This document shows positions 1 to 64,000 of a stretch of 64,000 bases of DNA, piece after piece (position 1 is the first letter of the stretch; each line of letters starts with the position of its first letter). Origin of the DNA: Runella sp. MFBS21 (GTDB lineage: Bacteria > Bacteroidota > Bacteroidia > Cytophagales > Spirosomataceae); contig NZ_JARNTW010000003.1 in NCBI RefSeq assembly GCF_029433105.1, positions 62,001-126,000 of the forward strand, given 5' to 3'. The notes beneath the pieces were generated by a model. The model did not search any database, was not told the origin of the DNA, and worked only from the letters and a program-made list of their open reading frames with translations. The position numbers and the translations under genes were made by a program.

Positions 1-331
1 CCAAAAAAGCCCATTGCTTCTCAAATCGCTGTTTTCCGCAAGTATCACCACAATCCAACCTTGCGACAAAAAGGTACCCTTGCTGTCGAATCCAAATGAG
101 GCCATGATTAATAGCTTTACAAATCCCCTGATTAACAGTCAAGTACAAAAAATAAATGTCTCCTCGAAAATTTTTCGATTGTCGGACTAAAGCTTCATTT
201 ATCTTTTCATCACTCCCGTCATCTACCACTAGTACATCTACCTTCTCCGTATTTCCAATGCTCGCAATTGATTTTTGAAGGCCCTCTAAATCATTGAAAT
301 GTGGAAGTAAAATACAAATTTGGGGTTTCAT
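1..331 (-). CDS. Family 2 glycosyltransferase, N-terminal part (runs off the window)
   Basis: The reverse strand reads from an ATG at 331 and stays open to the window edge, giving about 110 residues. The start MKPQICILLPHFND, followed by a short alternating segment and VLVVDDGSDEK near residues 35-45, is the GT-A nucleotide-sugar fold opening with its DDGS motif. The later NQGICKAINHG and a LDCGD-type stretch match the 'N.G...A.N.G' and acidic metal-binding parts of GT2 enzymes. The likely role is transfer of a sugar from a nucleotide sugar to a cell-surface polysaccharide or lipid at the cytoplasmic membrane. The acceptor cannot be told because the C-terminal part is missing. It is divergent from lipB. 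Confidence 0.85.
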   Translation of the reverse strand, partial: MKPQICILLPHFNDLEGLQKSIASIGNTEKVDVLVVDDGSDEKINEALVRQSKNFRGDIYFLYLTVNQGICKAINHGLIWIRQQGYLFVARLDCGDTCGKQRFEKQWAFL

Positions 332-513
332 ATTTTTATTCAAATTTTAAGTATATAAAATCTAAAGATTTAGTATATAATTTTAAAACAGTTGATTATC
401 CTCAAGAAAATACAGCGTTGTTTTGCCTTAGATTTATTGCTTTTAGACGCTTAAATCTTAGAAAGGAACTTAATCCCCCAAATAATTGTGCAGAAGAATG
501 TAAGTCGAAAGCT

Positions 514-521
514 TACCTTTG
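514..521 (+). promoter_or_regulatory. Candidate -7 box upstream of lipB
   Basis: TACCTTTG fits the Bacteroidota -7 consensus TAnnTTTG and lies 20 bp before the lipB ATG. No well-spaced -33 TTTG is visible; the nearest TTG is at 486-488, which is rather far. The assignment is inference. Confidence 0.35.
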
Positions 522-541
522 CATTGTTTTTTTGAACTCCT

Positions 542-1258
542 ATGAACATACTTACCGCTCATAAAGTACATTTCGAAGATTTAGGATTGATTGATTACCA
601 GCAAGCTTGGGATTATCAAGAAAAACTATTGGCCGAAAATGTGGCGATTAAAAGCCAAAATCGTCAATTACCTCTTGACTCTCAAAAGAGTACGGCCAAT
701 TACCTACTTTTTTGTCAACACCCTCACGTCTATACTTTAGGCAAAAGTGGTCATCTCGAAAATCTGCTTTTGACCGAAACCCAACTCCAGGATGTAGGTG
801 CTACTTTCCACAAAATCAACCGAGGAGGAGATATTACTTATCATGGGCCGGGGCAATTGGTAGGCTATCCTATCTTAGATTTGGAACATTTTTTTACAGA
901 TATTCACCGCTACATGCGCACCTTGGAAGAGGCTATCATTTTGACTTGTGCCGACTACGGCCTCTCAGCAGGGCGTATTGAGGGACTCACGGGCGTTTGG
1001 CTCGATTTTGAAACCCAACAAAACCCCCGCAAAATATGTGCCTTGGGCGTAAAATGTAGCCGATGGATTACGATGCACGGATTTGCCTTTAATGTCAACA
1101 CTGATTTAGCTTATTTTGGGCATATTGTACCTTGCGGGATTTCAGACAAGGCCGTTACCTCCCTCCAACAAGAATTGGGGCGCGAACTGCCAATGGATGA
1201 AGTAGCCCAACAACTCAAAGGGCATCTCGCGAATTTGTTTGAGATGGAGTGGGCTTAA
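542..1258 (+). CDS. lipB: Lipoyl(octanoyl) transferase
   Basis: This 238-residue cytoplasmic enzyme moves octanoate from acyl carrier protein to the lipoyl domains of 2-oxoacid dehydrogenases and GcvH, the first committed step of endogenous lipoate synthesis. The family signature RGGDITYHGPGQLVGYP spans residues 94-110. The catalytic lysine is visible in ALGVKCSRW (K171), and the catalytic cysteine is in HIVPCGISDKAVTSL (C198). Length is normal for the family. A start at the ATG at 542 gives a complete N-terminal beta strand. LipA is not in the window. The gene stands alone between a divergent glycosyltransferase and recQ, which lies 80 bp downstream. Confidence 0.96.
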   Translation: MNILTAHKVHFEDLGLIDYQQAWDYQEKLLAENVAIKSQNRQLPLDSQKSTANYLLFCQHPHVYTLGKSGHLENLLLTETQLQDVGATFHKINRGGDITYHGPGQLVGYPILDLEHFFTDIHRYMRTLEEAIILTCADYGLSAGRIEGLTGVWLDFETQQNPRKICALGVKCSRWITMHGFAFNVNTDLAYFGHIVPCGISDKAVTSLQQELGRELPMDEVAQQLKGHLANLFEMEWA

Positions 1259-1308
1259 TATATTATTATTCTAATAATGTCATGGCCAATTGTTTCGCAG
1301 CACTATAC

Positions 1309-1316
1309 TAACTTTG
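1309..1316 (+). promoter_or_regulatory. Candidate -7 box upstream of recQ
   Basis: TAACTTTG matches TAnnTTTG and is preceded by ATTG at 1289-1292 at plausible spacing. It lies 22 bp before the recQ ATG. The basis is motif and position only. Confidence 0.4.
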
Positions 1317-1338
1317 CGCTCCATTTTGATACGCGTCC

Positions 1339-3240
1339 ATGATTCACGACATTCTCAAGAAATACTGGAATTACGATACTTTTCGGCCTTTACAACAAAA
1401 CATCATCGAAGCAGTGTTGGCGGGGCAAGATACTTTGGCTTTGCTGCCCACGGGAGGCGGAAAGTCGTTGTGCTTTCAGGTGCCGGCTTTGGCCCAGGAA
1501 GGCGTTTGCATCGTAGTAACGCCGCTCATTGCCCTCATGAAAGACCAAGTAGAGCAGCTCCGCCGCCGCCGAATCATGGCAGCCGCCATCTACTCTGGCA
1601 TGAATTGGCACGAAATCGACATCGTACTCGACAACTGCATCCACGGCACTACCAAGTTTTTGTATGTATCGCCCGAGCGGCTCCGCACCGATATTTTTTT
1701 GGCGAGGGTCAAACAAATGAAGGTCTGTCTTCTGGCCATCGACGAAGCCCACTGTATTTCGCAATGGGGCTATGATTTTCGTCCTGCTTACTTGCAGATT
1801 GCCGAGTTTCGAAAACTCATTCCCAACGTTCCCCTTATTGCCCTCACGGCTTCGGCCACCGAGCCAGTAAAGATGGATATATGTCAAAAGCTCGAAATGA
1901 GCCAACCCGCTATTTTTCAGGCTACTTTTGCGCGTTCTAACTTATCTTATTCTGCTTTTTTTGAAGAAAATAAAGAAGCACGGCTTCTCAAAATCCTCCA
2001 AAATGTGCCAGGCAGTGCCATTATCTATGTACGCAATCGCCGCCGTACCAAAGAAGTAGCCGATTGGCTCAATCGACAAGGCATTCGGTCGGAGTTTTAT
2101 CATGCTGGCCTTCCTACCAAACAGCGCAGCGATAAGCAAGAAGCTTGGATTCGCAACCGCGTGCGGGTGATGGTGGCTACGAATGCTTTTGGGATGGGTA
2201 TCGACAAACCCGACGTACGCGTAGTGATTCATATCGACCTCCCCGACAACCTCGAAGCTTACTATCAAGAAGCGGGCCGCGCAGGCCGCGACGGTCAAAA
2301 AGCCTATGCTGTTGCGCTCTATTCGTCCAAAGATTTGAATGAATTGATTCGGGCCGTTGATCAAAAATACCCACCCATCGAACTTGTCAGACGAGTATAC
2401 CAGGCATTAGCCAATTATTACCGAATTCCGGTCGGAGGAGGCGAATTTGAAAACTTCGATTTTGATTTACAAGATTTTACCGGAACATTTGGATTACCCA
2501 TTTCTGAAACACACTTTGCGCTAAAACTCCTTGAAGAAGAAGGATTTATCCAACTAAGCGAAGCCTACAACAGCAGTTCCAAAATCCACATCATCGTCGA
2601 TAATCGGGCGCTTTATGAGCTTCAACTCAAATACCCTCAGTACGATAGTTTTATCAAACTTCTGCTCCGAATGTACGGGGGTGAAGTATTTACGCAGTTT
2701 GTGTATATTTCCGAAACGGCCATCGGACAAAAACACTACAGCATGGAACCCGAAATAATTGCGCTCTTGCAAGGCTTGCACGACAAAGGGATTTTGGTGT
2801 ATGACAAACAACGCGACAAGCCACAGTTTTCGTTTACAACTCCTCGCTACGATGCCAACCAAATGCCTATCAATGCGTTGGCAATTGAAGAAAAACAAAA
2901 AACGGATTATAGTCGCATCGAAGCCGTCAGCAACTACGTGCAGCACACTACCCGCTGCCGTACACAATTGCTCCAACAGTACTTTGGGGAAGAGACCTCT
3001 CAAACCTGCGGTATCTGCGACAACTGCCTTGCCAAAAAGAAAAAAGGAATGCCTGCCCCCGAACACCAAAAGCTCCGCAGCGAAATCCTACGTCTTTTAG
3101 GGCTGAGTCCGCTTACTCCCCAACAACTCATTGCAACCTTTGGAATCAAAAACGAACAAAGCGCCATCGAAGCCATCAGGGAACTATTGGAAGATGAAGT
3201 CGTTATCTATGAAAAGGAAGGAACCTTGCGACTTAAATAA
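1339..3240 (+). CDS. recQ: ATP-dependent DNA helicase RecQ
   Basis: A 633-residue superfamily 2 3'-5' DNA helicase involved in recombination and replication-fork repair. Helicase motifs occur in order: Walker A TGGGKS at residues 38-43, DEAH at 135-138, TASAT at 170-174, and motif VI GRAGRDG at 313-319. The RQC zinc-binding cysteines follow late in the protein (one Cys, a spacer of about 16, then the cluster CGICDNC). A winged-helix segment closes the protein. No HRDC domain follows, so this is the shorter RecQ type. The ATG at 1339 puts MIHDILKKYWNYDTFRPLQ at the start, which is the normal RecQ N-terminus. It is followed 66 bp downstream by the Smr gene. Confidence 0.95.
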   Translation: MIHDILKKYWNYDTFRPLQQNIIEAVLAGQDTLALLPTGGGKSLCFQVPALAQEGVCIVVTPLIALMKDQVEQLRRRRIMAAAIYSGMNWHEIDIVLDNCIHGTTKFLYVSPERLRTDIFLARVKQMKVCLLAIDEAHCISQWGYDFRPAYLQIAEFRKLIPNVPLIALTASATEPVKMDICQKLEMSQPAIFQATFARSNLSYSAFFEENKEARLLKILQNVPGSAIIYVRNRRRTKEVADWLNRQGIRSEFYHAGLPTKQRSDKQEAWIRNRVRVMVATNAFGMGIDKPDVRVVIHIDLPDNLEAYYQEAGRAGRDGQKAYAVALYSSKDLNELIRAVDQKYPPIELVRRVYQALANYYRIPVGGGEFENFDFDLQDFTGTFGLPISETHFALKLLEEEGFIQLSEAYNSSSKIHIIVDNRALYELQLKYPQYDSFIKLLLRMYGGEVFTQFVYISETAIGQKHYSMEPEIIALLQGLHDKGILVYDKQRDKPQFSFTTPRYDANQMPINALAIEEKQKTDYSRIEAVSNYVQHTTRCRTQLLQQYFGEETSQTCGICDNCLAKKKKGMPAPEHQKLRSEILRLLGLSPLTPQQLIATFGIKNEQSAIEAIRELLEDEVVIYEKEGTLRLK

Positions 3241-3306
3241 AGACACTCAACGCCCCAATTTTCAAATTTGCACATTTTCAAATTTATTTAATTCTACACG
3301 TCACTC

Positions 3307-4278
3307 ATGAATATAGGAGATAAAGTCAGATTGGTTCATTCGAAAGAAGAAGGAATTATCACTCGTTTTTTACAAAACGATGTGGTTGAGATTGAAATTG
3401 AAGAAGGTTTCCGTTTGCCAGTCCTCAAAAGAGAGCTTGCGGTGGTGTCGTCGGTAGAAGGACAATTTTTTCGCGGACAAAAAGGCAGTCAAACTGCCGA
3501 AAAGTCAGCCGAAAGCAGACCCAGCGGTATCCGCGCCGAAAAAGGCATTTTTATGGCTTTTATTCCGCTCAACGACCGCGAAATCGCCCTGCATCTTGTC
3601 AACAACACCGACTGGGATTTGCCGTATGCACTCACGCAGCCTAGCGAACGTCATCAGCGTGGTCTATCGGGTGGGGTACTCAAGGCCAAAAGCAGCGTAA
3701 AAGTCCAAGACTTACTTATCAAGGATTTTGACGATTGGGGCACGTTTGTGTTCAACTGCCTGTATTATACGGTAGGGTTTTCGCCCGAACGCGCCCCGCT
3801 CAACAAACGTGTGAAATTCAGAGCCAATACTTTTTTCAAAAACAAACGTAAAGCCCCGTTGCACGACAAAGACGCCTACTTGTATCAGCTCGATGCCGAC
3901 GAAAAAATCGAACAGCCCGTCAATGCCCAAACATTGAAAGAAAAGATGTTTGAAAAAAACGAACCAGAGCCAGCTATACCTGTGAAAGTAGAGCGCCCTG
4001 CGGCGGTGATAGACTTACACATCGAAAAGCTCACCCGTGATTTTTTGGCGCTAAACAACGCTCAAATGATTGATATTCAACTCAAAACATTTGAACAGCA
4101 ACTCGAAAAAGCCATTGCCAGCGGCATGGACGAGATTACGTTTATCCACGGCGTAGGCAACGGCGTATTGCGAACCGAAATCCATCGCCGACTTGGCAAG
4201 CACAAAAACGTACAGTTTTATCAAGACGCTCAAAAAGAGAAATTTGGCTACGGCGCTACCAAAGTCAAAATCAAGTGA
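3307..4278 (+). CDS. DUF2027 and Smr domain protein
   Basis: 323 residues. Residues 1-50 form a small beta-rich DUF2027 segment (MNIGDKVRLV...). A central beta domain covers roughly 80-200, then comes a charged linker. The C-terminus from about 233 is an Smr domain, with VIDLHIEKL near 234-242 and HGVGNGVLR at 281-289. Smr domains, known from MutS2, nick or bind branched DNA and in some proteins act on RNA at stalled ribosomes. This combination without MutS2 is typical of Bacteroidota. The function of the full protein is not established. The neighbouring recQ makes a DNA-repair link tempting, but that is inference. Confidence 0.85.
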   Translation: MNIGDKVRLVHSKEEGIITRFLQNDVVEIEIEEGFRLPVLKRELAVVSSVEGQFFRGQKGSQTAEKSAESRPSGIRAEKGIFMAFIPLNDREIALHLVNNTDWDLPYALTQPSERHQRGLSGGVLKAKSSVKVQDLLIKDFDDWGTFVFNCLYYTVGFSPERAPLNKRVKFRANTFFKNKRKAPLHDKDAYLYQLDADEKIEQPVNAQTLKEKMFEKNEPEPAIPVKVERPAAVIDLHIEKLTRDFLALNNAQMIDIQLKTFEQQLEKAIASGMDEITFIHGVGNGVLRTEIHRRLGKHKNVQFYQDAQKEKFGYGATKVKIK

Positions 4279-4301
4279 GAGCAGTTTTTTTTTACATCAA
4301 T

Positions 4302-4334
4302 AGACATTCTAAGTGAAGGGAACTTGGAATGTCT
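4302..4334. terminator. Hairpin between convergent genes
   Basis: Arms AGACATTCTAAGT (4302-4314) and ACTTGGAATGTCT (4322-4334) pair over 13 bp with one G-T wobble. The hairpin sits between the stop codons of the Smr gene and the convergent small exported protein, so it may terminate both. It belongs to a hairpin family seen again at 30761 and 36944. Confidence 0.6.
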
Positions 4335-4654
4335 CATTTCCCCAACAGCACCGCAATAAGCTGCTTCTTCTGGCGCAACGCTTCTATTTCTTTCTGTTCA
4401 TTCAAGAGTTTTGCTAAAGTAGCTGTCAGCCGTTTTTTCACGCTGCGGCGTTTGATATTGAGCAGTTTGGGCACGGCTTCTTCATATACCAAAACGTGTT
4501 TTTCATTGTAAAATCTGACAAAAGTAGTATCACGTGCGGCGGGGCTTGATTCTGTAGTCCAAAATCCCCGAGTTGGGTAGGTATGTACACGAGTGTGTTG
4601 TCCGTATACATTACCTAGCCCTACAATAAACATCACAAAAAATAGAGTTTTCAT
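4334..4654 (-). CDS. Small exported protein of unknown function
   Basis: 106 residues. The start MKTLFFVMFIVGLGNVYGQ is a clear signal peptide with likely cleavage after VYG or YGQ. The mature part is about 87 residues, basic, with a helical lysine/arginine and leucine-rich C-terminal half (residues 65-106) that could form a coiled coil or an amphipathic helix. I recognise no domain. It is convergent with the Smr gene and divergent from dnaK. Confidence 0.7.
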   Translation of the reverse strand: MKTLFFVMFIVGLGNVYGQHTRVHTYPTRGFWTTESSPAARDTTFVRFYNEKHVLVYEEAVPKLLNIKRRSVKKRLTATLAKLLNEQKEIEALRQKKQLIAVLLGK

Positions 4655-4893
4655 GGTTGAAAAAGGGTAAAGTCTAACTTCTATGATGTGTTAGTCGCTT
4701 TTTGACCGCCTTATGGAAACAGTGATTCGGCATTTTTTTAAAAAAACCATCAAAACTTCATTCTGCCAAATTGTCATTTTTAAGGACAGTTTTTAGAGCT
4801 GGCACGTTCGTTGTGTAAAAACAACACGTACAGATTGAGCAAACAACCAAATCACTCAATCATTTATCATTCAATTAATAATTTAAGAAAGAC

Positions 4894-6810
4894 ATGGGAA
4901 AAATAATTGGAATTGACTTAGGTACTACCAACTCGTGCGTGGCTGTTATGGAAGGTAACGAACCCGTCGTAATCGCCAACAGCGAGGGCGCGCGTACCAC
5001 CCCCTCTGTAGTGGCGTTTATGGACAATGGTAACGGCGAGCGCAAAGTAGGTGCTCCTGCTAAGCGTCAGGCCATTACCAACCCCTCTAATACTATATCA
5101 TCGATTAAGCGTTTTATGGGAAAACGCTTCACCGAAGTAGGCAGCGAAATCAAAACCGTGGCTTACAACGTAGAACAAGGCCCTAACAACACCCCACGCG
5201 TTCGTATAGGTGACCAACTCTATACTCCCCAACAAATCTCGGCGCACATTTTGACCAAAATGAAGCAAACTGCCGAAGATTATTTGGGACAAACCGTAAC
5301 AGAAGCCGTTATCACGGTTCCCGCTTACTTCAACGACGCTGAGCGCCAAGCCACCAAAGAAGCGGGTATCATCGCGGGTCTTGACGTAAAACGTATCATC
5401 AATGAGCCTACTGCCGCTGCCTTGGCATATGGTCTCGACAAACAAGGTAAAGACGTAAAAATCGCCGTTTTTGACTTAGGTGGTGGTACTTTCGACGTAT
5501 CTATCCTTGAATTGGGCGACGGCGTATTTGAAGTAAAATCGACCGACGGTGACACACACCTTGGTGGTGATGACTTCGACCAGGTGATTATCGACTGGCT
5601 TGCCGATGAGTTCAAAAAAGACGAAGGCATCGACTTGCGTCAGGATGCAATGGCACTCCAACGCTTGAAAGAAGCTGCCGAAAAAGCTAAAATCGAGCTT
5701 TCTAGCTCTTCACAATCAGAAATCAACTTGCCATATATCTTCCCCGTCAACGGTATTCCAAAACACTTGGTACGCTCGTTGAGCAAAGCGAAGTTTGAGC
5801 AATTGGCCGACCGCCTGTTCCAACGCATGATGGAGCCTTGCAAACGCGCCATGACCAACTCTGGTCTACGTATTTCGGATATCGACGAAGTGATTCTGGT
5901 GGGTGGTTCGACTCGTATCCCACGTGTACAAGAAGAAGTGGAGAAATTCTTCAACCGCAAGCCTTCTAAGAGTGTTAACCCTGACGAAGCGGTGGCTATC
6001 GGGGCAGCTATCCAAGGAGGTGTATTGACAGGTGAAGTAAAAGACGTACTCTTGCTCGACGTGATTCCGTTGTCGTTGGGTATCGAAACCCTCGGTGGCG
6101 TGTTTACCAAACTCATCGAAGCCAACACTACCATTCCTACCAAAAAATCAGAGACTTTCTCAACTGCCTCTGACAATCAACCTTCGGTAGAATTGCACGT
6201 ATTGCAAGGCGAACGCCCAATGGCTACTCAAAACCGTACCCTTGGTCGTTTCCACCTCGACGGTATTCCACCAGCCCCACGCGGTATTCCACAAATCGAA
6301 GTAACTTTTGACGTGGATGCCAACGGTATCTTGAACGTAACCGCTAAAGATAAAGGCACTGGCAAAGAGCAAAAAATCCGCATCGAAGCCTCTAGCGGAT
6401 TGTCAGATGCCGAAATCCAACGGATGCGCGAAGAAGCCAAAGCCAACGAAGCTGCTGACAAAGCCGCTCGTGAGGAAATCGAAAAAGTAAATGCGGCTGA
6501 CTCGATGATTTTCAGCACCGAAAAACAACTCAAAGAGTACGGTGACAAACTCTCGGCAGGCAGCAAATCAAGCATCGAAGGAGCTTTGGAAGAGTTGCGC
6601 ACCGCACATAGCAGCCGCAACGTAGCCGCTATCGACGCCGCCATGAACAAAATCACCGAAGCATGGAACGCCGCTTCACAAGAAATCTACGCTGCCGGCC
6701 CTGACGCCGCTGCTGCTGGTGGTGCCCAAGACCCCAACGCAGGCCAAGGCCAAGCCAAATCAGGCGCGAGCAACGAAGGTGAGTTTGTGAATTTTGAAGA
6801 AGTGAAGTAA
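4894..6810 (+). CDS. dnaK: Molecular chaperone DnaK (Hsp70)
   Basis: 638 residues. This is the ATP-driven chaperone that binds exposed hydrophobic segments of client proteins in the cytoplasm with DnaJ and GrpE. The nucleotide-binding domain begins [16 protein letters not shown]. It carries phosphate-2 and adenosine motifs ([23 protein letters not shown]), the linker [19 protein letters not shown], and a full substrate-binding domain. The C-terminus is an alanine/glycine-rich lid tail ending in [11 protein letters not shown]. Length is normal. No grpE or dnaJ is adjacent, so the gene is a solitary unit with its own terminator. No CIRCE operator was seen in the 239 bp upstream. Confidence 0.97.
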
Positions 6811-6834
6811 CTCTTAGGAGTCTCATCTATAAGT

Positions 6835-6865
6835 AAAAGTCCCGACGCATGTCGGGACTTTTTTT
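6835..6865 (+). terminator. Intrinsic terminator of dnaK
   Basis: AAAAGTCCCGAC and GTCGGGACTTTT are 12-bp arms around a GCAT loop, and the right arm runs into a T-tract. It lies 25 bp after the dnaK stop. The GTCCCGAC core recurs in the dispersed repeat elements at 15.7 and 18.4 kb. Confidence 0.9.
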
Positions 6866-7087
6866 GTGGCTAAAATCAGGTTTTGACCACTTGATAACTT
6901 TTTTATATATAAAATATCATATACTTATAAACCTATTCATTTAAGTAATAAAAAATTTCTTCATTTTTGGTACATCTCTACCATGATGACTTTAATTGTT
7001 GGCTAATTTTAGCTATTTTGTGGCCTTTTTATACAAACCTGCATCAACCTCTAACTTAATATAACTTAAAAAATACATTTTAAATTT

Positions 7088-8797
7088 ATGTTTACTCGTA
7101 TCGTATACTTCATTTGCATTGGGTTTATATCTTCCATTTTTCAACTTCGAGCACAGAAAAAGTACCCAGCATTGGCATCATTTAAAATAATTAAACCTGT
7201 ATTAGAAGGAGTAACTTTTTATGAAAAAGCGGGTAAACTTGGGGTGGTGGATACAACAGGTAAAGTAATCACCCCTCCAATCTATACCAACGCACTTTAT
7301 TTTAATTCGGGCTTAGCAGCTGTAACCAAGGATGGAAAAGTTGGCTTCATTAATAAATCTGGATATGAAGTTATTGCTCCTCAATTTGAGGCGGCTCAAA
7401 ATTTTTGGGAAGGTCTTGCTGTAGTTAAAATTGGCAACAAGTTTGGTTATATTAATACACAGGGAAAGGTTATTATTAAACCTATTTTTGAAAGTGCCTA
7501 TTTTTTTTCAGAGAAATTAGCCGCAGTACAAAAAGACTCCAAATGGGGATATATTGATCAACAGGCACAAAATATAATTCCTTCAATTTATACAGCTGCT
7601 ACTTGCTTTGAAGAGGGGTGGACTTGGGTAAAAGATAATAATTATCATTGGGGAGCAATAGAAAAAGACGGTAGCACAATTGGCAATTTTGATAACACTG
7701 ATGAAATCGTTAGTAGTTCGATGTGTGGAGTCCGACACCAGCGATTTAAATTAAAAAATCAGTTACTTAACTCAAATGGGCAAATAGAAACTCTAGATTT
7801 GATAGACACATCAATTCCTCCTTCTGTATCAGAAATATCCAATAATATCAGTCAGATAGTAGCTGAAACTCAAAATGGGAAGGAGGGAGTTGTAAAAATA
7901 ACTACTGGGCCTAATTCAGCAGTCGTAAAAAAGGTTATCATACCATACAAATATAGTAGAGTTAATATTATTGATGGGCAAAATCTTGTATTAGTTGAAT
8001 TAGATAAAAAATTCGGCATTTTCGACAAAAATGGAGTAGAAATATTACCTGTTTCTTTAGAAAGCTTACCTATTATAGATAAAATTATTATAGGAAAAAT
8101 AGGAGGGAAAAGCTTGTTTTTCAACTTACAAGGAAAAAGAATAAATAATAACGAATATGATTTTGTTGGGCATTTTTTAGATGGGTTAAGTGAAGTAAGT
8201 TTGAATGGCAAATGGGGTTTTGTAGATACGCTAGGAAAAGAAATAATTCCTGTGATACATGACAAAAATTTTTTTTACAGTAAATTCCCGAGTCTTATAA
8301 AAGCCAAGAAAAACAATAAAGTTGGTTACTATGACTTAAAAGGAAACCTTGTTATACCCTTTAATTATGGATTATACTCTAAAGATTTTTCTGAAGGGCT
8401 AGCTTCTGTAGAAAACAGTGACGGATTATATGGATACATAAATGAGAAAGGTGAAACAATTATTCCTTTTAAGTATTCGAGCGGTGAAAAATTTGAACAA
8501 GGCAGAGCGATAGTCTATGATACTGAAGCGGATTATAACAAAGTAATTGATAAAACAGGTAAGCATATTACTAATGTTAAATATGAAGAAATAAGAAAAA
8601 TTTATGATTGGGGAATGTTAGCCGTAAAAGTAAATGGAAAATGGGGATTCATCGATAGGCAAGGAAAATTATTAATTGTCCCTAAATTTGATAGCGTTGA
8701 TGATTTCTTCCAAGGAAAAGCAGAAGTAGAAATAGGAGGGAAGAAAATTTTTATATCAAAGTGGGGAAACATCTTAAAAGGATGTCAATCAAATTAG
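7088..8797 (+). CDS. Exported WG-repeat protein
   Basis: 569 residues with an N-terminal hydrophobic signal (MFTRIVYFICIGFISSIFQL). About ten WG repeats follow, each around 45-50 residues with the pattern 'G.W/FGyIN..GK.IIp..Yd....F..GlA.V', for example KVGFINKSG, KFGYINTQGKVIIKP, KWGYIDQQ, KWGFVDTLGK and KWGFIDRQGKL. Such repeats probably form a beta-propeller or solenoid used for binding. No enzymatic domain is visible. The coding sequence is AT-richer than dnaK. No operon partner is apparent. Confidence 0.85.
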   Translation: MFTRIVYFICIGFISSIFQLRAQKKYPALASFKIIKPVLEGVTFYEKAGKLGVVDTTGKVITPPIYTNALYFNSGLAAVTKDGKVGFINKSGYEVIAPQFEAAQNFWEGLAVVKIGNKFGYINTQGKVIIKPIFESAYFFSEKLAAVQKDSKWGYIDQQAQNIIPSIYTAATCFEEGWTWVKDNNYHWGAIEKDGSTIGNFDNTDEIVSSSMCGVRHQRFKLKNQLLNSNGQIETLDLIDTSIPPSVSEISNNISQIVAETQNGKEGVVKITTGPNSAVVKKVIIPYKYSRVNIIDGQNLVLVELDKKFGIFDKNGVEILPVSLESLPIIDKIIIGKIGGKSLFFNLQGKRINNNEYDFVGHFLDGLSEVSLNGKWGFVDTLGKEIIPVIHDKNFFYSKFPSLIKAKKNNKVGYYDLKGNLVIPFNYGLYSKDFSEGLASVENSDGLYGYINEKGETIIPFKYSSGEKFEQGRAIVYDTEADYNKVIDKTGKHITNVKYEEIRKIYDWGMLAVKVNGKWGFIDRQGKLLIVPKFDSVDDFFQGKAEVEIGGKKIFISKWGNILKGCQSN

Positions 8798-9073
8798 GGC
8801 TTTCAAGTTTGATTATATAGCTTGAATAGCTAGATCAGAGCTTTTTCTTAAAAAGAATAAAGTCCTTGTCGCCTAAGATAACATGAGCCTTGCTAGGAAT
8901 TACTATGGTCCAAACCTAGATTTTGTTACTCCTTTAATGACTTCAATAATATACCACCTTAAACCTAATGCCAAAATCTTGATTTATAGGAATTTAATCT
9001 TCATAAGAAGTCATATTTAGTCAAGTCTAGGGTATTATAAATTAGAGAACTTAACTTAAAAAAATCTGCAAAT

Positions 9074-9583
9074 ATGTCATTTTGGAAAAACCTCTTTGGG
9101 GGAGGTGATAAAAACCCGCTTTCGCCATTAACAAGTCAGCTTGATGCGTTAGGCAACAAACAGACAATCATGCCAGTCGAAATGTTTCAATTGGCTAACA
9201 GCTTTGTTGAATACCCTGACAATCAGGCTGTGATTGACACATTGGTTAACGAAAAGTATGCCAATCACAAAAGCCTTTATGTACGGCGTGTGGTTATCAT
9301 TGCACTCAGAAGAAAGCAAATTTTTGACGTGCCAAAAGTCAATCAGATGATGTATGAGAAATTAAGTGACCCCGTAGGCTGGGTAGCCTACGACGCTGCT
9401 TGGTTCTTCAAAGAAGCCAAAGTCTATGATGAAAAAATTATCAAAAAATTAACTGAATTGGCAAGCGACAAAGTAGGGCTTTCAGCCGATGAGTTAAAAA
9501 AGATTTCTGATGATAATCTATCAGATGCCCAAGTCAGGGCGCAAATAGAAGCCGCAGAAGCTTTGCAAGCTATTCAGGTTTAG
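9074..9583 (+). CDS. Helical-repeat (HEAT-like) protein of unknown function
   Basis: 169 residues, soluble, with no signal peptide. The start MSFWKNLFGGGDKNPLSP is amphipathic and could be a membrane-surface anchor. The rest is predicted mostly helical, with repeated helices containing VRRVVIIALRR and AYDAAWFF and ending in RAQIEAAEALQAIQV. These resemble HEAT-repeat units, so a binding or scaffold role is possible. I do not recognise a named family. The gene borders the decayed nuclease at 9809. Confidence 0.6.
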   Translation: MSFWKNLFGGGDKNPLSPLTSQLDALGNKQTIMPVEMFQLANSFVEYPDNQAVIDTLVNEKYANHKSLYVRRVVIIALRRKQIFDVPKVNQMMYEKLSDPVGWVAYDAAWFFKEAKVYDEKIIKKLTELASDKVGLSADELKKISDDNLSDAQVRAQIEAAEALQAIQV

Positions 9584-9808
9584 CCCGCATCGTGTGGGAG
9601 GGTTTCTGAAGACAAATTATTCACCTAAGTTCTAGTCTAGCAGGCGGGGAAAAGATTCAAGCACGTCAGTTTAGCAGCTTGTGCTAATTCGAGGTCTATA
9701 AAACCATAGCCTCGTGTCTCACCGGCCACTATGTTCAAGTTTTTGCTTTCAAAAATACCGACTCTATGTGGTTTTGCTATATGAAGCAACACAAAAGCCA
9801 ATCAATAA
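9584..9808. other. Non-coding stretch with no recognisable content
   Basis: No open frame, hairpin with a T-tract or RNA gene was recognised here. It leads into the pseudogene at 9809, and its 3' end may contain further decayed sequence. Confidence 0.4.
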
Positions 9809-10090
9809 GACACAATCTTCAAAGAGAATATAGTAGCCCTAATATCAAGTATCATTCAAAATGTACTACGTATTACGGCTGTTTCTTTGGAAGAACTATC
9901 CGATGATGTGCAGCACACCAAAGAGCGTAAACCCGATGTACTAAAAAAGCGATTAATAATCCAGCAAGACCTTTGTGCTTCAAATAGAGTTTCAAGTAGT
10001 TTTTGAACCTGAAATGGTTTATCATATGGCTAAATATAAGGTAATGTTTTTAAGAAAATACAGGTTATCGATTCATCAAATACCTCCAAA
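9809..10090 (+). pseudogene. Decayed Rpn/PD-(D/E)XK nuclease-transposase gene
   Basis: Translation of 9809 onward gives DTIFKENIVALI, then ITAVSLEELSDDVQHTKERKPDVLKK, and then an in-frame stop (TGA) near 9998-10006. Shifting frame near 9977 restores LQIEFQVVFEPEMVYHMAKY followed by KVMFLRKYRLSIHQ. These pieces line up with the start of Bacteroidota Rpn-family recombination-promoting nucleases: 'FKEN', 'EREPDFLK', then 'LEFQ..DEPEMVYRMAEY'. One frameshift and loss of the catalytic core downstream mark it as a remnant. It is a sign of past mobile-element activity in this accessory region. Confidence 0.65.
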
Positions 10091-10093
10091 CCA

Positions 10094-10348
10094 ATGCTAA
10101 ATACCAGAGATTACTCAAAAATGACATTAGAAGAACTAAAGTCAGAAGAGCACAAATTGAAATCCCAAAAAATCACTATGGCCGTGATAATCGGCTTTCT
10201 TGTGGGTCTTGCGGTGTGGTCGGCTACGCATAAGGGCGGTATTCTTACCTTTGTTTTCTTGATTGCGGCCCTGCTTATTGCTTCCAACTATTCAAAAAAA
10301 CAAAAAGGCATTCAAGCGGAAATAAATCGTAGAGAGGGAAATCGTTAA
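10094..10348 (+). CDS. Small two-helix membrane protein
   Basis: 84 residues. A charged N-terminal helix (residues 1-26, LEELKSEEHKLKSQK) is followed by two hydrophobic segments at about 28-43 and 48-65, and then a basic tail. It is a probable inner-membrane protein of a small Bacteroidota family of similar architecture. No catalytic motif is present. Its 3' end (10302-10332) is repeated at 11091-11121, flanking the toxin-antitoxin-like genes. Confidence 0.65.
   Translation: MLNTRDYSKMTLEELKSEEHKLKSQKITMAVIIGFLVGLAVWSATHKGGILTFVFLIAALLIASNYSKKQKGIQAEINRREGNR
10302..10332 (+). repeat. Direct repeat, left copy
   Basis: 31 bp inside the 3' end of the small membrane protein gene (AAAAAGGCATTCAAGCGGA, then A, then ATAAATCGTAG). 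It matches 11091-11121 at 30 of 31 positions. Together the copies bracket the DUF433/DUF5615 pair. Confidence 0.85.
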
Positions 10349-10492
10349 TTGGGGTAAAAACTCTTACTCAATACATACACGATTTCGTATAAAGATAGAG
10401 GGCACATTCCATAAATCCGGTGGTAGGAGTAGTCCATAAAATTTTCCTGTGTGATGTCCAGAATCGTTATATTTGCTAAAAAACTACATACC

Positions 10493-10726
10493 ATGAACAC
10501 TTTATTAGAACGTATCACCCTCAACCCCAATATTTGCCACGGCAAGCCCACCATTCGCAACAAACGTTATCCCGTCGAGCTTATTTTGGACTTGCTCTCG
10601 GCAGGAAGCACTCATCAAGAAATTTTAGAAGATTATCCCACCCTCGAAAACGACGACATTTTGGCCTGTTTAGCCTACGCAGCAAGGCTTTCTAAAGTAA
10701 AAAGCATCCAAAAAGTACTTGTATGA
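10493..10726 (+). CDS. DUF433 family antitoxin-like protein
   Basis: 77 residues from the ATG at 10493. A longer in-frame start at 10451 adds residues not found in the family. The sequence contains ITLNPNICHGKPTIRNKRYPVELILDLL and ends in AYAARLSKVKS, the DUF433 layout of a small winged-helix-like DNA-binding domain. DUF433 proteins commonly pair with DUF5615 PIN-like proteins as type II toxin-antitoxin modules. The next gene overlaps by 4 bp (ATGA), so the two are translationally coupled. The expected role is neutralising the partner and repressing the operon, by family knowledge only. Confidence 0.85.
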   Translation: MNTLLERITLNPNICHGKPTIRNKRYPVELILDLLSAGSTHQEILEDYPTLENDDILACLAYAARLSKVKSIQKVLV

Positions 10727-11016
10727 AGTTTTTAGTAGATGCTCAATTACCGTTTTTATTAGCCACTTGGATAAAAGAAAAAGGCTTTGATACAATTCAT
10801 ACCGAAGATTTGCCTTTTAAAGATGAAACAGGTGATACCGAAATTAGAAAAGTAGCCGACCAACAAGGCCGAATAGTAATTACCAAAGATTCAGATTTTT
10901 ACGATAGTTTTTTAATTCACCAATCCCCCAAACAACTCCTTCTCATTTCTACGGGCAACATAAAGAATAGGCAATTATTAGATTTATTCCGCAAAAACTT
11001 TCAACAAATATTATAA
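10723..11016 (+). CDS. DUF5615 family PIN-like toxin
   Basis: 97 residues. The start MKFLVDAQLPFLLATWIKEKGF has the first acidic residue of a PIN fold (D6). HTEDLPFKDETGDTEI adds more acidic positions, and RIVITKDSDFYD (residues 48-59) carries the TKDxDF motif typical of DUF5615/Mut7-C-like RNases. The likely activity is metal-dependent RNA cleavage. It overlaps the DUF433 gene start-to-stop and is probably co-expressed with it. Confidence 0.85.
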   Translation: MKFLVDAQLPFLLATWIKEKGFDTIHTEDLPFKDETGDTEIRKVADQQGRIVITKDSDFYDSFLIHQSPKQLLLISTGNIKNRQLLDLFRKNFQQIL

Positions 11017-11090
11017 ATGTTTAGCTATTGTAACTTTGTTGAAATGAGCAATACCGAACTTATCGCCCATGAATAAACTATCTTTACTCA

Positions 11091-11121
11091 AAAAAGGCAT
11101 TCAAGCGGAGATAAATCGTAG
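11091..11121 (+). repeat. Direct repeat, right copy
   Basis: Near-identical to 10302-10332 (one A-to-G change). It lies 75 bp after the DUF5615 stop in non-coding DNA. It looks like a detached copy of the 3' end of the upstream membrane-protein gene. Confidence 0.85.
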
Positions 11122-11160
11122 GAGTACTAGCCTTAATTTAAACCATTGACACAATTTAAG

Positions 11161-11442
11161 ATGTACAAAAAGGCTTTAGTTGATATTTATATTATTTTAA
11201 GTAGTATTCTTTGTCTCATCATTTATTTTGTTCTTTTTAACTGGGTGATAGAAACTAATTCGACAAATGAGTTTATTATTTCTATTTTATTAATTTTTCT
11301 TTTTCCAAATCTTATCTTATCTATTATTCCATTATTAATTTATTATAAAATTAGCAAAAATTGGACAATATTTAAACAAATATTTTTAAAGCTTGTATTG
11401 TTACAAGGGATGTTTATAATATTTATCTGTTTAATTATTTAG
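11161..11442 (+). CDS. Small hydrophobic membrane protein
   Basis: 93 residues from the ATG at 11161; a TTG start 15 bp earlier is possible but less likely. Three membrane segments are apparent (about residues 6-28, 38-60 and 70-92), with many Ile and Phe residues. The DNA is very AT-rich, like its neighbours to 12433. I do not recognise a family. Confidence 0.55.
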   Translation: MYKKALVDIYIILSSILCLIIYFVLFNWVIETNSTNEFIISILLIFLFPNLILSIIPLLIYYKISKNWTIFKQIFLKLVLLQGMFIIFICLII

Positions 11443-11510
11443 AGATTGACATTTTTAAAGCAAAATGGCAACTACTAAAATTGTTCAATTCTTTTAAATA
11501 TAACTGACAA

Positions 11511-11861
11511 ATGAACAAATATATTAATATACTCTGCGATTCTTTTTATATGATTTTCATATCGATCAGTGGAGCATTTATATGTTTTTGGTCTAGTGTA
11601 TTTTTTCTCGGCTCTCACGAATCCATACAAAATCTAATTAAAGCAGAGGGTATTATCGTCCTAGCATTTAAACGATTTGTAGGTTTTGCACTTTTGAGAA
11701 TATCACTTTCATTAGGTATAGCTTTGATTAGCCTTTTAGTACAATTACTAAGCACGAAAAAGGATTTCATAGAACCTTTGTATGTTTTTGCAGTTTCCTC
11801 AGTTTTCCAAATATTTTGTTCATTTATTGGTAGTTTTATTTTTTTATATAACTTTTCATGA
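11511..11861 (+). CDS. Small membrane protein of unknown function
   Basis: 116 residues with three or four predicted membrane helices (about 12-33, 53-75, 78-83 extended, and 92-114) and one short basic loop. No motif is recognised. The AT-rich codon use resembles the flanking small membrane genes, suggesting a common recent origin. Confidence 0.55.
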   Translation: MNKYINILCDSFYMIFISISGAFICFWSSVFFLGSHESIQNLIKAEGIIVLAFKRFVGFALLRISLSLGIALISLLVQLLSTKKDFIEPLYVFAVSSVFQIFCSFIGSFIFLYNFS

Positions 11862-11953
11862 ATAAAAAATACTAAAAAAATATCTATAATTATTCGAAAA
11901 AATAGACATTTCAAAGTATAAAAAAATTTGCCCTATAAAAACATCAATACTAA

Positions 11954-12433
11954 ATGGATAATTATCCTCCGCATTTTAAAAAGCTTTTTAGTATTATAGC
12001 TATGTTTATGTTGGTGTATACTTTTATTGAAATTTATTTAGCTAGAAATATATGGACAATCAAAAACTTAGCCTATTTCATCCCTTTGATTGTATTTTGC
12101 TTGTTATACAGACAAGGCTTTTTTTATAAACCCATCCGTTTTGATGCTCAATTTTTCTATCCACCTAAGAATAAGCCTGCTGTTCTACTTTCTTCTATTC
12201 AGTCAATCAAGCTAACTTCTCTGGCCAATAAAAACATTCATTATTGGGAAATAACTTACCTATCCGACAAGCCTATGTCTGTTCGAGTTCTTCCACCTAC
12301 AATGGAAGATAGCTTTGCTAGATTTATAGAAGCCGTAAAAGAGGCCAATCCTACGGTTGATGCCGACATTTTTGAGTTTAAATTGTATTTTGGATTTTTT
12401 CCTTTTGTTTATTGGAAGCCGAAGAAGACCTGA
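11954..12433 (+). CDS. Membrane-anchored PH-like protein of unknown function
   Basis: 159 residues. Two membrane helices (about 11-30 and 38-52) are followed by a soluble beta-rich domain from residue 58 to the end, with alternating hydrophobic strands such as HYWEITYLSDKPMSVRVLPP and a final helix. The layout of two helices plus a small beta domain resembles bacterial PH-domain membrane proteins, but I cannot assign it to a family with certainty. It is the last member of the AT-rich group of small membrane genes. Confidence 0.55.
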   Translation: MDNYPPHFKKLFSIIAMFMLVYTFIEIYLARNIWTIKNLAYFIPLIVFCLLYRQGFFYKPIRFDAQFFYPPKNKPAVLLSSIQSIKLTSLANKNIHYWEITYLSDKPMSVRVLPPTMEDSFARFIEAVKEANPTVDADIFEFKLYFGFFPFVYWKPKKT

Positions 12434-12528
12434 ATTTACCCTGTCAAGGAAATACTACGTTTTTCAAAATTAATAGTTCAAAGCACCATTCGAACCCATC
12501 TTAAGCCTTTCGGAGCCTTTGGGAAAAT

Positions 12529-12536
12529 TATTTTTG
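12529..12536 (+). promoter_or_regulatory. Candidate -7 box upstream of TonB receptor gene
   Basis: TATTTTTG fits TAnnTTTG and lies 56 bp before the ATG at 12592. TTTC at 12508-12511 is a weak candidate -33. Evidence is motif only. Confidence 0.35.
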
Positions 12537-12591
12537 TAGTATTTCGACAAAAACTATAATTTGTCGCCGTATCCTTATTTCCCTAAACCCT

Positions 12592-14988
12592 ATGCGAAAC
12601 CACTATCTTCTAACTTGCTTGTTCATACTGAGCCACTGTTTTGGTACTATGGCGCAGACCAAAACCCAAACCGTACGTGGACGAGTGATTGACCGCGTCA
12701 ATCGGCAACCGATGGTGGGTGTATCGGTGGTGGTAGTAGGGACGACGCAGGGAACCCAAACCAACACCTTGGGGGAATTTGTACTGTCTAATGTGCGCAT
12801 CGGCCGTACGTCGGTGAAGTGTTCGATGGTTGGTTATGAGGATTTTACAACGGAAGAGTTTATTCTCAACTCAGTACGGGAGGTGGTACTGAACATCGAA
12901 TTGAAAGAAAATCTGTACAATTTACAAGAGGTAAAAGTTGTGTCGGCGCAAAACCTCAGTCGGCCCGTCAACGACCTTGCGTATGTCAGTGCGCGTTCGT
13001 TTACGGTGGAAGAAACCGAGCGGATTCCCGCATCGGTCAATGACCCTGGTCGGATGGCCTTGGCGTACCCAGGCGTAAAAGCAGGGCGTGACGAAAACGA
13101 GAATAAAATCATTGTACGGGGCAATTCTCCTTTTGGCATTTTGTGGCGTTTGGAAGGTATCGACATTCCCAATCCCAATCACTTTGCCCAGCCTGGTTCG
13201 GGAGGCGGGGGGATTTCGGTCTTTAGTGCCCAACTTCTCGGGCGTTCTGACTTCTTTACGGGCGGAATGCCCGCCGAATACGGCAATGCCTTGTCGGGGG
13301 CTTTTGATATTCGTTTTCGGGAAGGAAACCTACAAAAACGAGAATATCGCGCCAAAATAGGGGTGCTAGGACTCGATTTCTCGACCGAAGGAGCCATTAA
13401 AAAAGGACGTTCGTCGTACCTTATTAATTACCGTTATTCGACATTGGGGCTGTTGAGCCAAATGGGTTTTTATTTAGTGGGCGAACGTGTCACTAACCTT
13501 TTTCAAGATTTATCCTTCAATTTGGCTTTTCATAGTAAAGATGGTAAACGCACCACGACAGTTTTCGGGTTGGGAGGGCTCAGTGAAGAACATTATATGC
13601 CCGTAGAGCCCGCCGAAAAACGCACAGTGGGCAAAGCCGATAATTGGGAAGACCGCGTACGACCTGCCAACATGGGAGCGTTGGGCGTGACGCATACGGC
13701 CAATCTCAGCGAGAAATCGTCGATAAAATACGTAGTAGCGGTGATTGGAAGTGGCATTAAGCGCAACTCAGATACGCTCAATTTGCAAGATGTACGGTTT
13801 CGGTACGATACCCAACAGTACGATGAGTTTCGGCTGGCCGCCACTGCCGCTTACAATTATAAATTTGATGCCAAAACGCGCCTAAAGGCAGGACTGATTG
13901 CGAATCATATTCAGTTTTCGTTTTTTAAAGAAACCGCTCCACGCGCTTCTGTGACCGATATTAATGTCATCAACGCGGGGCGTCAGCAGTCGGTCAATGG
14001 CAAAGGAACGACCCAAACAGTGCAAGCGTATGCGCAAATTGTACGAAACCTGACCGACCGATTGGTGATGAATGCTGGCTTACATTCGATGTACTTGGCA
14101 TTAAATAATACAACTTCTTTGGAGCCACGCTTGTCGTTTCAATACCGTTCGCCCAAGGCCCACACGGTGAGTTTGGCGTATGGGCTTCACAGCCAATTGT
14201 TGCCAATGAGTACCTATTTTTACCTCAAAAAAGACACTATTTCTGGTAAAATTGTGGAGTCCTATCCCAACCAAAACGCGGCTTTCCCAAGGTCACATCA
14301 CCTGATTTTGAGCTACAACTACATCACCCCAAGCTTGTGGAAGTTTTCGACCGAAGTGTATCTACAACTATTGCGCAAAGTCCTTGTAGAGCCTAGAGCA
14401 GGGGCGGCTTATTGGATGCTTAATGGCTCCGATGGCTTTCCTGAGTTTACAACCGTGGCGAAAGGCAAAGGAAAAAACTACGGTATAGATATGTCGGTTG
14501 AGCGCTTTTTCTCCAAAAAATACTACTTACTTATCACAGGTTCGTTGTTTAACTCAACGTACCAAACCGCCGACGGGAAAACCTATAATTCGGCTTTCAA
14601 CGACCGATTTAGCACTGCGCTGACTTTTGGACGGGAGTTTACGTTTAAAAACGGTTCGGTTTTCCAACTAGGCGCTCGTTCGATGTACAATGGCGGGTAC
14701 CGATATACCCCGATTGATGCGGTGGCCTCGGCCAAAGAGAAGCGTTTTGTCCCACTTGCAGGGGCAGATTATGCCGCCCAAGCACCTGCTTATTTCCGCG
14801 TTGACGGGCGGGTGTCGTACCGTTCCAATCGCAAGAAGTACGCAACGGTGCTTTCGCTCGACGTGCAGAATGCGGCGAATTACATCAATTATACCAGCAC
14901 CAGCTACAACGTCGCAACCAATACCCTCGAAGCTCGCCGCGCAGGAAACGGTTTTGTGCCAGTGTTGAGTTATCAAATTGATTTTTAA
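12592..14988 (+). CDS. TonB-dependent outer-membrane receptor
   Basis: 798 residues. A signal peptide ends near residue 22 (GTMAQ). It is followed by a carboxypeptidase-regulatory-like beta-sandwich (about 27-112, VRGRVIDRVNRQPMVGVSV...GTQTNTLGEFVLSNV), a plug domain with ENKIIVRGNSPFGILWRLEG near 165-185, and then a long beta-barrel of alternating polar/aromatic strands. It should import a bulky ligand across the outer membrane using TonB energy. No SusD partner follows, so it is not a classic SusCD pair. The next gene is a Crp/Fnr regulator 70 bp downstream. The substrate is unknown. Confidence 0.9.
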   Translation: MRNHYLLTCLFILSHCFGTMAQTKTQTVRGRVIDRVNRQPMVGVSVVVVGTTQGTQTNTLGEFVLSNVRIGRTSVKCSMVGYEDFTTEEFILNSVREVVLNIELKENLYNLQEVKVVSAQNLSRPVNDLAYVSARSFTVEETERIPASVNDPGRMALAYPGVKAGRDENENKIIVRGNSPFGILWRLEGIDIPNPNHFAQPGSGGGGISVFSAQLLGRSDFFTGGMPAEYGNALSGAFDIRFREGNLQKREYRAKIGVLGLDFSTEGAIKKGRSSYLINYRYSTLGLLSQMGFYLVGERVTNLFQDLSFNLAFHSKDGKRTTTVFGLGGLSEEHYMPVEPAEKRTVGKADNWEDRVRPANMGALGVTHTANLSEKSSIKYVVAVIGSGIKRNSDTLNLQDVRFRYDTQQYDEFRLAATAAYNYKFDAKTRLKAGLIANHIQFSFFKETAPRASVTDINVINAGRQQSVNGKGTTQTVQAYAQIVRNLTDRLVMNAGLHSMYLALNNTTSLEPRLSFQYRSPKAHTVSLAYGLHSQLLPMSTYFYLKKDTISGKIVESYPNQNAAFPRSHHLILSYNYITPSLWKFSTEVYLQLLRKVLVEPRAGAAYWMLNGSDGFPEFTTVAKGKGKNYGIDMSVERFFSKKYYLLITGSLFNSTYQTADGKTYNSAFNDRFSTALTFGREFTFKNGSVFQLGARSMYNGGYRYTPIDAVASAKEKRFVPLAGADYAAQAPAYFRVDGRVSYRSNRKKYATVLSLDVQNAANYINYTSTSYNVATNTLEARRAGNGFVPVLSYQIDF

Positions 14989-15058
14989 GTAGCCCCCTCT
15001 AAATCTCCCCCGATAGGGGAGACTTTATGTCGATTGATGATACTGTAGAGACTTTTCT

Positions 15059-15643
15059 ATGCACTCGGAAGTTGATTTTATTACGTATTTAGAAGCATTT
15101 ATTCCGCTGTCGGTGGAGGCAAAAATGGCTTTGTCGGGCGCTTTGAAAGTGCGACAATACGCTAAACGTGAACATATTGTACCGTTGAATGGCGTCAACG
15201 ATGTGATTTCTTTTGTGGTAAAAGGATGCGTTCGAGAATATTATCTCAATGAACAAACCGAGGAAGTAGTGGTGTGGTTTGGGCTCGAAAAAGACATTGC
15301 AGTGTCGTTGCCAAGTTTCATTTCCCAACAACCGAGTCACACGGCGATTCAGGCCATTGAACCTACCAAAGTGATACAAATAAGTCGCGAAAATTTGTAC
15401 CAATTGTACGACCAATTTCACGAGATTGAACGTTTGGGGCGTATCATCGCGGAACATTATTTGATGAACAGCGATGCCTACATTAAAGAGCTACAAACAC
15501 AAAATGCCGCCGAACGCTATCAGCACCTGATGGAACAAAAACCCCAAATTTTGCAGCGAGTGCCGCTGTCGATGATTGCTTCTTTCTTGGGAATCAGTGG
15601 CGAAACTTTGAGTCGAATCCGTTCTAAACGAGCAAATTATTGA
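15059..15643 (+). CDS. Crp/Fnr family transcriptional regulator
   Basis: 194 residues. An N-terminal cyclic-nucleotide-binding-type beta-roll (about 20-115) with FVVKGCVREYYL is followed by a dimerisation helix and a C-terminal helix-turn-helix ending PLSMIASFLGISGETLSRIR. No cysteine cluster of an oxygen-sensing Fnr is visible. The HTH 'S.IASFLGIS.ETLSRIR' is the usual Bacteroidota form. An FNR-like palindrome at 15800 lies between this gene and the beta-helix/cytochrome pair, which are plausible targets. The effector is unknown. Confidence 0.9.
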   Translation: MHSEVDFITYLEAFIPLSVEAKMALSGALKVRQYAKREHIVPLNGVNDVISFVVKGCVREYYLNEQTEEVVVWFGLEKDIAVSLPSFISQQPSHTAIQAIEPTKVIQISRENLYQLYDQFHEIERLGRIIAEHYLMNSDAYIKELQTQNAAERYQHLMEQKPQILQRVPLSMIASFLGISGETLSRIRSKRANY

Positions 15644-15663
15644 TTTTTAGTTGCTTAGGTTTT

Positions 15664-15769
15664 GCGTCAGAGACGCAGTGCCATTGTGACCCAAATGATA
15701 GTTTGGGTCAAGCTCGTCCACGCTCGTCCCGACATTGTGTCGGGACGCAAACGGAATAAAGTCTCTGAC
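15664..15769 (+). repeat. Dispersed palindromic repeat element, copy 1
   Basis: About 106 bp. Outer 9-bp inverted ends are GTCAGAGAC (15666-15674) and GTCTCTGAC (15761-15769). Inside are two hairpins, TGACCCAAAT...GTTTGGGTCA and CGTCCCGACA...TGTCGGGACG. Copies 2 and 3 lie at 18331 and 18586 in the same orientation. It may act as a terminator for the Crp/Fnr gene. Confidence 0.75.
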
Positions 15770-15799
15770 TTCAATTTTTATAAATAAGTCGTTGATTTT

Positions 15800-15813
15800 T
15801 TGACAAATGTCAA
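15800..15813. promoter_or_regulatory. FNR/Crp-like palindromic box
   Basis: TTGAC-AAAT-GTCAA is a perfect 5-4-5 inverted repeat that matches the FNR-type spacing TTGAT-N4-ATCAA. Its centre is about 30 bp upstream of a TACTTTTG -7 box, a position suited to activation. A Crp/Fnr gene ends 157 bp upstream. Binding is inferred, not shown. Confidence 0.55.
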
Positions 15814-15836
15814 GGAACAGTCTGCCAATAAGAAGG

Positions 15837-15844
15837 TACTTTTG
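15837..15844 (+). promoter_or_regulatory. Candidate -7 box for the beta-helix/cytochrome genes
   Basis: TACTTTTG matches TAnnTTTG and lies 29 bp before the ATG. No good -33 is seen, which would fit an activator-dependent promoter using the box at 15800. Confidence 0.45.
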
Positions 15845-15873
15845 CCCAATAACCATAAACCTCATTCCTGTAC

Positions 15874-17160
15874 ATGAAATTACTAACAACCCTCGCCGGG
15901 GCCGTTATGATAGCCGTCTTAATGACCGCCTGCGGTTCCAAAGAAACAAAAAAAAGTAAGCTAGACATTGCCTCTTTGCCAAAGGCTACACCCGAACAAA
16001 TGGAGGCGTTGGTTGCGAAGTTTATTGAAGCAAAAGAAGGCGAAACGATTGAAATTCCTGAAGGTTTTTACGAAATGAATACACAGTTGATTTTGGATAA
16101 AGTCAACAAAGTAACCATCAAAGGCGCGGGAATCTATAATACCGTATTGTCTTTTAAAAACATCAAAACGGGAGGCGAAGGGGTGAAAATTGCGGGTGAT
16201 GGCATTACGCTGCAAGATTTTACCGTCATGGACGCGCCTGGGGATTGCATCAAAACGCAACATTGCAACAGCATCACGTTCCGCGCGGTGAACACCACGT
16301 GGACCAACGATAAAAACTCTAAAAATGGTACTTACGGCATTTATCCCGTCCAGTGCAAAAATGTATTGGTAGAAAAATGCGAAGTTTCTCACTCGCGCGA
16401 CGCAGGGATTTACGTGGGGCAATCGGAAAATATCATTGTTCGTGACAATTACGTATTTGAAAACGTAGCGGGTATCGAAATCGAAAACTCGGACAATGCC
16501 GAAGTGTATAACAACCTCGCCGAAAACAACACAGGAGGAATTTTGATTTTCAATTTGCCAGGTTTGCCCAAGGCTTTTGGCTCGCGTACGAAAGTGTATA
16601 ACAATACGCTCAAAGAAAACAACCACGACAACTTTGCCGAAGTGAGCAACGGTCAAAATGGAAATGCCGTAACGATGATTCCTCCAGGCAGTGGCATTAT
16701 CGTGTTGGCAGGAAATGAGGTGGAGATTTTTAACAACAAAATCTTGAACCACAAGACTTACTCAATCGCCATTGCAAGTTATCACATCACCGAGTTACCC
16801 ATTCCAAATCACCCTGGCTGGTCGCCGTTTACCACCAACGTTTCGGTGCATGACAATACGTTTGAGCGGACGTTTGGAGTGCCTGACTTGACAAAAGAAA
16901 TGGGGAAATTAGTAGCAGCTAAGTGCTTCAAATCGCAGGATGTGATTTATGACGGAATCATCGATGAGAAAAAGGGCAAATCGGCAGAGCAAAATCCCAT
17001 GAATATTTGCATCAAGGAAAATCAAAAGGATTTTCGGTTTTCGCGCTTCTTAATTCCTGCCAGCGGTGCAGTCACCGAAATTGAGGTCTTTAATGATGTC
17101 AAGCCGTTTGCGGCGTGTAATGTAGAGGTAAAAACGGACGTGAAAAATCTAAACCTGTAA
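15874..17160 (+). CDS. Parallel beta-helix lipoprotein
   Basis: 428 residues. The lipobox LMTAC places the lipidated cysteine at C20, so the protein is likely outer-membrane or periplasm anchored. The body is a right-handed beta-helix of repeating rungs with asparagine and glycine turns (for example VLVEKCEVSHSRDAGIYVG and NIIVRDNYVFENVAGIEIEN). It matches the family that occurs next to SO2930-type diheme cytochromes. Such folds bind or cleave polysaccharides, but no catalytic residues are assigned here. The cytochrome gene starts 36 bp downstream, so the two form an operon. Confidence 0.88.
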   Translation: MKLLTTLAGAVMIAVLMTACGSKETKKSKLDIASLPKATPEQMEALVAKFIEAKEGETIEIPEGFYEMNTQLILDKVNKVTIKGAGIYNTVLSFKNIKTGGEGVKIAGDGITLQDFTVMDAPGDCIKTQHCNSITFRAVNTTWTNDKNSKNGTYGIYPVQCKNVLVEKCEVSHSRDAGIYVGQSENIIVRDNYVFENVAGIEIENSDNAEVYNNLAENNTGGILIFNLPGLPKAFGSRTKVYNNTLKENNHDNFAEVSNGQNGNAVTMIPPGSGIIVLAGNEVEIFNNKILNHKTYSIAIASYHITELPIPNHPGWSPFTTNVSVHDNTFERTFGVPDLTKEMGKLVAAKCFKSQDVIYDGIIDEKKGKSAEQNPMNICIKENQKDFRFSRFLIPASGAVTEIEVFNDVKPFAACNVEVKTDVKNLNL

Positions 17161-17196
17161 GGTTTTCAAAACTTGTAATAACTGTTTTCAAATTTT

Positions 17197-18294
17197 ATGT
17201 TTAAATCAAAACTCATCTGGTTATCGCTCGTAATGATAACAGTAGGTTGGTTATACAGTTGTAGGGTTCAAAATAGCTTAACGGCGCACCCTTCCCAACT
17301 GAATTTTAGCGAATTTCCCCTTAAAAAACTCTCAGAATACGGTTTTTATAAAGGAGAATTAAAACAATTGTCCCCCAACGACAACGTACTCGAATACGAA
17401 CCCTCCGCAACGTTGTTTACCGATTATGCCTTTAAAAAACGCTTTGTTTGGATGCCCGAGGGTACATCGGCGACATTTGACGTGAGTCAGCCCAACGAAC
17501 CGCTGGATTTTCCTGATAAAACAATTTTGGTCAAAAATTTCTACTATCCTCAAGATTTCTCTAAACCGACGGGCGAACGTCGTATTCTTGAAACGCGTCT
17601 GTTGGTAAAAGACCAAGGAACGTGGAAAGCCTATCCCTACCGCTGGAAGGACGACCAAACCGAAGCCGATTATAAAATAACGGGTGAAACGATTCCCGTA
17701 AACTGGAAAGACGAAGCAGGGCAAACACACCAGATAAATTATGCCATTCCCAACAAAAATCAGTGCAAAAGCTGCCACAATCGGAAGGACGTTTTTATGC
17801 CTATTGGGCCAAAAATCAAGCAGTTGAACCACGAACTTGCCTACCAAGACGGAAAAGAAAACCAGTTGGCACGTTGGCAAAAAGTGGGGTATCTGAAAGC
17901 CAAAGCCGAAGACATTGCGAAAGTAGTACCGTTGGTAAGCATGAATGATGCGAAGGCGTCACTCAATGACCGTGCGAGATCGTATTTGGATGTCAACTGC
18001 GGGCATTGCCACCATGCCAATGGTCCCGCTTCTACGTCGGGTTTGTACCTAAATTACGAAGAAAAAGACCCGTTTCATTGGGGGGTGTTGAAATCGCCTG
18101 TGGCAGCGGGGATGGGGGCAGGGCCTTACCGATTTGACATAAACCCAGGCAAAGGAAAAGAATCCATTCTTACCTACCGCATGAATTCGGTGCATCCGGG
18201 GGTAATGATGCCCGAAATTGGCCGAGTGAGCATCCATAAAGAAGGCTTAGCGCTGATTGAGCAGTGGATTGATGGGTTGGAGAAGGGGAAGTAG
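17197..18294 (+). CDS. SO2930-family diheme c-type cytochrome lipoprotein
   Basis: 365 residues. A lipobox ends WLYSC (C22). Two heme-binding motifs are visible: CKSCH at residues 190-194 and CGHCH at 268-272. Both hemes would be attached covalently in the periplasm. It pairs with the beta-helix protein upstream, a conserved pairing in several Proteobacteria and Bacteroidota. The function is not established; electron transfer linked to a sugar or alcohol oxidation is only a guess. The following repeat element at 18331 may be its terminator. Confidence 0.9.
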   Translation: MFKSKLIWLSLVMITVGWLYSCRVQNSLTAHPSQLNFSEFPLKKLSEYGFYKGELKQLSPNDNVLEYEPSATLFTDYAFKKRFVWMPEGTSATFDVSQPNEPLDFPDKTILVKNFYYPQDFSKPTGERRILETRLLVKDQGTWKAYPYRWKDDQTEADYKITGETIPVNWKDEAGQTHQINYAIPNKNQCKSCHNRKDVFMPIGPKIKQLNHELAYQDGKENQLARWQKVGYLKAKAEDIAKVVPLVSMNDAKASLNDRARSYLDVNCGHCHHANGPASTSGLYLNYEEKDPFHWGVLKSPVAAGMGAGPYRFDINPGKGKESILTYRMNSVHPGVMMPEIGRVSIHKEGLALIEQWIDGLEKGK

Positions 18295-18330
18295 AGAAGG
18301 AATATTATTTCTCTTATTGTGCTTCCTGTT

Positions 18331-18438
18331 GGCGTCGGAGACACAACACCATTTTTGACCCAAATTAAGATTTGGGTCAAGTCACCGCTCGTCCCGACAT
18401 GATGTCGGGACGAAAAAGGCATAAAGTCTCCGACTTTA
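18331..18438 (+). repeat. Dispersed palindromic repeat element, copy 2
   Basis: Same plan as copy 1: outer GTCGGAGAC (18334-18342) and GTCTCCGAC (18426-18434), and inner hairpins TGACCCAAAT...ATTTGGGTCA and CGTCCCGACAT...ATGTCGGGACG. The right end also forms TAAAGTC-TCC-GACTTTA. It starts 36 bp after the cytochrome stop. The arms have changed in a compensating way relative to copy 1 (CAG to CGG with CTG to CCG). Confidence 0.75.
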
Positions 18439-18585
18439 TGATAGATTAGAAAAAAAACAACAATAAGAAGACACCGAATCTTGACCCAAAAGTCTGATTT
18501 TTAAACAGTTAAATGAAGCCTTTTTTCGGACTGTAAAGATAGAAGTTCAACGAGTTATGGAAGAATAAAGACAATTTTTGTGCTT
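18439..18585. other. Spacer between repeat elements, no gene
   Basis: 147 bp of AT-rich sequence between copies 2 and 3 of the palindromic element. Apart from a stray TTGACCCAAAA at 18482-18492 resembling one repeat arm, I see no gene or RNA. Confidence 0.4.
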
Positions 18586-18687
18586 GGCGTTGGAGACGCA
18601 GCACCATTTTTGACCCAAATCATAGTTTGCGTCAAGCCTTACCCATTTCGTTCCGACATGATGTCGGGACGAAATGGGTAAGGCTTG
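18586..18687 (+). repeat. Dispersed palindromic repeat element, copy 3 with long hairpin
   Basis: It begins GGCGTTGGAGACGCAGCACC like the others and has the TGACCCAAAT...TTTGCGTCA hairpin. Its second palindrome is extended: arms 18633-18659 and 18661-18687 are 27 bp with one mismatch (a G-U pair in RNA). The outer right end seen in copies 1 and 2 is missing. It lies 120 bp before the next gene. Confidence 0.75.
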
Positions 18688-18806
18688 CTTACAATTACAG
18701 GGAAGGCTACAGTTGTTTTGAGTTTATTAGATTTTTGGCTTTGAAAGCTTGTACATGTATATGAAAAAGGTATATTTTCGTATACTCAACACACAACGCT
18801 ACCTCC

Positions 18807-19361
18807 ATGAAAATTCATACCGTCATTTCCGCGCTAATACTGTCATGTTGTTTAGCATGTCAACAAACCCGTTTGCCCTCTTTTCAAGAAGAGCAAATGA
18901 AAATGATTGAGGAGTTTAGGGAGCAATTTTCAGGAACTTGGCAGATTAAACAAGTCCAAATCAAACACAGTGAGCTTGTTGATATAAACTACCCTACGGG
19001 AATTACCACTGATACCTTGCTTCAAAATCTAGCGACGTTACATATCCAACCCGCTACTCAGCAATCAGATGACCGCCTCTTGACTCTTGAAGGTACACTA
19101 CTATTTCGAAATCAAACCATTCCCCTTCATATCCAATTCTATCCATACACTTCCAAAGAAGCACTTTCGCAAGGGGTGGTCTCCATTAATTTAGGGCTTT
19201 CAAAAACAAATTCTGCCCTACCACAAGCCGAAATGAGCTACCTGACTACCATAGGATTTTTGGGCGAGAATTTTTCTATTAATACTATTCCAAAACAACC
19301 TACCATGACTTGGCAAGGCCTCAATCGAGCTATAATAGATGCTAAACTTCTTAAAATATAA
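18807..19361 (+). CDS. Lipoprotein of unknown function
   Basis: 184 residues. The start MKIHTVISALILSCCLAC ends in a lipobox with lipidation probably at C18. The mature part is about 165 residues with alternating beta-like segments such as GTWQIKQVQIK and LLTLEGTLLF, a possible lipocalin-like or small beta-barrel layout, but no named family is recognised. The next gene begins 2 bp after the stop, so the genes are probably co-transcribed. Confidence 0.65.
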   Translation: MKIHTVISALILSCCLACQQTRLPSFQEEQMKMIEEFREQFSGTWQIKQVQIKHSELVDINYPTGITTDTLLQNLATLHIQPATQQSDDRLLTLEGTLLFRNQTIPLHIQFYPYTSKEALSQGVVSINLGLSKTNSALPQAEMSYLTTIGFLGENFSINTIPKQPTMTWQGLNRAIIDAKLLKI

Positions 19362-19363
19362 GA

Positions 19364-19720
19364 ATGACCATCACAGCCCATGAAACCAACGGCTTAAAAA
19401 TCGCCGAACTCATCTCTGACAAATTACTCATCCAAACCCACGAAGACGGTCTAAATCTATTAGGTGATTTGTACTACCAAGGATTTGACAAAATCATCTT
19501 GTATGAGCATAACATCACGCCTGATTTTTTCGACCTCAAAAACGGATTGGCGGGAGAAATCCTCCAAAAATTTTCTAATTATCGAATGAAATTGGCTATC
19601 GTCGGAACCTTCTCCAACTACACCAGCAAAAGTATCCGTGATTTTATGTATGAAAGCAATCAGAGCCAACTTGTGCATTTTGTAGGAACCTTATCCGAAG
19701 CTTTGAGTAAGACTTCCTGA
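19364..19720 (+). CDS. DUF4180 family protein
   Basis: 118 residues, cytoplasmic. It opens MTITAHETNGLKIAELISDKLL and has IILYEHNITPDFFDLKNGLAGEILQKFSNYRMKLAIVG in the middle and a C-terminal helix near ALSKTS, the DUF4180 layout. The biochemical function of the family is unknown. It follows the lipoprotein gene at 2 bp and precedes the deoxyribosyltransferase-like gene at 23 bp, suggesting a three-gene unit. Confidence 0.85.
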   Translation: MTITAHETNGLKIAELISDKLLIQTHEDGLNLLGDLYYQGFDKIILYEHNITPDFFDLKNGLAGEILQKFSNYRMKLAIVGTFSNYTSKSIRDFMYESNQSQLVHFVGTLSEALSKTS

Positions 19721-19743
19721 CTACTATTTTCATCCTCACTCTC

Positions 19744-20175
19744 ATGACGGCCTACATTGCTATCAGTTTTGGACAAAGACATCAGCTCGACCACCAACTC
19801 GCTACAATTGTTGAAGTACTGCGCAAATTCAATATCCAAGCTCATGTTTTTGTTGACCGCTACCACTTCGATTCTACGCAAGAACAAGAAATGATGCAGC
19901 AAGTGATGACCGACATCAACAACTGCGATATATTATTGGCCGAAACTACCCACAAAGGCATCGGAATTGGGATAGAAGCAGGATACGCCAAAGCCCAAAA
20001 CAAACCTGTCGTTTATTTACGGCAACACACAGCCGAGCATTCTACTACATTATCAGGTATCAGTGATTATCAAATTATTTATGAAAGTACTGACGCCTTA
20101 ATCACGCAGCTCTCCCTCGTACTTAGTAAAATCATAGATAGACAAAATGATGATTTTACACAAAAACCGTCTTGA
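19744..20175 (+). CDS. Nucleoside 2-deoxyribosyltransferase-like protein
   Basis: 143 residues. The fold opens AYIAISFG and carries DINNCDILLAETTHKGIGIGIEAGYAKAQNKPVVYL (residues 58-93), where GIEAGYA contains the glutamate that serves as nucleophile in nucleoside 2-deoxyribosyltransferases. The family also includes DNPH1-type hydrolases and other nucleotide processors, so the substrate is uncertain. It is probably in one unit with the two upstream genes. Confidence 0.7.
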   Translation: MTAYIAISFGQRHQLDHQLATIVEVLRKFNIQAHVFVDRYHFDSTQEQEMMQQVMTDINNCDILLAETTHKGIGIGIEAGYAKAQNKPVVYLRQHTAEHSTTLSGISDYQIIYESTDALITQLSLVLSKIIDRQNDDFTQKPS

Positions 20176-20225
20176 TAAGCAATTGAAAATCACCTACCAA
20201 GACGGTTTTATTTCATTTCAGAAGC

Positions 20226-20471
20226 TTACTTCAACTTAGCCAAAGCAGTGCTTTCAGTCTTTGTTTTAGTTGCTTTTTTGTTTTTGGCTGCAGTTTTAGT
20301 GCAAGATGTCTGACAATCTTTGTCTTCTGCTTTAGCCACTTTAGCTGAAGCCTCTGTTTTGTCACAAGTAGACTTGCAGCATTTTTTGTCGCAGTTAGGA
20401 TTAGATTGAGCATAGATTTCGGTAGCTACAACTCCTGCCAAAAGCAAAACTGAAAAGAGGACTTTTTTCAT
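20226..20471 (-). CDS. Small exported cysteine- and lysine-rich protein
   Basis: 81 residues. A signal peptide (MKKVLFSVLLLAGVVATEIYAQ) is followed by a mature part of about 59 residues with six cysteines (CDKKCCKSTCDK and CQTSC) and many lysines. The cysteine spacing could bind a metal or form disulfides; no family is recognised. It is divergent from the sensor kinase at 20753. Confidence 0.65.
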   Translation of the reverse strand: MKKVLFSVLLLAGVVATEIYAQSNPNCDKKCCKSTCDKTEASAKVAKAEDKDCQTSCTKTAAKNKKATKTKTESTALAKLK

Positions 20472-20612
20472 GATTGATAATAGTTAATTAGTAAAACATT
20501 GATTTATTTGACATTACAAAGGTACAAACCATACCCTCAGCAAGGTGTCATCTGAATGTTACTCACTTGTTATAGAGTTGTTATTGTAGTGCAAGATTCG
20601 TGCTAGAGATGT

Positions 20613-20620
20613 TATTTTTG
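20613..20620 (+). promoter_or_regulatory. Candidate -7 box for the two-component operon
   Basis: TATTTTTG fits TAnnTTTG. Transcription from here would leave a leader of about 125 nt before the kinase ATG. Confidence 0.35.
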
Positions 20621-20626
20621 TATAAC

Positions 20627-20746
20627 TACTTAGCCCTAAGCAATAAGCTGTAAGCAGTAGGTATTTTTTATGAGGTTTTTAGACAAATCAAAACCCTTTT
20701 TAATAAAAAGCTTATGGCTTACGGCCTAAAGCATATTGCTAAGTAA
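20627..20746 (+). other. Leader with nested inverted repeats before the sensor kinase
   Basis: Outer arms TACTTAGC (20627-20634) and GCTAAGTA (20738-20745) enclose an imperfect second pair (GCTGTAAGC with GCTTACGGC). A loop stem GGTTTT...AAAACC lies inside these. The region could fold into one long RNA hairpin ending a few bases before the ATG, but its role is unknown. Confidence 0.4.
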
Positions 20747-20752
20747 TGTATT

Positions 20753-21994
20753 ATGAAGATTCAGCGAAATAATCTATCAATCATTCTGATTGCATCGGCA
20801 CTGGGTGTAGCGGCACTGGCAGTGGTACAAGTCATCTGGATGCGACATTCATGGCAATTGTCAGAAGAGATTTTTAGTCAACGCGTATCGATGGCACTTT
20901 GCTCTACCATCAAAACCTACAAAGGAGGAACCTTGTGCGCTGGCGGCAAATGCGCTGTTACGGGCACCTCGGGCAATCTAGCCCTTAAAAATGTATCTCA
21001 TCTTCCCGTTGGATTGGTTGACAAGCCCGACTTCCGAGCCGAGCTTGACAAAACGCTGCTTTTTTATCAAATTGATGCAGGCTATCAATTAAGTCTTTCT
21101 CGTACAAAAAAATGCCAACCTGACGTATACCAAACCGCCGTTTTGCTCCCTTCACTGGGAGACAACGAAGCTTACTTGAGTATGCGTTTTCCAAATAAAA
21201 AAACATTCATCCTCAAAAGTATGAATGTCATGATGCTAGCCACGGCCCTTATTCTGTTTTTCATTACGGCAGTGCTTTTGTTTGTAAATTGGTCATTGAT
21301 GAAACAAAAACGGCTTCTGCAAACCAACGTAGATTTTTTCAATAACATGGCGCATGAGTTTCGGACCCCCCTTAGCAACATAGGCTTGGCAGTAAATATG
21401 TTAACAAAAAAACACAACGAACTCAAAGACAGCCGCTTAGTAGACGTGATACGCCAAGAAAACAAACTACTGTTGCAGGAAGTAGAGCGCGTTTTACATT
21501 TAGCCAAAGTCGAAAATGGAGATTATGTACTAGAAAAGGAACTCCTTTCGATTGAAACCATTCTACAAACAGCCGTAAACGGAATGTCCATGCCTCTCAC
21601 TACTCATCAAGCAAAGATTACTTTAGAAGGAATCCCGCAGCATACCAATGTTTTAGGAGACAAACAACACCTTGTAAATGTATTTAGAAATTTGATTGAT
21701 AATGCCCTCAAATACTCTAAAGAGCGACCGGTCATTCATATTTCGGCCAAAACTGAGACTAAAGGAATCGTAGTGACTGTGCAAGACAATGGAATCGGTA
21801 TCCCTGCCGAGCATCGAGCACTAATCTTTGAAAAATTTCAACGAATACCCCAAGGCAATCAACATACCCAAAAAGGCTTTGGGCTGGGTCTAGCTTACGT
21901 TAAAAGTATGATTGAATTACACAAGGGATTTGTCTGCGTAGGCAGCGAAGAAAATCGCGGTAGTCGATTCGAGATTTTTCTCCCAACGGTCTGA
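20753..21994 (+). CDS. Sensor histidine kinase
   Basis: 413 residues. Membrane helices lie at about 8-30 and 155-178 and flank a periplasmic domain of roughly 120 residues with four cysteines (C50, C62, C67, C121), which could sense metal or redox state. The dimerisation/phosphoacceptor box MAHEFRTPLSNI puts the phosphorylated histidine at H201. It is followed by the N box (NLIDNALKYSKE), G1 (QDNGIGIP) and G2 (GFGLGLAY) of the ATPase domain. The response regulator begins 21 bp downstream. Confidence 0.93.
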   Translation: MKIQRNNLSIILIASALGVAALAVVQVIWMRHSWQLSEEIFSQRVSMALCSTIKTYKGGTLCAGGKCAVTGTSGNLALKNVSHLPVGLVDKPDFRAELDKTLLFYQIDAGYQLSLSRTKKCQPDVYQTAVLLPSLGDNEAYLSMRFPNKKTFILKSMNVMMLATALILFFITAVLLFVNWSLMKQKRLLQTNVDFFNNMAHEFRTPLSNIGLAVNMLTKKHNELKDSRLVDVIRQENKLLLQEVERVLHLAKVENGDYVLEKELLSIETILQTAVNGMSMPLTTHQAKITLEGIPQHTNVLGDKQHLVNVFRNLIDNALKYSKERPVIHISAKTETKGIVVTVQDNGIGIPAEHRALIFEKFQRIPQGNQHTQKGFGLGLAYVKSMIELHKGFVCVGSEENRGSRFEIFLPTV

Positions 21995-22015
21995 TTCTCC
22001 CAATTTAAAACAAAA

Positions 22016-22732
22016 ATGACAGCCATTCCTAAAATACTACTCGTTGAAGATGACTTAAGTATGGGTTTTCTACTGAGCGAATTCCTAGAAGACAACGGTT
22101 TTGAAGTTAAATTGTGCCGTGATGGTGAAAGTGGCTTAGCAGCCCTGCAAAGAAATAACTTTGACTTATGTATACTAGATGTGATGATGCCCAAAATGGA
22201 CGGTTTTGCACTTGCACAACAATGCCAAGCTCATACTCCCTCTCCTCCTTTTTTGTTTTTGACGGCACGGTCACTTAAAGATGACAAACTCAAAGGTTTC
22301 GAACTTGGAGCCGAAGATTATATCACCAAACCTTTTGACGAAGACGAACTACTCTGTCGCATCAAGGTTTTATTGCGTCGTCAAATTGCAAGGTCTGCCA
22401 TACCTACCCAACAGTATTTTACACTCGGAGCATATACGTTCAACTATGCAAGACAAGAACTTTCTTTTGGTACTGAAACTTGGCGACTCACCGAAACCGA
22501 AAATGAAGTATTGAAATTGCTATGCCAACACCAAAATCAAATCCTACGCCGTGACGAAGCCGTCGAACAAATCTACGGTAAGAAAGATTATTTCTTAGGC
22601 CGTAGTTTCGATGTCTTTATTTCTAAACTCCGCAAAATGCTCCAACACGACTCGCGTATAAGCATCGACAATGTGTTTCGGGTAGGGTTTATTCTCAACA
22701 TTACAGCCGAATCGCCTGTTTCAGACTCATAA
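22016..22732 (+). CDS. OmpR-family response regulator
   Basis: 238 residues. The receiver domain (about 5-120) has acidic pocket residues EDD at 11-13, the phosphorylated D55 in LCILDVMMPKMDGF, and a KPFDEDEL switch region. The C-terminal winged helix (about 135-232) ends RKMLQHDSRISIDNVFRVGF and should bind direct-repeat DNA. It is the partner of the upstream kinase. The target genes cannot be read from sequence, but the divergent cysteine-rich gene at 20226 is a candidate. Confidence 0.93.
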   Translation: MTAIPKILLVEDDLSMGFLLSEFLEDNGFEVKLCRDGESGLAALQRNNFDLCILDVMMPKMDGFALAQQCQAHTPSPPFLFLTARSLKDDKLKGFELGAEDYITKPFDEDELLCRIKVLLRRQIARSAIPTQQYFTLGAYTFNYARQELSFGTETWRLTETENEVLKLLCQHQNQILRRDEAVEQIYGKKDYFLGRSFDVFISKLRKMLQHDSRISIDNVFRVGFILNITAESPVSDS

Positions 22733-22788
22733 CGCCATTTTTTTATCACCAACCAAAGTATTTTTATTATCTTGTGGTAAAAAATACA

Positions 22789-23376
22789 ATGACAGAAATA
22801 GACAAATTGCAATACGCTTTACAGCAATTTGCAGGTATCACTCCCGAAGAATTCGCATTATCAACGCCTTATTGGAAATACAAAACCTACAAAAAAGGCG
22901 AATTTTATAACCTTCACCGCAACATCTGCAAAGATTTGGGGTTTGTCACTTCGGGCGTGTTTCGTTCTTATACCGTCAATGAAGAAACAGGCGAAGAAAA
23001 AAACGTCTTTCTTTATTCTTCTAATGGCTTTGTGGTAAGCTTCAAGAGCTTTGTAAACCAAATCCCCTGCGACTATCATACCCAAGCCCTGACCGACGCC
23101 AGTATTATTTACATCAATATCCTTGACCTGATTTCTTTATATCAACAATCCCACCAATGGGAAACCTTTGGGAGGCTCCTAGCTCAAGAAGCCTTCAATG
23201 TCACGATGACCCGCCTAGAAGGATTCTTGTTCAAATCGCCCGAAGAACGCTATCTTGATTTGGTACGCCAACATCCCGATATTTTCAACAATGTGCCACT
23301 CTATCATATTTCTTCCTATTTAGGGATTCAAGGGCCTTCATTGAGCCGCATCCGAAAAAGAATTTCTCGTCAATAA
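22789..23376 (+). CDS. Crp/Fnr family transcriptional regulator
   Basis: 195 residues from the ATG at 22789; a GTG five codons earlier is less likely. The beta-roll ligand domain includes LGFVTSGVFRSYTVNEETGE. The C-terminal helix-turn-helix is PLYHISSYLGIQGPSLSRIRKR. It is a distant paralogue of the regulator at 15059. A perfect 8-4-8 palindrome follows at 23381, just upstream of an alpha/beta hydrolase gene, a reasonable target by position. No oxygen-sensing cysteine cluster is seen. Confidence 0.9.
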   Translation: MTEIDKLQYALQQFAGITPEEFALSTPYWKYKTYKKGEFYNLHRNICKDLGFVTSGVFRSYTVNEETGEEKNVFLYSSNGFVVSFKSFVNQIPCDYHTQALTDASIIYINILDLISLYQQSHQWETFGRLLAQEAFNVTMTRLEGFLFKSPEERYLDLVRQHPDIFNNVPLYHISSYLGIQGPSLSRIRKRISRQ

Positions 23377-23380
23377 TTCG

Positions 23381-23400
23381 ATTTTAACTTGGGTTAAAAT
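23381..23400. promoter_or_regulatory. Palindromic box upstream of alpha/beta hydrolase
   Basis: ATTTTAAC-TTGG-GTTAAAAT is a perfect 8-4-8 inverted repeat four bases after the Crp/Fnr stop codon. Its centre is about 30 bp before a GACCTTTG -7-like box, the same geometry as the box at 15800. It could also be a weak terminator, but no T-tract follows. Confidence 0.5.
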
Positions 23401-23419
23401 TATTGACAGTAGTAGGTGT

Positions 23420-23427
23420 GACCTTTG
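23420..23427 (+). promoter_or_regulatory. Candidate -7 box of alpha/beta hydrolase gene
   Basis: GACCTTTG differs from TAnnTTTG at one position, and ATTG at 23402-23405 sits at a suitable -33 distance. It lies 30 bp before the ATG. Confidence 0.4.
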
Positions 23428-23457
23428 TATCATCAAAACACAAAAACACTTACTATC

Positions 23458-24225
23458 ATGAAATCTTCAAACACAATCGTACTTATTCACGGACTATTTG
23501 TTAACAACACAAGCTGGGCACAATGGAAAGCTTATTTTGAAGCACAAGGCTACAAAGTATATACGCCAGCCAACCCCGGACATGAAGGCATCCCCGCCCA
23601 ACTCCGCACCAACATCCACCCTGACCTTACCAAAACAAGCTTTGAAGATGTGGTGATGAATATCGTCAAATTGATTGATACTTTACCCGAAAAACCTATC
23701 GTCGTGGGGCATTCTTTGGCAGGTTTGGTAGTTCAGAAACTCATCGAAATGGACAAAGCCGTAGCGGGAGTAAGTATCGACGGTGCGCCTCCAAAAAATA
23801 TACTAGCTCCTTGGGCTACCATCAAAATGGTACTGCCAGTGGTTAATATTTTCAAAGGTAGTACGCCTTATTTAGGCACTAGAGAATGGTACCACCGCGC
23901 TTTCTTCAACAATTACTCACGCGAAGAAAGTGACCTTTTATATGACAAAATTGCAGTACCCGAAAGTAGAAAAATTGCATGGGGTACACTTCTTGATTCA
24001 TTTGCTAATATCAACTTCAAAAAACCGCACAATCCACTCCTGTTTATTGGAGGCTCAAAAGACAACATCTTTCATTCGACCTTTACCAAACGCATCGCAG
24101 CTTCCTATAAAGACCCCAATAGTATCGTGGACTTCAAGGAATTTGAAGGCAAAAGTCACTTTATCGCAGGCGAAAAAGGTTGGGAAGAAGTAGCCGAGTA
24201 TGTATTAAACTGGATAAAAAAATAA
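23458..24225 (+). CDS. Alpha/beta hydrolase
   Basis: 255 residues from the ATG at 23458. The TTG start 33 bp earlier would place the N-terminus inside the predicted transcript start, so it was not used. The oxyanion segment is LIHGLFVN. The nucleophile S86 lies in VVGHSLAGL. The acid is in FIGGSKDNIF and the histidine in FEGKSHFIAGE, giving a full catalytic triad. The esterase or amidase substrate is unknown. No signal peptide is present, so it is cytoplasmic. Confidence 0.9.
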   Translation: MKSSNTIVLIHGLFVNNTSWAQWKAYFEAQGYKVYTPANPGHEGIPAQLRTNIHPDLTKTSFEDVVMNIVKLIDTLPEKPIVVGHSLAGLVVQKLIEMDKAVAGVSIDGAPPKNILAPWATIKMVLPVVNIFKGSTPYLGTREWYHRAFFNNYSREESDLLYDKIAVPESRKIAWGTLLDSFANINFKKPHNPLLFIGGSKDNIFHSTFTKRIAASYKDPNSIVDFKEFEGKSHFIAGEKGWEEVAEYVLNWIKK

Positions 24226-24245
24226 TTATTTAAAAACCCAGCGCT

Positions 24246-24287
24246 CCCCCTTCTGTTAGATTTATCTACGGAAGGGGGCTTATTTTT
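24246..24287. terminator. Terminator between convergent hydrolase and caspase-lipase genes
   Basis: CCCCCTTC (24246-24253) and GAAGGGGG (24271-24278) pair and are followed by CTTATTTTTA on the plus strand. The hairpin lies between the two stop codons and could serve both directions. Confidence 0.6.
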
Positions 24288-27200
24288 ATATCCCTTCCCC
24301 TATGGCCTTTTCCAATGCCTCTACTGAAGTAGGCTCTACAAAATAATTGAGGTGATGACAAGCCAGCTCATAGGTAGGACTGTTACGGACTTTAAAGATA
24401 TTTTCTAAACTAACCGCAATATCATTGTCCTCATCCTTATACACCCATTCGCCCACTTGTGCTAGTACTTTTTCCATAAATGTATTACTATCATTTGTCA
24501 CTAAATAAGCCTCTAAATTTCCCCCAAATACTACGTAAGGAATCGTTGGAGGATGACCTTCGTTCAAATCTTGAATAAAACTATCTTCAGCGCTCATTTG
24601 GCTCAATGCCTTAAGTAATACATCATTGGTTCCTTTCAGAAAACCCGACAAAAAGCCCGTCACTGCCCCTACTTGGGGTGGAAAAAAGCGAGTTCCGAAG
24701 CCCAATACTATCGCCGCCCAATTGATATAACCTGGCACATCGCCAAACTTGCTACCTCCGTTGGGCGTACCTGCCATGATGAGTTTGTCCACAAAATCGT
24801 CACCTGCCAAGCGTTCTATCATGTACCTCGCCACTAGTCCTCCCATCGAATGAACGACTAAAACCAGCTTCTTGTCGTCTTCTTTACCAAACCCTACTGC
24901 TTGGAGTTTTTTCTTCAAAATACGCGCATTTTCTTCAATGGGCGTGTTCAGGTTTTCGTAGTCGTAAGTCAGTACCAAATCGTAGCCTTTGGTGGTAGCC
25001 ATGCGGAAAGTTTCCGCCATTTCTTCGGTATCGCCAATGATACCATGAATCAGAAGTAAAATTTTATCGGCTTTTTCGATTTTCTCCTTCAAATCCTCAG
25101 AAACTCGTTTGGCTTTGTCGGCATCACTATAATCTACCCAACGTAGCAGCTGCGTCTCCCCTTTAAAACCTATCTTTTTGGCAAACTTTACTACTACCAT
25201 TCTAAGCGCCGAGCCCAAACTACGGGTTTTAGCGGCTTCTATTTCATCAGGAATATGCGTGATTTCCAACCTAAGATTACCTTGTTGGTCGATAGTGGTT
25301 TTCCCCAAAGGCAAAAAATCCTCCCCGTCAAAAAACATAGGCAAACTTACTTCCTCTTCTTCCGTGGTTTGTACCGTTACTACCAACGGATTCTCAATCA
25401 GCGTTTCTTGATTTTGGATATCACTAATTTCCAAAATAGTTTTATCTTCAATTCCTTTTGCGCCTTCTTCCAAACTCACAATTTGGTAGTAAGGATTCGT
25501 ACGAAAATAGTCGTCTCGAATCGCTAACTCACTCACAGTCCGAGTACTAGTACTAAGTGGCGCCCAATTTGTATTTCCTCTAAACGAAGGATGCGGTTGG
25601 ATTTCGATACCTTTACCCATAGCAATTGGCTCTTGCCCGGCTATTTCTTTACCTTTTCGCACCACACGCACCGTAGTGGTTTTGGTAAACCAATCAGATT
25701 TTTTGTTTCCGCCAATCCCTTTTCCTAAACTACGTGAAGCATCAATGAGGCCGCCCATTTCTAACCCTTCTTGCTCAAACAAAAAAGTATCAATCGGCTC
25801 GCTCGACAATAGGACTTTGAAAGTATCTATTTCTTCGTCGTTTCCATCTGTTAGCGTAAAAGTATTCTCTATCAAAGTGAGTTGTTGGCCTGCGCCAATC
25901 GTTTGAAAGTCTAAGGCGAACACCTGAATCCCATAGTCTGGCGACAGGTATAGCAGCGCGGTATACCATTTTTGTTTGGTATTATTGACAAGTTTTATTT
26001 CAAACGGAATATCTTCATCTTCAAAATCAAGGGTAATCGTCGAGGCGTTGAGGGAATTGATTTGATTGTTTTGTTGAATCTCAAAAGTCAAATCAAAACT
26101 TTCTTCTGTTAACTTAGTTTTGGGATTTTTTAAAGCTAACAACCGATGCCAACGCGCCAAAGGCTGCAACGCATTCCAGACTAGAACTGCCGCATTACTC
26201 CCCAAAGCGTATTGAATGAGTTTTCCTGTGGAGGGCTGATAAATCCCCCATTGCACCTCTTCCATTTTTACTTCTACCGAAGCAGCGGCGGGCGTTTCTA
26301 CCCATACGATGCCCGACTCAAGGGTACTCACGCTCTCCATCAAGGTTTTGGTTTCGGCCTCTGCATATACATAAAATGGACTTAACGCCAGTGCGTTTGT
26401 AGGCTCTCCCCAGTAGACTTTCTCCTTATCTAAAGTTTTAGGTTCGGCTTCAAGAGCACTATTAGTAAGACCTAACTCCTTCACTTTCGCTGTTCCAAGG
26501 GCGTTTTCTTCGGCAGCATTTTCAAAGATTTTAATCTCCATTTCTTGTCCCAATGTAGGTTCTAGTCCCCTATCTGCTCCTAATTCAACTTTCCATTGAA
26601 AACTGACTTTATCAAAAACCACTTGATACCTTCCCAATATCCTGTCTGTTGTGGGTTGTCCCAAAAATCCCTGACGCGCACTACTATTGCCAAGGGTTTC
26701 CAACTGAGGCGTTTGATTTCTTAGCTGACTTTTGATAGCCGCTCGCACTTGCACAAACAAATCGGCGTATTGGATTCGGCCTGCATTCTTATTCAAAACT
26801 TTCAATAAAGCCTTCGTAAATTGTCCTTCACCTTGGGCTTCCCAGGCCCGTTCGGTGCGCTCACAAGCTGCCAACAATAAGTGACTGGAGGCAGGCACTA
26901 CCAACGAGTCGCGCTTTAGGTAAGCTCCTTCCAAATAACTCTCCAAGGGGCGAGGCTCGTTACTCCCACTCGTAAAACGTGGTTGTAATTGCATAAACTC
27001 TTCGATTTCACGCGTGACAGAACCAGCATGACACGAATCCGAAATCACCACCAAGTGAGGCTGATTTTGCGCGATTTCTTCCAGCAAAAGCGCAATTTCC
27101 TTGTCGGCCAAATCATATTTCCCCGCTTCACGACTATCGTATAGCACCCATGTTTGTTCTTTTGCATCGGCAGTAAACTTCTGAAAATCAGGAGCAGTTA

Positions 27201-27480
27201 TCCCTTCAGAGCCATGACCAGAGTAATACACCAAGGCCACATCTCCCGTTTTAGCTTGCGTAAGGTGATTTTTGAAGCCTACAATCACATTTTCACGCGT
27301 GGCTTGGGCGTTGGTCAATGTCATTATTTGGGTTTCGTCGCGCAGCAAATCTTTGTAATAAGTCGTTAAGAAAGTCTGCATTTGCGCCACATCATGGAGG
27401 CAAGCCTGAAGAGGGCGAATAGAAGCGACCGAGGCAGGGCTGTAATCGTTGATACCAATGAGAAGCGCAAAGAGTTTCAT
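24286..27480 (-). CDS. Caspase-family protease fused to an alpha/beta-hydrolase (lipase-like) domain
   Basis: 1064 residues from the ATG at 27480; the TTG 33 bp upstream adds residues before the natural MKLFALLIGINDY start. An N-terminal caspase/metacaspase domain (about 1-285) has catalytic H89 in YYSGHGSE and C150 in ISDSCHAGS. A middle beta-rich region of about 500 residues has no recognised domain, though parts (ALLYLSPDYGIQVFALDF) resemble the DUF4384-type domains found with caspases. The C-terminal alpha/beta hydrolase starts near 805 with LLLIHGIIGD, has nucleophile S878 in VVHSMGGLVARY, and has acidic and histidine candidates near 1019 and 1042. No signal peptide or membrane segment is seen. 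A protease-lipase fusion suggests a regulated death or defence effector, but that is inference. Confidence 0.88.
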   Translation of the reverse strand: MKLFALLIGINDYSPASVASIRPLQACLHDVAQMQTFLTTYYKDLLRDETQIMTLTNAQATRENVIVGFKNHLTQAKTGDVALVYYSGHGSEGITAPDFQKFTADAKEQTWVLYDSREAGKYDLADKEIALLLEEIAQNQPHLVVISDSCHAGSVTREIEEFMQLQPRFTSGSNEPRPLESYLEGAYLKRDSLVVPASSHLLLAACERTERAWEAQGEGQFTKALLKVLNKNAGRIQYADLFVQVRAAIKSQLRNQTPQLETLGNSSARQGFLGQPTTDRILGRYQVVFDKVSFQWKVELGADRGLEPTLGQEMEIKIFENAAEENALGTAKVKELGLTNSALEAEPKTLDKEKVYWGEPTNALALSPFYVYAEAETKTLMESVSTLESGIVWVETPAAASVEVKMEEVQWGIYQPSTGKLIQYALGSNAAVLVWNALQPLARWHRLLALKNPKTKLTEESFDLTFEIQQNNQINSLNASTITLDFEDEDIPFEIKLVNNTKQKWYTALLYLSPDYGIQVFALDFQTIGAGQQLTLIENTFTLTDGNDEEIDTFKVLLSSEPIDTFLFEQEGLEMGGLIDASRSLGKGIGGNKKSDWFTKTTTVRVVRKGKEIAGQEPIAMGKGIEIQPHPSFRGNTNWAPLSTSTRTVSELAIRDDYFRTNPYYQIVSLEEGAKGIEDKTILEISDIQNQETLIENPLVVTVQTTEEEEVSLPMFFDGEDFLPLGKTTIDQQGNLRLEITHIPDEIEAAKTRSLGSALRMVVVKFAKKIGFKGETQLLRWVDYSDADKAKRVSEDLKEKIEKADKILLLIHGIIGDTEEMAETFRMATTKGYDLVLTYDYENLNTPIEENARILKKKLQAVGFGKEDDKKLVLVVHSMGGLVARYMIERLAGDDFVDKLIMAGTPNGGSKFGDVPGYINWAAIVLGFGTRFFPPQVGAVTGFLSGFLKGTNDVLLKALSQMSAEDSFIQDLNEGHPPTIPYVVFGGNLEAYLVTNDSNTFMEKVLAQVGEWVYKDEDNDIAVSLENIFKVRNSPTYELACHHLNYFVEPTSVEALEKAIGEGI

Positions 27481-27652
27481 TTTAATTTTTGAATTAATAC
27501 GCACAAGTGACAAGTTTTCCGAATTTGACTACGGATTATTTCTTTTAAACCAAAGTAAGATTTGACTACGTTAAAAACAAACATCCTTTGACTTTATTAT
27601 CAAGCGGCAAACCGCCCTCAATGCTTTGGTCACCCCCTCACCCAAAAATCTT

Positions 27653-28501
27653 ATGAAAGCCTTCTTTTTATTCCTTTTTTTGACAACCCATCTGGCTTTT
27701 TCACAAGTTTCCAACGACATCCGCCTCATCGTTCGCTCCGACGACATTGGGTTTTGTCATACTGCCAACGACGCCTGTATCAAAGTATATACCGACGGTA
27801 TCAGCCGTTCGGTGGAGATTCTGGCTACCGCACCTTGGTTTATGGAAGCCGTCAAGCTTCTAAAAAATCATCCACAATACGATGTAGGCGTGCATCTTTG
27901 CCTTACTAGTGAATGGGAAAACCTGAAATGGCGTCCTCTCACTCATGCCCCAAGCCTAACGGATGCCGACGGCTATTTCCCGCAGTTTATTTGGGAAAAC
28001 AAAAATCTCAAAAACAGTGCTTATTTACTCCAAAAAACCATCAATATCGCCGAAGTTGAGCGTGAATTTCGTGCCCAAATTGAACACGTTAAAAAATACA
28101 TTCCTTGGGCTAGCCACCTGACGGCTCACATGGGCTGCACCAATGCCAATGCCGAAGTAAAAGCCCTGACCGAAAGACTCGCGGCAGAATATCATCTGCC
28201 TATTCAACTCCCTAAAGGGGCCATCGGCGTAAAAGGGTTTGGCGGAGCCACCAAATCACCCGAACAAAAAGAACAAGACCTTGTCAATATTCTTAAAAAC
28301 CTCGGCCCCGGTACTCACTATCTGGTAGAGCATCCCGGCTACGATAGCGGCGATATGAAGGGCGTCGGCCATGTAGGTTATGAAAATGTCGCCTATGACC
28401 GCGAAGGCGTAACAAGAGCCTTCACGAGTGCCGCCGTCAAAAAAGTGATTGCCGAACGCAATATCAAATTAGTAAGTATCAAAGAAGCTTTACAGCCTTA
28501 A
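27653..28501 (+). CDS. Exported ChbG/HpnK-type polysaccharide deacetylase
   Basis: 282 residues from the ATG at 27653; a TTG further upstream is less likely. The signal peptide is KAFFLFLFLTTHLAFSQ. Metal-binding motifs are visible: RSDDIGFCH (Asp pair and His), GVHLCLTSEW, and LTAHMGC with a further histidine. Family members remove acetyl groups from N-acetylated sugars or oligosaccharides. An exported form is common in Bacteroidota carbohydrate loci. It lies next to the fucosidase, which hints at glycan degradation. Confidence 0.85.
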   Translation: MKAFFLFLFLTTHLAFSQVSNDIRLIVRSDDIGFCHTANDACIKVYTDGISRSVEILATAPWFMEAVKLLKNHPQYDVGVHLCLTSEWENLKWRPLTHAPSLTDADGYFPQFIWENKNLKNSAYLLQKTINIAEVEREFRAQIEHVKKYIPWASHLTAHMGCTNANAEVKALTERLAAEYHLPIQLPKGAIGVKGFGGATKSPEQKEQDLVNILKNLGPGTHYLVEHPGYDSGDMKGVGHVGYENVAYDREGVTRAFTSAAVKKVIAERNIKLVSIKEALQP

Positions 28502-28592
28502 GCGTATACACACCTTGTACTTGTGAAGAGTATGTATGAAATAAGCCTGAAAAGTACCGACGTTAACCATTCATTAATCTCTTTTTGTATTC

Positions 28593-30740
28593 ATGATTCA
28601 CTCATTCTCAAAATTCCACCCATCCAAACTTCTTTTTTTACTCAGCCTTTTACTTTGTTGTAAAACGAGCATAGGTCAAAAAACAGCCTCGCCTGTTCCC
28701 TATGGCGTCACTCCTAGCGAACGCCTACTTGCGTGGCATGAATTAGAATTTTATGGCTTTATTCACTTCACTATCAATACCTTTACGGATAAAGAATGGG
28801 GCTACGGCGACGAGTCACCTACTTTATTTAATCCTACTCATTTTGATGCCGACCAAATCGTCTTGAGCATGAAAGCGGCAGGGATGAAAGCCATCATTCT
28901 CACCGCCAAGCACCACGACGGTTTTTGCCTTTGGCCTACCAAAACTACGGAGCACAACATCACCAAAAGTCCTTGGAAAAATGGGAAAGGCGACGTAGTA
29001 CGCGAAATCTCCGACGCGTGCCGCCGCCACGGTCTCAAATTTGGGGTATATCTTTCGCCTTGGGATCGCAACAACGAACACTACGCTACGCCTCACTATG
29101 TCAACACCATTTTTCAGAATCAGCTACGCGAGTTGCTGACCAATTACGGCCCCGTATTTGAAGTATGGTTTGACGGTGCCAACGGTGGCGATGGGTATTA
29201 TGGTGGCAAACGCGAAGAGCGCAAGATTGACCGCATTACGTACTATAACCTCGACGAACTTTGGAACGTCATCCGCCCTCTTCAGCCAATGGCTTGTATT
29301 TTTAGCGATTTGGGGCCAGAAATACGGTGGGTAGGCAACGAATCGGGCGTAGCTGGCGAAACTTGTTGGCCTACCTATACCCCCAAAGGCCGCGAAGACA
29401 TCAATAAGCCCGGCCTTGGCCAAACGCGCTATGAAGAAGGGCAATTTGGCACCCGCGACGGCAAATACTGGATTCCTGCCGAGTGTGACGTTTCGATTCG
29501 TCCGGGCTGGTTTTATCACGAATCCGAAAACAATCGCGTGCGATCGGTCGAAAATCTGGTCAATCTCTACTTCAAAAGCGTAGGACATGGCGCAAGTATG
29601 TTGCTCAATATCCCTCCCTCGCGCAAAGGCACCGTTTACCCCACCGACTCTATCACTTTAGCGCAAATGGGCAATTATCTCCAACGCTTATACGCTGTCA
29701 ACTATGCCACAACTGCCAAAGTAAAAGCAAGCGCCGTCCGTAGTAGCGATAAAGCATTTGCCCCCGAAAATGTAAGAGACGCCGACCGATACAGCTATTG
29801 GGGTACACCAGACGGGGTCACCACGGGAGAAATCACCCTACAATTTTCCAAACCTACCACCTTCGATGTTGTTCGCCTCCGCGAAAACATCAAACTCGGC
29901 GTCAGAAGTGATGACTGGGAAGTATGGGCGCAAGTAAAAGGCCAATGGCAATTGTTTGGCAAAGGAACAGCGATTGGCGCAAGTCGACTAGTAAAAGGTC
30001 CCAAAGTAACAGCCGAAGCCATCAAAGTGAGCATTACAAAAGGCAAAGCTAGCATTTGTATCAGCGACATCGGGGTTTTTAATTCTCCCGAACTACCCAA
30101 AGAAAACCTGCCTGTCATTAGTCGCGACGAAAAAGGTCAGGTACATATTGTGGGCGAAAGTAAAAATGCGTCGATTGTTTATGAAAAAAATCGTAATGCC
30201 ATTTCAGCCACTTCTACTCCTTACCAAGCACCTTTTTTAATGTCTGAAAGCGGAAGTGTGAGCGCTGCCTTCTTAAATAAAGACGGTAGTACAAGTCGTA
30301 TCAGTACGGTCACTTTTGGTATTTTGCCCCAAAACTGGACACTCTACAAAAATCAAGCAACCCAAACAACGACCGATAATAAACAGTTGGCTTTGGATAA
30401 CAATCCCAAAACGGTTTGGCTGGTAGACATCACCTCCCAAGGCACGGATGCTCTCATTTTGGATACCCAAAAAAACCAACTTGTCAAGGGGATTTCATAC
30501 GTACCTGATCCCGCCAATGGGCAAGGGAATATCACCCACTACGCGCTCTATGGCAGCCAAAATGGTAATGATTGGCAACTTATCCAAGAAGGCGAATTTT
30601 CTAACATAGAAGCCAATCCACGCCCCCAACGCATCAATATTCCCAAGGACAAAGGCCAACTGCGCTATTTAAAATTAGTCCCCAAACGCTGGGTAGGCAC
30701 TGGTCATCAAGTCAGAATCGCCGATTTACTATTGTTGTAA
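28593..30740 (+). CDS. Alpha-L-fucosidase (GH29) with F5/8-type C domains
   Basis: 715 residues with an N-terminal signal peptide (LLFLLSLLLCCKTSIGQ). The GH29 TIM barrel (about 35-370) opens WHELEFYGFIHFTINTF and contains ILTAKHHDGFCLWPTKT. The nucleophile Asp is in FEVWFDGANGG. The C-terminal part (about 390-715) has beta-sandwich segments of the F5/8 type (FAPENVRDADRYSYWG, PQRINIPKDKGQLRYLKLVPK) that likely bind sugar. The enzyme removes terminal L-fucose from glycans in the periplasm or at the outer membrane. A terminator follows. Confidence 0.93.
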   Translation: MIHSFSKFHPSKLLFLLSLLLCCKTSIGQKTASPVPYGVTPSERLLAWHELEFYGFIHFTINTFTDKEWGYGDESPTLFNPTHFDADQIVLSMKAAGMKAIILTAKHHDGFCLWPTKTTEHNITKSPWKNGKGDVVREISDACRRHGLKFGVYLSPWDRNNEHYATPHYVNTIFQNQLRELLTNYGPVFEVWFDGANGGDGYYGGKREERKIDRITYYNLDELWNVIRPLQPMACIFSDLGPEIRWVGNESGVAGETCWPTYTPKGREDINKPGLGQTRYEEGQFGTRDGKYWIPAECDVSIRPGWFYHESENNRVRSVENLVNLYFKSVGHGASMLLNIPPSRKGTVYPTDSITLAQMGNYLQRLYAVNYATTAKVKASAVRSSDKAFAPENVRDADRYSYWGTPDGVTTGEITLQFSKPTTFDVVRLRENIKLGVRSDDWEVWAQVKGQWQLFGKGTAIGASRLVKGPKVTAEAIKVSITKGKASICISDIGVFNSPELPKENLPVISRDEKGQVHIVGESKNASIVYEKNRNAISATSTPYQAPFLMSESGSVSAAFLNKDGSTSRISTVTFGILPQNWTLYKNQATQTTTDNKQLALDNNPKTVWLVDITSQGTDALILDTQKNQLVKGISYVPDPANGQGNITHYALYGSQNGNDWQLIQEGEFSNIEANPRPQRINIPKDKGQLRYLKLVPKRWVGTGHQVRIADLLLL

Positions 30741-30760
30741 TCTCCTCATTTTTAAGACAC

Positions 30761-30792
30761 AAGACTTTCTAAGTAGAAGCTTAGAAAGTCTT
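30761..30792 (+). terminator. Terminator of fucosidase gene
   Basis: Arms AAGACTTTCTAAG (30761-30773) and CTTAGAAAGTCTT (30780-30792) form a perfect 13-bp stem with a six-base loop, followed by TCTTATTT. It is related to the hairpins at 4302 and 36944. Confidence 0.75.
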
Positions 30793-30909
30793 TCTTATTT
30801 CTCTAGCGCCACCACATACGCTACAGTCAGAGGTTTAATTACGTGCCAAAAGCACACATGGTTTTTCATAACAAGAAGGATTTTAAATGAGTCTCAAAAA
30901 GGAAAAAGC

Positions 30910-32112
30910 CTAATGACTTACTACAAATGTTTTTTTGCCAAAGCGAGCATTAATCCACTGACGGGCTGGCACTTCTACAAAATTATAAGTAAACCACGAC
31001 ACCAATAGCGTAATCCCTATAAATACCAAACATATCACCCATCCTGTAAGCATATCGTAAGAAGGAGGTGGCCCTGCAGATGCGTTGGGCGTTGGCGGAT
31101 TTAGATAAGCCATGATTGTGTAAATGGTATAGAGCAGCGGCTGATGCACCAAATAAATCGAAAACGACCAGTCGCCGATTCGCTGTAAAGGTACCGTACC
31201 AAAGAATTTGTCCATATTAGCACTTCCATAAGCCGCTGACAGAAGCATTAAAGGAAAAAATAAAACCGTAAATACATCGGGAACGGCAAAATGCAAACAC
31301 ATGCCTAAGCCCAACGCAAGGGCTAAGAAAGTATATCCATTTCCAAACAAACGCTTACCCTTATCTTCCAAATAGTATTGATAAACCACCATCCCCAATA
31401 CAAATCCAAATAAGCAACGTAAAAATCCGTATTGATACGACACATTGATAGTTAAATCGGCAGGATTGACTTTGGTAAAAGCGATAGACTCTGGAACCGT
31501 CACTATAGGCACAATCACAAAGGTAATCAGTAAATAGCCACCAACGCAGCCTGCAATCATCAACAAACGCCCCCAAGAAGATAACTTTGAAAAGGGTTTT
31601 ACCAAAAACGGAAATAGCATATACATCCACCATTCGGTACTGATAGACCATGAGGCGTTGTTCCAAGTAAACCACTCATTGACATTCATACTATGCAGCA
31701 GCAACAAGTGACTTGGAATCGTGGCCCAATCGTTGCTAATGGCATTCATAGGGTTCAAATCTATCCCCCCAGCCGCAATAAACACCAACTGCAACAAGAC
31801 ACAGTAAAGAAGTGTCACAAAATGTAAGGGATAGACTCGCGCAAAACGAGCAATTGTGAAACGTTTGAAGTCTTTTTTGTGTACCGATTCGGCAAACCAT
31901 TGTCCATATACGTGATACATGATAAATCCACTCAGTACAAAGAAAAAATCGACCATCAAATACATACGCGTAAAAAGCAGGGAGTCCTTAAATTTTAGGA
32001 GCATATTGCCCCCACCGCCCACCATCAAATCTACATGAAACATGACTGTTAATAGGGCTGCGATACCCCGAAGCGGAGTCAAATTGGACAGATAGGGAGT
32101 TGAGTTATTCAT
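30910..32112 (-). CDS. Membrane acyltransferase (OafA/YrhL type)
   Basis: 400 residues with about ten predicted membrane helices. The N-terminal NLTPLRGIAALLTVMFHVDLMV contains the family RGIA motif and the catalytic-type histidine. DFFFVLSGFIMYHVYGQWF is the second conserved block. Members O-acetylate or otherwise acylate surface sugars, peptidoglycan or lipids at the inner membrane. It is encoded opposite the fucosidase and shows no operon partner. The substrate is not predictable. Confidence 0.9.
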   Translation of the reverse strand: MNNSTPYLSNLTPLRGIAALLTVMFHVDLMVGGGGNMLLKFKDSLLFTRMYLMVDFFFVLSGFIMYHVYGQWFAESVHKKDFKRFTIARFARVYPLHFVTLLYCVLLQLVFIAAGGIDLNPMNAISNDWATIPSHLLLLHSMNVNEWFTWNNASWSISTEWWMYMLFPFLVKPFSKLSSWGRLLMIAGCVGGYLLITFVIVPIVTVPESIAFTKVNPADLTINVSYQYGFLRCLFGFVLGMVVYQYYLEDKGKRLFGNGYTFLALALGLGMCLHFAVPDVFTVLFFPLMLLSAAYGSANMDKFFGTVPLQRIGDWSFSIYLVHQPLLYTIYTIMAYLNPPTPNASAGPPPSYDMLTGWVICLVFIGITLLVSWFTYNFVEVPARQWINARFGKKTFVVSH

Positions 32113-32575
32113 TATGAGAAAGGGTAAAAAGTTGTTATACAGAACTAGGTAACTTTGAGAATATCAAACCATTACCCACCCTTTCTTTCTAAAAATAACA
32201 TCCCCTATACAAGCGCAGGTAACCAATCAAATGTAGCAAATAAATACTAACACTTAATTGAATATTGAGCAAGCGGTTGGTTTTTGTTTAAATCAGTACA
32301 TACCAAACCACTTTCAAGCCAAACTATCTCTATATCAAACCATTAATTTATTCACTAGTAGAAAGTATAGCAGCAAAAAGTTGGTAGGGCAATAATTATT
32401 GAAGCCTCAATTGACATAAACCTAAGTTGATAAAAGGAGTACTGTGAATGCGCTCTTCGTCCAAAGATTGCAGTTTTACAAAAACAACCTTATGTGCTGT
32501 CTTTAGCTTCTATTCATTCAAATTTAGCAATCTAACTTTTATCAATTATCATACGTTTCTAAACAAGGATTCCCC
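32113..32575. other. AT-rich intergenic region without recognised content
   Basis: 463 bp between two minus-strand genes. No convincing open frame, RNA gene, hairpin terminator or repeat was found. It probably contains the promoter of the acyltransferase gene near 32113-32200 and the end region of the DUF4261 transcript. Confidence 0.4.
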
Positions 32576-33433
32576 TCAATTGGGTAAAATTCTCACTCCC
32601 AAACGCGCCGGTTCTACAGTAGTTTGGGTGTATTGTGTTTTCCAAACGGGGTTCTTACCTACTCCTTGCACTGTAGTATTGCTTCGGATGGTATCGCCTG
32701 TGTCAAAAATATAATAAGCAATTTGCATTAAAACTTCCGCGATTTCGCCAGGATCATAACCCGAAAAAATACATTCAAAATCAGGAAGCCCGTAGATATG
32801 CAAACCAATCGAATCCATTAAAATTTCGTTTTTAGAGCCACTTATATTAAACATCCTAATATTCAAAACTCCCTCTAAAATAGCAGGATGCGTATCCGAA
32901 AGTGCACTTAAATAATCATTGGCTGCTAGTAATTTATCACTGCCCTTAAAATAAATTGCGGCAGGAGTAGTGGCTTTTACTACTGCCCTGATAAATTTTT
33001 GGAAATACTCCAATCTTGCTTGATGAGGAAGTGTCCTCGACATCAAATCGGTCAAATTAATTTCAAATTTGCATTTTCCTACTACTTCTTCCGCCTCTGA
33101 CCAATGCCACGACTGCATAAACGCTGAATGAAAGCGACTAATTTCCAAATCTTTGTTAACCTCAATAATCACCCCTTGCGCCGGAACAGTCGCATCCGTG
33201 AGCTGGAGCGTATAATCTGGAAAAAAGAACACCAGCGAATCATCTTCATTGGTAGTATCTACATTTTCAAATAGTAGTTTTAATTCTTCTAAAATACGAC
33301 CTTTATCAAGGATTGGTTTAGTTTCAAAAAGCAAACTAACAAACTGAATTTGAGGCTCATTGGCTACCAATTCATTATTTGGTGTGTCTTCTTTTTCGGT
33401 TTTTTTACTTTTTAAAAATTCAAACAATCCCAT
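32576..33433 (-). CDS. DUF4261-like protein
   Basis: 285 residues, cytoplasmic, with no signal peptide. The N-terminal 30 residues are a charged linker after MGLFEFLKSKK. The rest is a mixed alpha/beta fold with HSAFMQSWHW and a late block, NEILMDSIGLHIYGLPDFECIFSGYDPGEIAEVLM, which resembles the C-terminal signature of DUF4261 (GLPD, then an acidic stretch, then a Tyr-rich helix AYYIFDTGD). Its function is unknown. DUF4261 proteins are often found in polymorphic toxin or immunity settings, but nothing here proves that. Confidence 0.65.
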   Translation of the reverse strand: MGLFEFLKSKKTEKEDTPNNELVANEPQIQFVSLLFETKPILDKGRILEELKLLFENVDTTNEDDSLVFFFPDYTLQLTDATVPAQGVIIEVNKDLEISRFHSAFMQSWHWSEAEEVVGKCKFEINLTDLMSRTLPHQARLEYFQKFIRAVVKATTPAAIYFKGSDKLLAANDYLSALSDTHPAILEGVLNIRMFNISGSKNEILMDSIGLHIYGLPDFECIFSGYDPGEIAEVLMQIAYYIFDTGDTIRSNTTVQGVGKNPVWKTQYTQTTVEPARLGVRILPN

Positions 33434-33511
33434 ATATTTATCTAGTTAATACCGTTATGACTAAAAATCAACAATTAGGTAAATTTACTACCTTACAGAA
33501 AATCTACCTTT

Positions 33512-34033
33512 TCAAGGTTCATAATAAAAAATCTCTGGATAGTTTTCTAAAGTTGATTCAAGGTCTGAGTCGGCGTACTCAAAGGAAAGCCACTCAATGT
33601 TTTCTAAACCTATAATTTCGGCAAATATGTAGTCCCCTCCATCAGCCTCATCTGGATTATCGACCTCAAAAAGTTCTTTTAAAACTTCTTTTTTATCGTC
33701 ATCTAATTGCAACTCAACACTAAACTCCTCAAAATTAAGCCTTTCGTTGCTAATTTTAAATCCTTCAAAATAGTCTTGTATGTCATAATGTGATATTAAA
33801 TTTGCATCCCTATACAAATCAAATCCCCAAAATAGGGCATCATTTGTTCGGATAAATTCTAAAAGCAAACCTTTATTAAACTGCGTCAATATCTCTCTTT
33901 CTGCCACCAATATTGTAATCCACCCATTCACAGGCGGAATAAGATAACCCTTCAAGTTAGCATTTTTTAATAATATTTTTGCGTCTTCTATATTATCAGA
34001 TTTAAGATGAAATTGATTGCTAAAATCGCTCAT
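33512..34033 (-). CDS. Acidic protein of unknown function
   Basis: 173 residues, cytoplasmic, strongly acidic in the C-terminal half (DDDKKEVLKELFEVDNPDEADGGD and LESTLENYPEIFYYEP). No family is recognised. The size, acidity and neighbourhood (AT-rich, next to a DUF4261 gene) resemble immunity or anti-toxin proteins, a loose inference. It lies 78 bp upstream of the DUF4261 gene in the same orientation and is probably co-transcribed with it. Confidence 0.55.
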   Translation of the reverse strand: MSDFSNQFHLKSDNIEDAKILLKNANLKGYLIPPVNGWITILVAEREILTQFNKGLLLEFIRTNDALFWGFDLYRDANLISHYDIQDYFEGFKISNERLNFEEFSVELQLDDDKKEVLKELFEVDNPDEADGGDYIFAEIIGLENIEWLSFEYADSDLESTLENYPEIFYYEP

Positions 34034-34142
34034 GTTACAATATGTTTAAAGATTTATTTTTGCAGGAATTTTATTTAATTTTCACTTTGCAATGATAGTG
34101 CTTTAGTATCTAAATCACAAAGAACAATTGATAATTCCCCCC

Positions 34143-35435
34143 TCAATTATCTATATCTTTTACAAGCGGTCTATCGTCTGATACGCGTTTTTCGTAGGAT
34201 ATTTGAAATCGACTTAAATCAGGCTTGAATTTACGCGTCCGTTTTAATTCATGCTCATAAATTACTTTTCCCAATTGGTACAAAAAGGGATGTCCTACGG
34301 TTTGGTATTCGTATTTATTGTCGTTCAGAATACCATCGCTATTGACATAAATAGTGGCAGCTAACATGTATTCTATTTTGTTTTTAAAATCTGCTACATA
34401 AGAGGCATCCGTCAAAAAACCATACGACCAGCCCACTTTATTGAAAACCCTTACGCCATCGGGCAGTTGCCGCTGTAGGCTATCTCGAAAAAAGAATTTG
34501 ACATAACTATCATAATATTCCTTTCCGTCGTATTTGGGATAATTGGTCTCACCCGGAAATTGAGAAAGGTATTGATACAAAAAAAGATAGTCATCTTCGG
34601 TCAAATCAAAACGTTGTTTGGCTTTCATCGACTCCGGAAACATCACCGACTTTAGGATTTGTTGAAAAGCTTCCAGGGGAAGTTTGTTGCGAGTCGTAAA
34701 ATCAATAGGCGCATTGATGAGGCTATCTTTGGCATCCCAATGCCCCTGCCCTACTTTGGCGATACGTCTAAAATCAAAAGCATCGTTATTGTAAGCGGCA
34801 GGTTGGGCATAAATCACCGAGCTATCTCCTCTCAAAAATCGTACAGGATTGGTATGACGATTTTCGTCGGGAGTCATTCTTACAAAACGGTGCGTAATGC
34901 GGGTGTCAAGATATCCTTTGGCATGAAGCGCGCGATTGGTGGTTTGTTGACCCACAAACTCATACATCCGATTATAGGCATCGTTGTCGCTTACTAGCAA
35001 CGCCTTTTTGATAAAATGCGCAATCGACGGTAGGCCGTTAGGCGAGGTAGCATCTTTCCAAAGTTTGGTTTGCCCACCAAAAGCACTGTCAAATTGCATG
35101 GAGGTAAATTTGTTTATCTGCGGGAGTCGCAATTGATTGAGTTTTTCCAAAGACAACAACGCCAAGGGCAGCTTGACCGTAGAGGCAGGATTGAAATACA
35201 AAGTGCTATCGACATTGAAATAGTAGTTTTTGAAGGAAGGCACATTGTTTTTATCACGGTCGATTTGGGTATAAATAATTTGGAGGCGGTAGGTTTCGGG
35301 CTGCCGGATTACTTCCTGAAAAACAGGATGAGGGTTGTGAGCAAAGAGCTGTGACAAAAAAGCATCGGTTCGAGCTTGGGCTTTTGTTTCGGACAATCCA
35401 CTAACAGTAAGCAAGAAAAGTATAATTTTTCGCAT
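34143..35435 (-). CDS. Exported serine hydrolase of the class A beta-lactamase fold
   Basis: 430 residues from the ATG at 35435. The signal peptide is RKIILFLLTVSGLSETKAQ. The active site SxxK is STVK with nucleophile S85, in FNPASTVKLPLALLSLEKLN. The SDN motif is at 149-151 (VSDNDAYNRMYEF). A KTG-like stretch FNKVGWSYG occurs later. It is longer than a typical beta-lactamase (about 290), which fits a penicillin-binding or peptidase-like relative more than an antibiotic resistance enzyme. It sits downstream of the Gfo/Idh/MocA gene. Confidence 0.8.
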   Translation of the reverse strand: MRKIILFLLTVSGLSETKAQARTDAFLSQLFAHNPHPVFQEVIRQPETYRLQIIYTQIDRDKNNVPSFKNYYFNVDSTLYFNPASTVKLPLALLSLEKLNQLRLPQINKFTSMQFDSAFGGQTKLWKDATSPNGLPSIAHFIKKALLVSDNDAYNRMYEFVGQQTTNRALHAKGYLDTRITHRFVRMTPDENRHTNPVRFLRGDSSVIYAQPAAYNNDAFDFRRIAKVGQGHWDAKDSLINAPIDFTTRNKLPLEAFQQILKSVMFPESMKAKQRFDLTEDDYLFLYQYLSQFPGETNYPKYDGKEYYDSYVKFFFRDSLQRQLPDGVRVFNKVGWSYGFLTDASYVADFKNKIEYMLAATIYVNSDGILNDNKYEYQTVGHPFLYQLGKVIYEHELKRTRKFKPDLSRFQISYEKRVSDDRPLVKDIDN

Positions 35436-35466
35436 AGTTTGTTGAAGATAAAGTGCTACCAAACAA

Positions 35467-35503
35467 AATCAGAGCTGATGATTGGGTATCACCAGCTCTG
35501 ATT
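35467..35503 (-). terminator. Terminator of Gfo/Idh/MocA gene
   Basis: Arms AATCAGAGCTG (35467-35477) and CAGCTCTGATT (35493-35503) are perfect 11-bp complements. Read on the minus strand, they are followed by TTGTTTGG. The hairpin lies 25 bp after the stop of the minus-strand oxidoreductase gene. Confidence 0.65.
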
Positions 35504-35527
35504 GATTATACTGAATATTATAAAGGA

Positions 35528-36874
35528 TTAAACCACAATGGTCTTACCAGGTACGGCTACGGGATAGTATCCATCCGAGCCTGGAAGAAGCTTAGGAAGA
35601 GCATCCCAAGCTAATTTTTCGGGGAATAAGCTAATATTAGAATTAAGTGCTTCGTCCCATTTCACGACTTTGCCCGAGTAAGTAGCCATACGTCCCATAA
35701 TGGAGGTCAGAGTACTTTTGGCGCCATTTTCGGCATCGGCAAATTTATATTCCCCTTTGGCGATTGCTTCAAAAAGCTCATCGTGTTCTACTTGATAAGG
35801 GTTACGATCGCCTTTGCCTTCGTGGGCATACAATACTTTTCCGCCTTTATAAGCTTTAAGGACAGTATTGTTTCCGTTGAAACTATCGATACGGCCTTTG
35901 GTTCCCAAAAACTGCTCATCTACTTTGCTGTAAGTACCTTCGTAGTGGCGGCATTGGCTATTGATAAGGGTACCGTCAGCATAGGTAAAGTCAACGATAT
36001 GGTGGTCAAAAATCTCACCAAATTCTTTGCCATTACGTACTTGGCGGCCACCTGTTCCTTGAGCTGATACGGGGTATCCTTGCTTCGCCCAGTTGGCTAC
36101 GTCGATATTGTGAACGTGTTGCTCAGTGATATGATCTCCGCAAAGCCAGTTGAAATAGTACCAGTTACGCATTTGGTATTCCATTTCGGTTTGGCCTGGT
36201 TTGCGGGGGTTGTTCCACACGCCGCCAGAAACCCAGTATACGCTACCACCCACGATATCGCCGATTTTACCGTCATGAATACGGTTCATAGCTTCGCGGT
36301 AGTTGCGCTGATAGTGGCGCTGAAGCCCTACCACTACGTTAAGTTTTTTGCGTTTTGCTTCTTCTGCCGCCGCCAATACTTGGCGAATACCCGGCGCATC
36401 AGTAGCTACGGGTTTTTCCATGAAGATGTGTTTATTTTGACGAACAGCCTCTTCAAAGTGCCCGGGACGGAAGCCTGGAGGCGTTGCCAAAATCACTACA
36501 TCAGCTAGAGCAATCGCTTGTTTGTAAGCATCAAAACCCACAAACATACGATCTTTAGGGACATCTACTTTTGAGTTGATATCGATTTCGGCACCTGCGC
36601 CGTCTTTGTATTTACGTTTGGTAAGGGCATTGTAAGCACCTTCTACACGATCAGCAAAGGCATCTGCCATTGCTACCAATTTCACATTTTGGGTAGTACT
36701 CAAAGCCTGAGCAGCAGCGCCTGTTCCACGACCACCACAACCCACAAGAGCTATTTTGATAGTGTCATTGACGGAATTGTGATACCCGTAAGAAGAAAAA
36801 GGAAGACTACTCAACAAAGCTCCTCCCGTGAGAAGGCTTGAAGTTTTGAGGAACTCTCGGCGATTGGTTTCCAT
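35528..36874 (-). CDS. Tat-exported Gfo/Idh/MocA oxidoreductase
   Basis: 448 residues. The twin-arginine signal NRREFLKTSSLLTGGALLSS suggests export in folded form with cofactor. A Rossmann fold follows with GCGGRGTGAA (about 46-55). The EKPVATD motif near 153-159 carries the catalytic-type lysine of the family, and GLQRHYQRNYREA lies in the C-terminal domain. These enzymes use NAD(P) on sugars or inositols; exported forms often act on glycans. It is in the same orientation as the neighbouring serine hydrolase and sulfatase-modifying-type gene. Confidence 0.9.
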   Translation of the reverse strand: METNRREFLKTSSLLTGGALLSSLPFSSYGYHNSVNDTIKIALVGCGGRGTGAAAQALSTTQNVKLVAMADAFADRVEGAYNALTKRKYKDGAGAEIDINSKVDVPKDRMFVGFDAYKQAIALADVVILATPPGFRPGHFEEAVRQNKHIFMEKPVATDAPGIRQVLAAAEEAKRKKLNVVVGLQRHYQRNYREAMNRIHDGKIGDIVGGSVYWVSGGVWNNPRKPGQTEMEYQMRNWYYFNWLCGDHITEQHVHNIDVANWAKQGYPVSAQGTGGRQVRNGKEFGEIFDHHIVDFTYADGTLINSQCRHYEGTYSKVDEQFLGTKGRIDSFNGNNTVLKAYKGGKVLYAHEGKGDRNPYQVEHDELFEAIAKGEYKFADAENGAKSTLTSIMGRMATYSGKVVKWDEALNSNISLFPEKLAWDALPKLLPGSDGYYPVAVPGKTIVV

Positions 36875-36943
36875 GTTTACAAAAAAGGTTTATGGATTTA
36901 TACTGTGGATTAATGAATATGTTGAAAATGTAGAAATCGTTAG

Positions 36944-36981
36944 AGACTTTCCAAGTTTATAAATCTACACTTGGAAAGTCT
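36944..36981. repeat. Perfect 13-bp-arm hairpin
   Basis: Arms AGACTTTCCAAGT (36944-36956) and ACTTGGAAAGTCT (36969-36981) with a 12-base loop. It lies between the FGE-fold gene and the Gfo/Idh/MocA gene. No T-tract follows on either strand, so termination is uncertain. It is related to 4302 and 30761. Confidence 0.6.
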
Positions 36982-37078
36982 ATTATCACAAAGGCAAAAA
37001 GCCCTAGAGTCTAATCATCTGACTACTTCAATTTAATACAAAAAAAATTGACAATCAACTCTTTAACGCCCCCTCCGA

Positions 37079-38068
37079 TTAATAATCTTCGATAAGTGGT
37101 GGATTGTAGTAAGCCGCGATTTCTTCTTTAGAAGGAGGTGTAGCGGGGCGCACAATCCTGAATCCCACAAAAGAAGCACTCGTCATCCACCATTCGCTCT
37201 TGGGGCTTTGGGGATCAATGATTTTCCACTCAGCTGCTGAAGGTACACGTGCTGCACTACGGGCTACGGTAGCATCATCATCCCATGAACCTCCCCTAAC
37301 CGAGTTGGGATACAGTTCTTTCACTTTGGGATAAGCTTCATTTACTTCTCCTTTGGCTTTTTTGGTGTAATAATCCTTGTAATATTGGTCTATTGTCCAT
37401 TCCATGACGTTTCCGTGCATATCATAGAGTCCCCAAGGATTAGGTTTTTTGGTACCTATTTTTTTATAACCTCCTCCACTATTGCTTTTATACCAAGCAT
37501 ACTCACCGAGTTGCTTTGGATCATCTCCAAACGAATAAGCAGTGGTAGTACCTGCACGGCAGGCATATTCCCACTCAGCTTCGGTAGGAAGGCGATAAAA
37601 AACGCCCGTTTTTTCATAAAGCCATTTGCAGAAATAAATAGCGGCGTATTGTGTCATATTGATAGCAGGATAACCCGAGCGGCCCATCCCAAACGACATA
37701 TCGACATAAGCCGCGCTTGGGCGTGTACTTCCGTCGGTTTTGGCAAGGCTATTTTCAGGATCTGGAAAACGCTTGGCCATTTCGATTTCAATATTTTTGG
37801 TGGTAAACAAATCGTAAAAATCCCACGTGATTTCGTATTTTCCCATCCAAAACGGCTCAATTTTCACTTTGTGCTGTGGCCCTTCGTCATCTTTACGCCC
37901 TTTTTCTTTCTCAGGGCTTCCCATCATAAACTCCCCTCCTTTGATAGCGACCATGTCGTATTTTATGTCACTTCCCGAAATAGCTTGCGTATAGTTTTCA
38001 AATTTCGTTTGAGCCATTGCTGACCCACAGATGGCCCAGAATAGTAGTGATTTTTTTAAAAATTGCAT
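37079..38068 (-). CDS. Exported formylglycine-generating-enzyme-fold protein (cysteines missing)
   Basis: 329 residues with a signal peptide (KKSLLFWAICGSAMAQ). The FGE/SUMF1 fold is clear: GGEFMMGSPEKEKGRKDDEG, FWMGKYEITWDFYD, YRLPTEAEWEYACRAGTT, NPWGLYDMHGNVMEWT and the closing SVRGGSWDDDATVARSAARV. True sulfatase-activating FGEs have the active-site cysteines shortly after the RGGSW segment, but here that place reads DDDATVARSAAR with no cysteine. It is thus probably a binding or non-FGE relative such as those in gliding-motility or PvdO-type systems. It lies in the same orientation as the oxidoreductase. Confidence 0.85.
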   Translation of the reverse strand: MQFLKKSLLFWAICGSAMAQTKFENYTQAISGSDIKYDMVAIKGGEFMMGSPEKEKGRKDDEGPQHKVKIEPFWMGKYEITWDFYDLFTTKNIEIEMAKRFPDPENSLAKTDGSTRPSAAYVDMSFGMGRSGYPAINMTQYAAIYFCKWLYEKTGVFYRLPTEAEWEYACRAGTTTAYSFGDDPKQLGEYAWYKSNSGGGYKKIGTKKPNPWGLYDMHGNVMEWTIDQYYKDYYTKKAKGEVNEAYPKVKELYPNSVRGGSWDDDATVARSAARVPSAAEWKIIDPQSPKSEWWMTSASFVGFRIVRPATPPSKEEIAAYYNPPLIEDY

Positions 38069-38253
38069 TTTTTGTGAATAGTGAAATAACTGAAAAAGAA
38101 TTTAGAACCTGAAATATACCGCAAAACAACGAATTTCTTCGGTTCAAACGACAATAATCTAAGTTTTACTATTCAAAATGCCATTTTTATTTGACAAGTA
38201 GCAACTAATTTTGCAAGACAAACCATATAAAATCTTCAAATAAGTATATTTCA

Positions 38254-38961
38254 TCAATAGGCCGCCGCAATAGTAATGATTATAACTTCTTTGGCACCAG
38301 CATCCAATACCGTCGCAGCTGCAGATTCCAGTGTAGAACCCGTCGTCAATACATCATCAATGAGAGCGATGGATTTATTCTGCACTAAATCAGGCTTTAT
38401 CACTTCAAAAATACCTGATACATTCTCAAAACGTTGGAGTCGGGTTTTATGGGTTTGGGTTTCGGTAAACTTCCCTCTTAAAAGTACTTCTGCTGACCAC
38501 GCTATTTTGGAAGTAGACGATAGTCCTTCGGCCAATAAATCGCTCTGGTTGTACCCTCTTTGCTTTTTCTTTCGCTCATGCAAAGGTACTGGCACCAACA
38601 AATCCAAACCCTGACTCACGCCCGATTCAAACAGTTCCTGCCCGTACAATTGCCCCAAAGTAAGCCCCACTTCTGACCGATTGCGGTATTTGAGCTGATG
38701 AAGGAGACGTTGGACGCGCCCAGCTTTTTCAAACTTCAAAAAAGAATACACAGCCCTCACGGGTACTTTGCCCACAAATTTATTTTCTAGCGTCTTAATC
38801 GAAGTGAGATGAGAGTTGGTGCGGGGCAAGTTGGCTCGGCATTTTGTACAGATAACACCCTCATTTCCTACCAATTGACTTTGACAGGATGCACATGGGT
38901 TTGGATAAAACAAATCCAGTAAATCATGCCAATAGAGGGTCAATTTGGTAGCAAAAGCCAT
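38254..38961 (-). CDS. ComF family phosphoribosyltransferase-like protein
   Basis: 235 residues from the ATG at 38961; a TTG start 27 bp upstream would overlap a terminator-like hairpin. A zinc-finger-like Cys4 lies at the N-terminus (C23, C26, C38, C41). The phosphoribosyltransferase motif IALIDDVLTTGSTLESAA is near the C-terminus. ComF proteins take part in natural transformation as accessory factors to ComEC/ComFA in other bacteria; in Bacteroidota the gene is widespread and its role is not well tested. No competence neighbours are seen. Confidence 0.9.
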   Translation of the reverse strand: MAFATKLTLYWHDLLDLFYPNPCASCQSQLVGNEGVICTKCRANLPRTNSHLTSIKTLENKFVGKVPVRAVYSFLKFEKAGRVQRLLHQLKYRNRSEVGLTLGQLYGQELFESGVSQGLDLLVPVPLHERKKKQRGYNQSDLLAEGLSSTSKIAWSAEVLLRGKFTETQTHKTRLQRFENVSGIFEVIKPDLVQNKSIALIDDVLTTGSTLESAAATVLDAGAKEVIIITIAAAY

Positions 38962-38977
38962 AAGATTGGTTTTTACA

Positions 38978-39011
38978 AGAGGTGGCAAGTTTTAAAAAAC
39001 TTGCCACCTCT
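38978..39011. repeat. Perfect 14-bp-arm hairpin between comF-like and PhyH genes
   Basis: Arms AGAGGTGGCAAGTT (38978-38991) and AACTTGCCACCTCT (38998-39011) with a six-base loop. It lies downstream of the PhyH gene and upstream of comF, and may terminate the PhyH transcript, although no strong T-tract follows. Confidence 0.55.
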
Positions 39012-39020
39012 AAATGAGGT

Positions 39021-39848
39021 TTAACGACTATACAATATTGGATTTAATGGGCTATCAGGCACACTTCCAACCGGCGAGGAAGCCAGCCATGTTTCCCAAT
39101 CAGCCTGTTGAAAGCTGTTTTTAGGCTGAGTAATGCGCTGGTCTTTATCCATATAAATCATCGTCATCACTTTGCGGGGTTTAGTAGAGAGATTGGCACC
39201 TGCCCGGTGAAACAACCACCCTGCATGGTAACTTACCTCACCCAACTCAAAAGGTGTTTCGTTCAGATTAAACTGTGTCAATGATTGAGACATCAAAGCT
39301 TCACTTTCGTCACTAATTTCCAAGTCACGGCCAATCTCTACGGCTTGGCTTTTTTCGGCAAAAGCCAAAGGCCCCATATCCATTGGTGTCGCTTGCAATG
39401 GAATCCAAATGGTGACGGTTTTGGGAGATGCCAAAGGCCAATAAAACTGATCGGCATGCCATGGAGTAATACCTCCACTCGGTTCTTTGTAAAGCGCTTG
39501 GTCGTGATAAAGTCGTACCCCCTCTGCGCCCATGAGGTCGGCGGCGATTTGCGCCAAACGTTTAGAAAATACAAACTCTTTGGCGGTTTCGTCTTCTCGC
39601 CAGAGATTCATGATTTGCAAAAACGCCCGCTCATAAGTTGTGCGTTCTTCCATAGGTTTGGTGAGTTTGTTGAGCTTAAACACCAAATCCGTAATTACAT
39701 CTCCATAGTAAGCCAACACCTCCGCACTAAGTACGTTTTTGAGTTTTACATATCCGTATTCTTGATAAAAAGCAATGGCTTCGGGCGAAACTACATAAGG
39801 AGTATTGAGTTCCTCTTTCAAAATAGTTGTATCAATTGTTGCTGGCAT
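39021..39848 (-). CDS. Phytanoyl-CoA dioxygenase (PhyH) family protein
   Basis: 275 residues. The double-stranded beta-helix fold binds Fe(II) through HxD, here H131 and D133 in ITPWHADQFYWPL, and a distal histidine (H214, in WLFHRAGAN). 2-oxoglutarate binding by a later arginine is expected. Hydroxylation of a small molecule is the usual activity, and the substrate is not predictable. The divergent AraC regulator begins 143 bp away (39992), suggesting that it controls this gene. No signal peptide is present. Confidence 0.88.
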   Translation of the reverse strand: MPATIDTTILKEELNTPYVVSPEAIAFYQEYGYVKLKNVLSAEVLAYYGDVITDLVFKLNKLTKPMEERTTYERAFLQIMNLWREDETAKEFVFSKRLAQIAADLMGAEGVRLYHDQALYKEPSGGITPWHADQFYWPLASPKTVTIWIPLQATPMDMGPLAFAEKSQAVEIGRDLEISDESEALMSQSLTQFNLNETPFELGEVSYHAGWLFHRAGANLSTKPRKVMTMIYMDKDQRITQPKNSFQQADWETWLASSPVGSVPDSPLNPILYSR

Positions 39849-39991
39849 GATTAGTTGATTTTTTGCTTGAATGTTGATACAAAATAAGCTTATTTACCAA
39901 ATCCAAAAATTCTCATTATTGATTAAAAAATGTGGTATTTTAGCTTAATTATTACAAGAGATAAATCTATCAAGCAAAAATTCTTCATTTT

Positions 39992-40858
39992 ATGAAACCG
40001 CAGCTCGAAAAGCTCGCTCTCGAAGGACGTTTTTCTTATTTAGCACGCCATTTCAAACGTCCCAATTTCGACGCGCCTTGGCATTATCATCCTGAGTGGG
40101 AACTTACCTATATTATTGACAGCAGCGGACAGCGGTTTGTGGGCGATAGCATCGAGCCTTTTTTTGAAAATGATTTGGTATTATTGGCGAGTAATCTCCC
40201 CCATTTTTGGCGCAATAGTGATGACTACTATCAGTTTCCTTTCCAAAAATCGGCCGAAGCCATCGTGGTGCAGTTTCCTCAAAGTTTGGTAGACGATTTT
40301 TTTGAAAAAGTACCCGAATTTAGCGGTATTAGGCGGCTCTTGAATGAAGCAGCAAGAGGTATCAAATTTAGCAGTCAGGTCGCTACTATGGTCAGAGATG
40401 ACCTTCTTCGCCTTCCTACTCTTCCAGATGGTGAGCGTTTTGTAGCTTTTATGCACATTTTACTAATGCTCAGCCATGATAGCAGCGGCCAATTGCTAGC
40501 AAGTCAAGGTTACCAAATCACCCCTGATGAAGCCGATACAGAGCGGATGAAGCGTATTCTAGAATTTACATTAGCCCATTTTCAAGAAGATATCAAGTTG
40601 GAAGTCATTGCCGAAACCGCCCATTTGACTGTTCCGGCCTTCTGTCGATATTTTAAAAAGCGAACTCAAAAAACCTACGTTGATTTTTTGCAAGGCTTGC
40701 GAACAAGCCATGCCCGCCAATTACTCACTAGCTCAGAAATGAGCGTGGCGCAGATAGGTTTGGAATGTGGTTTTCAGAATCTATCCCATTTTCACCAAGT
40801 TTTCAAACGACACACAGGCGATTCGCCTCTTCAGTATCGTTTAAAAGTCCAACGCTAA
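39992..40858 (+). CDS. AraC family transcriptional regulator
   Basis: 288 residues. A cupin-type sensor half contains HYHPEWELTYIIDSSGQRFVGDSI and the block LLASNLPHFW. The C-terminal AraC double helix-turn-helix (about 190-288) includes TVPAFCRYFKKRTQKTYVDFL and AQIGLECGFQNLSHFHQVFK. It is clearly paralogous to the regulator at 47846 (shared FVGDSIE, SNLPH.W and CRYFK.RTQKTY). Divergent orientation points to the PhyH gene as target. Confidence 0.92.
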   Translation: MKPQLEKLALEGRFSYLARHFKRPNFDAPWHYHPEWELTYIIDSSGQRFVGDSIEPFFENDLVLLASNLPHFWRNSDDYYQFPFQKSAEAIVVQFPQSLVDDFFEKVPEFSGIRRLLNEAARGIKFSSQVATMVRDDLLRLPTLPDGERFVAFMHILLMLSHDSSGQLLASQGYQITPDEADTERMKRILEFTLAHFQEDIKLEVIAETAHLTVPAFCRYFKKRTQKTYVDFLQGLRTSHARQLLTSSEMSVAQIGLECGFQNLSHFHQVFKRHTGDSPLQYRLKVQR

Positions 40859-41504
40859 GTTCCAGTTTTCATCTTGGTTTTTTATTTATTTGTGGTGTTC
40901 TGACCTCAGTGTGGCACAAAATTATATTTTCTTTTAAAGGTCATTGGAAGATTTTATAGGAATATTGTATCACTGTTTTTACTTAACGACAGCCTTTCTC
41001 TCCTAAAAACTGAGCAATATTCACCCCTTTTTCCTTAAGTATGTTTCTTCAAAATAGATTTGATAATCAATCATTTATATACCATTATGTGTCAAACATA
41101 TACAAAGTATAAATACTTACCCCTACTCAATCTCTTCTTTCAAGTATCTTCAGAGAAAGCAATGTTAAAGTATTTAACACATTCAATTAATAGACTTATA
41201 AATCAAAATCAAGACTTGCTTTTTTTGCAAAAATTTTGCAGTTTTGTTAGCAAATACCCTAAATAATCAATGTTTTTTTGAAAAATTCTAAAGCAATCTT
41301 CTTGTGGATTAATAAATTGTAAAATTCCAAGATAATTTAAAATATTCTCAATAGAACAAAAATAAAGCTACATTATTTGGCAAAAACGTTGTTATACCAA
41401 ATAAATTTTTGTTTAACTTGCGTGAGTTTATGATTAGGTAAAGCTACTGATGAGCGTGTTGTTACCGAGCTATTAACCAACCCCCCCAATATACATTTAA
41501 AACC
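40859..41504. other. Long AT-rich intergenic region upstream of gltB
   Basis: 646 bp. A 68-codon open frame at 41060-41266 has poor coding character and no family match that I can see, so it was not called. No tRNA, rRNA or clear terminator was found. The upstream region probably contains the gltB promoter; no TAnnTTTG was convincing. Confidence 0.45.
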
Positions 41505-44500
41505 ATGCTAGAACCTGCCCAACAGGGGCTTTATCGCCCCGAGTTTGAACACGACGCATGCGGTATCGGTTTCCGAGCCAACATGAAGGGTCGTAAATCT
41601 CACCAAATGGTCGCCGATGCCATCACGATGCTCGAACGCATGGACCACCGTGGTGCCTGTGGCTCTGACCCTAATACTGGTGATGGCGCGGGAATCTTAA
41701 TCCAAATTCCCCACGAGTTTTTTGTGGAAGAGTGTACGAAGCTAGGCTTCTCGCTTCCTGCCGCTGGTGAGTACGGTGTAGGGATGATTTTCTTTCCCAA
41801 AGACGCCAAACTCCGTGCCGAATGCCGTGACATTTTGAATCGTAAAATCAAAAAACTGGGTCTAGGTTTGCTAGGATATCGCACAGTACCTACCCTCAAC
41901 GACATTCTAGGCGAAGGATCTCTTTCGGTAGAGCCCGAAGTAGAACAACTCTTCATCAAACGCCCTGACTCAATTACGGATGAACTCGGCTTTGAGCGTA
42001 AGTTATTTGTACTTCGTCAATACGTGACTCGCATTATCTACGATTCGGTCATTGGCTCCAAATCTCACTTTTACTTTTCCTCTTTGTCGTCCCGTACAAT
42101 TTCCTACAAAGGACAATTGACGACAGGACAATTAAAATATTATTTCCCCGATTTGCACCATGAGTCGGTAGTGTCGGCGTTTGCAATTATTCACTCACGC
42201 TTCTCGACCAATACCTTCCCTTCTTGGAAATTGGCGCAACCTTTCCGTTATGTAGCCCACAATGGCGAAATCAACACCGTAAGAGGCAACGTAAACTGGA
42301 TTAGAGCTGGAGAAAAATCATTTTGGTCTGACAAGTTTACCAAAGAAGAAATGGATATGTTGCTTCCTATTTGCGACATCACCAACTCCGATACGGCCAA
42401 CTTAGACAACGCCATTGAACTACTTTATCTCTCAGGCCGCTCACTACCTCACGTGATGATGATGGTCGTGCCTGAAGCTTGGGATGGCAACAACGACATG
42501 GACCCTCAGCGTAAAGCATTTTATGAGTACCATGCCGCTATTCAAGAACCTTGGGATGGTCCCGCGTCGATTTCATTTACCGATGGAAAAATCATCGGTG
42601 CTACCCTAGATCGTAATGGACTTCGTCCTTCGCGCTATTGGGTACTCGACGACGACACCGTCATCATGGCTTCCGAAGCAGGGGTATTGGACGTTGACCC
42701 AGCCAAAGTAGTGTCAAAAGGGCGTCTTCAATCGGGCAAAATGTTTGTGGTGGATATGGAGCAAGGCCGTATCATCCCTGATGAAGAACTCAAAGCTGAT
42801 ATTTGTTCACGTCAACCTTATCAACAATGGTTGGACGAAAACAAAATCAAAATTTCTGATCTCGAACCCTCTCAACGCCCCTTTGCGCCCTACGATGACA
42901 AACTTCTCCTAAAACGTCAAATTGCTTTTGGATTTAGTTCAGAAGATCTTCGGATGGTGCTCGGGCCAATGGCAGAGACCGGTATGGAAGCCATTGGGTC
43001 GATGGGTACAGATGTACCGTTGGCAGTGCTTTCAGAGCAAAGCCAACACTTATCAAATTACTTTAAGCAACTCTTTGCCCAAGTCACCAACCCTCCGATA
43101 GACTCTATTCGTGAGCGTTCGATTATGTCGCTTATCTCGTTTGTAGGCGCTACCGAAAACTTACTAACTGAATCGCCTCAGCATTGTCGGCAAATCGAAT
43201 TAGAGCAACCTGTATTGACTATTGAAGAGTTTGATAAGCTTCGTTGGGTAGATAAAGCGCATTTTCAAGCCAAAACCATCAATACTTATTTCCGCGCCGA
43301 CCAAGGTGGAAAAGGATTGGAAAGAGCTTTGGAGCGTATTTGTCGCTATGCGGAAGATGCGATTGAAGACGGTTTTGAAATCATCATTCTCTCTGATCGT
43401 GCTATTGATTCCGACCACGCACCTATTCCGTCGTTATTGGCTATGGCGGCAGTTCATCACCACTTGATTCGCCAAGGCTTACGTGGCAAAGTAGGTATCT
43501 TGGTAGAAGCAGGAGATGTATTTGAGACACACCACGTAGCTACTTTGATTGGCTATGGTGCAGCAGGTGTATGTCCTTACATGGCTTTCCAAACCCTTGC
43601 TTATATGAACAAGCATGGCATGATCAATGGAGAGTTTAAAAACGAAAAACTGTATTATCATTACATCAAGGCCATCGACAAAGAATTGCTCAAAATCTTC
43701 TCGAAGATGGGTATTTCTACCTTGCAATCTTATCAAGGCGCACAAATTTTTGAGTGCTTAGGTCTCAATAAAGATGTCATTGATAAATATTTTACGGGTA
43801 CTATCTCACGGATTGGTGGAATGGGTATCGACGAAATCGCTCGTGAGGTATTGATTCGTCACAAAGTGGCTTACCCTGAGGTGCCAATGATTAGCCCGCG
43901 CCTTGGAGTGGGTGGATTCTATCAATGGAAACAACGTGGTGAAGCTCACATTTTCAATCCTCAAACCATTCACTTACTCCAACAATCGACCCGCAAAGGT
44001 GGAGAAGAAGGCTATCAAATTTTCAAGAAGTTTTCGAAACTCATTGATGACCAAACCCAAAAAGCACTCACGCTTCGCGGCTTGATGAAATTCAAAAAAG
44101 GAACACCCATCCCTTTAGAAGAAGTAGAATCGGTCGAAAGCATTTTCAAACGCTTTGCTACGGGTGCAATGTCTTTTGGGTCTATTTCCTGGGAAGCCCA
44201 CACTACACTCGCCATCGCCATGAACCGCATCGGCGGTAAGTCAAACTCTGGTGAAGGTGGAGAAGACGAGCTTCGCTATACCCCCCTACCAAATGGTGAC
44301 TTTATGTCATCGGCGATTAAGCAAGTAGCTTCTGGCCGTTTTGGGGTAACGAGTCATTATCTTTCAAATGCGCAAGAATTACAAATTAAAATGGCCCAAG
44401 GAGCCAAGCCAGGTGAAGGTGGACAGCTTCCGGGTCATAAAGTAGATGACTGGATTGGCCGTACTCGTCATTCTACGCCTGGCGTAGGTTTGATTTCGCC

Positions 44501-46085
44501 TCCTCCTCACCACGATATTTATTCGATTGAGGATTTGGCACAGCTCATCTATGACCTCAAAAATGCCAACCGTGCTGCTCGTATCAGTGTCAAACTTGTA
44601 TCAGAAGCAGGCGTAGGTACCGTAGCCACTGGAGTAGCCAAAGCCCACTCTGACCATATCCTCATCTCAGGACATGACGGTGGAACGGGCGCTTCACCAC
44701 TTAGTTCGATTCGCCATGCAGGTCTTCCTTGGGAACTTGGCTTGGCCGAAACCCACCAAACTTTGGTGAAAAACAAACTCCGTGGCCGTGTGACAATTCA
44801 GGCCGACGGACAAATGCGTACTGGCCGCGACTTAGCAATTGCTGCTTTGCTAGGAGCCGAAGAATTTGGCGTAGCTACCGCTGCTTTGGTGACAGCCGGC
44901 TGTATCATGATGCGCAAATGCCACCTCAATACTTGCCCCGTAGGTGTCGCTACTCAACGCAAAGAATTGCGTGCGCTCTTTACCGGAAAGCCTGAGTATG
45001 TGGTAAATATGTTTACATACATGGCCCAAGAACTACGCGAAATCATGGCACAACTTGGCTTCCGTACCATCAACGAAATGGTAGGCCAAGTGCAGTTCTT
45101 AGAAATGCGTAACGACATCAAACATTGGAAATATAAAGCGTTGGATTTCAATGCAATGCTTTATAAAGAACCTGTAAGCCTTGATGTAGCCCAATTCAAA
45201 CAAGAAGAACAAGACCACGGTATAGATAGCGTAATTGACTGGCAATTGATTGAAGCTGCTCAGCCTGCGCTTCAAAATCAAGAAGAGGTATATGGAGAAT
45301 ATCCTATCAACAACCTCAACCGCTCAGTGGGTAATATGCTTTCAAACGAAATCTCCAAAACATACGGAGGAGTCGGCTTGCCCAAAGGGACGATTCACTT
45401 CAAGTTTAGAGGTACGGCAGGTCAAAGCTTCGGTGCTTTCAATACAAACGGAATTCGTTTAGAACTTGAAGGCGATGCCAACGATTATTTTGGCAAAGGT
45501 CTTTGCGGAGCAGAATTGGTAGTATACCCTGACCGCGAAGCTACTTTCAAACCCGAAGAAAACATCATCATCGGAAACGTGGCGTTTTATGGGGCTACCT
45601 CAGGCGAAGCTTATATTCGTGGTACGGCAGGTGAGCGTTTCTGCGTTCGTAACTCAGGAGCCAAAGTAGTAGTAGAAGGAGTAGGTGACCACGGTCTTGA
45701 GTACATGACAGGAGGTTTAGCCATCATTTTGGGTGAAGTAGGGCGTAACTTCGCCGCAGGTATGTCGGGAGGAGTGGCCTATGTATGGGATAAAAATGGA
45801 GACTTTGCTTCTAAAGTCAATACCGAAATGGTAACTACCGAGCCTCTCTCAGAAGAAGACGAGAACATTATCAAAGGTTTCATTGAGAAGCATTTCCAAT
45901 ATACCACAAGTAACGTTGCCTTTATGATGACCCAAGATTGGGGTAATTATTTAGGTCAGTTTGTGAAAGTAATGCCTACCGATTTCAAAAAGGCTTTGGC
46001 CGGGCGTGGTATCAGTCTTTCACAACAGATTGCTGACAAAAATGTAGTTTATCAAGATATTGTAGTTGACGTAGCCCACAATTAA
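41505..46085 (+). CDS. gltB: Glutamate synthase large subunit
   Basis: 1526 residues, the normal GOGAT large subunit size. The N-terminal amidotransferase begins after a short propeptide at C19 (FEHDACGIGF), the nucleophile that removes ammonia from glutamine. The central and FMN-binding synthase regions include the 3Fe-4S cysteines CIMMRKCHLNTCPVGVATQ. The C-terminal beta-helix carries repeated GxxxG motifs (GGLAIILGEVGRNFAAGMSGG). It makes glutamate from glutamine and 2-oxoglutarate with GltD. A terminator follows before gltD. Confidence 0.97.
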   Translation: MLEPAQQGLYRPEFEHDACGIGFRANMKGRKSHQMVADAITMLERMDHRGACGSDPNTGDGAGILIQIPHEFFVEECTKLGFSLPAAGEYGVGMIFFPKDAKLRAECRDILNRKIKKLGLGLLGYRTVPTLNDILGEGSLSVEPEVEQLFIKRPDSITDELGFERKLFVLRQYVTRIIYDSVIGSKSHFYFSSLSSRTISYKGQLTTGQLKYYFPDLHHESVVSAFAIIHSRFSTNTFPSWKLAQPFRYVAHNGEINTVRGNVNWIRAGEKSFWSDKFTKEEMDMLLPICDITNSDTANLDNAIELLYLSGRSLPHVMMMVVPEAWDGNNDMDPQRKAFYEYHAAIQEPWDGPASISFTDGKIIGATLDRNGLRPSRYWVLDDDTVIMASEAGVLDVDPAKVVSKGRLQSGKMFVVDMEQGRIIPDEELKADICSRQPYQQWLDENKIKISDLEPSQRPFAPYDDKLLLKRQIAFGFSSEDLRMVLGPMAETGMEAIGSMGTDVPLAVLSEQSQHLSNYFKQLFAQVTNPPIDSIRERSIMSLISFVGATENLLTESPQHCRQIELEQPVLTIEEFDKLRWVDKAHFQAKTINTYFRADQGGKGLERALERICRYAEDAIEDGFEIIILSDRAIDSDHAPIPSLLAMAAVHHHLIRQGLRGKVGILVEAGDVFETHHVATLIGYGAAGVCPYMAFQTLAYMNKHGMINGEFKNEKLYYHYIKAIDKELLKIFSKMGISTLQSYQGAQIFECLGLNKDVIDKYFTGTISRIGGMGIDEIAREVLIRHKVAYPEVPMISPRLGVGGFYQWKQRGEAHIFNPQTIHLLQQSTRKGGEEGYQIFKKFSKLIDDQTQKALTLRGLMKFKKGTPIPLEEVESVESIFKRFATGAMSFGSISWEAHTTLAIAMNRIGGKSNSGEGGEDELRYTPLPNGDFMSSAIKQVASGRFGVTSHYLSNAQELQIKMAQGAKPGEGGQLPGHKVDDWIGRTRHSTPGVGLISPPPHHDIYSIEDLAQLIYDLKNANRAARISVKLVSEAGVGTVATGVAKAHSDHILISGHDGGTGASPLSSIRHAGLPWELGLAETHQTLVKNKLRGRVTIQADGQMRTGRDLAIAALLGAEEFGVATAALVTAGCIMMRKCHLNTCPVGVATQRKELRALFTGKPEYVVNMFTYMAQELREIMAQLGFRTINEMVGQVQFLEMRNDIKHWKYKALDFNAMLYKEPVSLDVAQFKQEEQDHGIDSVIDWQLIEAAQPALQNQEEVYGEYPINNLNRSVGNMLSNEISKTYGGVGLPKGTIHFKFRGTAGQSFGAFNTNGIRLELEGDANDYFGKGLCGAELVVYPDREATFKPEENIIIGNVAFYGATSGEAYIRGTAGERFCVRNSGAKVVVEGVGDHGLEYMTGGLAIILGEVGRNFAAGMSGGVAYVWDKNGDFASKVNTEMVTTEPLSEEDENIIKGFIEKHFQYTTSNVAFMMTQDWGNYLGQFVKVMPTDFKKALAGRGISLSQQIADKNVVYQDIVVDVAHN

Positions 46086-46101
46086 CCCATCCCTTAATAT
46101 A

Positions 46102-46136
46102 GACCTTGCAGGTATTCTACCTGTAAGGTCCCTTTT
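46102..46136 (+). terminator. Hairpin after gltB
   Basis: Arms GACCTTGCAGGTA (46102-46114) and TACCTGTAAGGTC (46118-46130) with a three-base loop and one G-U pair, then CCTTTTA. The short T-run makes it a moderate terminator; some read-through is possible. Confidence 0.65.
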
Positions 46137-46152
46137 AAAAAGGCAATAAAGG

Positions 46153-46160
46153 TATTTTTG
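46153..46160 (+). promoter_or_regulatory. Candidate -7 box upstream of gltD
   Basis: TATTTTTG fits TAnnTTTG and lies about 92 bp before the gltD ATG, beyond the gltB terminator. No good -33 is seen. It suggests that gltD has its own promoter. Confidence 0.4.
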
Positions 46161-46251
46161 TAGTTGCTCAATCTTGATAATAAGCATTTTACACATTCAC
46201 TCAATCACCGCCTCGGCGGAACGTAACTCACTCATTCACTGATTATTTAAA

Positions 46252-47787
46252 ATGGGAAAACCCACTGGATTCATAGAATTTGGCCGCGAATTGCCCGCCA
46301 AACGTAGCGTTGAAGAACGCCGTTTAGACTATAAAGAAATCGAACCCCTTGGCACCGAAGATAGCTCCAAAAACCAAGCAGCTCGCTGTATGGATTGCGG
46401 CATTCCTTTTTGCCATAATGGCTGCCCTCTAGGCAACATCATTCCCGAATTTAACGATGCCGTATATGAAGGCAATTGGGAATATGCCTACCAAATTTTG
46501 AGCAGTACCAACAACTTCCCCGAATTTACGGGCCGAATTTGCCCTGCTCCTTGCGAAGCGTCGTGCGTATTGGGTATCAACAAACCTCCCGTTGCTATTG
46601 AATTTATTGAAAAATCAATCATCGAAACGGCTTACGAAAAAGGATTGGTACAACCCCGCATTCCTAACGTAAGAACAGGTAAAAAAGTAGCCGTAGTGGG
46701 CTCAGGCCCTGCTGGAATGGCCGCCGCTGCGCAGCTCAATTATGCAGGTCACACCGTTACGTTGTTCGAACGTGCCGACCAAATTGGCGGTCTTTTGCGC
46801 TACGGTATTCCTGATTTTAAATTGGACAAATACGTCATAGACCGTCGTATCAAAGTTATGGAGGAAGAAGGCGTTACATTCAAAACCAATACCCATATTG
46901 GTGTAGATATATCGGCCGACGAACTTCTCAAAGAGTTTGATGCGATTGTGCTTACGATTGGTTCTACCGAGCCTCGTTCTATTCAAATCCCAGGTTGGTT
47001 GACTTACCTTGGCAAAGGAATTTACCCTGCTATGGAGTTTTTGAGCCAACAAAATAAACGCGTAGCGGGCATCGACCGTATAGCTGACCATCGGGGTGAT
47101 AAATACCAAAACGGTGAAATTTTGGCAACCGATAAAAATGTGGTAGTCATTGGTGGGGGCGATACTGGTTCGGACTGCGTCGGTACTTCCAACCGTCACA
47201 AAGCCACGACAGTCACTCAAGTAGAGGTAATGCCTTCCCCTAAATATGACGACAAAAAACAACCTTTCTACACAGTTCGCGACGAATCTACGCCTTGGCC
47301 ACTTTGGCCTTTGACCAAGCGCACTTCTACTTCTCACGAAGAAGGGTGTGAGCGTTTTTGGAGTATTGCGGTGCAAGAATTTGTAGGAGATGGTCAAAAA
47401 CTAACTGGCTTGCGCATCGCCGACATTACAGGAGAACGCATCACCGACGACGGACGTAAAGTTTCTATCACGGAAAACGAGCGCGTAGTTCCTTGCGACT
47501 TAGCACTGATCGCGGCAGGTTTCTTGCATCCTCAGCAAGGCTTGATTGAGCAGTTTGGCCTCGAAACCGATTTCCGCAAAAACATCAAGGCTACTGAAAG
47601 CAGCTACAAAACATCTCTCGATAAAGTGTTTGCAGCGGGTGACTGCCGCCGTGGACAATCGCTCGTGGTATGGGCGATTTCGGAAGGCCGCGAAGCTGCT
47701 CGCAAAGTGGACGAATTCCTAATGGGCGAGTCGTTTTTGGAAGCCAAAGAAGTAGGTATTTTCAATCCTGCTTTTGCACAGGCATAA
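46252..47787 (+). CDS. gltD: Glutamate synthase small subunit
   Basis: 511 residues. Iron-sulfur cysteines occur at the N-terminus (CMDCGIPFCHNGCP and CPAPCEASC). The FAD-binding motif is VVGSGPAGMAAAAQ, and a second nucleotide-binding fold is at VVVIGGGDTGSDCVG. It passes electrons from NADPH to GltB. It ends FLEAKEVGIFNPAFAQA. The gene is 166 bp from gltB, not overlapping. Confidence 0.96.
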   Translation: MGKPTGFIEFGRELPAKRSVEERRLDYKEIEPLGTEDSSKNQAARCMDCGIPFCHNGCPLGNIIPEFNDAVYEGNWEYAYQILSSTNNFPEFTGRICPAPCEASCVLGINKPPVAIEFIEKSIIETAYEKGLVQPRIPNVRTGKKVAVVGSGPAGMAAAAQLNYAGHTVTLFERADQIGGLLRYGIPDFKLDKYVIDRRIKVMEEEGVTFKTNTHIGVDISADELLKEFDAIVLTIGSTEPRSIQIPGWLTYLGKGIYPAMEFLSQQNKRVAGIDRIADHRGDKYQNGEILATDKNVVVIGGGDTGSDCVGTSNRHKATTVTQVEVMPSPKYDDKKQPFYTVRDESTPWPLWPLTKRTSTSHEEGCERFWSIAVQEFVGDGQKLTGLRIADITGERITDDGRKVSITENERVVPCDLALIAAGFLHPQQGLIEQFGLETDFRKNIKATESSYKTSLDKVFAAGDCRRGQSLVVWAISEGREAARKVDEFLMGESFLEAKEVGIFNPAFAQA

Positions 47788-47798
47788 AGCAAAACAAA

Positions 47799-47850
47799 GC
47801 TAATAAAGCATAAAAGAGGTCCTTTCAGACCTCTTTTATGCTTTATTAGC
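47799..47850. terminator. Long bidirectional terminator between gltD and AraC gene
   Basis: Two 23-bp perfect arms (47799-47821 and 47828-47850) with a six-base loop. The right arm includes the stop codon of the AraC gene (TTA at 47846-47848 on the plus strand). A-rich and T-rich arms make the hairpin symmetrical, suited to convergent genes. Confidence 0.75.
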
Positions 47851-48715
47851 CCGCAAATGCCGCTCTATAGGCCATAGGGTTTTGATTTTTGAGCATACGA
47901 AAAGACCGATTGAAATTGGAAAGATTATGGAAGCCACATTCATAAGCAATCTGCTGAATACTCTTTTTGTTTTCAATCAACATCCTACATGCATATCCTA
48001 TACGCACTTCAGTCAGAAATTGAATATACGTCTTCTGAGTACGGTTTTTGAAATAACGGCAAAAATTAGGCACCGACATATTGGCGACAGAAGCTGCTTC
48101 ATCAATCAAGATACGTCGATTAAACTGCGACAACGTAAATTCATATACGCGATTGATGGCATCGGTATCAAATCGGTGGTAAGAATCCAGAAAACCTTCG
48201 CTACTCAAAAGAACAAGTTCGTCAGACTCGGCGATAGTTTCAAAAATTTGTAAAAACAAAGCGATTCGCTGCACTCCGCTCGCATTTTCTAGAAGTCGAG
48301 TGATTAATGTCAGAATTCTTTCACGCGTTTTTCCCAAAATTCTGATTCCTCTTTTAGCCTTCTCAAAAAGACGTTTTAAACCTTCCATTTCTTTGACTTC
48401 GAAAAAATCTTTGCCAAAACAATCTGGCAAAAATTGTATTACGTGCGATTCTACCTGTAATCCAGACTGCGGCGCAAAATAAACAGCATCGTTTTTCCAA
48501 ACATGAGGTAAATTGCTACCCAACAAAATCAAATCCCCTTCCTCAAATTCTTCAATACTATCACCTACAAACCTCGTACCGCGGCTTTGCACAATATGGG
48601 TTAGTTCAATTTCGGGATGAAAATGCCAATTTTCATACAAATAAGGTAGTTTATCGACTCTAGCCACAAAGGAGTAGTTGGCCGACGGGTTGATTTTCCG
48701 AAATACTGCTTGCAT
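47846..48715 (-). CDS. AraC family transcriptional regulator
   Basis: 289 residues. The cupin-type N-terminal half has WHFHPEIELTHIVQSRGTRF and SNLPHVWKND. The C-terminal double helix-turn-helix includes VPNFCRYFKNRTQKTYIQFL and IAYECGFHNLSNFNRSFR. It is a paralogue of the regulator at 39992. Divergent position 240 bp from the sugar-acid operon suggests that it activates those genes with a sugar or sugar-acid effector. Confidence 0.92.
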   Translation of the reverse strand: MQAVFRKINPSANYSFVARVDKLPYLYENWHFHPEIELTHIVQSRGTRFVGDSIEEFEEGDLILLGSNLPHVWKNDAVYFAPQSGLQVESHVIQFLPDCFGKDFFEVKEMEGLKRLFEKAKRGIRILGKTRERILTLITRLLENASGVQRIALFLQIFETIAESDELVLLSSEGFLDSYHRFDTDAINRVYEFTLSQFNRRILIDEAASVANMSVPNFCRYFKNRTQKTYIQFLTEVRIGYACRMLIENKKSIQQIAYECGFHNLSNFNRSFRMLKNQNPMAYRAAFAG

Positions 48716-48955
48716 ACTATCTATGATATAATACTATTATTGTCTTTTCTTTAAACAAAAAAAGATAATATTTCATCAAAACTCTATAATATTTCACAAA
48801 AAACATATCAATTTTAAGCGTTGTTTTGTAAAGTCATATACTCTGGTGAATAAAGGTTTATTTTATACTCAGGAGATACAGTTAAAATCAGCATTCCAAG
48901 TCTTTTATATATAGATTATTCAAACAATTCTTAACTACCAAAATTTGCCTCTTTC

Positions 48956-49807
48956 ATGAAACTGTACCATACCCGCCAAGGCATTATCATTGAGTCTGAA
49001 GGGCTTTTATACCTTTCTTCCTCCACCAACTGGGACGTTTACGTTAATCGTGATGATTTGTATGATGCCATCAGCGCCGAAATCGCCACGCTTTCAGCCG
49101 ATGCTTCCCTAGCCGAAATTATCAAAACCGATTTGTTGGCTCCTATCAGTCAGCAAGAAGTGTGGGCATCGGGAGTAACCTATCTCAAAAGCCGCGAAGC
49201 TCGTATGGAAGAGTCAAAAGACGCTGGAGGGGGTGATTTTTATGCACGAGTTTATGATGCCGACCGCCCCGAGCTTTTTTTCAAAGCTACGGCTTCTCGC
49301 ACAGTAGGTTCGGGAGCAGAAGTACTGATTCGTAGAGATTCCCAATGGAATGTCCCAGAGCCTGAACTTACCTTGTTTGCGACTTCCAGTGGAAAAATTG
49401 TAGGCTATACCTGCGGCAATGATATGAGCTCAAGAGACATCGAAGGCGAAAATCCATTGTACCTCCCCCAAGCCAAAAGTTATGATGCTTCAGCGGCTAT
49501 TGGTCCATGTTTGTACGTTCCGGGCGCGCCGATTCATCCCGATAGTATGATTCAATTAGAAATTGTACGTGAAGGCAATACCGTATTTTCGGGAAGTATT
49601 TCTATCAATCGTATGAAACGTAAGCACGACGAATTGATTGGATTTTTATTCAGAGAAACCTCTTTCATCAATGGTGTGTTCTTAATGACAGGTACGGGTG
49701 TGGTTCCTCCCAATGAGTTTACATTGGCCATAGGCGACGAAGTACGCATCAGCATCGAAGGTATCGGAACTCTAATCAATACAGTGGCTCAAAAACCTAC
49801 TAATTAA
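48956..49807 (+). CDS. FAH-family sugar-acid dehydratase/hydrolase
   Basis: 283 residues. The fumarylacetoacetase fold is marked by [20 protein letters not shown], by VPEPELTLF (metal-binding glutamates) and by the [23 protein letters not shown] block. The combination resembles the FAH-family 2-keto-3-deoxy-pentonate dehydratases (XylX/AraD-type) of oxidative pentose pathways. It should give 2-oxoglutarate semialdehyde. The stop overlaps the next start by one base, so the genes are one operon. Confidence 0.85.
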
Positions 49808-51384
49808 TGTCTTTACAAGGAAAACAAATCATCGGATTCGCACTTTCAGCCGAAGGTGAAGGTACATTTCAAGCTTTTAATCCAACGACAGGAGAAAAGC
49901 TTCCGACGCGATTTTACCGCGCCACTCGCAACGAACTCGAACAAGCTGCCCAAAAAGCCCAAGACGCTTTTCAGATTTATCGTAAAAAATCGGGAATCGA
50001 AAAAGCAGCGTTTTTAGAAAAAATCGCGGAAGAAATCGAAAATATAGGAGACGAACTCGTCCAAATGGCCACTGCCGAAACAGGATTGCCTGCGGGTCGC
50101 ATACAAGGCGAGCGCGGTCGTACTACAGGGCAATTACGGTTGTTTGCCCAACTTTTAAGAGAAGGCTCTTGGGTCAATGCTCGCATCGAAGGTGCCCTCC
50201 CCGACCGTCAGCCACTACCTAGAGTTGATATTCGTATGATGCAGCGCTCACTTGGCCCTGTAGGGGTATTTGGCGCAAGCAATTTCCCCCTGGCTTTTTC
50301 AGTAGCGGGAGGCGATACGGCTTCTGCATTAGCAGCGGGCTGCCCTGTGATTGTCAAAGCTCACTCAGCCCATCCCGGTACTTCTGAGTTGGTAGGGCAA
50401 GCCATTCAGCAAGCCGCTCAAAAATCTGAAATGCCCGATGGCGTTTTTTCATTGTTGCATGGAAGTGGCACTGAAATAGGTGCAGGGCTTGTTCAGCATC
50501 CTTACATTAAAGCCATTGGATTTACAGGTTCTTACCAAGGTGGAATGGCCTTGTTTCATCTAGCAGCCAACCGTCCAGAACCTATTCCAGTATATGCCGA
50601 AATGGGAAGTACCAATCCCGTTTTTGTATTACCTCAAATCATGAAAGAAAAAGGCGAAGCGATTGCTCAACAATTTGCCGCCTCTGTCACACTCGGAGTA
50701 GGTCAGTTTTGTACCAATCCGGGTATGTTGATTGCCAATAAAACCGAAGATTATTCTCAGTTTCTAGGAAATCTAGAAACCCAATTCCAAAATGCGGCGG
50801 GGGGCGTAATGCTTACCCAAGGGATTCAGACGGCTTATCTTAATGGCATAGCTAAGCATTCAGAAGATGAAAAAGTATCGATTGTAGCAGAAGGGAATGA
50901 AGCCACAGGCTTTACGGCGGTAAAACCTGTTTTATTCAAAACTGACGCTCAAGCTATCGCCGAAAATCACAATTTATCAGAAGAAATATTCGGTCCTACT
51001 AGTGTATTGGTTGAAGCCAATAGCAAGGAAGAATTATTGAAAATTGCCCAAAATCTAGAAGGTCACCTTACCGCTACGATTCATGGAACACCCGAAGAAC
51101 TTCTCGAATACGCAGATTTGGTAGATTTACTAGAACAAAAAGTAGGTCGCTTGCTCATCAATGGCTTCCCTACGGGCGTAGAAGTTTGTCACGCCATGAC
51201 ACACGGCGGGCCTTTCCCTGCTTCTTCGGATTCGAGAAGCACCTCGGTAGGTACTGCTGCCATTTATCGTTTTACTCGTCCTGTAAGCTATCAAAACTTC
51301 CCAGAAGGGCTTCTACCCGACGAGCTCAAAGATGCTAATCCACTCAATATCTGGAGATTAGTAAATGGAGAATTTCAAAAATAA
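49807..51384 (+). CDS. 2-oxoglutarate semialdehyde dehydrogenase (NADP-type ALDH)
   Basis: 525 residues. The aldehyde dehydrogenase fold has the catalytic cysteine in GVGQFCTNPGM (about residue 302), a glutamate in YAEMGSTNPVF, and the nucleotide-binding GFTGSYQGG. It is the KGSADH type, which oxidises 2-oxoglutarate semialdehyde to 2-oxoglutarate in pentose, galactarate or hydroxyproline breakdown. It follows the FAH-family gene with a one-base overlap. A terminator follows. Confidence 0.9.
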   Translation: MSLQGKQIIGFALSAEGEGTFQAFNPTTGEKLPTRFYRATRNELEQAAQKAQDAFQIYRKKSGIEKAAFLEKIAEEIENIGDELVQMATAETGLPAGRIQGERGRTTGQLRLFAQLLREGSWVNARIEGALPDRQPLPRVDIRMMQRSLGPVGVFGASNFPLAFSVAGGDTASALAAGCPVIVKAHSAHPGTSELVGQAIQQAAQKSEMPDGVFSLLHGSGTEIGAGLVQHPYIKAIGFTGSYQGGMALFHLAANRPEPIPVYAEMGSTNPVFVLPQIMKEKGEAIAQQFAASVTLGVGQFCTNPGMLIANKTEDYSQFLGNLETQFQNAAGGVMLTQGIQTAYLNGIAKHSEDEKVSIVAEGNEATGFTAVKPVLFKTDAQAIAENHNLSEEIFGPTSVLVEANSKEELLKIAQNLEGHLTATIHGTPEELLEYADLVDLLEQKVGRLLINGFPTGVEVCHAMTHGGPFPASSDSRSTSVGTAAIYRFTRPVSYQNFPEGLLPDELKDANPLNIWRLVNGEFQK

Positions 51385-51419
51385 TAGAAAAGATTTATCA
51401 TAGGTTAATAAAGTGAGTA

Positions 51420-51452
51420 AAGGTCTCTTGCTCTGTGAGAGACCTTCTTTTT
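51420..51452 (+). terminator. Terminator-like hairpin after the semialdehyde dehydrogenase gene
   Basis: AAGGTCTCT (51420-51428) and AGAGACCTT (51438-51446) form a stem followed by CTTTTT. It lies 36 bp after the stop and 14 bp before the next gene, so it may attenuate downstream expression. Confidence 0.65.
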
Positions 51453-51465
51453 AACACCTCTAAAC

Positions 51466-53121
51466 ATGCAACACAAAGTTTTAAAAGTAAACTCATCTGA
51501 TAATGTAATCGTTGCCCTTCGTAATCTTGAAGCAGGCGAAACTATAGAATTTGAAGGCGAAAGCTACGTATTACCTAGGGCTATTGCCGCTAAGCATAAA
51601 TTTGTCACCCATGATTTAGCCATTGGAGACCACGTCACTATGTACGGGGTGCTAGTAGGCAAAGCCACTCAACCTATCGCCAAAGGAGAGCAAATCACTA
51701 CTTTCAACCTCAAGCACGAATCAGACGAATTTTCGGTAACAAAACGCAAACCCCAAACCAATTGGGTAGCGCCCGATGTTTCAAAATGGGCAGACCGTAC
51801 TTTCATGGGTTTTCCTCGTTCTGACGGACAAGTAGGAATTGCAAATTATTGGCTGGTGATTCCGCTGGTTTTTTGTGAAAACCGTAACATTCTCAAGCTC
51901 AAAGATGCTTTCGACAAAGCACTGGGGTATGCTTTTCCAGATATTTATTTAAAGCAAGTCAACGACCTCGTAAAACTATACGAAAAAGCCGATAATGCTG
52001 CCCTCAAAAGCTATAATACCACTACCCAAAGCCTGAACTTAGGCCCCGAACCTTTGTTTAAAAACCTTGATGGTATCAAGTTTTTGACCCATGAATCGGG
52101 CTGTGGCGAGAGCAACCAAGAATCGGCGGTATTAGCGGCTTTGTTTGGGGCTTATGCCAACAACGCCAACGTCACGGGTATCACTGTCTTGAGTCTTGGG
52201 TGCCAAAAAACCCAATTCGATGATTTGATGAAGGAAATCAAAAGTCGTAATCCGAATTTTGATAAGCCTATTTTGTTTTTTGAACAACAAGCCTACGGTA
52301 CAGAATTTGAGATGATGTCGGCTGCGATCAAAGAAACCTTTGAAGGGTTGATTGAAGCCAACAAACTTGAGCGTCAACCCACTCCGCTATCAAAACTTAA
52401 CATCGGCCTCAAATGTGGTGGTTCGGATGGTTTTTCGGGAATTTCGGCCAACCCTGTTTTAGGTCATTTGTCGGATTTAGTGGTGGGCTTAGGGGGCAAT
52501 ACTTACCTTGCCGAATTTCCTGAACTATGTGGTGTAGAACAAGAGCTTATCGACCGCTGTACAAGCGAAGCAAAAGCCCAAAAATTCGAGACCCTCATGC
52601 GGGACTATGCCGCCAAAGCAGAGGCAGTAGGAGCCGGCTTTGACATGAACCCTTCGGCTGGTAACATCAAAGATGGTCTCATCACAGATGCTATCAAATC
52701 AGCAGGAGCAGCCAAAAAAGGCGGTACAGCTCCTATTGCGGATGTACTAAACTATACCGAAGTAGCCAAAGAATCAGGTCTGCACTTAGTATGTACCCCT
52801 GGCAACGACGTATTGGCCACGACAGGACAAGCTGCTTCTGGGGCAACAATCACCTTGTTTACCACGGGCCTAGGCACGCCTACCGGCAACCCCATCTGTC
52901 CCATTGTCAAAGTCTCTACCAACACCAAGTTGGCACAGAAAATGCCGGATATCATTGACTTTGATTGCGGAGCTATCATTGACGGAGAAAAAACCATCGA
53001 ACAAACCGCTGAAGAACTACTTGAATATTGTATCCAACTCGCAAACGGCACCATAAAAACCAAAGCACAATTGCTTGGCCAAGACGATTTTATGCCTTGG
53101 AAACGTGGCGTGAGTTTGTAA
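51466..53121 (+). CDS. UxaA-family sugar-acid dehydratase (altronate/galactarate type)
   Basis: 551 residues. An N-terminal SAF domain (about 12-95, with KHKFVTHDLAIGDHVTMYG) precedes the UxaA/GarD core, which has GFPRSDGQVGIANYWLVIP, LTHESGCGESNQE and LGCQKTQFDDL, and LKCGGSDGFSGISANP. It removes water from a sugar acid to form a 2-keto-3-deoxy sugar acid. The C-terminus ends in DFMPWKRGVSL. It should feed the upstream FAH-family enzyme. The exact substrate (galactarate, altronate or a pentonate) is not clear. Confidence 0.88.
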   Translation: MQHKVLKVNSSDNVIVALRNLEAGETIEFEGESYVLPRAIAAKHKFVTHDLAIGDHVTMYGVLVGKATQPIAKGEQITTFNLKHESDEFSVTKRKPQTNWVAPDVSKWADRTFMGFPRSDGQVGIANYWLVIPLVFCENRNILKLKDAFDKALGYAFPDIYLKQVNDLVKLYEKADNAALKSYNTTTQSLNLGPEPLFKNLDGIKFLTHESGCGESNQESAVLAALFGAYANNANVTGITVLSLGCQKTQFDDLMKEIKSRNPNFDKPILFFEQQAYGTEFEMMSAAIKETFEGLIEANKLERQPTPLSKLNIGLKCGGSDGFSGISANPVLGHLSDLVVGLGGNTYLAEFPELCGVEQELIDRCTSEAKAQKFETLMRDYAAKAEAVGAGFDMNPSAGNIKDGLITDAIKSAGAAKKGGTAPIADVLNYTEVAKESGLHLVCTPGNDVLATTGQAASGATITLFTTGLGTPTGNPICPIVKVSTNTKLAQKMPDIIDFDCGAIIDGEKTIEQTAEELLEYCIQLANGTIKTKAQLLGQDDFMPWKRGVSL

Positions 53122-53144
53122 AAATTTTGTTTTTTTTATATTCT

Positions 53145-53181
53145 AGCAGTGGTTTATAATTTATAACCACTGCTTTTTTTT
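53145..53181 (+). terminator. Terminator of sugar-acid operon
   Basis: Arms AGCAGTGGTT (53145-53154) and AACCACTGCT (53165-53174) extend across AT-rich loop bases and run into TTTTTTT. It lies 24 bp after the UxaA-family stop. Confidence 0.9.
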
Positions 53182-53324
53182 AATATTTCAAATACCTTTT
53201 TAAAAAATGGATTTAAAAATAAATTTTTAGACTATTATTTTTTATCTTAATTATTTCCAAAAGTTTTTTTTATAATTGTGTTTTCATCCATTCACAAACG
53301 AATTTCTATTATTCAATTCTTTTT

Positions 53325-56300
53325 ATGAAGAAACAAATACTTACGGTTGCTGCCCTACTTTTTGCAATTACAACCTATTCACAAAACTCTCTTTCTGTAA
53401 CCCAAACAGGTAGTGGTGCCAATAATACAGACATTACCCAAGTTTCCACAAACAACGCCTTAACGCTTACGCAAAATTCGTCACCCGAAACAAGTAGTAA
53501 TGACATTACTGTCAAACAAACTTCTTCTGACAATACATTTACGGGAAGCCAACAAAGTATTCATGAAAGTGAGAATAAATTTACTGTGGAGCAAATCGGC
53601 ATACGAGCTACCACTGAACTCAGCCAACATGCCACATCAATGAGTCTCAACTCAGGCAGTATTGTTCAACGCGGTACTGACAATTTTGCTAGCACTCACC
53701 AACTTTCGAACCAATCGAGCCAAAACACTAGCACTATTTCCCAAGATAATGCGTCGCACAATGCTTCAGTTATACAAACTGCTTCTGAGTTTGCAAACAA
53801 TTCTAGTACTATTTCTCAGCTATCCTATGGCAATGCGTCTTCCTTCAATAATGCATTGGTAGAACAAGAAAGCTCTGACAACGGTCAAAATACAAGTTCT
53901 ATCCAGCAAATGGGGACTTATAATGTAGGTACTCTATCGCAAAGTGCATCTGGCTCAAGTAGTAGCAATACAGCCGAAGTTTGGCAGCACTATTTAAACA
54001 CCCAAAGCGCTAATTTTGCCCAACTTACCCAATCCGCAATAGATGGTGGACAAAACATTGGGAAAATTTATCAAAGCGATACTGACAATGAGGGCGTTAT
54101 CGACCAGTCTGCCACTGGGACAGGTGCTAAAAATACGGCTAGCATTATTCAGTCTTCAACTTCTACTTCCCTAAACGCGACAGGAAGTATCTATCAAACC
54201 ACCCAAAGTTTGGGTGAAAATAGCGCAGAGTTATGGCACGCAGGCACAAACAGTGCTGGTACTATCTCTCAAACCATAAGCGATGCTAGTACCAGTAAAA
54301 ATAATGCCTCTCTATCAGTCTCCTCTGAATCAATTGGACAAATCACTCAAATTGCCTCAGAGGGTGGTAGTAACACAGGTTATGTCGCCCAAAGTGGAAG
54401 CAACAACACCACTACCCTAGAGCAAACTGCCGTTGGGCAAGGGAGCAGCAATTTTACCCGCTTCTATCACGGTGCAGGTGTTCTATCAGGAAATAGTGCT
54501 GTGATTACACAAAATGCACAAAACGGAGGAGCAAATAAAGTAGATAATCTTTCCCAAATTAATAGCGATAACAGTCTCACTTTATCACAAACTGCGGATG
54601 GTCAAGGCAGCTATAATGAATCTTTTATTTCACATATTTCACAAGGAGGGAATGGCTCTTCTGCCAACATCTCCCAAGATGCAGCAGGAGCTGCTCAAAA
54701 CGAAGCTCATTTAACTGATAAAGGTAGCAATAACAGCTCCACCATTAGTCAATCCATCAGCGGTGGTAGCAGCAGCAAAAACTTAGCTTACGTCTCTTAT
54801 GACCAATCTACTTCCATTTCCAATAAAGCAAACATTACGCAATCAGGCGTAGAAAATTCTCAAAACACCGCTCACATCTTTCAAAATAATTCTTCTGAAA
54901 ATGAAGGCAACATCACTCAAATAGCCAAAGGAAATGGCGTAGGGAAAAATACGGCAGGCATCAATCAGTCGGGTGCCACTCTCCCTCAAAATAACATTGC
55001 TACAATTACTCAGGAAGTTACAGATAATGCCATCAATAACGCAAATATTGGTCAATACCATAACTCAAGCAATGCTACAATAAACCAAAAAGCAATTGGT
55101 GAACAAGTTGAGAATTATGCCTCTATATCAGCACGTAAATTTTCGTCAGTAAACCTTCTTCAAGAGGTTACAGGGACACAATCGAAAAACACTACTTCTG
55201 TTAGTGAGGAGGGACAAGAAAATGAAGGAAATCAAAAAAATGTTACTCAAACTATTCAAGGTGACCAAAGTAATAACTCAGCTAACATATATCAGCGGTA
55301 CCAATTTGTAGGAATTCCTTTCATTTCCTCTAAAAATAATTCAGTGACGGTAACACAAACTATCAATGGTAATAACAGTACCAATGATGTAATTGTTGAT
55401 CAACACTACGGAGTTTCTGAATCTAATTCCGCAGAAGTAACACAAACAGCAGGTAATAATGGAAACAATTATGCTGAAATACTACAAGGCAATACAGGCA
55501 ATTCCAGTACTATAAGCCAAGAGGCAACTGGAAGCAGTCTTAGTAAAAATGAAGTAAGAGTATATCAACACCAAATAGGAGCCAATAACAACACTAGCCA
55601 AATTAGCCAAAACGCTTTGGCAGGAGGTTATAACAAAGGTACAGTTACTCAATCTGGTAACGGTGCTGAGATGACATTGAGCCAAACTGCGGAAGATGCA
55701 GGTAGCAATAATGAAGCCACCCTTATCCAAAATGACGCAGCTAATGAAGTAAGCCTCACCCAACAAGCTAATGCTCAGGGGAGTAACTTGGCCTCTATCT
55801 ATCAAGCAAAAGATGGCAACTCAGCGACAGTTTCGCAAACGGCCTCCGGAGAATCTAGTAAAAACTCCGTTACTGTTTTCCAAAACAACCCCAATGCAAC
55901 CTCAAATACTTCAAGCATCATTCAAAATGCAGGAGAAGGCAGTACTAATAGTTTAACTGTAGCTCAATACCAATCTAATAATTCATCAAAAGTCAACCAA
56001 ACAGCAACTAACTACAGCAAAAATCAGGCACTTGTTTACCAGAGTTTTAATACATCTGCTTCCAATTCCTCTGACTTTATACAGTCGGCTACTAATGGAG
56101 GAGAAAATTCAGGTACTATCAATCAAAATGGCATTGACAATACGGCAATAGTCAATCAAAATGCAGACGGAATAGGAAGTAAAAATACGCTAGAGTTATG
56201 GAATTCTTCTACAGAAGCCTCGCAAGCTAATTCCACTAATATCACTCAAACTAGCTCCAATCAAGGAACAAATAATGCTACAATTCGCCAAGATCATACA

Positions 56301-57506
56301 AACAATAGTATAGTTTTAAATCAATCTGCTTCTGGCATAGGAAGTATCAACACTGCCAATATATCTCATCAATTTTCGACAGGTACTTTGCCGCCTAATC
56401 AAAATAACGCGCAGGTTAAACAAACTGCAATTGGCTTGGGAGAAAACATGGTTAGTTTCTTCCAAAATGACAAAAAAAACACGGCTACTATCGAACAAAC
56501 AGCAACTGGTGGAGCAGGCAGCAAAAACACCGCACTTATCGGCGGAATCAATCCCCAAAATACAGCGGAAGAAAACACCAGTTCAGTTATTCAACACGCA
56601 TCAGCAGGTGGATTTAATAGTGGAAATATCTTAGTTGCTCACGGTAAATTCAATCAAGGTACAATCACCCAAAAGGCCGTTGAAAAAGATGCAAAAAACT
56701 ACGCCAATATTGGTAGTTCTCACACAAGTATTGACAATACTGCTATTATCGATCAAGAAGCTAACGAGGTAAGCCAAAACAATAGTCAAATCATTCAAGA
56801 AGGCTCTTATAGTACTTCTAGCATCATCCAAAAAGCGGAAAAAGAAGGATATAATAAAGCCAACATTTTTCAAACAGGTAGCAATAATAGCTTTAGTATC
56901 AACCAATCAGCCGACAATGCTACCAATAACTTTGAAGGCACGCAGCAAGGTGAACACAACGAAGTATCTATTACACAAATAGGAGCAGGAGGTGGTACGC
57001 ACTCCACTACTATCCTACAAAATGGCAATAACAATGACATTGATATTTACCAAAATGGTAGCAACAATACAGTAAGCGTATCCCAGCAAACCAACAATAG
57101 TGGTGTCTCGATTACGCAAGCAGCCAAGAGTAGCGACAATGCGGTATCTATTAGTCAGTATAATGATGGCGGACATAGTGCCACTATTACCCAAGCAGGT
57201 TCAGGGCATAGTATTACGAGCAATCAACGTGGCAGCACCCAAACGCAGGTATTGTCGCAAAGTGGTGAAACCAACATCATCACTTCTGACCAAAATGGAA
57301 CCGACAATTTTGCATCTTTTACCCAAGCAGGTATTGAAAACACTGTGCGGAGTAGCCAATCGGGTACAGACCTCACCATAGAAAGCACTCAAACAGGCGA
57401 ATATAACTCCGTCACAATCATCCAATCAGGCAATGGAAGCACCTTAAACAACAATCAATCAGGTGCCAACAATACTTTTAACCTTACTCAAAGTGGTTCT
57501 AATTGA
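53325..57506 (+). CDS. Giant curlin-repeat (amyloid-like) secreted protein
   Basis: 1393 residues. A signal peptide (KKQILTVAALLFAITTYSQ) is followed throughout by tandem rungs of about 11-14 residues with the pattern 'N...i.Q....' and 'S.N.A.i.Q', for example NALTLTQ, NTATISQ-like, GSNNSFSINQ and GSNNTVSVSQQ. This is the curlin repeat of CsgA/CsgB, whose Q and N ladders form cross-beta amyloid. About 110 rungs are present, far more than the five in CsgA. No csgG, csgE or csgF homologue is nearby, so the secretion partner is elsewhere or different. It ends directly on a repeat, SNNTFNLTQSGSN. Probable role: surface fibre or adhesion/biofilm matrix, by inference. Confidence 0.9.
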   Translation: MKKQILTVAALLFAITTYSQNSLSVTQTGSGANNTDITQVSTNNALTLTQNSSPETSSNDITVKQTSSDNTFTGSQQSIHESENKFTVEQIGIRATTELSQHATSMSLNSGSIVQRGTDNFASTHQLSNQSSQNTSTISQDNASHNASVIQTASEFANNSSTISQLSYGNASSFNNALVEQESSDNGQNTSSIQQMGTYNVGTLSQSASGSSSSNTAEVWQHYLNTQSANFAQLTQSAIDGGQNIGKIYQSDTDNEGVIDQSATGTGAKNTASIIQSSTSTSLNATGSIYQTTQSLGENSAELWHAGTNSAGTISQTISDASTSKNNASLSVSSESIGQITQIASEGGSNTGYVAQSGSNNTTTLEQTAVGQGSSNFTRFYHGAGVLSGNSAVITQNAQNGGANKVDNLSQINSDNSLTLSQTADGQGSYNESFISHISQGGNGSSANISQDAAGAAQNEAHLTDKGSNNSSTISQSISGGSSSKNLAYVSYDQSTSISNKANITQSGVENSQNTAHIFQNNSSENEGNITQIAKGNGVGKNTAGINQSGATLPQNNIATITQEVTDNAINNANIGQYHNSSNATINQKAIGEQVENYASISARKFSSVNLLQEVTGTQSKNTTSVSEEGQENEGNQKNVTQTIQGDQSNNSANIYQRYQFVGIPFISSKNNSVTVTQTINGNNSTNDVIVDQHYGVSESNSAEVTQTAGNNGNNYAEILQGNTGNSSTISQEATGSSLSKNEVRVYQHQIGANNNTSQISQNALAGGYNKGTVTQSGNGAEMTLSQTAEDAGSNNEATLIQNDAANEVSLTQQANAQGSNLASIYQAKDGNSATVSQTASGESSKNSVTVFQNNPNATSNTSSIIQNAGEGSTNSLTVAQYQSNNSSKVNQTATNYSKNQALVYQSFNTSASNSSDFIQSATNGGENSGTINQNGIDNTAIVNQNADGIGSKNTLELWNSSTEASQANSTNITQTSSNQGTNNATIRQDHTNNSIVLNQSASGIGSINTANISHQFSTGTLPPNQNNAQVKQTAIGLGENMVSFFQNDKKNTATIEQTATGGAGSKNTALIGGINPQNTAEENTSSVIQHASAGGFNSGNILVAHGKFNQGTITQKAVEKDAKNYANIGSSHTSIDNTAIIDQEANEVSQNNSQIIQEGSYSTSSIIQKAEKEGYNKANIFQTGSNNSFSINQSADNATNNFEGTQQGEHNEVSITQIGAGGGTHSTTILQNGNNNDIDIYQNGSNNTVSVSQQTNNSGVSITQAAKSSDNAVSISQYNDGGHSATITQAGSGHSITSNQRGSTQTQVLSQSGETNIITSDQNGTDNFASFTQAGIENTVRSSQSGTDLTIESTQTGEYNSVTIIQSGNGSTLNNNQSGANNTFNLTQSGSN

Positions 57507-57533
57507 TTAAGTATTCTAGACACAACATACTAA

Positions 57534-57559
57534 TAGGCGGCCTTGGCTGCCTATTTTTT
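57534..57559 (+). terminator. Terminator of curlin-repeat gene
   Basis: TAGGCGGC/GCTGCCTA-type arms (57534-57541 and 57546-57553) with a CTTG loop, followed by TTTTTTG. It lies 28 bp after the stop. Confidence 0.85.
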
Positions 57560-57630
57560 GATATTCACTTTTTCAGAAAAACCGACAATCATTTTTGGAG
57601 ATTATACGTTTAGTTAAGAAACAGCACATT

Positions 57631-58224
57631 ATGCCTAAACGATACTCGCCTTTTATCTTTCTATTCTTCTTATCCATCTCGTGCATAGCCCAACAGATAC
57701 TAAGTGATAAGGAGCTATTTTTACGACAAAATCCTCAGTATCAAACCATGCTCAATGGCGACGGTCGCTACTTAGCATTAGATGTTTATCGTTGGGGGGG
57801 AATTACTCGCCATCGCTATTTTGTGGGCGACGAACTAAGATTCAAGCTCAAAAGAAATCCTAAACGTTTTAACGAGACTATTGTCGCTATATCAGATAGT
57901 TCATTTACCATTGCCCGCTTCAACGATATTCTCAACGAGAATGAATATACCGAAATTAAATTCCCAGAAGTACGCAAAATTAGGGTGTATCGCCGCATCC
58001 CGTGGGTAACCCAAGGTGCCTATATGCTCCCCATAGCAGGAGGTATTTTTTTGCTGAGTGATACCTTTATTTACAAAGGTGGAATGGAGTTCGCAGTACA
58101 ATTTGATCCTAAATCAGCTTTAATTGGTGGCGGAATAGCCTCTTTGGGATTGTTATGTAAACAGTTAAGTTTTCCCACCTATCGTCTTAAGCGTCATAGG
58201 CTACATACATTAAGAGTTAAGTAG
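57631..58224 (+). CDS. Exported protein of unknown function downstream of curlin-repeat gene
   Basis: 197 residues from the ATG at 57631; a TTG start 36 bp earlier would overlap the terminator region. The signal peptide PFIFLFFLSISCIAQ is followed by a soluble part with FVGDELRFKLKRNPKRFNETIVAISDSSFTI (beta-strand-rich) and two hydrophobic segments (about 138-157 and 175-190). No family is recognised. Its last 8 bp overlap the convergent rnz gene (58217-58224). It is not an obvious CsgE/F/G. Confidence 0.6.
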   Translation: MPKRYSPFIFLFFLSISCIAQQILSDKELFLRQNPQYQTMLNGDGRYLALDVYRWGGITRHRYFVGDELRFKLKRNPKRFNETIVAISDSSFTIARFNDILNENEYTEIKFPEVRKIRVYRRIPWVTQGAYMLPIAGGIFLLSDTFIYKGGMEFAVQFDPKSALIGGGIASLGLLCKQLSFPTYRLKRHRLHTLRVK

Positions 58225-59143
58225 ATGTACTTTGCACTGCAAATGTTTTGCCTTCTTCGGCAATAGCTGTGGCTACAAATATGCTCTGTGCTTCTTGTAA
58301 AAACCCACTAAACTCTTTATACCTAGAAGAAAAATGCCCTAATAACAACCGCCCTACTTCTGCTTTACGAGCAATGCGGGCGGCATCTTTGGCTGTAGCA
58401 TGGTAGCGCTCATAGGCCTGTTGTGCCAAATCTTCCATGAAAGTAGCCTCATGATAAAGCAAATCTACTCCTTTGATATATTCAGCAAGCTGTTCATAAT
58501 ACCGTGTATCGGAGCAATATGCATAGCTACGTGGCGCGGGTGCGGGTAAGGTATATTCCTCAAAGTTGTAGAGTATCGCCCCAGATTCGTCATAAATATG
58601 TTCCGCATTTTTAAGTTTTTTCAGGCACTCATACGACATCTGATCTGAAATTTTTTCTTTGATAAGCTTACGTTTATGGAGCTTTTCGCGAAAAAGATAG
58701 CCTGCACACGGCACACGGTGTTGCAACGGAATCGTGTGTACTGTAAAACAAGGATGGTCAAAAACTTGAGTATGCTGGGTAGTGTCTACCGCCGTAAAAT
58801 GAATAGCAAAATGAAGCGGTGTCTGTGAATACTTAAATTGAAGGAGTAATATCTCATCAAGACCGCGTGGACCAAAAAGATGGAGGTCGTCGGTACGACC
58901 TCCCAAATTGAGACTTGAAAGTAAGGCAATAAGCCCAAAATAATGATCTCCGTGCAAATGAGAGATAAAAATCGCTTTCAGGCGACTAGGGCGTATTTTG
59001 TATTCTAAGAGCCTCATTTGCGTACCTTCTCCGCAGTCAATCAGAAAATTTTCGTTTTCGTAAGAAATCAACTGCGCAGAAGGATGCCGCCCTAAGGTAG
59101 GGGTAGCCGAACCTGCCCCCAAAATTGTGACTGTAAATTGCAT
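58217..59143 (-). CDS. rnz: Ribonuclease Z
   Basis: 308 residues. The metallo-beta-lactamase motif SHLHGDHYFG gives H62, H64, D66 and H67 for zinc binding. It also has an N-terminal GAGSATPTLGRHPSA and the exosite-like region. It cuts the 3' trailer of tRNA precursors. The start abuts the stop of the STAS gene (59144) with no gap, so the two are probably translationally coupled. Its 3' end overlaps the unknown exported gene by 8 bp on the opposite strand. Confidence 0.95.
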   Translation of the reverse strand: MQFTVTILGAGSATPTLGRHPSAQLISYENENFLIDCGEGTQMRLLEYKIRPSRLKAIFISHLHGDHYFGLIALLSSLNLGGRTDDLHLFGPRGLDEILLLQFKYSQTPLHFAIHFTAVDTTQHTQVFDHPCFTVHTIPLQHRVPCAGYLFREKLHKRKLIKEKISDQMSYECLKKLKNAEHIYDESGAILYNFEEYTLPAPAPRSYAYCSDTRYYEQLAEYIKGVDLLYHEATFMEDLAQQAYERYHATAKDAARIARKAEVGRLLLGHFSSRYKEFSGFLQEAQSIFVATAIAEEGKTFAVQSTST

Positions 59144-59572
59144 TTAAGGTTTTTCGCTCTGAGTGTAGCCGTCTTCATCCATGTCATCGTCGTTGAAGTC
59201 ATCACTATCAGCGCCAAATTCATTTTCCAAATCGTTCATAAAAACGGCATCAATACCTTCTTCGACAGTAGGTAGAATGGTGACATCACGGATTTTGCCA
59301 TCAATAAGCTGATCTACAAAATCATCATCGTCCGACACCAAAACCAAAATACCTAATTCTCTCGAACACAGCATATTGATTTTCTTTAAAACACTAATCC
59401 CAGCACTGTCAATGCTCTTGGCCGTACTAAAATCAATGATAAGATTGTGAAAGCCTTCACGAAATAAAGTTCGTGATACTGCCTCTAAATCAGCAGCAAA
59501 AGTGTCTTCAAACTTGTTTTCCTGAACGTTGATAAGAGCGTATTGCTCGTGTTTTTGAATGGTATAGTTCAT
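59144..59572 (-). CDS. STAS domain protein (anti-anti-sigma factor type)
   Basis: 142 residues. The STAS core has LIIDFSTAKSIDSAGISVLKKI with the conserved serine in DSAGI that is phosphorylated in SpoIIAA-type proteins. A C-terminal acidic tail (about 115-142, ADSDDFNDDDMDEDG) follows. It may regulate a partner kinase or sigma factor, but no RsbW-like gene is in the window. It lies directly upstream of rnz in the same transcript. Confidence 0.88.
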   Translation of the reverse strand: MNYTIQKHEQYALINVQENKFEDTFAADLEAVSRTLFREGFHNLIIDFSTAKSIDSAGISVLKKINMLCSRELGILVLVSDDDDFVDQLIDGKIRDVTILPTVEEGIDAVFMNDLENEFGADSDDFNDDDMDEDGYTQSEKP

Positions 59573-59663
59573 TAGATGTTGGTGGTTAAGAATTAAACGC
59601 TAAGTGTCAAAAGCATGTAGTAAAACGGCATTTAGCAGCTAGCGATTAACGAATAACGTATTC

Positions 59664-60605
59664 TCAACGCGAAAATAGCGAACCCTTGATATTTTCTTCT
59701 ATTCTTTGCAAAATATCTTCGGTAGAAGCTTTTACGAAAGACTGCCCTGTCACTTTTTCAAAAAGCTCTATATAACGCGCCGAAATCTGCAAAACCCATT
59801 CATCCGACATTTCAGGAACTTGCTGTCCTTCTTTGCCTTGAAAACCATTTGCAATCAACCATTCTCTCACAAACTCTTTCGACAATTGTTTTTGAGGCAA
59901 GCCTTTTTCTTGATTTTCTTGGTATACATCCGCATAAAAATACCGGGAAGAATCAGGTGTATGCACTTCATCGATTAAGTAAATTTTACCGGCGGCATGG
60001 CCAAACTCGTATTTGGTATCAACCAAAATAAGCCCTTGCTGTGCTGCCATTTGGGTTCCTCTCTCAAATAGTGCCAAGGCATACTTTTCTAATTGTACAT
60101 ATTCTGCTTCCGACACTATACCTCTCGCCAAGATTTGCTCTCTCGAAATATCTTCATCGTGCCCTTCGTGCGCCTTAGTAGTAGGTGTAATAATAGGCGT
60201 AGGAAGACGGTCATTTTCTTTTAGTCCTTCGGGTAGAGTCACGCCACATACACTGCGCTTACCTGCCTTATACTCACGAGCCGAATGTCCCGCCAAATAT
60301 CCCCTCACCACCATCTCCACCGGATAAGTTTCGCATTTGTGACCCACACTAACGTTAGGGTCTGGCACCTCAATCAACCAATTGGGGACAATATCGGCCG
60401 TGGCTTTTAAAAAATGAGCCGCAATCTGATTTAGCACTTGTCCTTTGAAAGGAATCGCTCGTGGCAAAATCACGTCAAAAGCCGAAATACGGTCGCTGGC
60501 AATCATCACCACACGGTCGTCAAAACTATATACATCACGAACTTTACCACGGTAAAAGCCCGTCTGATTAGGAAACTGAAAATTGGTTTGAGTAAGCGCT
60601 TGCAT
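59664..60605 (-). CDS. purC: Phosphoribosylaminoimidazole-succinocarboxamide synthase
   Basis: 313 residues from the ATG at 60605; a TTG 30 bp upstream was rejected. The SAICAR synthetase signature includes [28 protein letters not shown], the motif [10 protein letters not shown], and [10 protein letters not shown] with a metal-binding region. It joins aspartate to CAIR in the eighth step of purine synthesis. The gene lies between TPR and STAS genes in the same orientation. Confidence 0.95.
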
Positions 60606-60644
60606 TGGGGGTTTTAGATTAAAGTGATGGTACAAAGGGCGGTT

Positions 60645-61352
60645 TTACCATTTTCCTTTACTATCATCATTGGGAGTGTTTGAACGATGTTTCTGTTGTT
60701 GTAAATATTGAATTTCGGAGGCTTTCAGGGCGTCTAATATCATCATAGCTTGCACTTCAGTCATTTTGATATTTTGGAGACGATTTAGAATATCTTTTTT
60801 CTGCTCTGTTTTTATCGCTTCTTGTGCTACTTGAGGATTCTCCGTTTTGGTAGATTTTGTTTCTTTGGTGGTCTCGTTTCGAGTGGTATTTGGAGAAGAT
60901 TTAGGTTCGGGGATAATCCCGCTGTATTTCTTTTTCAAAAACTCATAGTTAAACCTTGATTTCTGATTATCAGGATTTTCCCTGAGGCTTTCTTTTAAAT
61001 AATTGAGTCCAGCAAGGGTATCTTTTTCTAAAACCGCAATTACCCCAAGTTGATTCAAGGCTTTGGAAGCCAAAAAAGGGTCTTTTAGCCGAGCCAGTTT
61101 GTTATAATAGCGCCGCGCACTTTTTAGTTGTTTCAATTGAAAGTACGAATGAGCCAAATTCAAACGCGCTTCAGGTTCGGCAAAGAGTGAGGCAGAAGTC
61201 ACATCACGATAAGCCTCAGTAGCTCTTTTATAGTCTTGATCCGTATATGCCTCTTGCGCTTCCATTTTGGCTCGATTACTGCGCGAAATTGTATCAAAGG
61301 AACGATTATCCCAAATCCACAAAAGCAAAAAAATTAGTAATGACGGAACCAC
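60645..61352 (-). CDS. TPR repeat protein, BatC-like
   Basis: 235 residues from a GTG at 61352, chosen because an in-frame stop lies just upstream and the N-terminal hydrophobic segment would otherwise be lost. A membrane anchor (PSLLIFLLLWIW) is followed by three TPR units (about 30-135, with DYKRATEAYRDV, PEARLNLAHSYFQLKQLKSA and SKALNQLGVIAVLEKD). A lysine/threonine-rich linker and a helical C-terminus complete it. Bacteroidota BatC-like proteins have this layout, but no other Bat genes are near. Confidence 0.7.
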   Translation of the reverse strand: MVPSLLIFLLLWIWDNRSFDTISRSNRAKMEAQEAYTDQDYKRATEAYRDVTSASLFAEPEARLNLAHSYFQLKQLKSARRYYNKLARLKDPFLASKALNQLGVIAVLEKDTLAGLNYLKESLRENPDNQKSRFNYEFLKKKYSGIIPEPKSSPNTTRNETTKETKSTKTENPQVAQEAIKTEQKKDILNRLQNIKMTEVQAMMILDALKASEIQYLQQQKHRSNTPNDDSKGKW

Positions 61353-61524
61353 AGTATAAAATCAATTAGGTAGGTATTTGTCCTATTATTTGTAGGGCAT
61401 AACGCTCGCAACGCGCCTCTGAGTGTACTCCTAAAGTAACTAAGCTGCAAAGATAGCGTTTTTTAAATCTTGGCACAGTTTTGGAGATATTGGGCATATC
61501 ACCTTACATTTGACTTGTTTTCCA

Positions 61525-63657
61525 ATGTCTGTGGTTATGTCAAAATCCAAAAAGGGGAACCCTCAACCCGCCAAACCAACTCAAAAACAACAAGTTACAC
61601 CTGTTGAACCTAGTATTTTATCTACACAAAGCTTTGGGGCAGAAGCTACGCCAAAGCCGCCAATCGCTGCGGTAAACAATGCCCTATTTCGTAAAGTTTT
61701 CTGGGGATTAGCTTTGGTGCTCCTCATCGGAATGCCCATTTTGAGTACTCAGTATAGTATTACTGCTGACGAATGGGGCAACAAAGCCTACGGCGAACTT
61801 TGCTTGGATTATTTCACAAGTCTTGGGCAGAAAAAAGATGCCCTTACGTATGCTCCTCGTGGTGGTGAAGTGATGTATTGCTATGGGCCTACCTTAGATC
61901 TTATATCAGCGGCGATTTATCGCACTACTGGTGCTGACCCTTACACCGTCAGGCATTTATTGCTTTCTTTGATGGGAGTACTCATTATGGTAGGATGCGG
62001 CCTTACTGCTCGTCTTCTTGGCGGCAATTGGCGCGTTGCCGTCATTGCTTTGGTGTTTACGTTGTTTTCCCCTCGTATTTTTGGGGATTCAATGAACAAC
62101 CCCAAAGACATTACATTTGCGGCAGGTTATATTGTGACGGTATGCTTTTTGATTAAATTTTTGCAAGAACTCCCCCGCCCCTCTTGGCGTACTACATTGT
62201 GCCTGATTGCGGGTATAGGAATTGGTTTAGGAAGCCGCGCACCGGGATTGGCATTGGTAGGATATGTGCCTTTTTTTGTGGTTTTCGAAATCTTATTCCG
62301 TAAAGGTCTGCGCAAAACCATCTTCTCCGATAGCACTTTGGTCAAAGATGTAGCCCTAAAAACCGCCGTCGCTACCTTAGGGGGATATACTTTAGGTATT
62401 CTTTTCTGGCCTTTTGCGCTAGCCAATCCCTTCAAAAACCCGCTCGTAGCTTTACAAACTTTAACCAACTTCCCGATTAGTATCAAAACTCTCTTTGAAG
62501 GCTCCAAAATATATTCTACGGCTTTGCCTTGGTACTACGTTCCAAAATACATGATGGTTTCAACGCCTTTGTATTTTTTGGTGGGTTTACTGCTTTTTGT
62601 ACTTATTTTTCCCTTTGTGAAGAAATATTTCAATCAACGTTATCTGTTCATTGTGTTGTTTGTGGGTGTATTTCCGCTTATTTACGGAATTTCAAAAAAC
62701 TCAGCCTTCTACAATGGTTGGCGCCATACGACTTTTATTTATCCTCCCTTAGTAGCGCTTACAGCCGTAGGATTTGAATATTTGCTACAACGTTTTTCAA
62801 ATACTGGACAAAAAATCTTGGCGGGGATTTTGGCGATATTGGTGGCATTGCCCTTGTGGTTTATGGTCAAAAATCACCCTTATCAATACACTTATTATAA
62901 CGAACTTACAGGCGGTGTCAAGGGTGCTTTTGGACAATATGAGACGGACTATTTCGGAACTAGTACCCGTGAAATAGCCGCTTGGATGAAAAAAAACATC
63001 CCCAATATCCAAACCGATAGCGTGGTTATTGCGAGTGATTATTACATCCCTCTCAAAGATTATTTTACGGATTATCCCAAACTCAAAATGGCTTATCGAC
63101 GCTACTATCAGCGTTCTGAGCATGATTGGGATTATGGGGTATTTTTGACGGGACATCTCACCCCGAGCCACTTCCGCAATCCCAATGTATTTCCACCAGC
63201 GGGTACGATTCATACCATTACGGTCAACGGTGCACCTATTGGAGTGGTAGTCAAACGAATCTCCAAAGATGACTTCAAGGGAATTCAACTTATCAAAGAA
63301 GGCAAAATAGCAGAATCGATACCTTATCTCGAAAAAGCCCAACAAGCCGACCCTAACAATGAGGTCATTAAGCTTTATTTGGCCAATGCTTATAACAACG
63401 TAGGCCGCCTCAATGAAGCCTTACAAACTACCCAAAAAGCCCTTGAAATTTTCCCTGAGTACTTAGGTGCCATGACTACCATGGCAATTACGTATATCAA
63501 TCTCAACCAAAACGATAACGCGATTTTTATGCTCACGGAGGTTCTTAACCAAGACCCTTCTAATCGTGATGCTGCCCAATATTTGGCTTTGGCCTACGAA
63601 CGAAAAGGAGACCTCAATACTGCCAATCGCATCAGGGCTCAGTTGCAGCCTCAATAA
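61525..63657 (+). CDS. GT39-like membrane mannosyltransferase fused to TPR repeats
   Basis: 710 residues from the ATG at 61525; ATG at 61537 is an alternative. The N-terminal 55 residues are a charged cytoplasmic tail. About nine to eleven membrane helices follow, with an extracytoplasmic loop ITADEWGNKAYGELCLDYF carrying an acidic motif like the DE motif of PMT/GT39 enzymes. From about 610 to the end there are three TPR units (AESIPYLEKAQQADPNNEVIKLYLANAYNNVGRLNEAL...). It may transfer sugars from polyprenyl-phosphate donors to proteins or glycans. The TPR tail probably binds a partner. Confidence 0.8.
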   Translation: MSVVMSKSKKGNPQPAKPTQKQQVTPVEPSILSTQSFGAEATPKPPIAAVNNALFRKVFWGLALVLLIGMPILSTQYSITADEWGNKAYGELCLDYFTSLGQKKDALTYAPRGGEVMYCYGPTLDLISAAIYRTTGADPYTVRHLLLSLMGVLIMVGCGLTARLLGGNWRVAVIALVFTLFSPRIFGDSMNNPKDITFAAGYIVTVCFLIKFLQELPRPSWRTTLCLIAGIGIGLGSRAPGLALVGYVPFFVVFEILFRKGLRKTIFSDSTLVKDVALKTAVATLGGYTLGILFWPFALANPFKNPLVALQTLTNFPISIKTLFEGSKIYSTALPWYYVPKYMMVSTPLYFLVGLLLFVLIFPFVKKYFNQRYLFIVLFVGVFPLIYGISKNSAFYNGWRHTTFIYPPLVALTAVGFEYLLQRFSNTGQKILAGILAILVALPLWFMVKNHPYQYTYYNELTGGVKGAFGQYETDYFGTSTREIAAWMKKNIPNIQTDSVVIASDYYIPLKDYFTDYPKLKMAYRRYYQRSEHDWDYGVFLTGHLTPSHFRNPNVFPPAGTIHTITVNGAPIGVVVKRISKDDFKGIQLIKEGKIAESIPYLEKAQQADPNNEVIKLYLANAYNNVGRLNEALQTTQKALEIFPEYLGAMTTMAITYINLNQNDNAIFMLTEVLNQDPSNRDAAQYLALAYERKGDLNTANRIRAQLQPQ

Positions 63658-63686
63658 GTAAGCGTTTATAACAATATTAGCCAGCT

Positions 63687-63715
63687 AATCGCGTCCTACA
63701 AGGTCGCGATTTTGC
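63687..63715 (+). terminator. Terminator of mannosyltransferase gene
   Basis: Short stem AATCGCG (63687-63693) and CGCGATT (63705-63711) followed by TTGCTTATTT. It lies 30 bp after the stop and upstream of mqo. Confidence 0.6.
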
Positions 63716-63850
63716 TTATTTATAAGCGGATAGTTGCAATAAATAACCAACCATCCTTAAAAATAAATCATTGACAATCTTTTGATTAAGCTTTATTTTT
63801 AACCCATCAAACGAAACAACTTCCCAATCTCTAAAATCCATTATTAGCGT

Positions 63851-64000
63851 ATGTCATCCCGTTCTCAGGTCGATTGCGATGTAGTACTCATCGGTGCAGG
63901 CATTATGAGTGCTACTTTAGCTGTTTTTTTGAAAGAACTTCAGCCCGATTTAAAAATTGAAATTTTTGAAAGATTAGACCACGTAGCTGGCGAAAGCTCA
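63851..64000 (+). CDS. mqo: Malate:quinone oxidoreductase, N-terminal part (runs off the window)
   Basis: The first 50 residues are visible, starting [31 protein letters not shown]. The FAD-binding motif is [14 protein letters not shown], and [15 protein letters not shown] follows, matching the start of MQO proteins. The enzyme oxidises malate to oxaloacetate and passes electrons to quinone in the membrane. The rest lies outside the window. Confidence 0.88.

Follow-up and report, generated by a model that had tools for sequence, protein, structure and literature searches.

A single-chain caspase–alpha/beta hydrolase protein of Runella sp. MFBS21 as a candidate caspase-gated acyl hydrolase

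Within a window of 64,000 nucleotides of Runella sp. MFBS21 (the whole stretch of DNA that was analysed), one gene joins a caspase-family protease to a predicted lipase-like alpha/beta hydrolase, as the earlier note had claimed, and both Pfam domains are found on the same chain (Table 1). The protein may work in the cytoplasm as an acyl hydrolase gated by the caspase on its own chain, and so be the effector of an NLR-like conflict system, either anti-phage or cell-death, a reading to which a probability of about 0.48 is assigned. An upstream sensor, represented in relatives by nSTAND1 and CHAT genes, would switch on the caspase, which, through its acidic S1 residue, would cut after Arg or Lys within itself (Arg157) and in the linkers at Arg583, Arg647, Lys675, and Arg753. 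The released hydrolase, of about 310–480 residues, would then act on lipids of the membrane, or on a different acyl ester, and stop the cell. In the window genome, where the partners are missing at the locus, another sensor would have to serve, or the caspase would have to sense directly. Protease, candidate substrate, and output enzyme would thereby be held in one soluble protein with named candidate cut sites.

Domain layout, active sites, and predicted fold

Pfam assigned Peptidase_C14 to residues 4–262 (2e-20) and DUF7379 to residues 808–965 (5e-14), with LCAT and DUF676 as lower-ranked matches of the hydrolase part. A caspase fold and a His-Cys dyad, the marks of Peptidase C14, are present, and the hydrolase belongs to the alpha/beta hydrolases of DUF7379 by its profile score (53.1 bits against a curated cut-off of 33), its Ser-Asp-His candidates being conserved. 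The middle region gave no Pfam match at E values up to 1. No 19-residue stretch of the protein has a Kyte–Doolittle mean above 1.3, and the protein therefore has no clear membrane helix. Sigma-70 and terminator scans gave no more matches than were obtained in shuffled sequences.

Table 1. Features of the caspase–hydrolase gene, in window positions, with conservation counted over 121 aligned sequences
Feature	Position	Strand	Remark
Complete gene (1064 aa), from caspase through beta-rich middle and linkers to alpha/beta hydrolase	24286..27480	-	ATG at 27480
Caspase (Peptidase_C14), aa 1-275	26656..27480	-	
His89, caspase catalytic	27214..27216	-	121/121
Asp148, predicted acidic S1-pocket residue	27037..27039	-	121/121
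Cys150, caspase catalytic	27031..27033	-	121/121
Arg157, basic, in loop past catalytic Cys; candidate self-processing site	27010..27012	-	R 116 + K 5 of 121; adjoins pLDDT<50 segment 154-156
Beta-rich middle, aa 284-580, common to GDSL-esterase branch	25741..26631	-	HMM + hhalign
Linker 1, aa 581-595	25696..25740	-	pLDDT<50 at 582-593
Arg583, linker 1	25732..25734 (codon)	-	R 80 + K 34 of 121
Beta-rich segment, aa 596-774, alpha/beta-hydrolase branch only	25159..25695	-	HMM
Arg647, linker 2	25540..25542	-	R 115 + K 6 of 121
Lys675, linker 2	25456..25458	-	R 103 + K 13 of 121
Arg753, linker 3, immediately before hydrolase	25222..25224	-	R 113 + K 8 of 121; pLDDT<50 at 749-753
Alpha/beta hydrolase (DUF7379), aa 775-1064	24289..25158	-	
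Ser878, nucleophile, HSMGG	24847..24849	-	119/121
Asp1020, candidate catalytic acid	24421..24423	-	119/121
His1043, candidate catalytic His	24352..24354	-	119/121

Both active sites, previously described as intact, are intact and also conserved (Table 1), and Glu214 is invariant as well (121/121 aligned sequences). All of these residues are kept in four plasmid-encoded proteins and in 20 full-length ORFs of relatives, and comparison of the window gene with its counterpart in R. zeae gives Ka/Ks ratios of 0.12 (whole gene), 0.06 (caspase), and 0.10 (hydrolase). In paracaspases and metacaspases, an acidic residue two positions before the catalytic Cys favours Arg or Lys; Asp148 is predicted to be the corresponding S1 residue, and its invariance suggests a basic P1 specificity of the caspase.

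AlphaFold2 predicted the whole chain with a pLDDT of 84 and a pTM of 0.67, the segments below a pLDDT of 50 being residues 154–156, 279–282, 582–593, 649–651, 674–676, 749–753, 769–773, and 950–954. VIA-align 2, applied to the Foldseek ranking, matched metacaspases and MALT1 over residues 1–277 and lipases over residues 775–1064, which agrees with the lipase fold formerly proposed for the C-terminus and suggests that the hydrolase domain is lipase-like. The matches listed in both fold searches are to the enzyme domains, and the middle is beta-rich, without a named fold. The Foldseek list also contains thioesterases and other esterases, and DUF7379 has no assigned function; both points favour a specific esterase or deacylase, such as one whose substrate is a small acyl ester or one bound to a protein, the output of which would be signalling or processing rather than membrane damage. 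This is a real possibility, if clearly short of an even chance, and it is compatible with the proposed caspase-gated acyl hydrolase. The membrane damage put forward in the earlier note is likewise a candidate output.

Family, shared platform, and candidate cut sites

Searching some 5.8 billion proteins with the sequence returned 448 matches, the best 120 of which provide the family figures. Among these best 120 of 448, both Pfam domains occur in 119, so that homologues with the same two-domain order do exist, query coverage is at least 98% in 117, and the length is 1050–1145 residues in 116; the sources among the matches listed include Spirosoma, Dyadobacter, Saprospiraceae, Aminicenantes, KSB1, and Electrothrix. 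By these profile matches, the caspase–middle–hydrolase architecture is a real family present in several phyla. R. zeae DSM 19591 carries the gene at 92%, as the sole match in a one-protein search of the genome contigs, and the surveyed genome G008, of the same genus, is the R. zeae sequence (the first 18,000 bases of loci L004 and L080 are identical). Matches were found in 139 plasmid records, four of them with at least 80% query coverage (Anabaena, Nostoc, Rhizobium ruizarguesonis, and Deinococcus aetherius, at 27–30% identity), and phage records gave no match to the caspase–hydrolase protein. In an even sample of the phylum, 2 of 395 genomes matched at 1e-100, one of them being the window's own, and in the family sample the profile matched 48 of 222 genomes at 1e-60, the window's own counted and many matching no further than about position 620; these match rates indicate a patchy distribution.

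Two sets of sequences were set aside. A copy in two overlapping frames (G617, L077) was rejected as a natural split that would be evidence of separable domains, because its CHAT and GDSL-type neighbours are also broken and frameshifts or decay are as likely. Proteins on contig C5 of the window genome and in G004, which match the hydrolase part weakly, are multi-domain, with PA14 and secretion-sorting tails and without DUF7379.

About 500 residues had been left unassigned in the earlier note; part of them, residues 284–580, is a platform common to a sister branch that carries a GDSL esterase. An HMM of this segment alone retrieves GDSL-branch proteins, and hhalign (A1 v A2) gives a probability of 100, whereas all 21 ORFs matched by an HMM of residues 596–780 (E 1e-3 or better) are outside the GDSL branch. 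As judged from these profile comparisons, one caspase–middle platform carries swapped hydrolases, either alpha/beta or, in the sister branch, a GDSL esterase, which has another fold. Three caspase–GDSL proteins (L083, L084, and L026) bear C-terminal MPAB_Lcp_cat and DUF5995 domains.

Release of the lipase by self-cleavage, raised as a possibility in the earlier note, gains indirect support from conserved Arg/Lys residues at disordered loops and is weakened by controls. The triplet [RK][GAS][ILVMF], first noticed in linker 1 and then tested in linkers 1, 2, and 3 of 46 representatives under 60% identity, is present in 32, 37, and 45 of the 46, respectively, against shuffled means of 13.3, 11.2, and 14.1, and its density in the linkers is 6.9 times that in the rest of the protein (R/K alone, 1.6; small–aliphatic pair, 1.3; D/E first, 0.65). 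Control motifs with D/E first or in swapped order are not raised in the linkers; the reversed motif [ILVMF][GAS][RK] is raised in linker 1 (23/46 against 13.5 shuffled) and in linker 3 (30 against 14.0). The idea that linker 2 is as clean as linkers 1 and 3 was rejected, as its strict triplet stems partly from an upstream helix, a TRS/RAL stretch, while the loop proper often reads TRG followed by D, E, or N; conserved R/K columns are for this reason preferred as evidence.

A scan independent of the triplet picked out 14 positions at which at least 114 of the 121 sequences have R or K, five of these positions (157, 583, 647, 675, and 753) lying within 3 residues of a segment with pLDDT<50, a zone of 88 of the 1064 residues (P 0.004); one of 17 conserved acidic positions lies at such a segment. 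Four of the five (583, 647, 675, and 753) are located between the platform and the hydrolase. R and K interchange at all five (counts in Table 1), and among the nine other conserved basic positions they interchange at 168, 446, 760, and 870 and never at 117, 127, 177, 765, and 885. Their placement is what self-processing by a caspase with Asp148 as its acidic S1 residue would need; they are candidate sites, and the controls weaken the argument.

The GDSL branch bears on the same point. Its linker 1 is the least ordered inner stretch (640–657) and contains [RK][GAS] in 111 of 119 sequences, and the position preceding the GDSL esterase is R in 86 and K in 33 of 119, in blocks of pLDDT 57–62; Lys675 aligns with this basic site in an hhalign stretch of low similarity. 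None of the 19 conserved basic columns of this branch lies at an inner pLDDT<50 segment, and the triplet counts are 17/22 inside the GDSL domain, 18 before the domain, and 12 in linker 1. The failed column test, the conservation of a basic triplet inside a folded GDSL domain, the raised reversed motif in two linkers, and the mixed signal of linker 2 all favour two enzymes that stand side by side without self-cleavage, the caspase cutting other proteins, the hydrolase being switched allosterically, and the basic residues, which occupy fixed columns and show R/K interchange at four of the nine other positions too, being structural. This alternative is nevertheless rather unlikely, since the interchange extends to all five loop sites and is never seen at five of the nine others, and since order between the platform and the hydrolase is lowest at the loops. 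Self-release is, on these sequence patterns, the likely switch of the caspase-gated hydrolase. The proposal of a pro-lipase with its own activating caspase, in which interchangeable alpha/beta or GDSL warheads would be freed by Arg/Lys linker cuts upon a CHAT–nSTAND1 trigger, is tentative and clearly short of an even chance.

Gene neighbourhood

The alpha/beta form was compared at 22 loci (the window, G008, G009, G027, G215, and 17 others, one copy at a contig end being left out). A CHAT-protease gene and an nSTAND1-ATPase gene, such as conflict systems contain, both lie within 10 kb at 16 of the 22 loci and in 5 of 8 genera, so that relatives often have the gene near others of immune-sensor type; with 12 of the 22 loci coming from one genus, the independent events are fewer than the loci. 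CHAT genes were recognized by an HMM built from a cluster, and of three checked with Pfam one was of the other, CHAT-TPR, type; PF20703 also matches all 16 nSTAND1 genes, and the surveyed genomes hold 1–3 nSTAND1 matches each, G027 having none. A trigger in the middle region, one of the places considered in the earlier note, did not gain support: relatives point to separate CHAT and nSTAND1 genes, none of which lies in the window.

The CHAT–nSTAND1 pair is missing at six of the 22 loci, the window included; at the pair-less locus of G215, a CHAT-TPR gene overlaps the end of the caspase–hydrolase gene. In the window, neither CHAT nor nSTAND1 was found by the models used, and nothing defence-like appeared among the seven neighbours scanned with Pfam (histidine kinase, response regulator, alpha/beta hydrolase, YdjC, fucosidase, acyltransferase, and one without a match), nor did MoxR or vWA match among them; the gene thus stands alone, as first described. 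R. zeae also shares two proteins encoded downstream of the gene (22774–24225), one of 200 residues that is Crp-like by eye and matches nothing in Pfam, the other a separate alpha/beta hydrolase. In the window genome (G000), a single nSTAND1 gene exceeds the cut-off (L118, 9112–12297, contig C3); it includes WD40 repeats and adjoins a TonB-dependent receptor gene, and the genome has no close relative of the CHAT protein of G009. That the window copy is a disused leftover of a CHAT–nSTAND1 locus after partner loss is improbable: the pair occurs in most surveyed relatives, and G009, of the same genus (62% identity), shares the divergent YdjC-cluster neighbour and has CHAT, nSTAND1, and LRR genes downstream of the caspase–hydrolase gene that are absent from the window and R. 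zeae, but the Ka/Ks of 0.12 between the two orphan copies and the intact active sites in both speak against disuse.

Among the plasmid records, a CHAT-TPR gene follows the caspase–hydrolase gene in Anabaena, a CHAT gene lies within 3 kb in Rhizobium, a 3057-residue protein of Nostoc combines DUF7379, two caspase matches, nSTAND1, and a periplasmic-binding domain, and the Deinococcus locus has another caspase gene. Seven loci (L061–L066 and L070) bring together the caspase–hydrolase, the Amidase_2–caspase–GDSL type, caspase–NACHT–WD40, nSTAND1, and CHAT, the GDSL-type and NACHT–WD40 identities having been established by Pfam at L064 and by cluster or HMM at the other loci. PADLOC matched the gene with its 'caspase' model only (2.7e-26) and recognized no named system among ten partner and neighbour proteins, only 'caspase', HEAT-ARM_XIII (a WD40 protein), and a marginal mad8.

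Several further observations were made at these and other loci. A member of a 261-residue cluster is also present at L061–L066 and L070, the L061 member having no Pfam match. At L076 (4809–7433), a caspase–subtilase-type protease fusion adjoins a divergent caspase–hydrolase gene. Proteins of 1757–1923 residues with DUF7379, LCAT-like, CHAT, and TPR-S domains occur at L139, L140, and L142, one of which matches pYEATS weakly and lies beside a weakly TIR-like protein. Contig C21 of the window genome (L119–L121) carries, between 4.4 and 48 kb, 13 of the genome's 17 Peptidase_C14 matches, one with an internal stop; this 81-kb contig has ParA-like and relaxase-like genes by eye, and several of its ORFs start like secreted proteins.

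Relation to known systems

Kaur et al. (2020, PMC7159879) proposed that caspases and alpha/beta hydrolases act jointly in VMAP systems and already predicted effector release by peptidases. These VMAP ternary systems resemble the window protein in the predicted cooperation of the two enzymes, but they use two genes together with MoxR, vWA, and VMAP, whereas here there is one chain, the usual neighbours of which are CHAT and nSTAND1. The EACC1-caspase systems are also similar, with an N-terminal caspase and variable C-terminal domains on one chain and a proposed proteolytic effector release; the passages of PMC7159879 covered here do not mention the middle platform or CHAT/nSTAND1 partners, and the window protein scores 48.9 bits against NCBIfam NF047832, below the cut-off of 140. 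The Amidase_2–caspase–GDSL protein of Chitinophaga pinensis (Asplund-Samuelsson et al. 2012, PMC3501461) has the three domains seen in members of the GDSL sister branch found here and differs in having GDSL where the window protein has an alpha/beta hydrolase; the main text of that paper, figures aside, contains no Abhydrolase, PGAP1, DUF676, or LCAT.

A search by titles and the starts of abstracts, which covered few subscription papers or preprints and makes an absence weak, found no description of a caspase–DUF7379 fusion. The pairing of caspase and alpha/beta hydrolase as neighbouring genes and proteolytic effector release had already been predicted, and the caspase–GDSL–amidase chain had been noted. 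Within the literature searched, four findings are new: a family with caspase and DUF7379 on one chain, a single platform on which the warheads are swapped, the association with CHAT and nSTAND1 genes, and the conservation of basic residues at the loops. That clan CD proteases (caspase, CHAT) are repeatedly combined with acyl hydrolases of two different folds would suggest that such systems commonly act by attacking lipids.

If true, the pro-lipase reading would provide a caspase-to-lipase counterpart of caspase-to-gasdermin death. In protease–gasdermin systems, sensing of a signal sets a caspase-like protease to work on another protein, and the output is a pore. The caspase-like TPR-CHAT protease of Craspase (PMC9729208) responds to its signal in a comparable way, with Csx30 as the output, whereas the protease and the output hydrolase proposed here are one polypeptide. 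Among prokaryotic caspase homologues, the orthocaspase MaOC1 (PMC7935541) cleaves behind basic residues and prefers basic clusters; unlike the one-chain window protein, it cuts a separate antitoxin.
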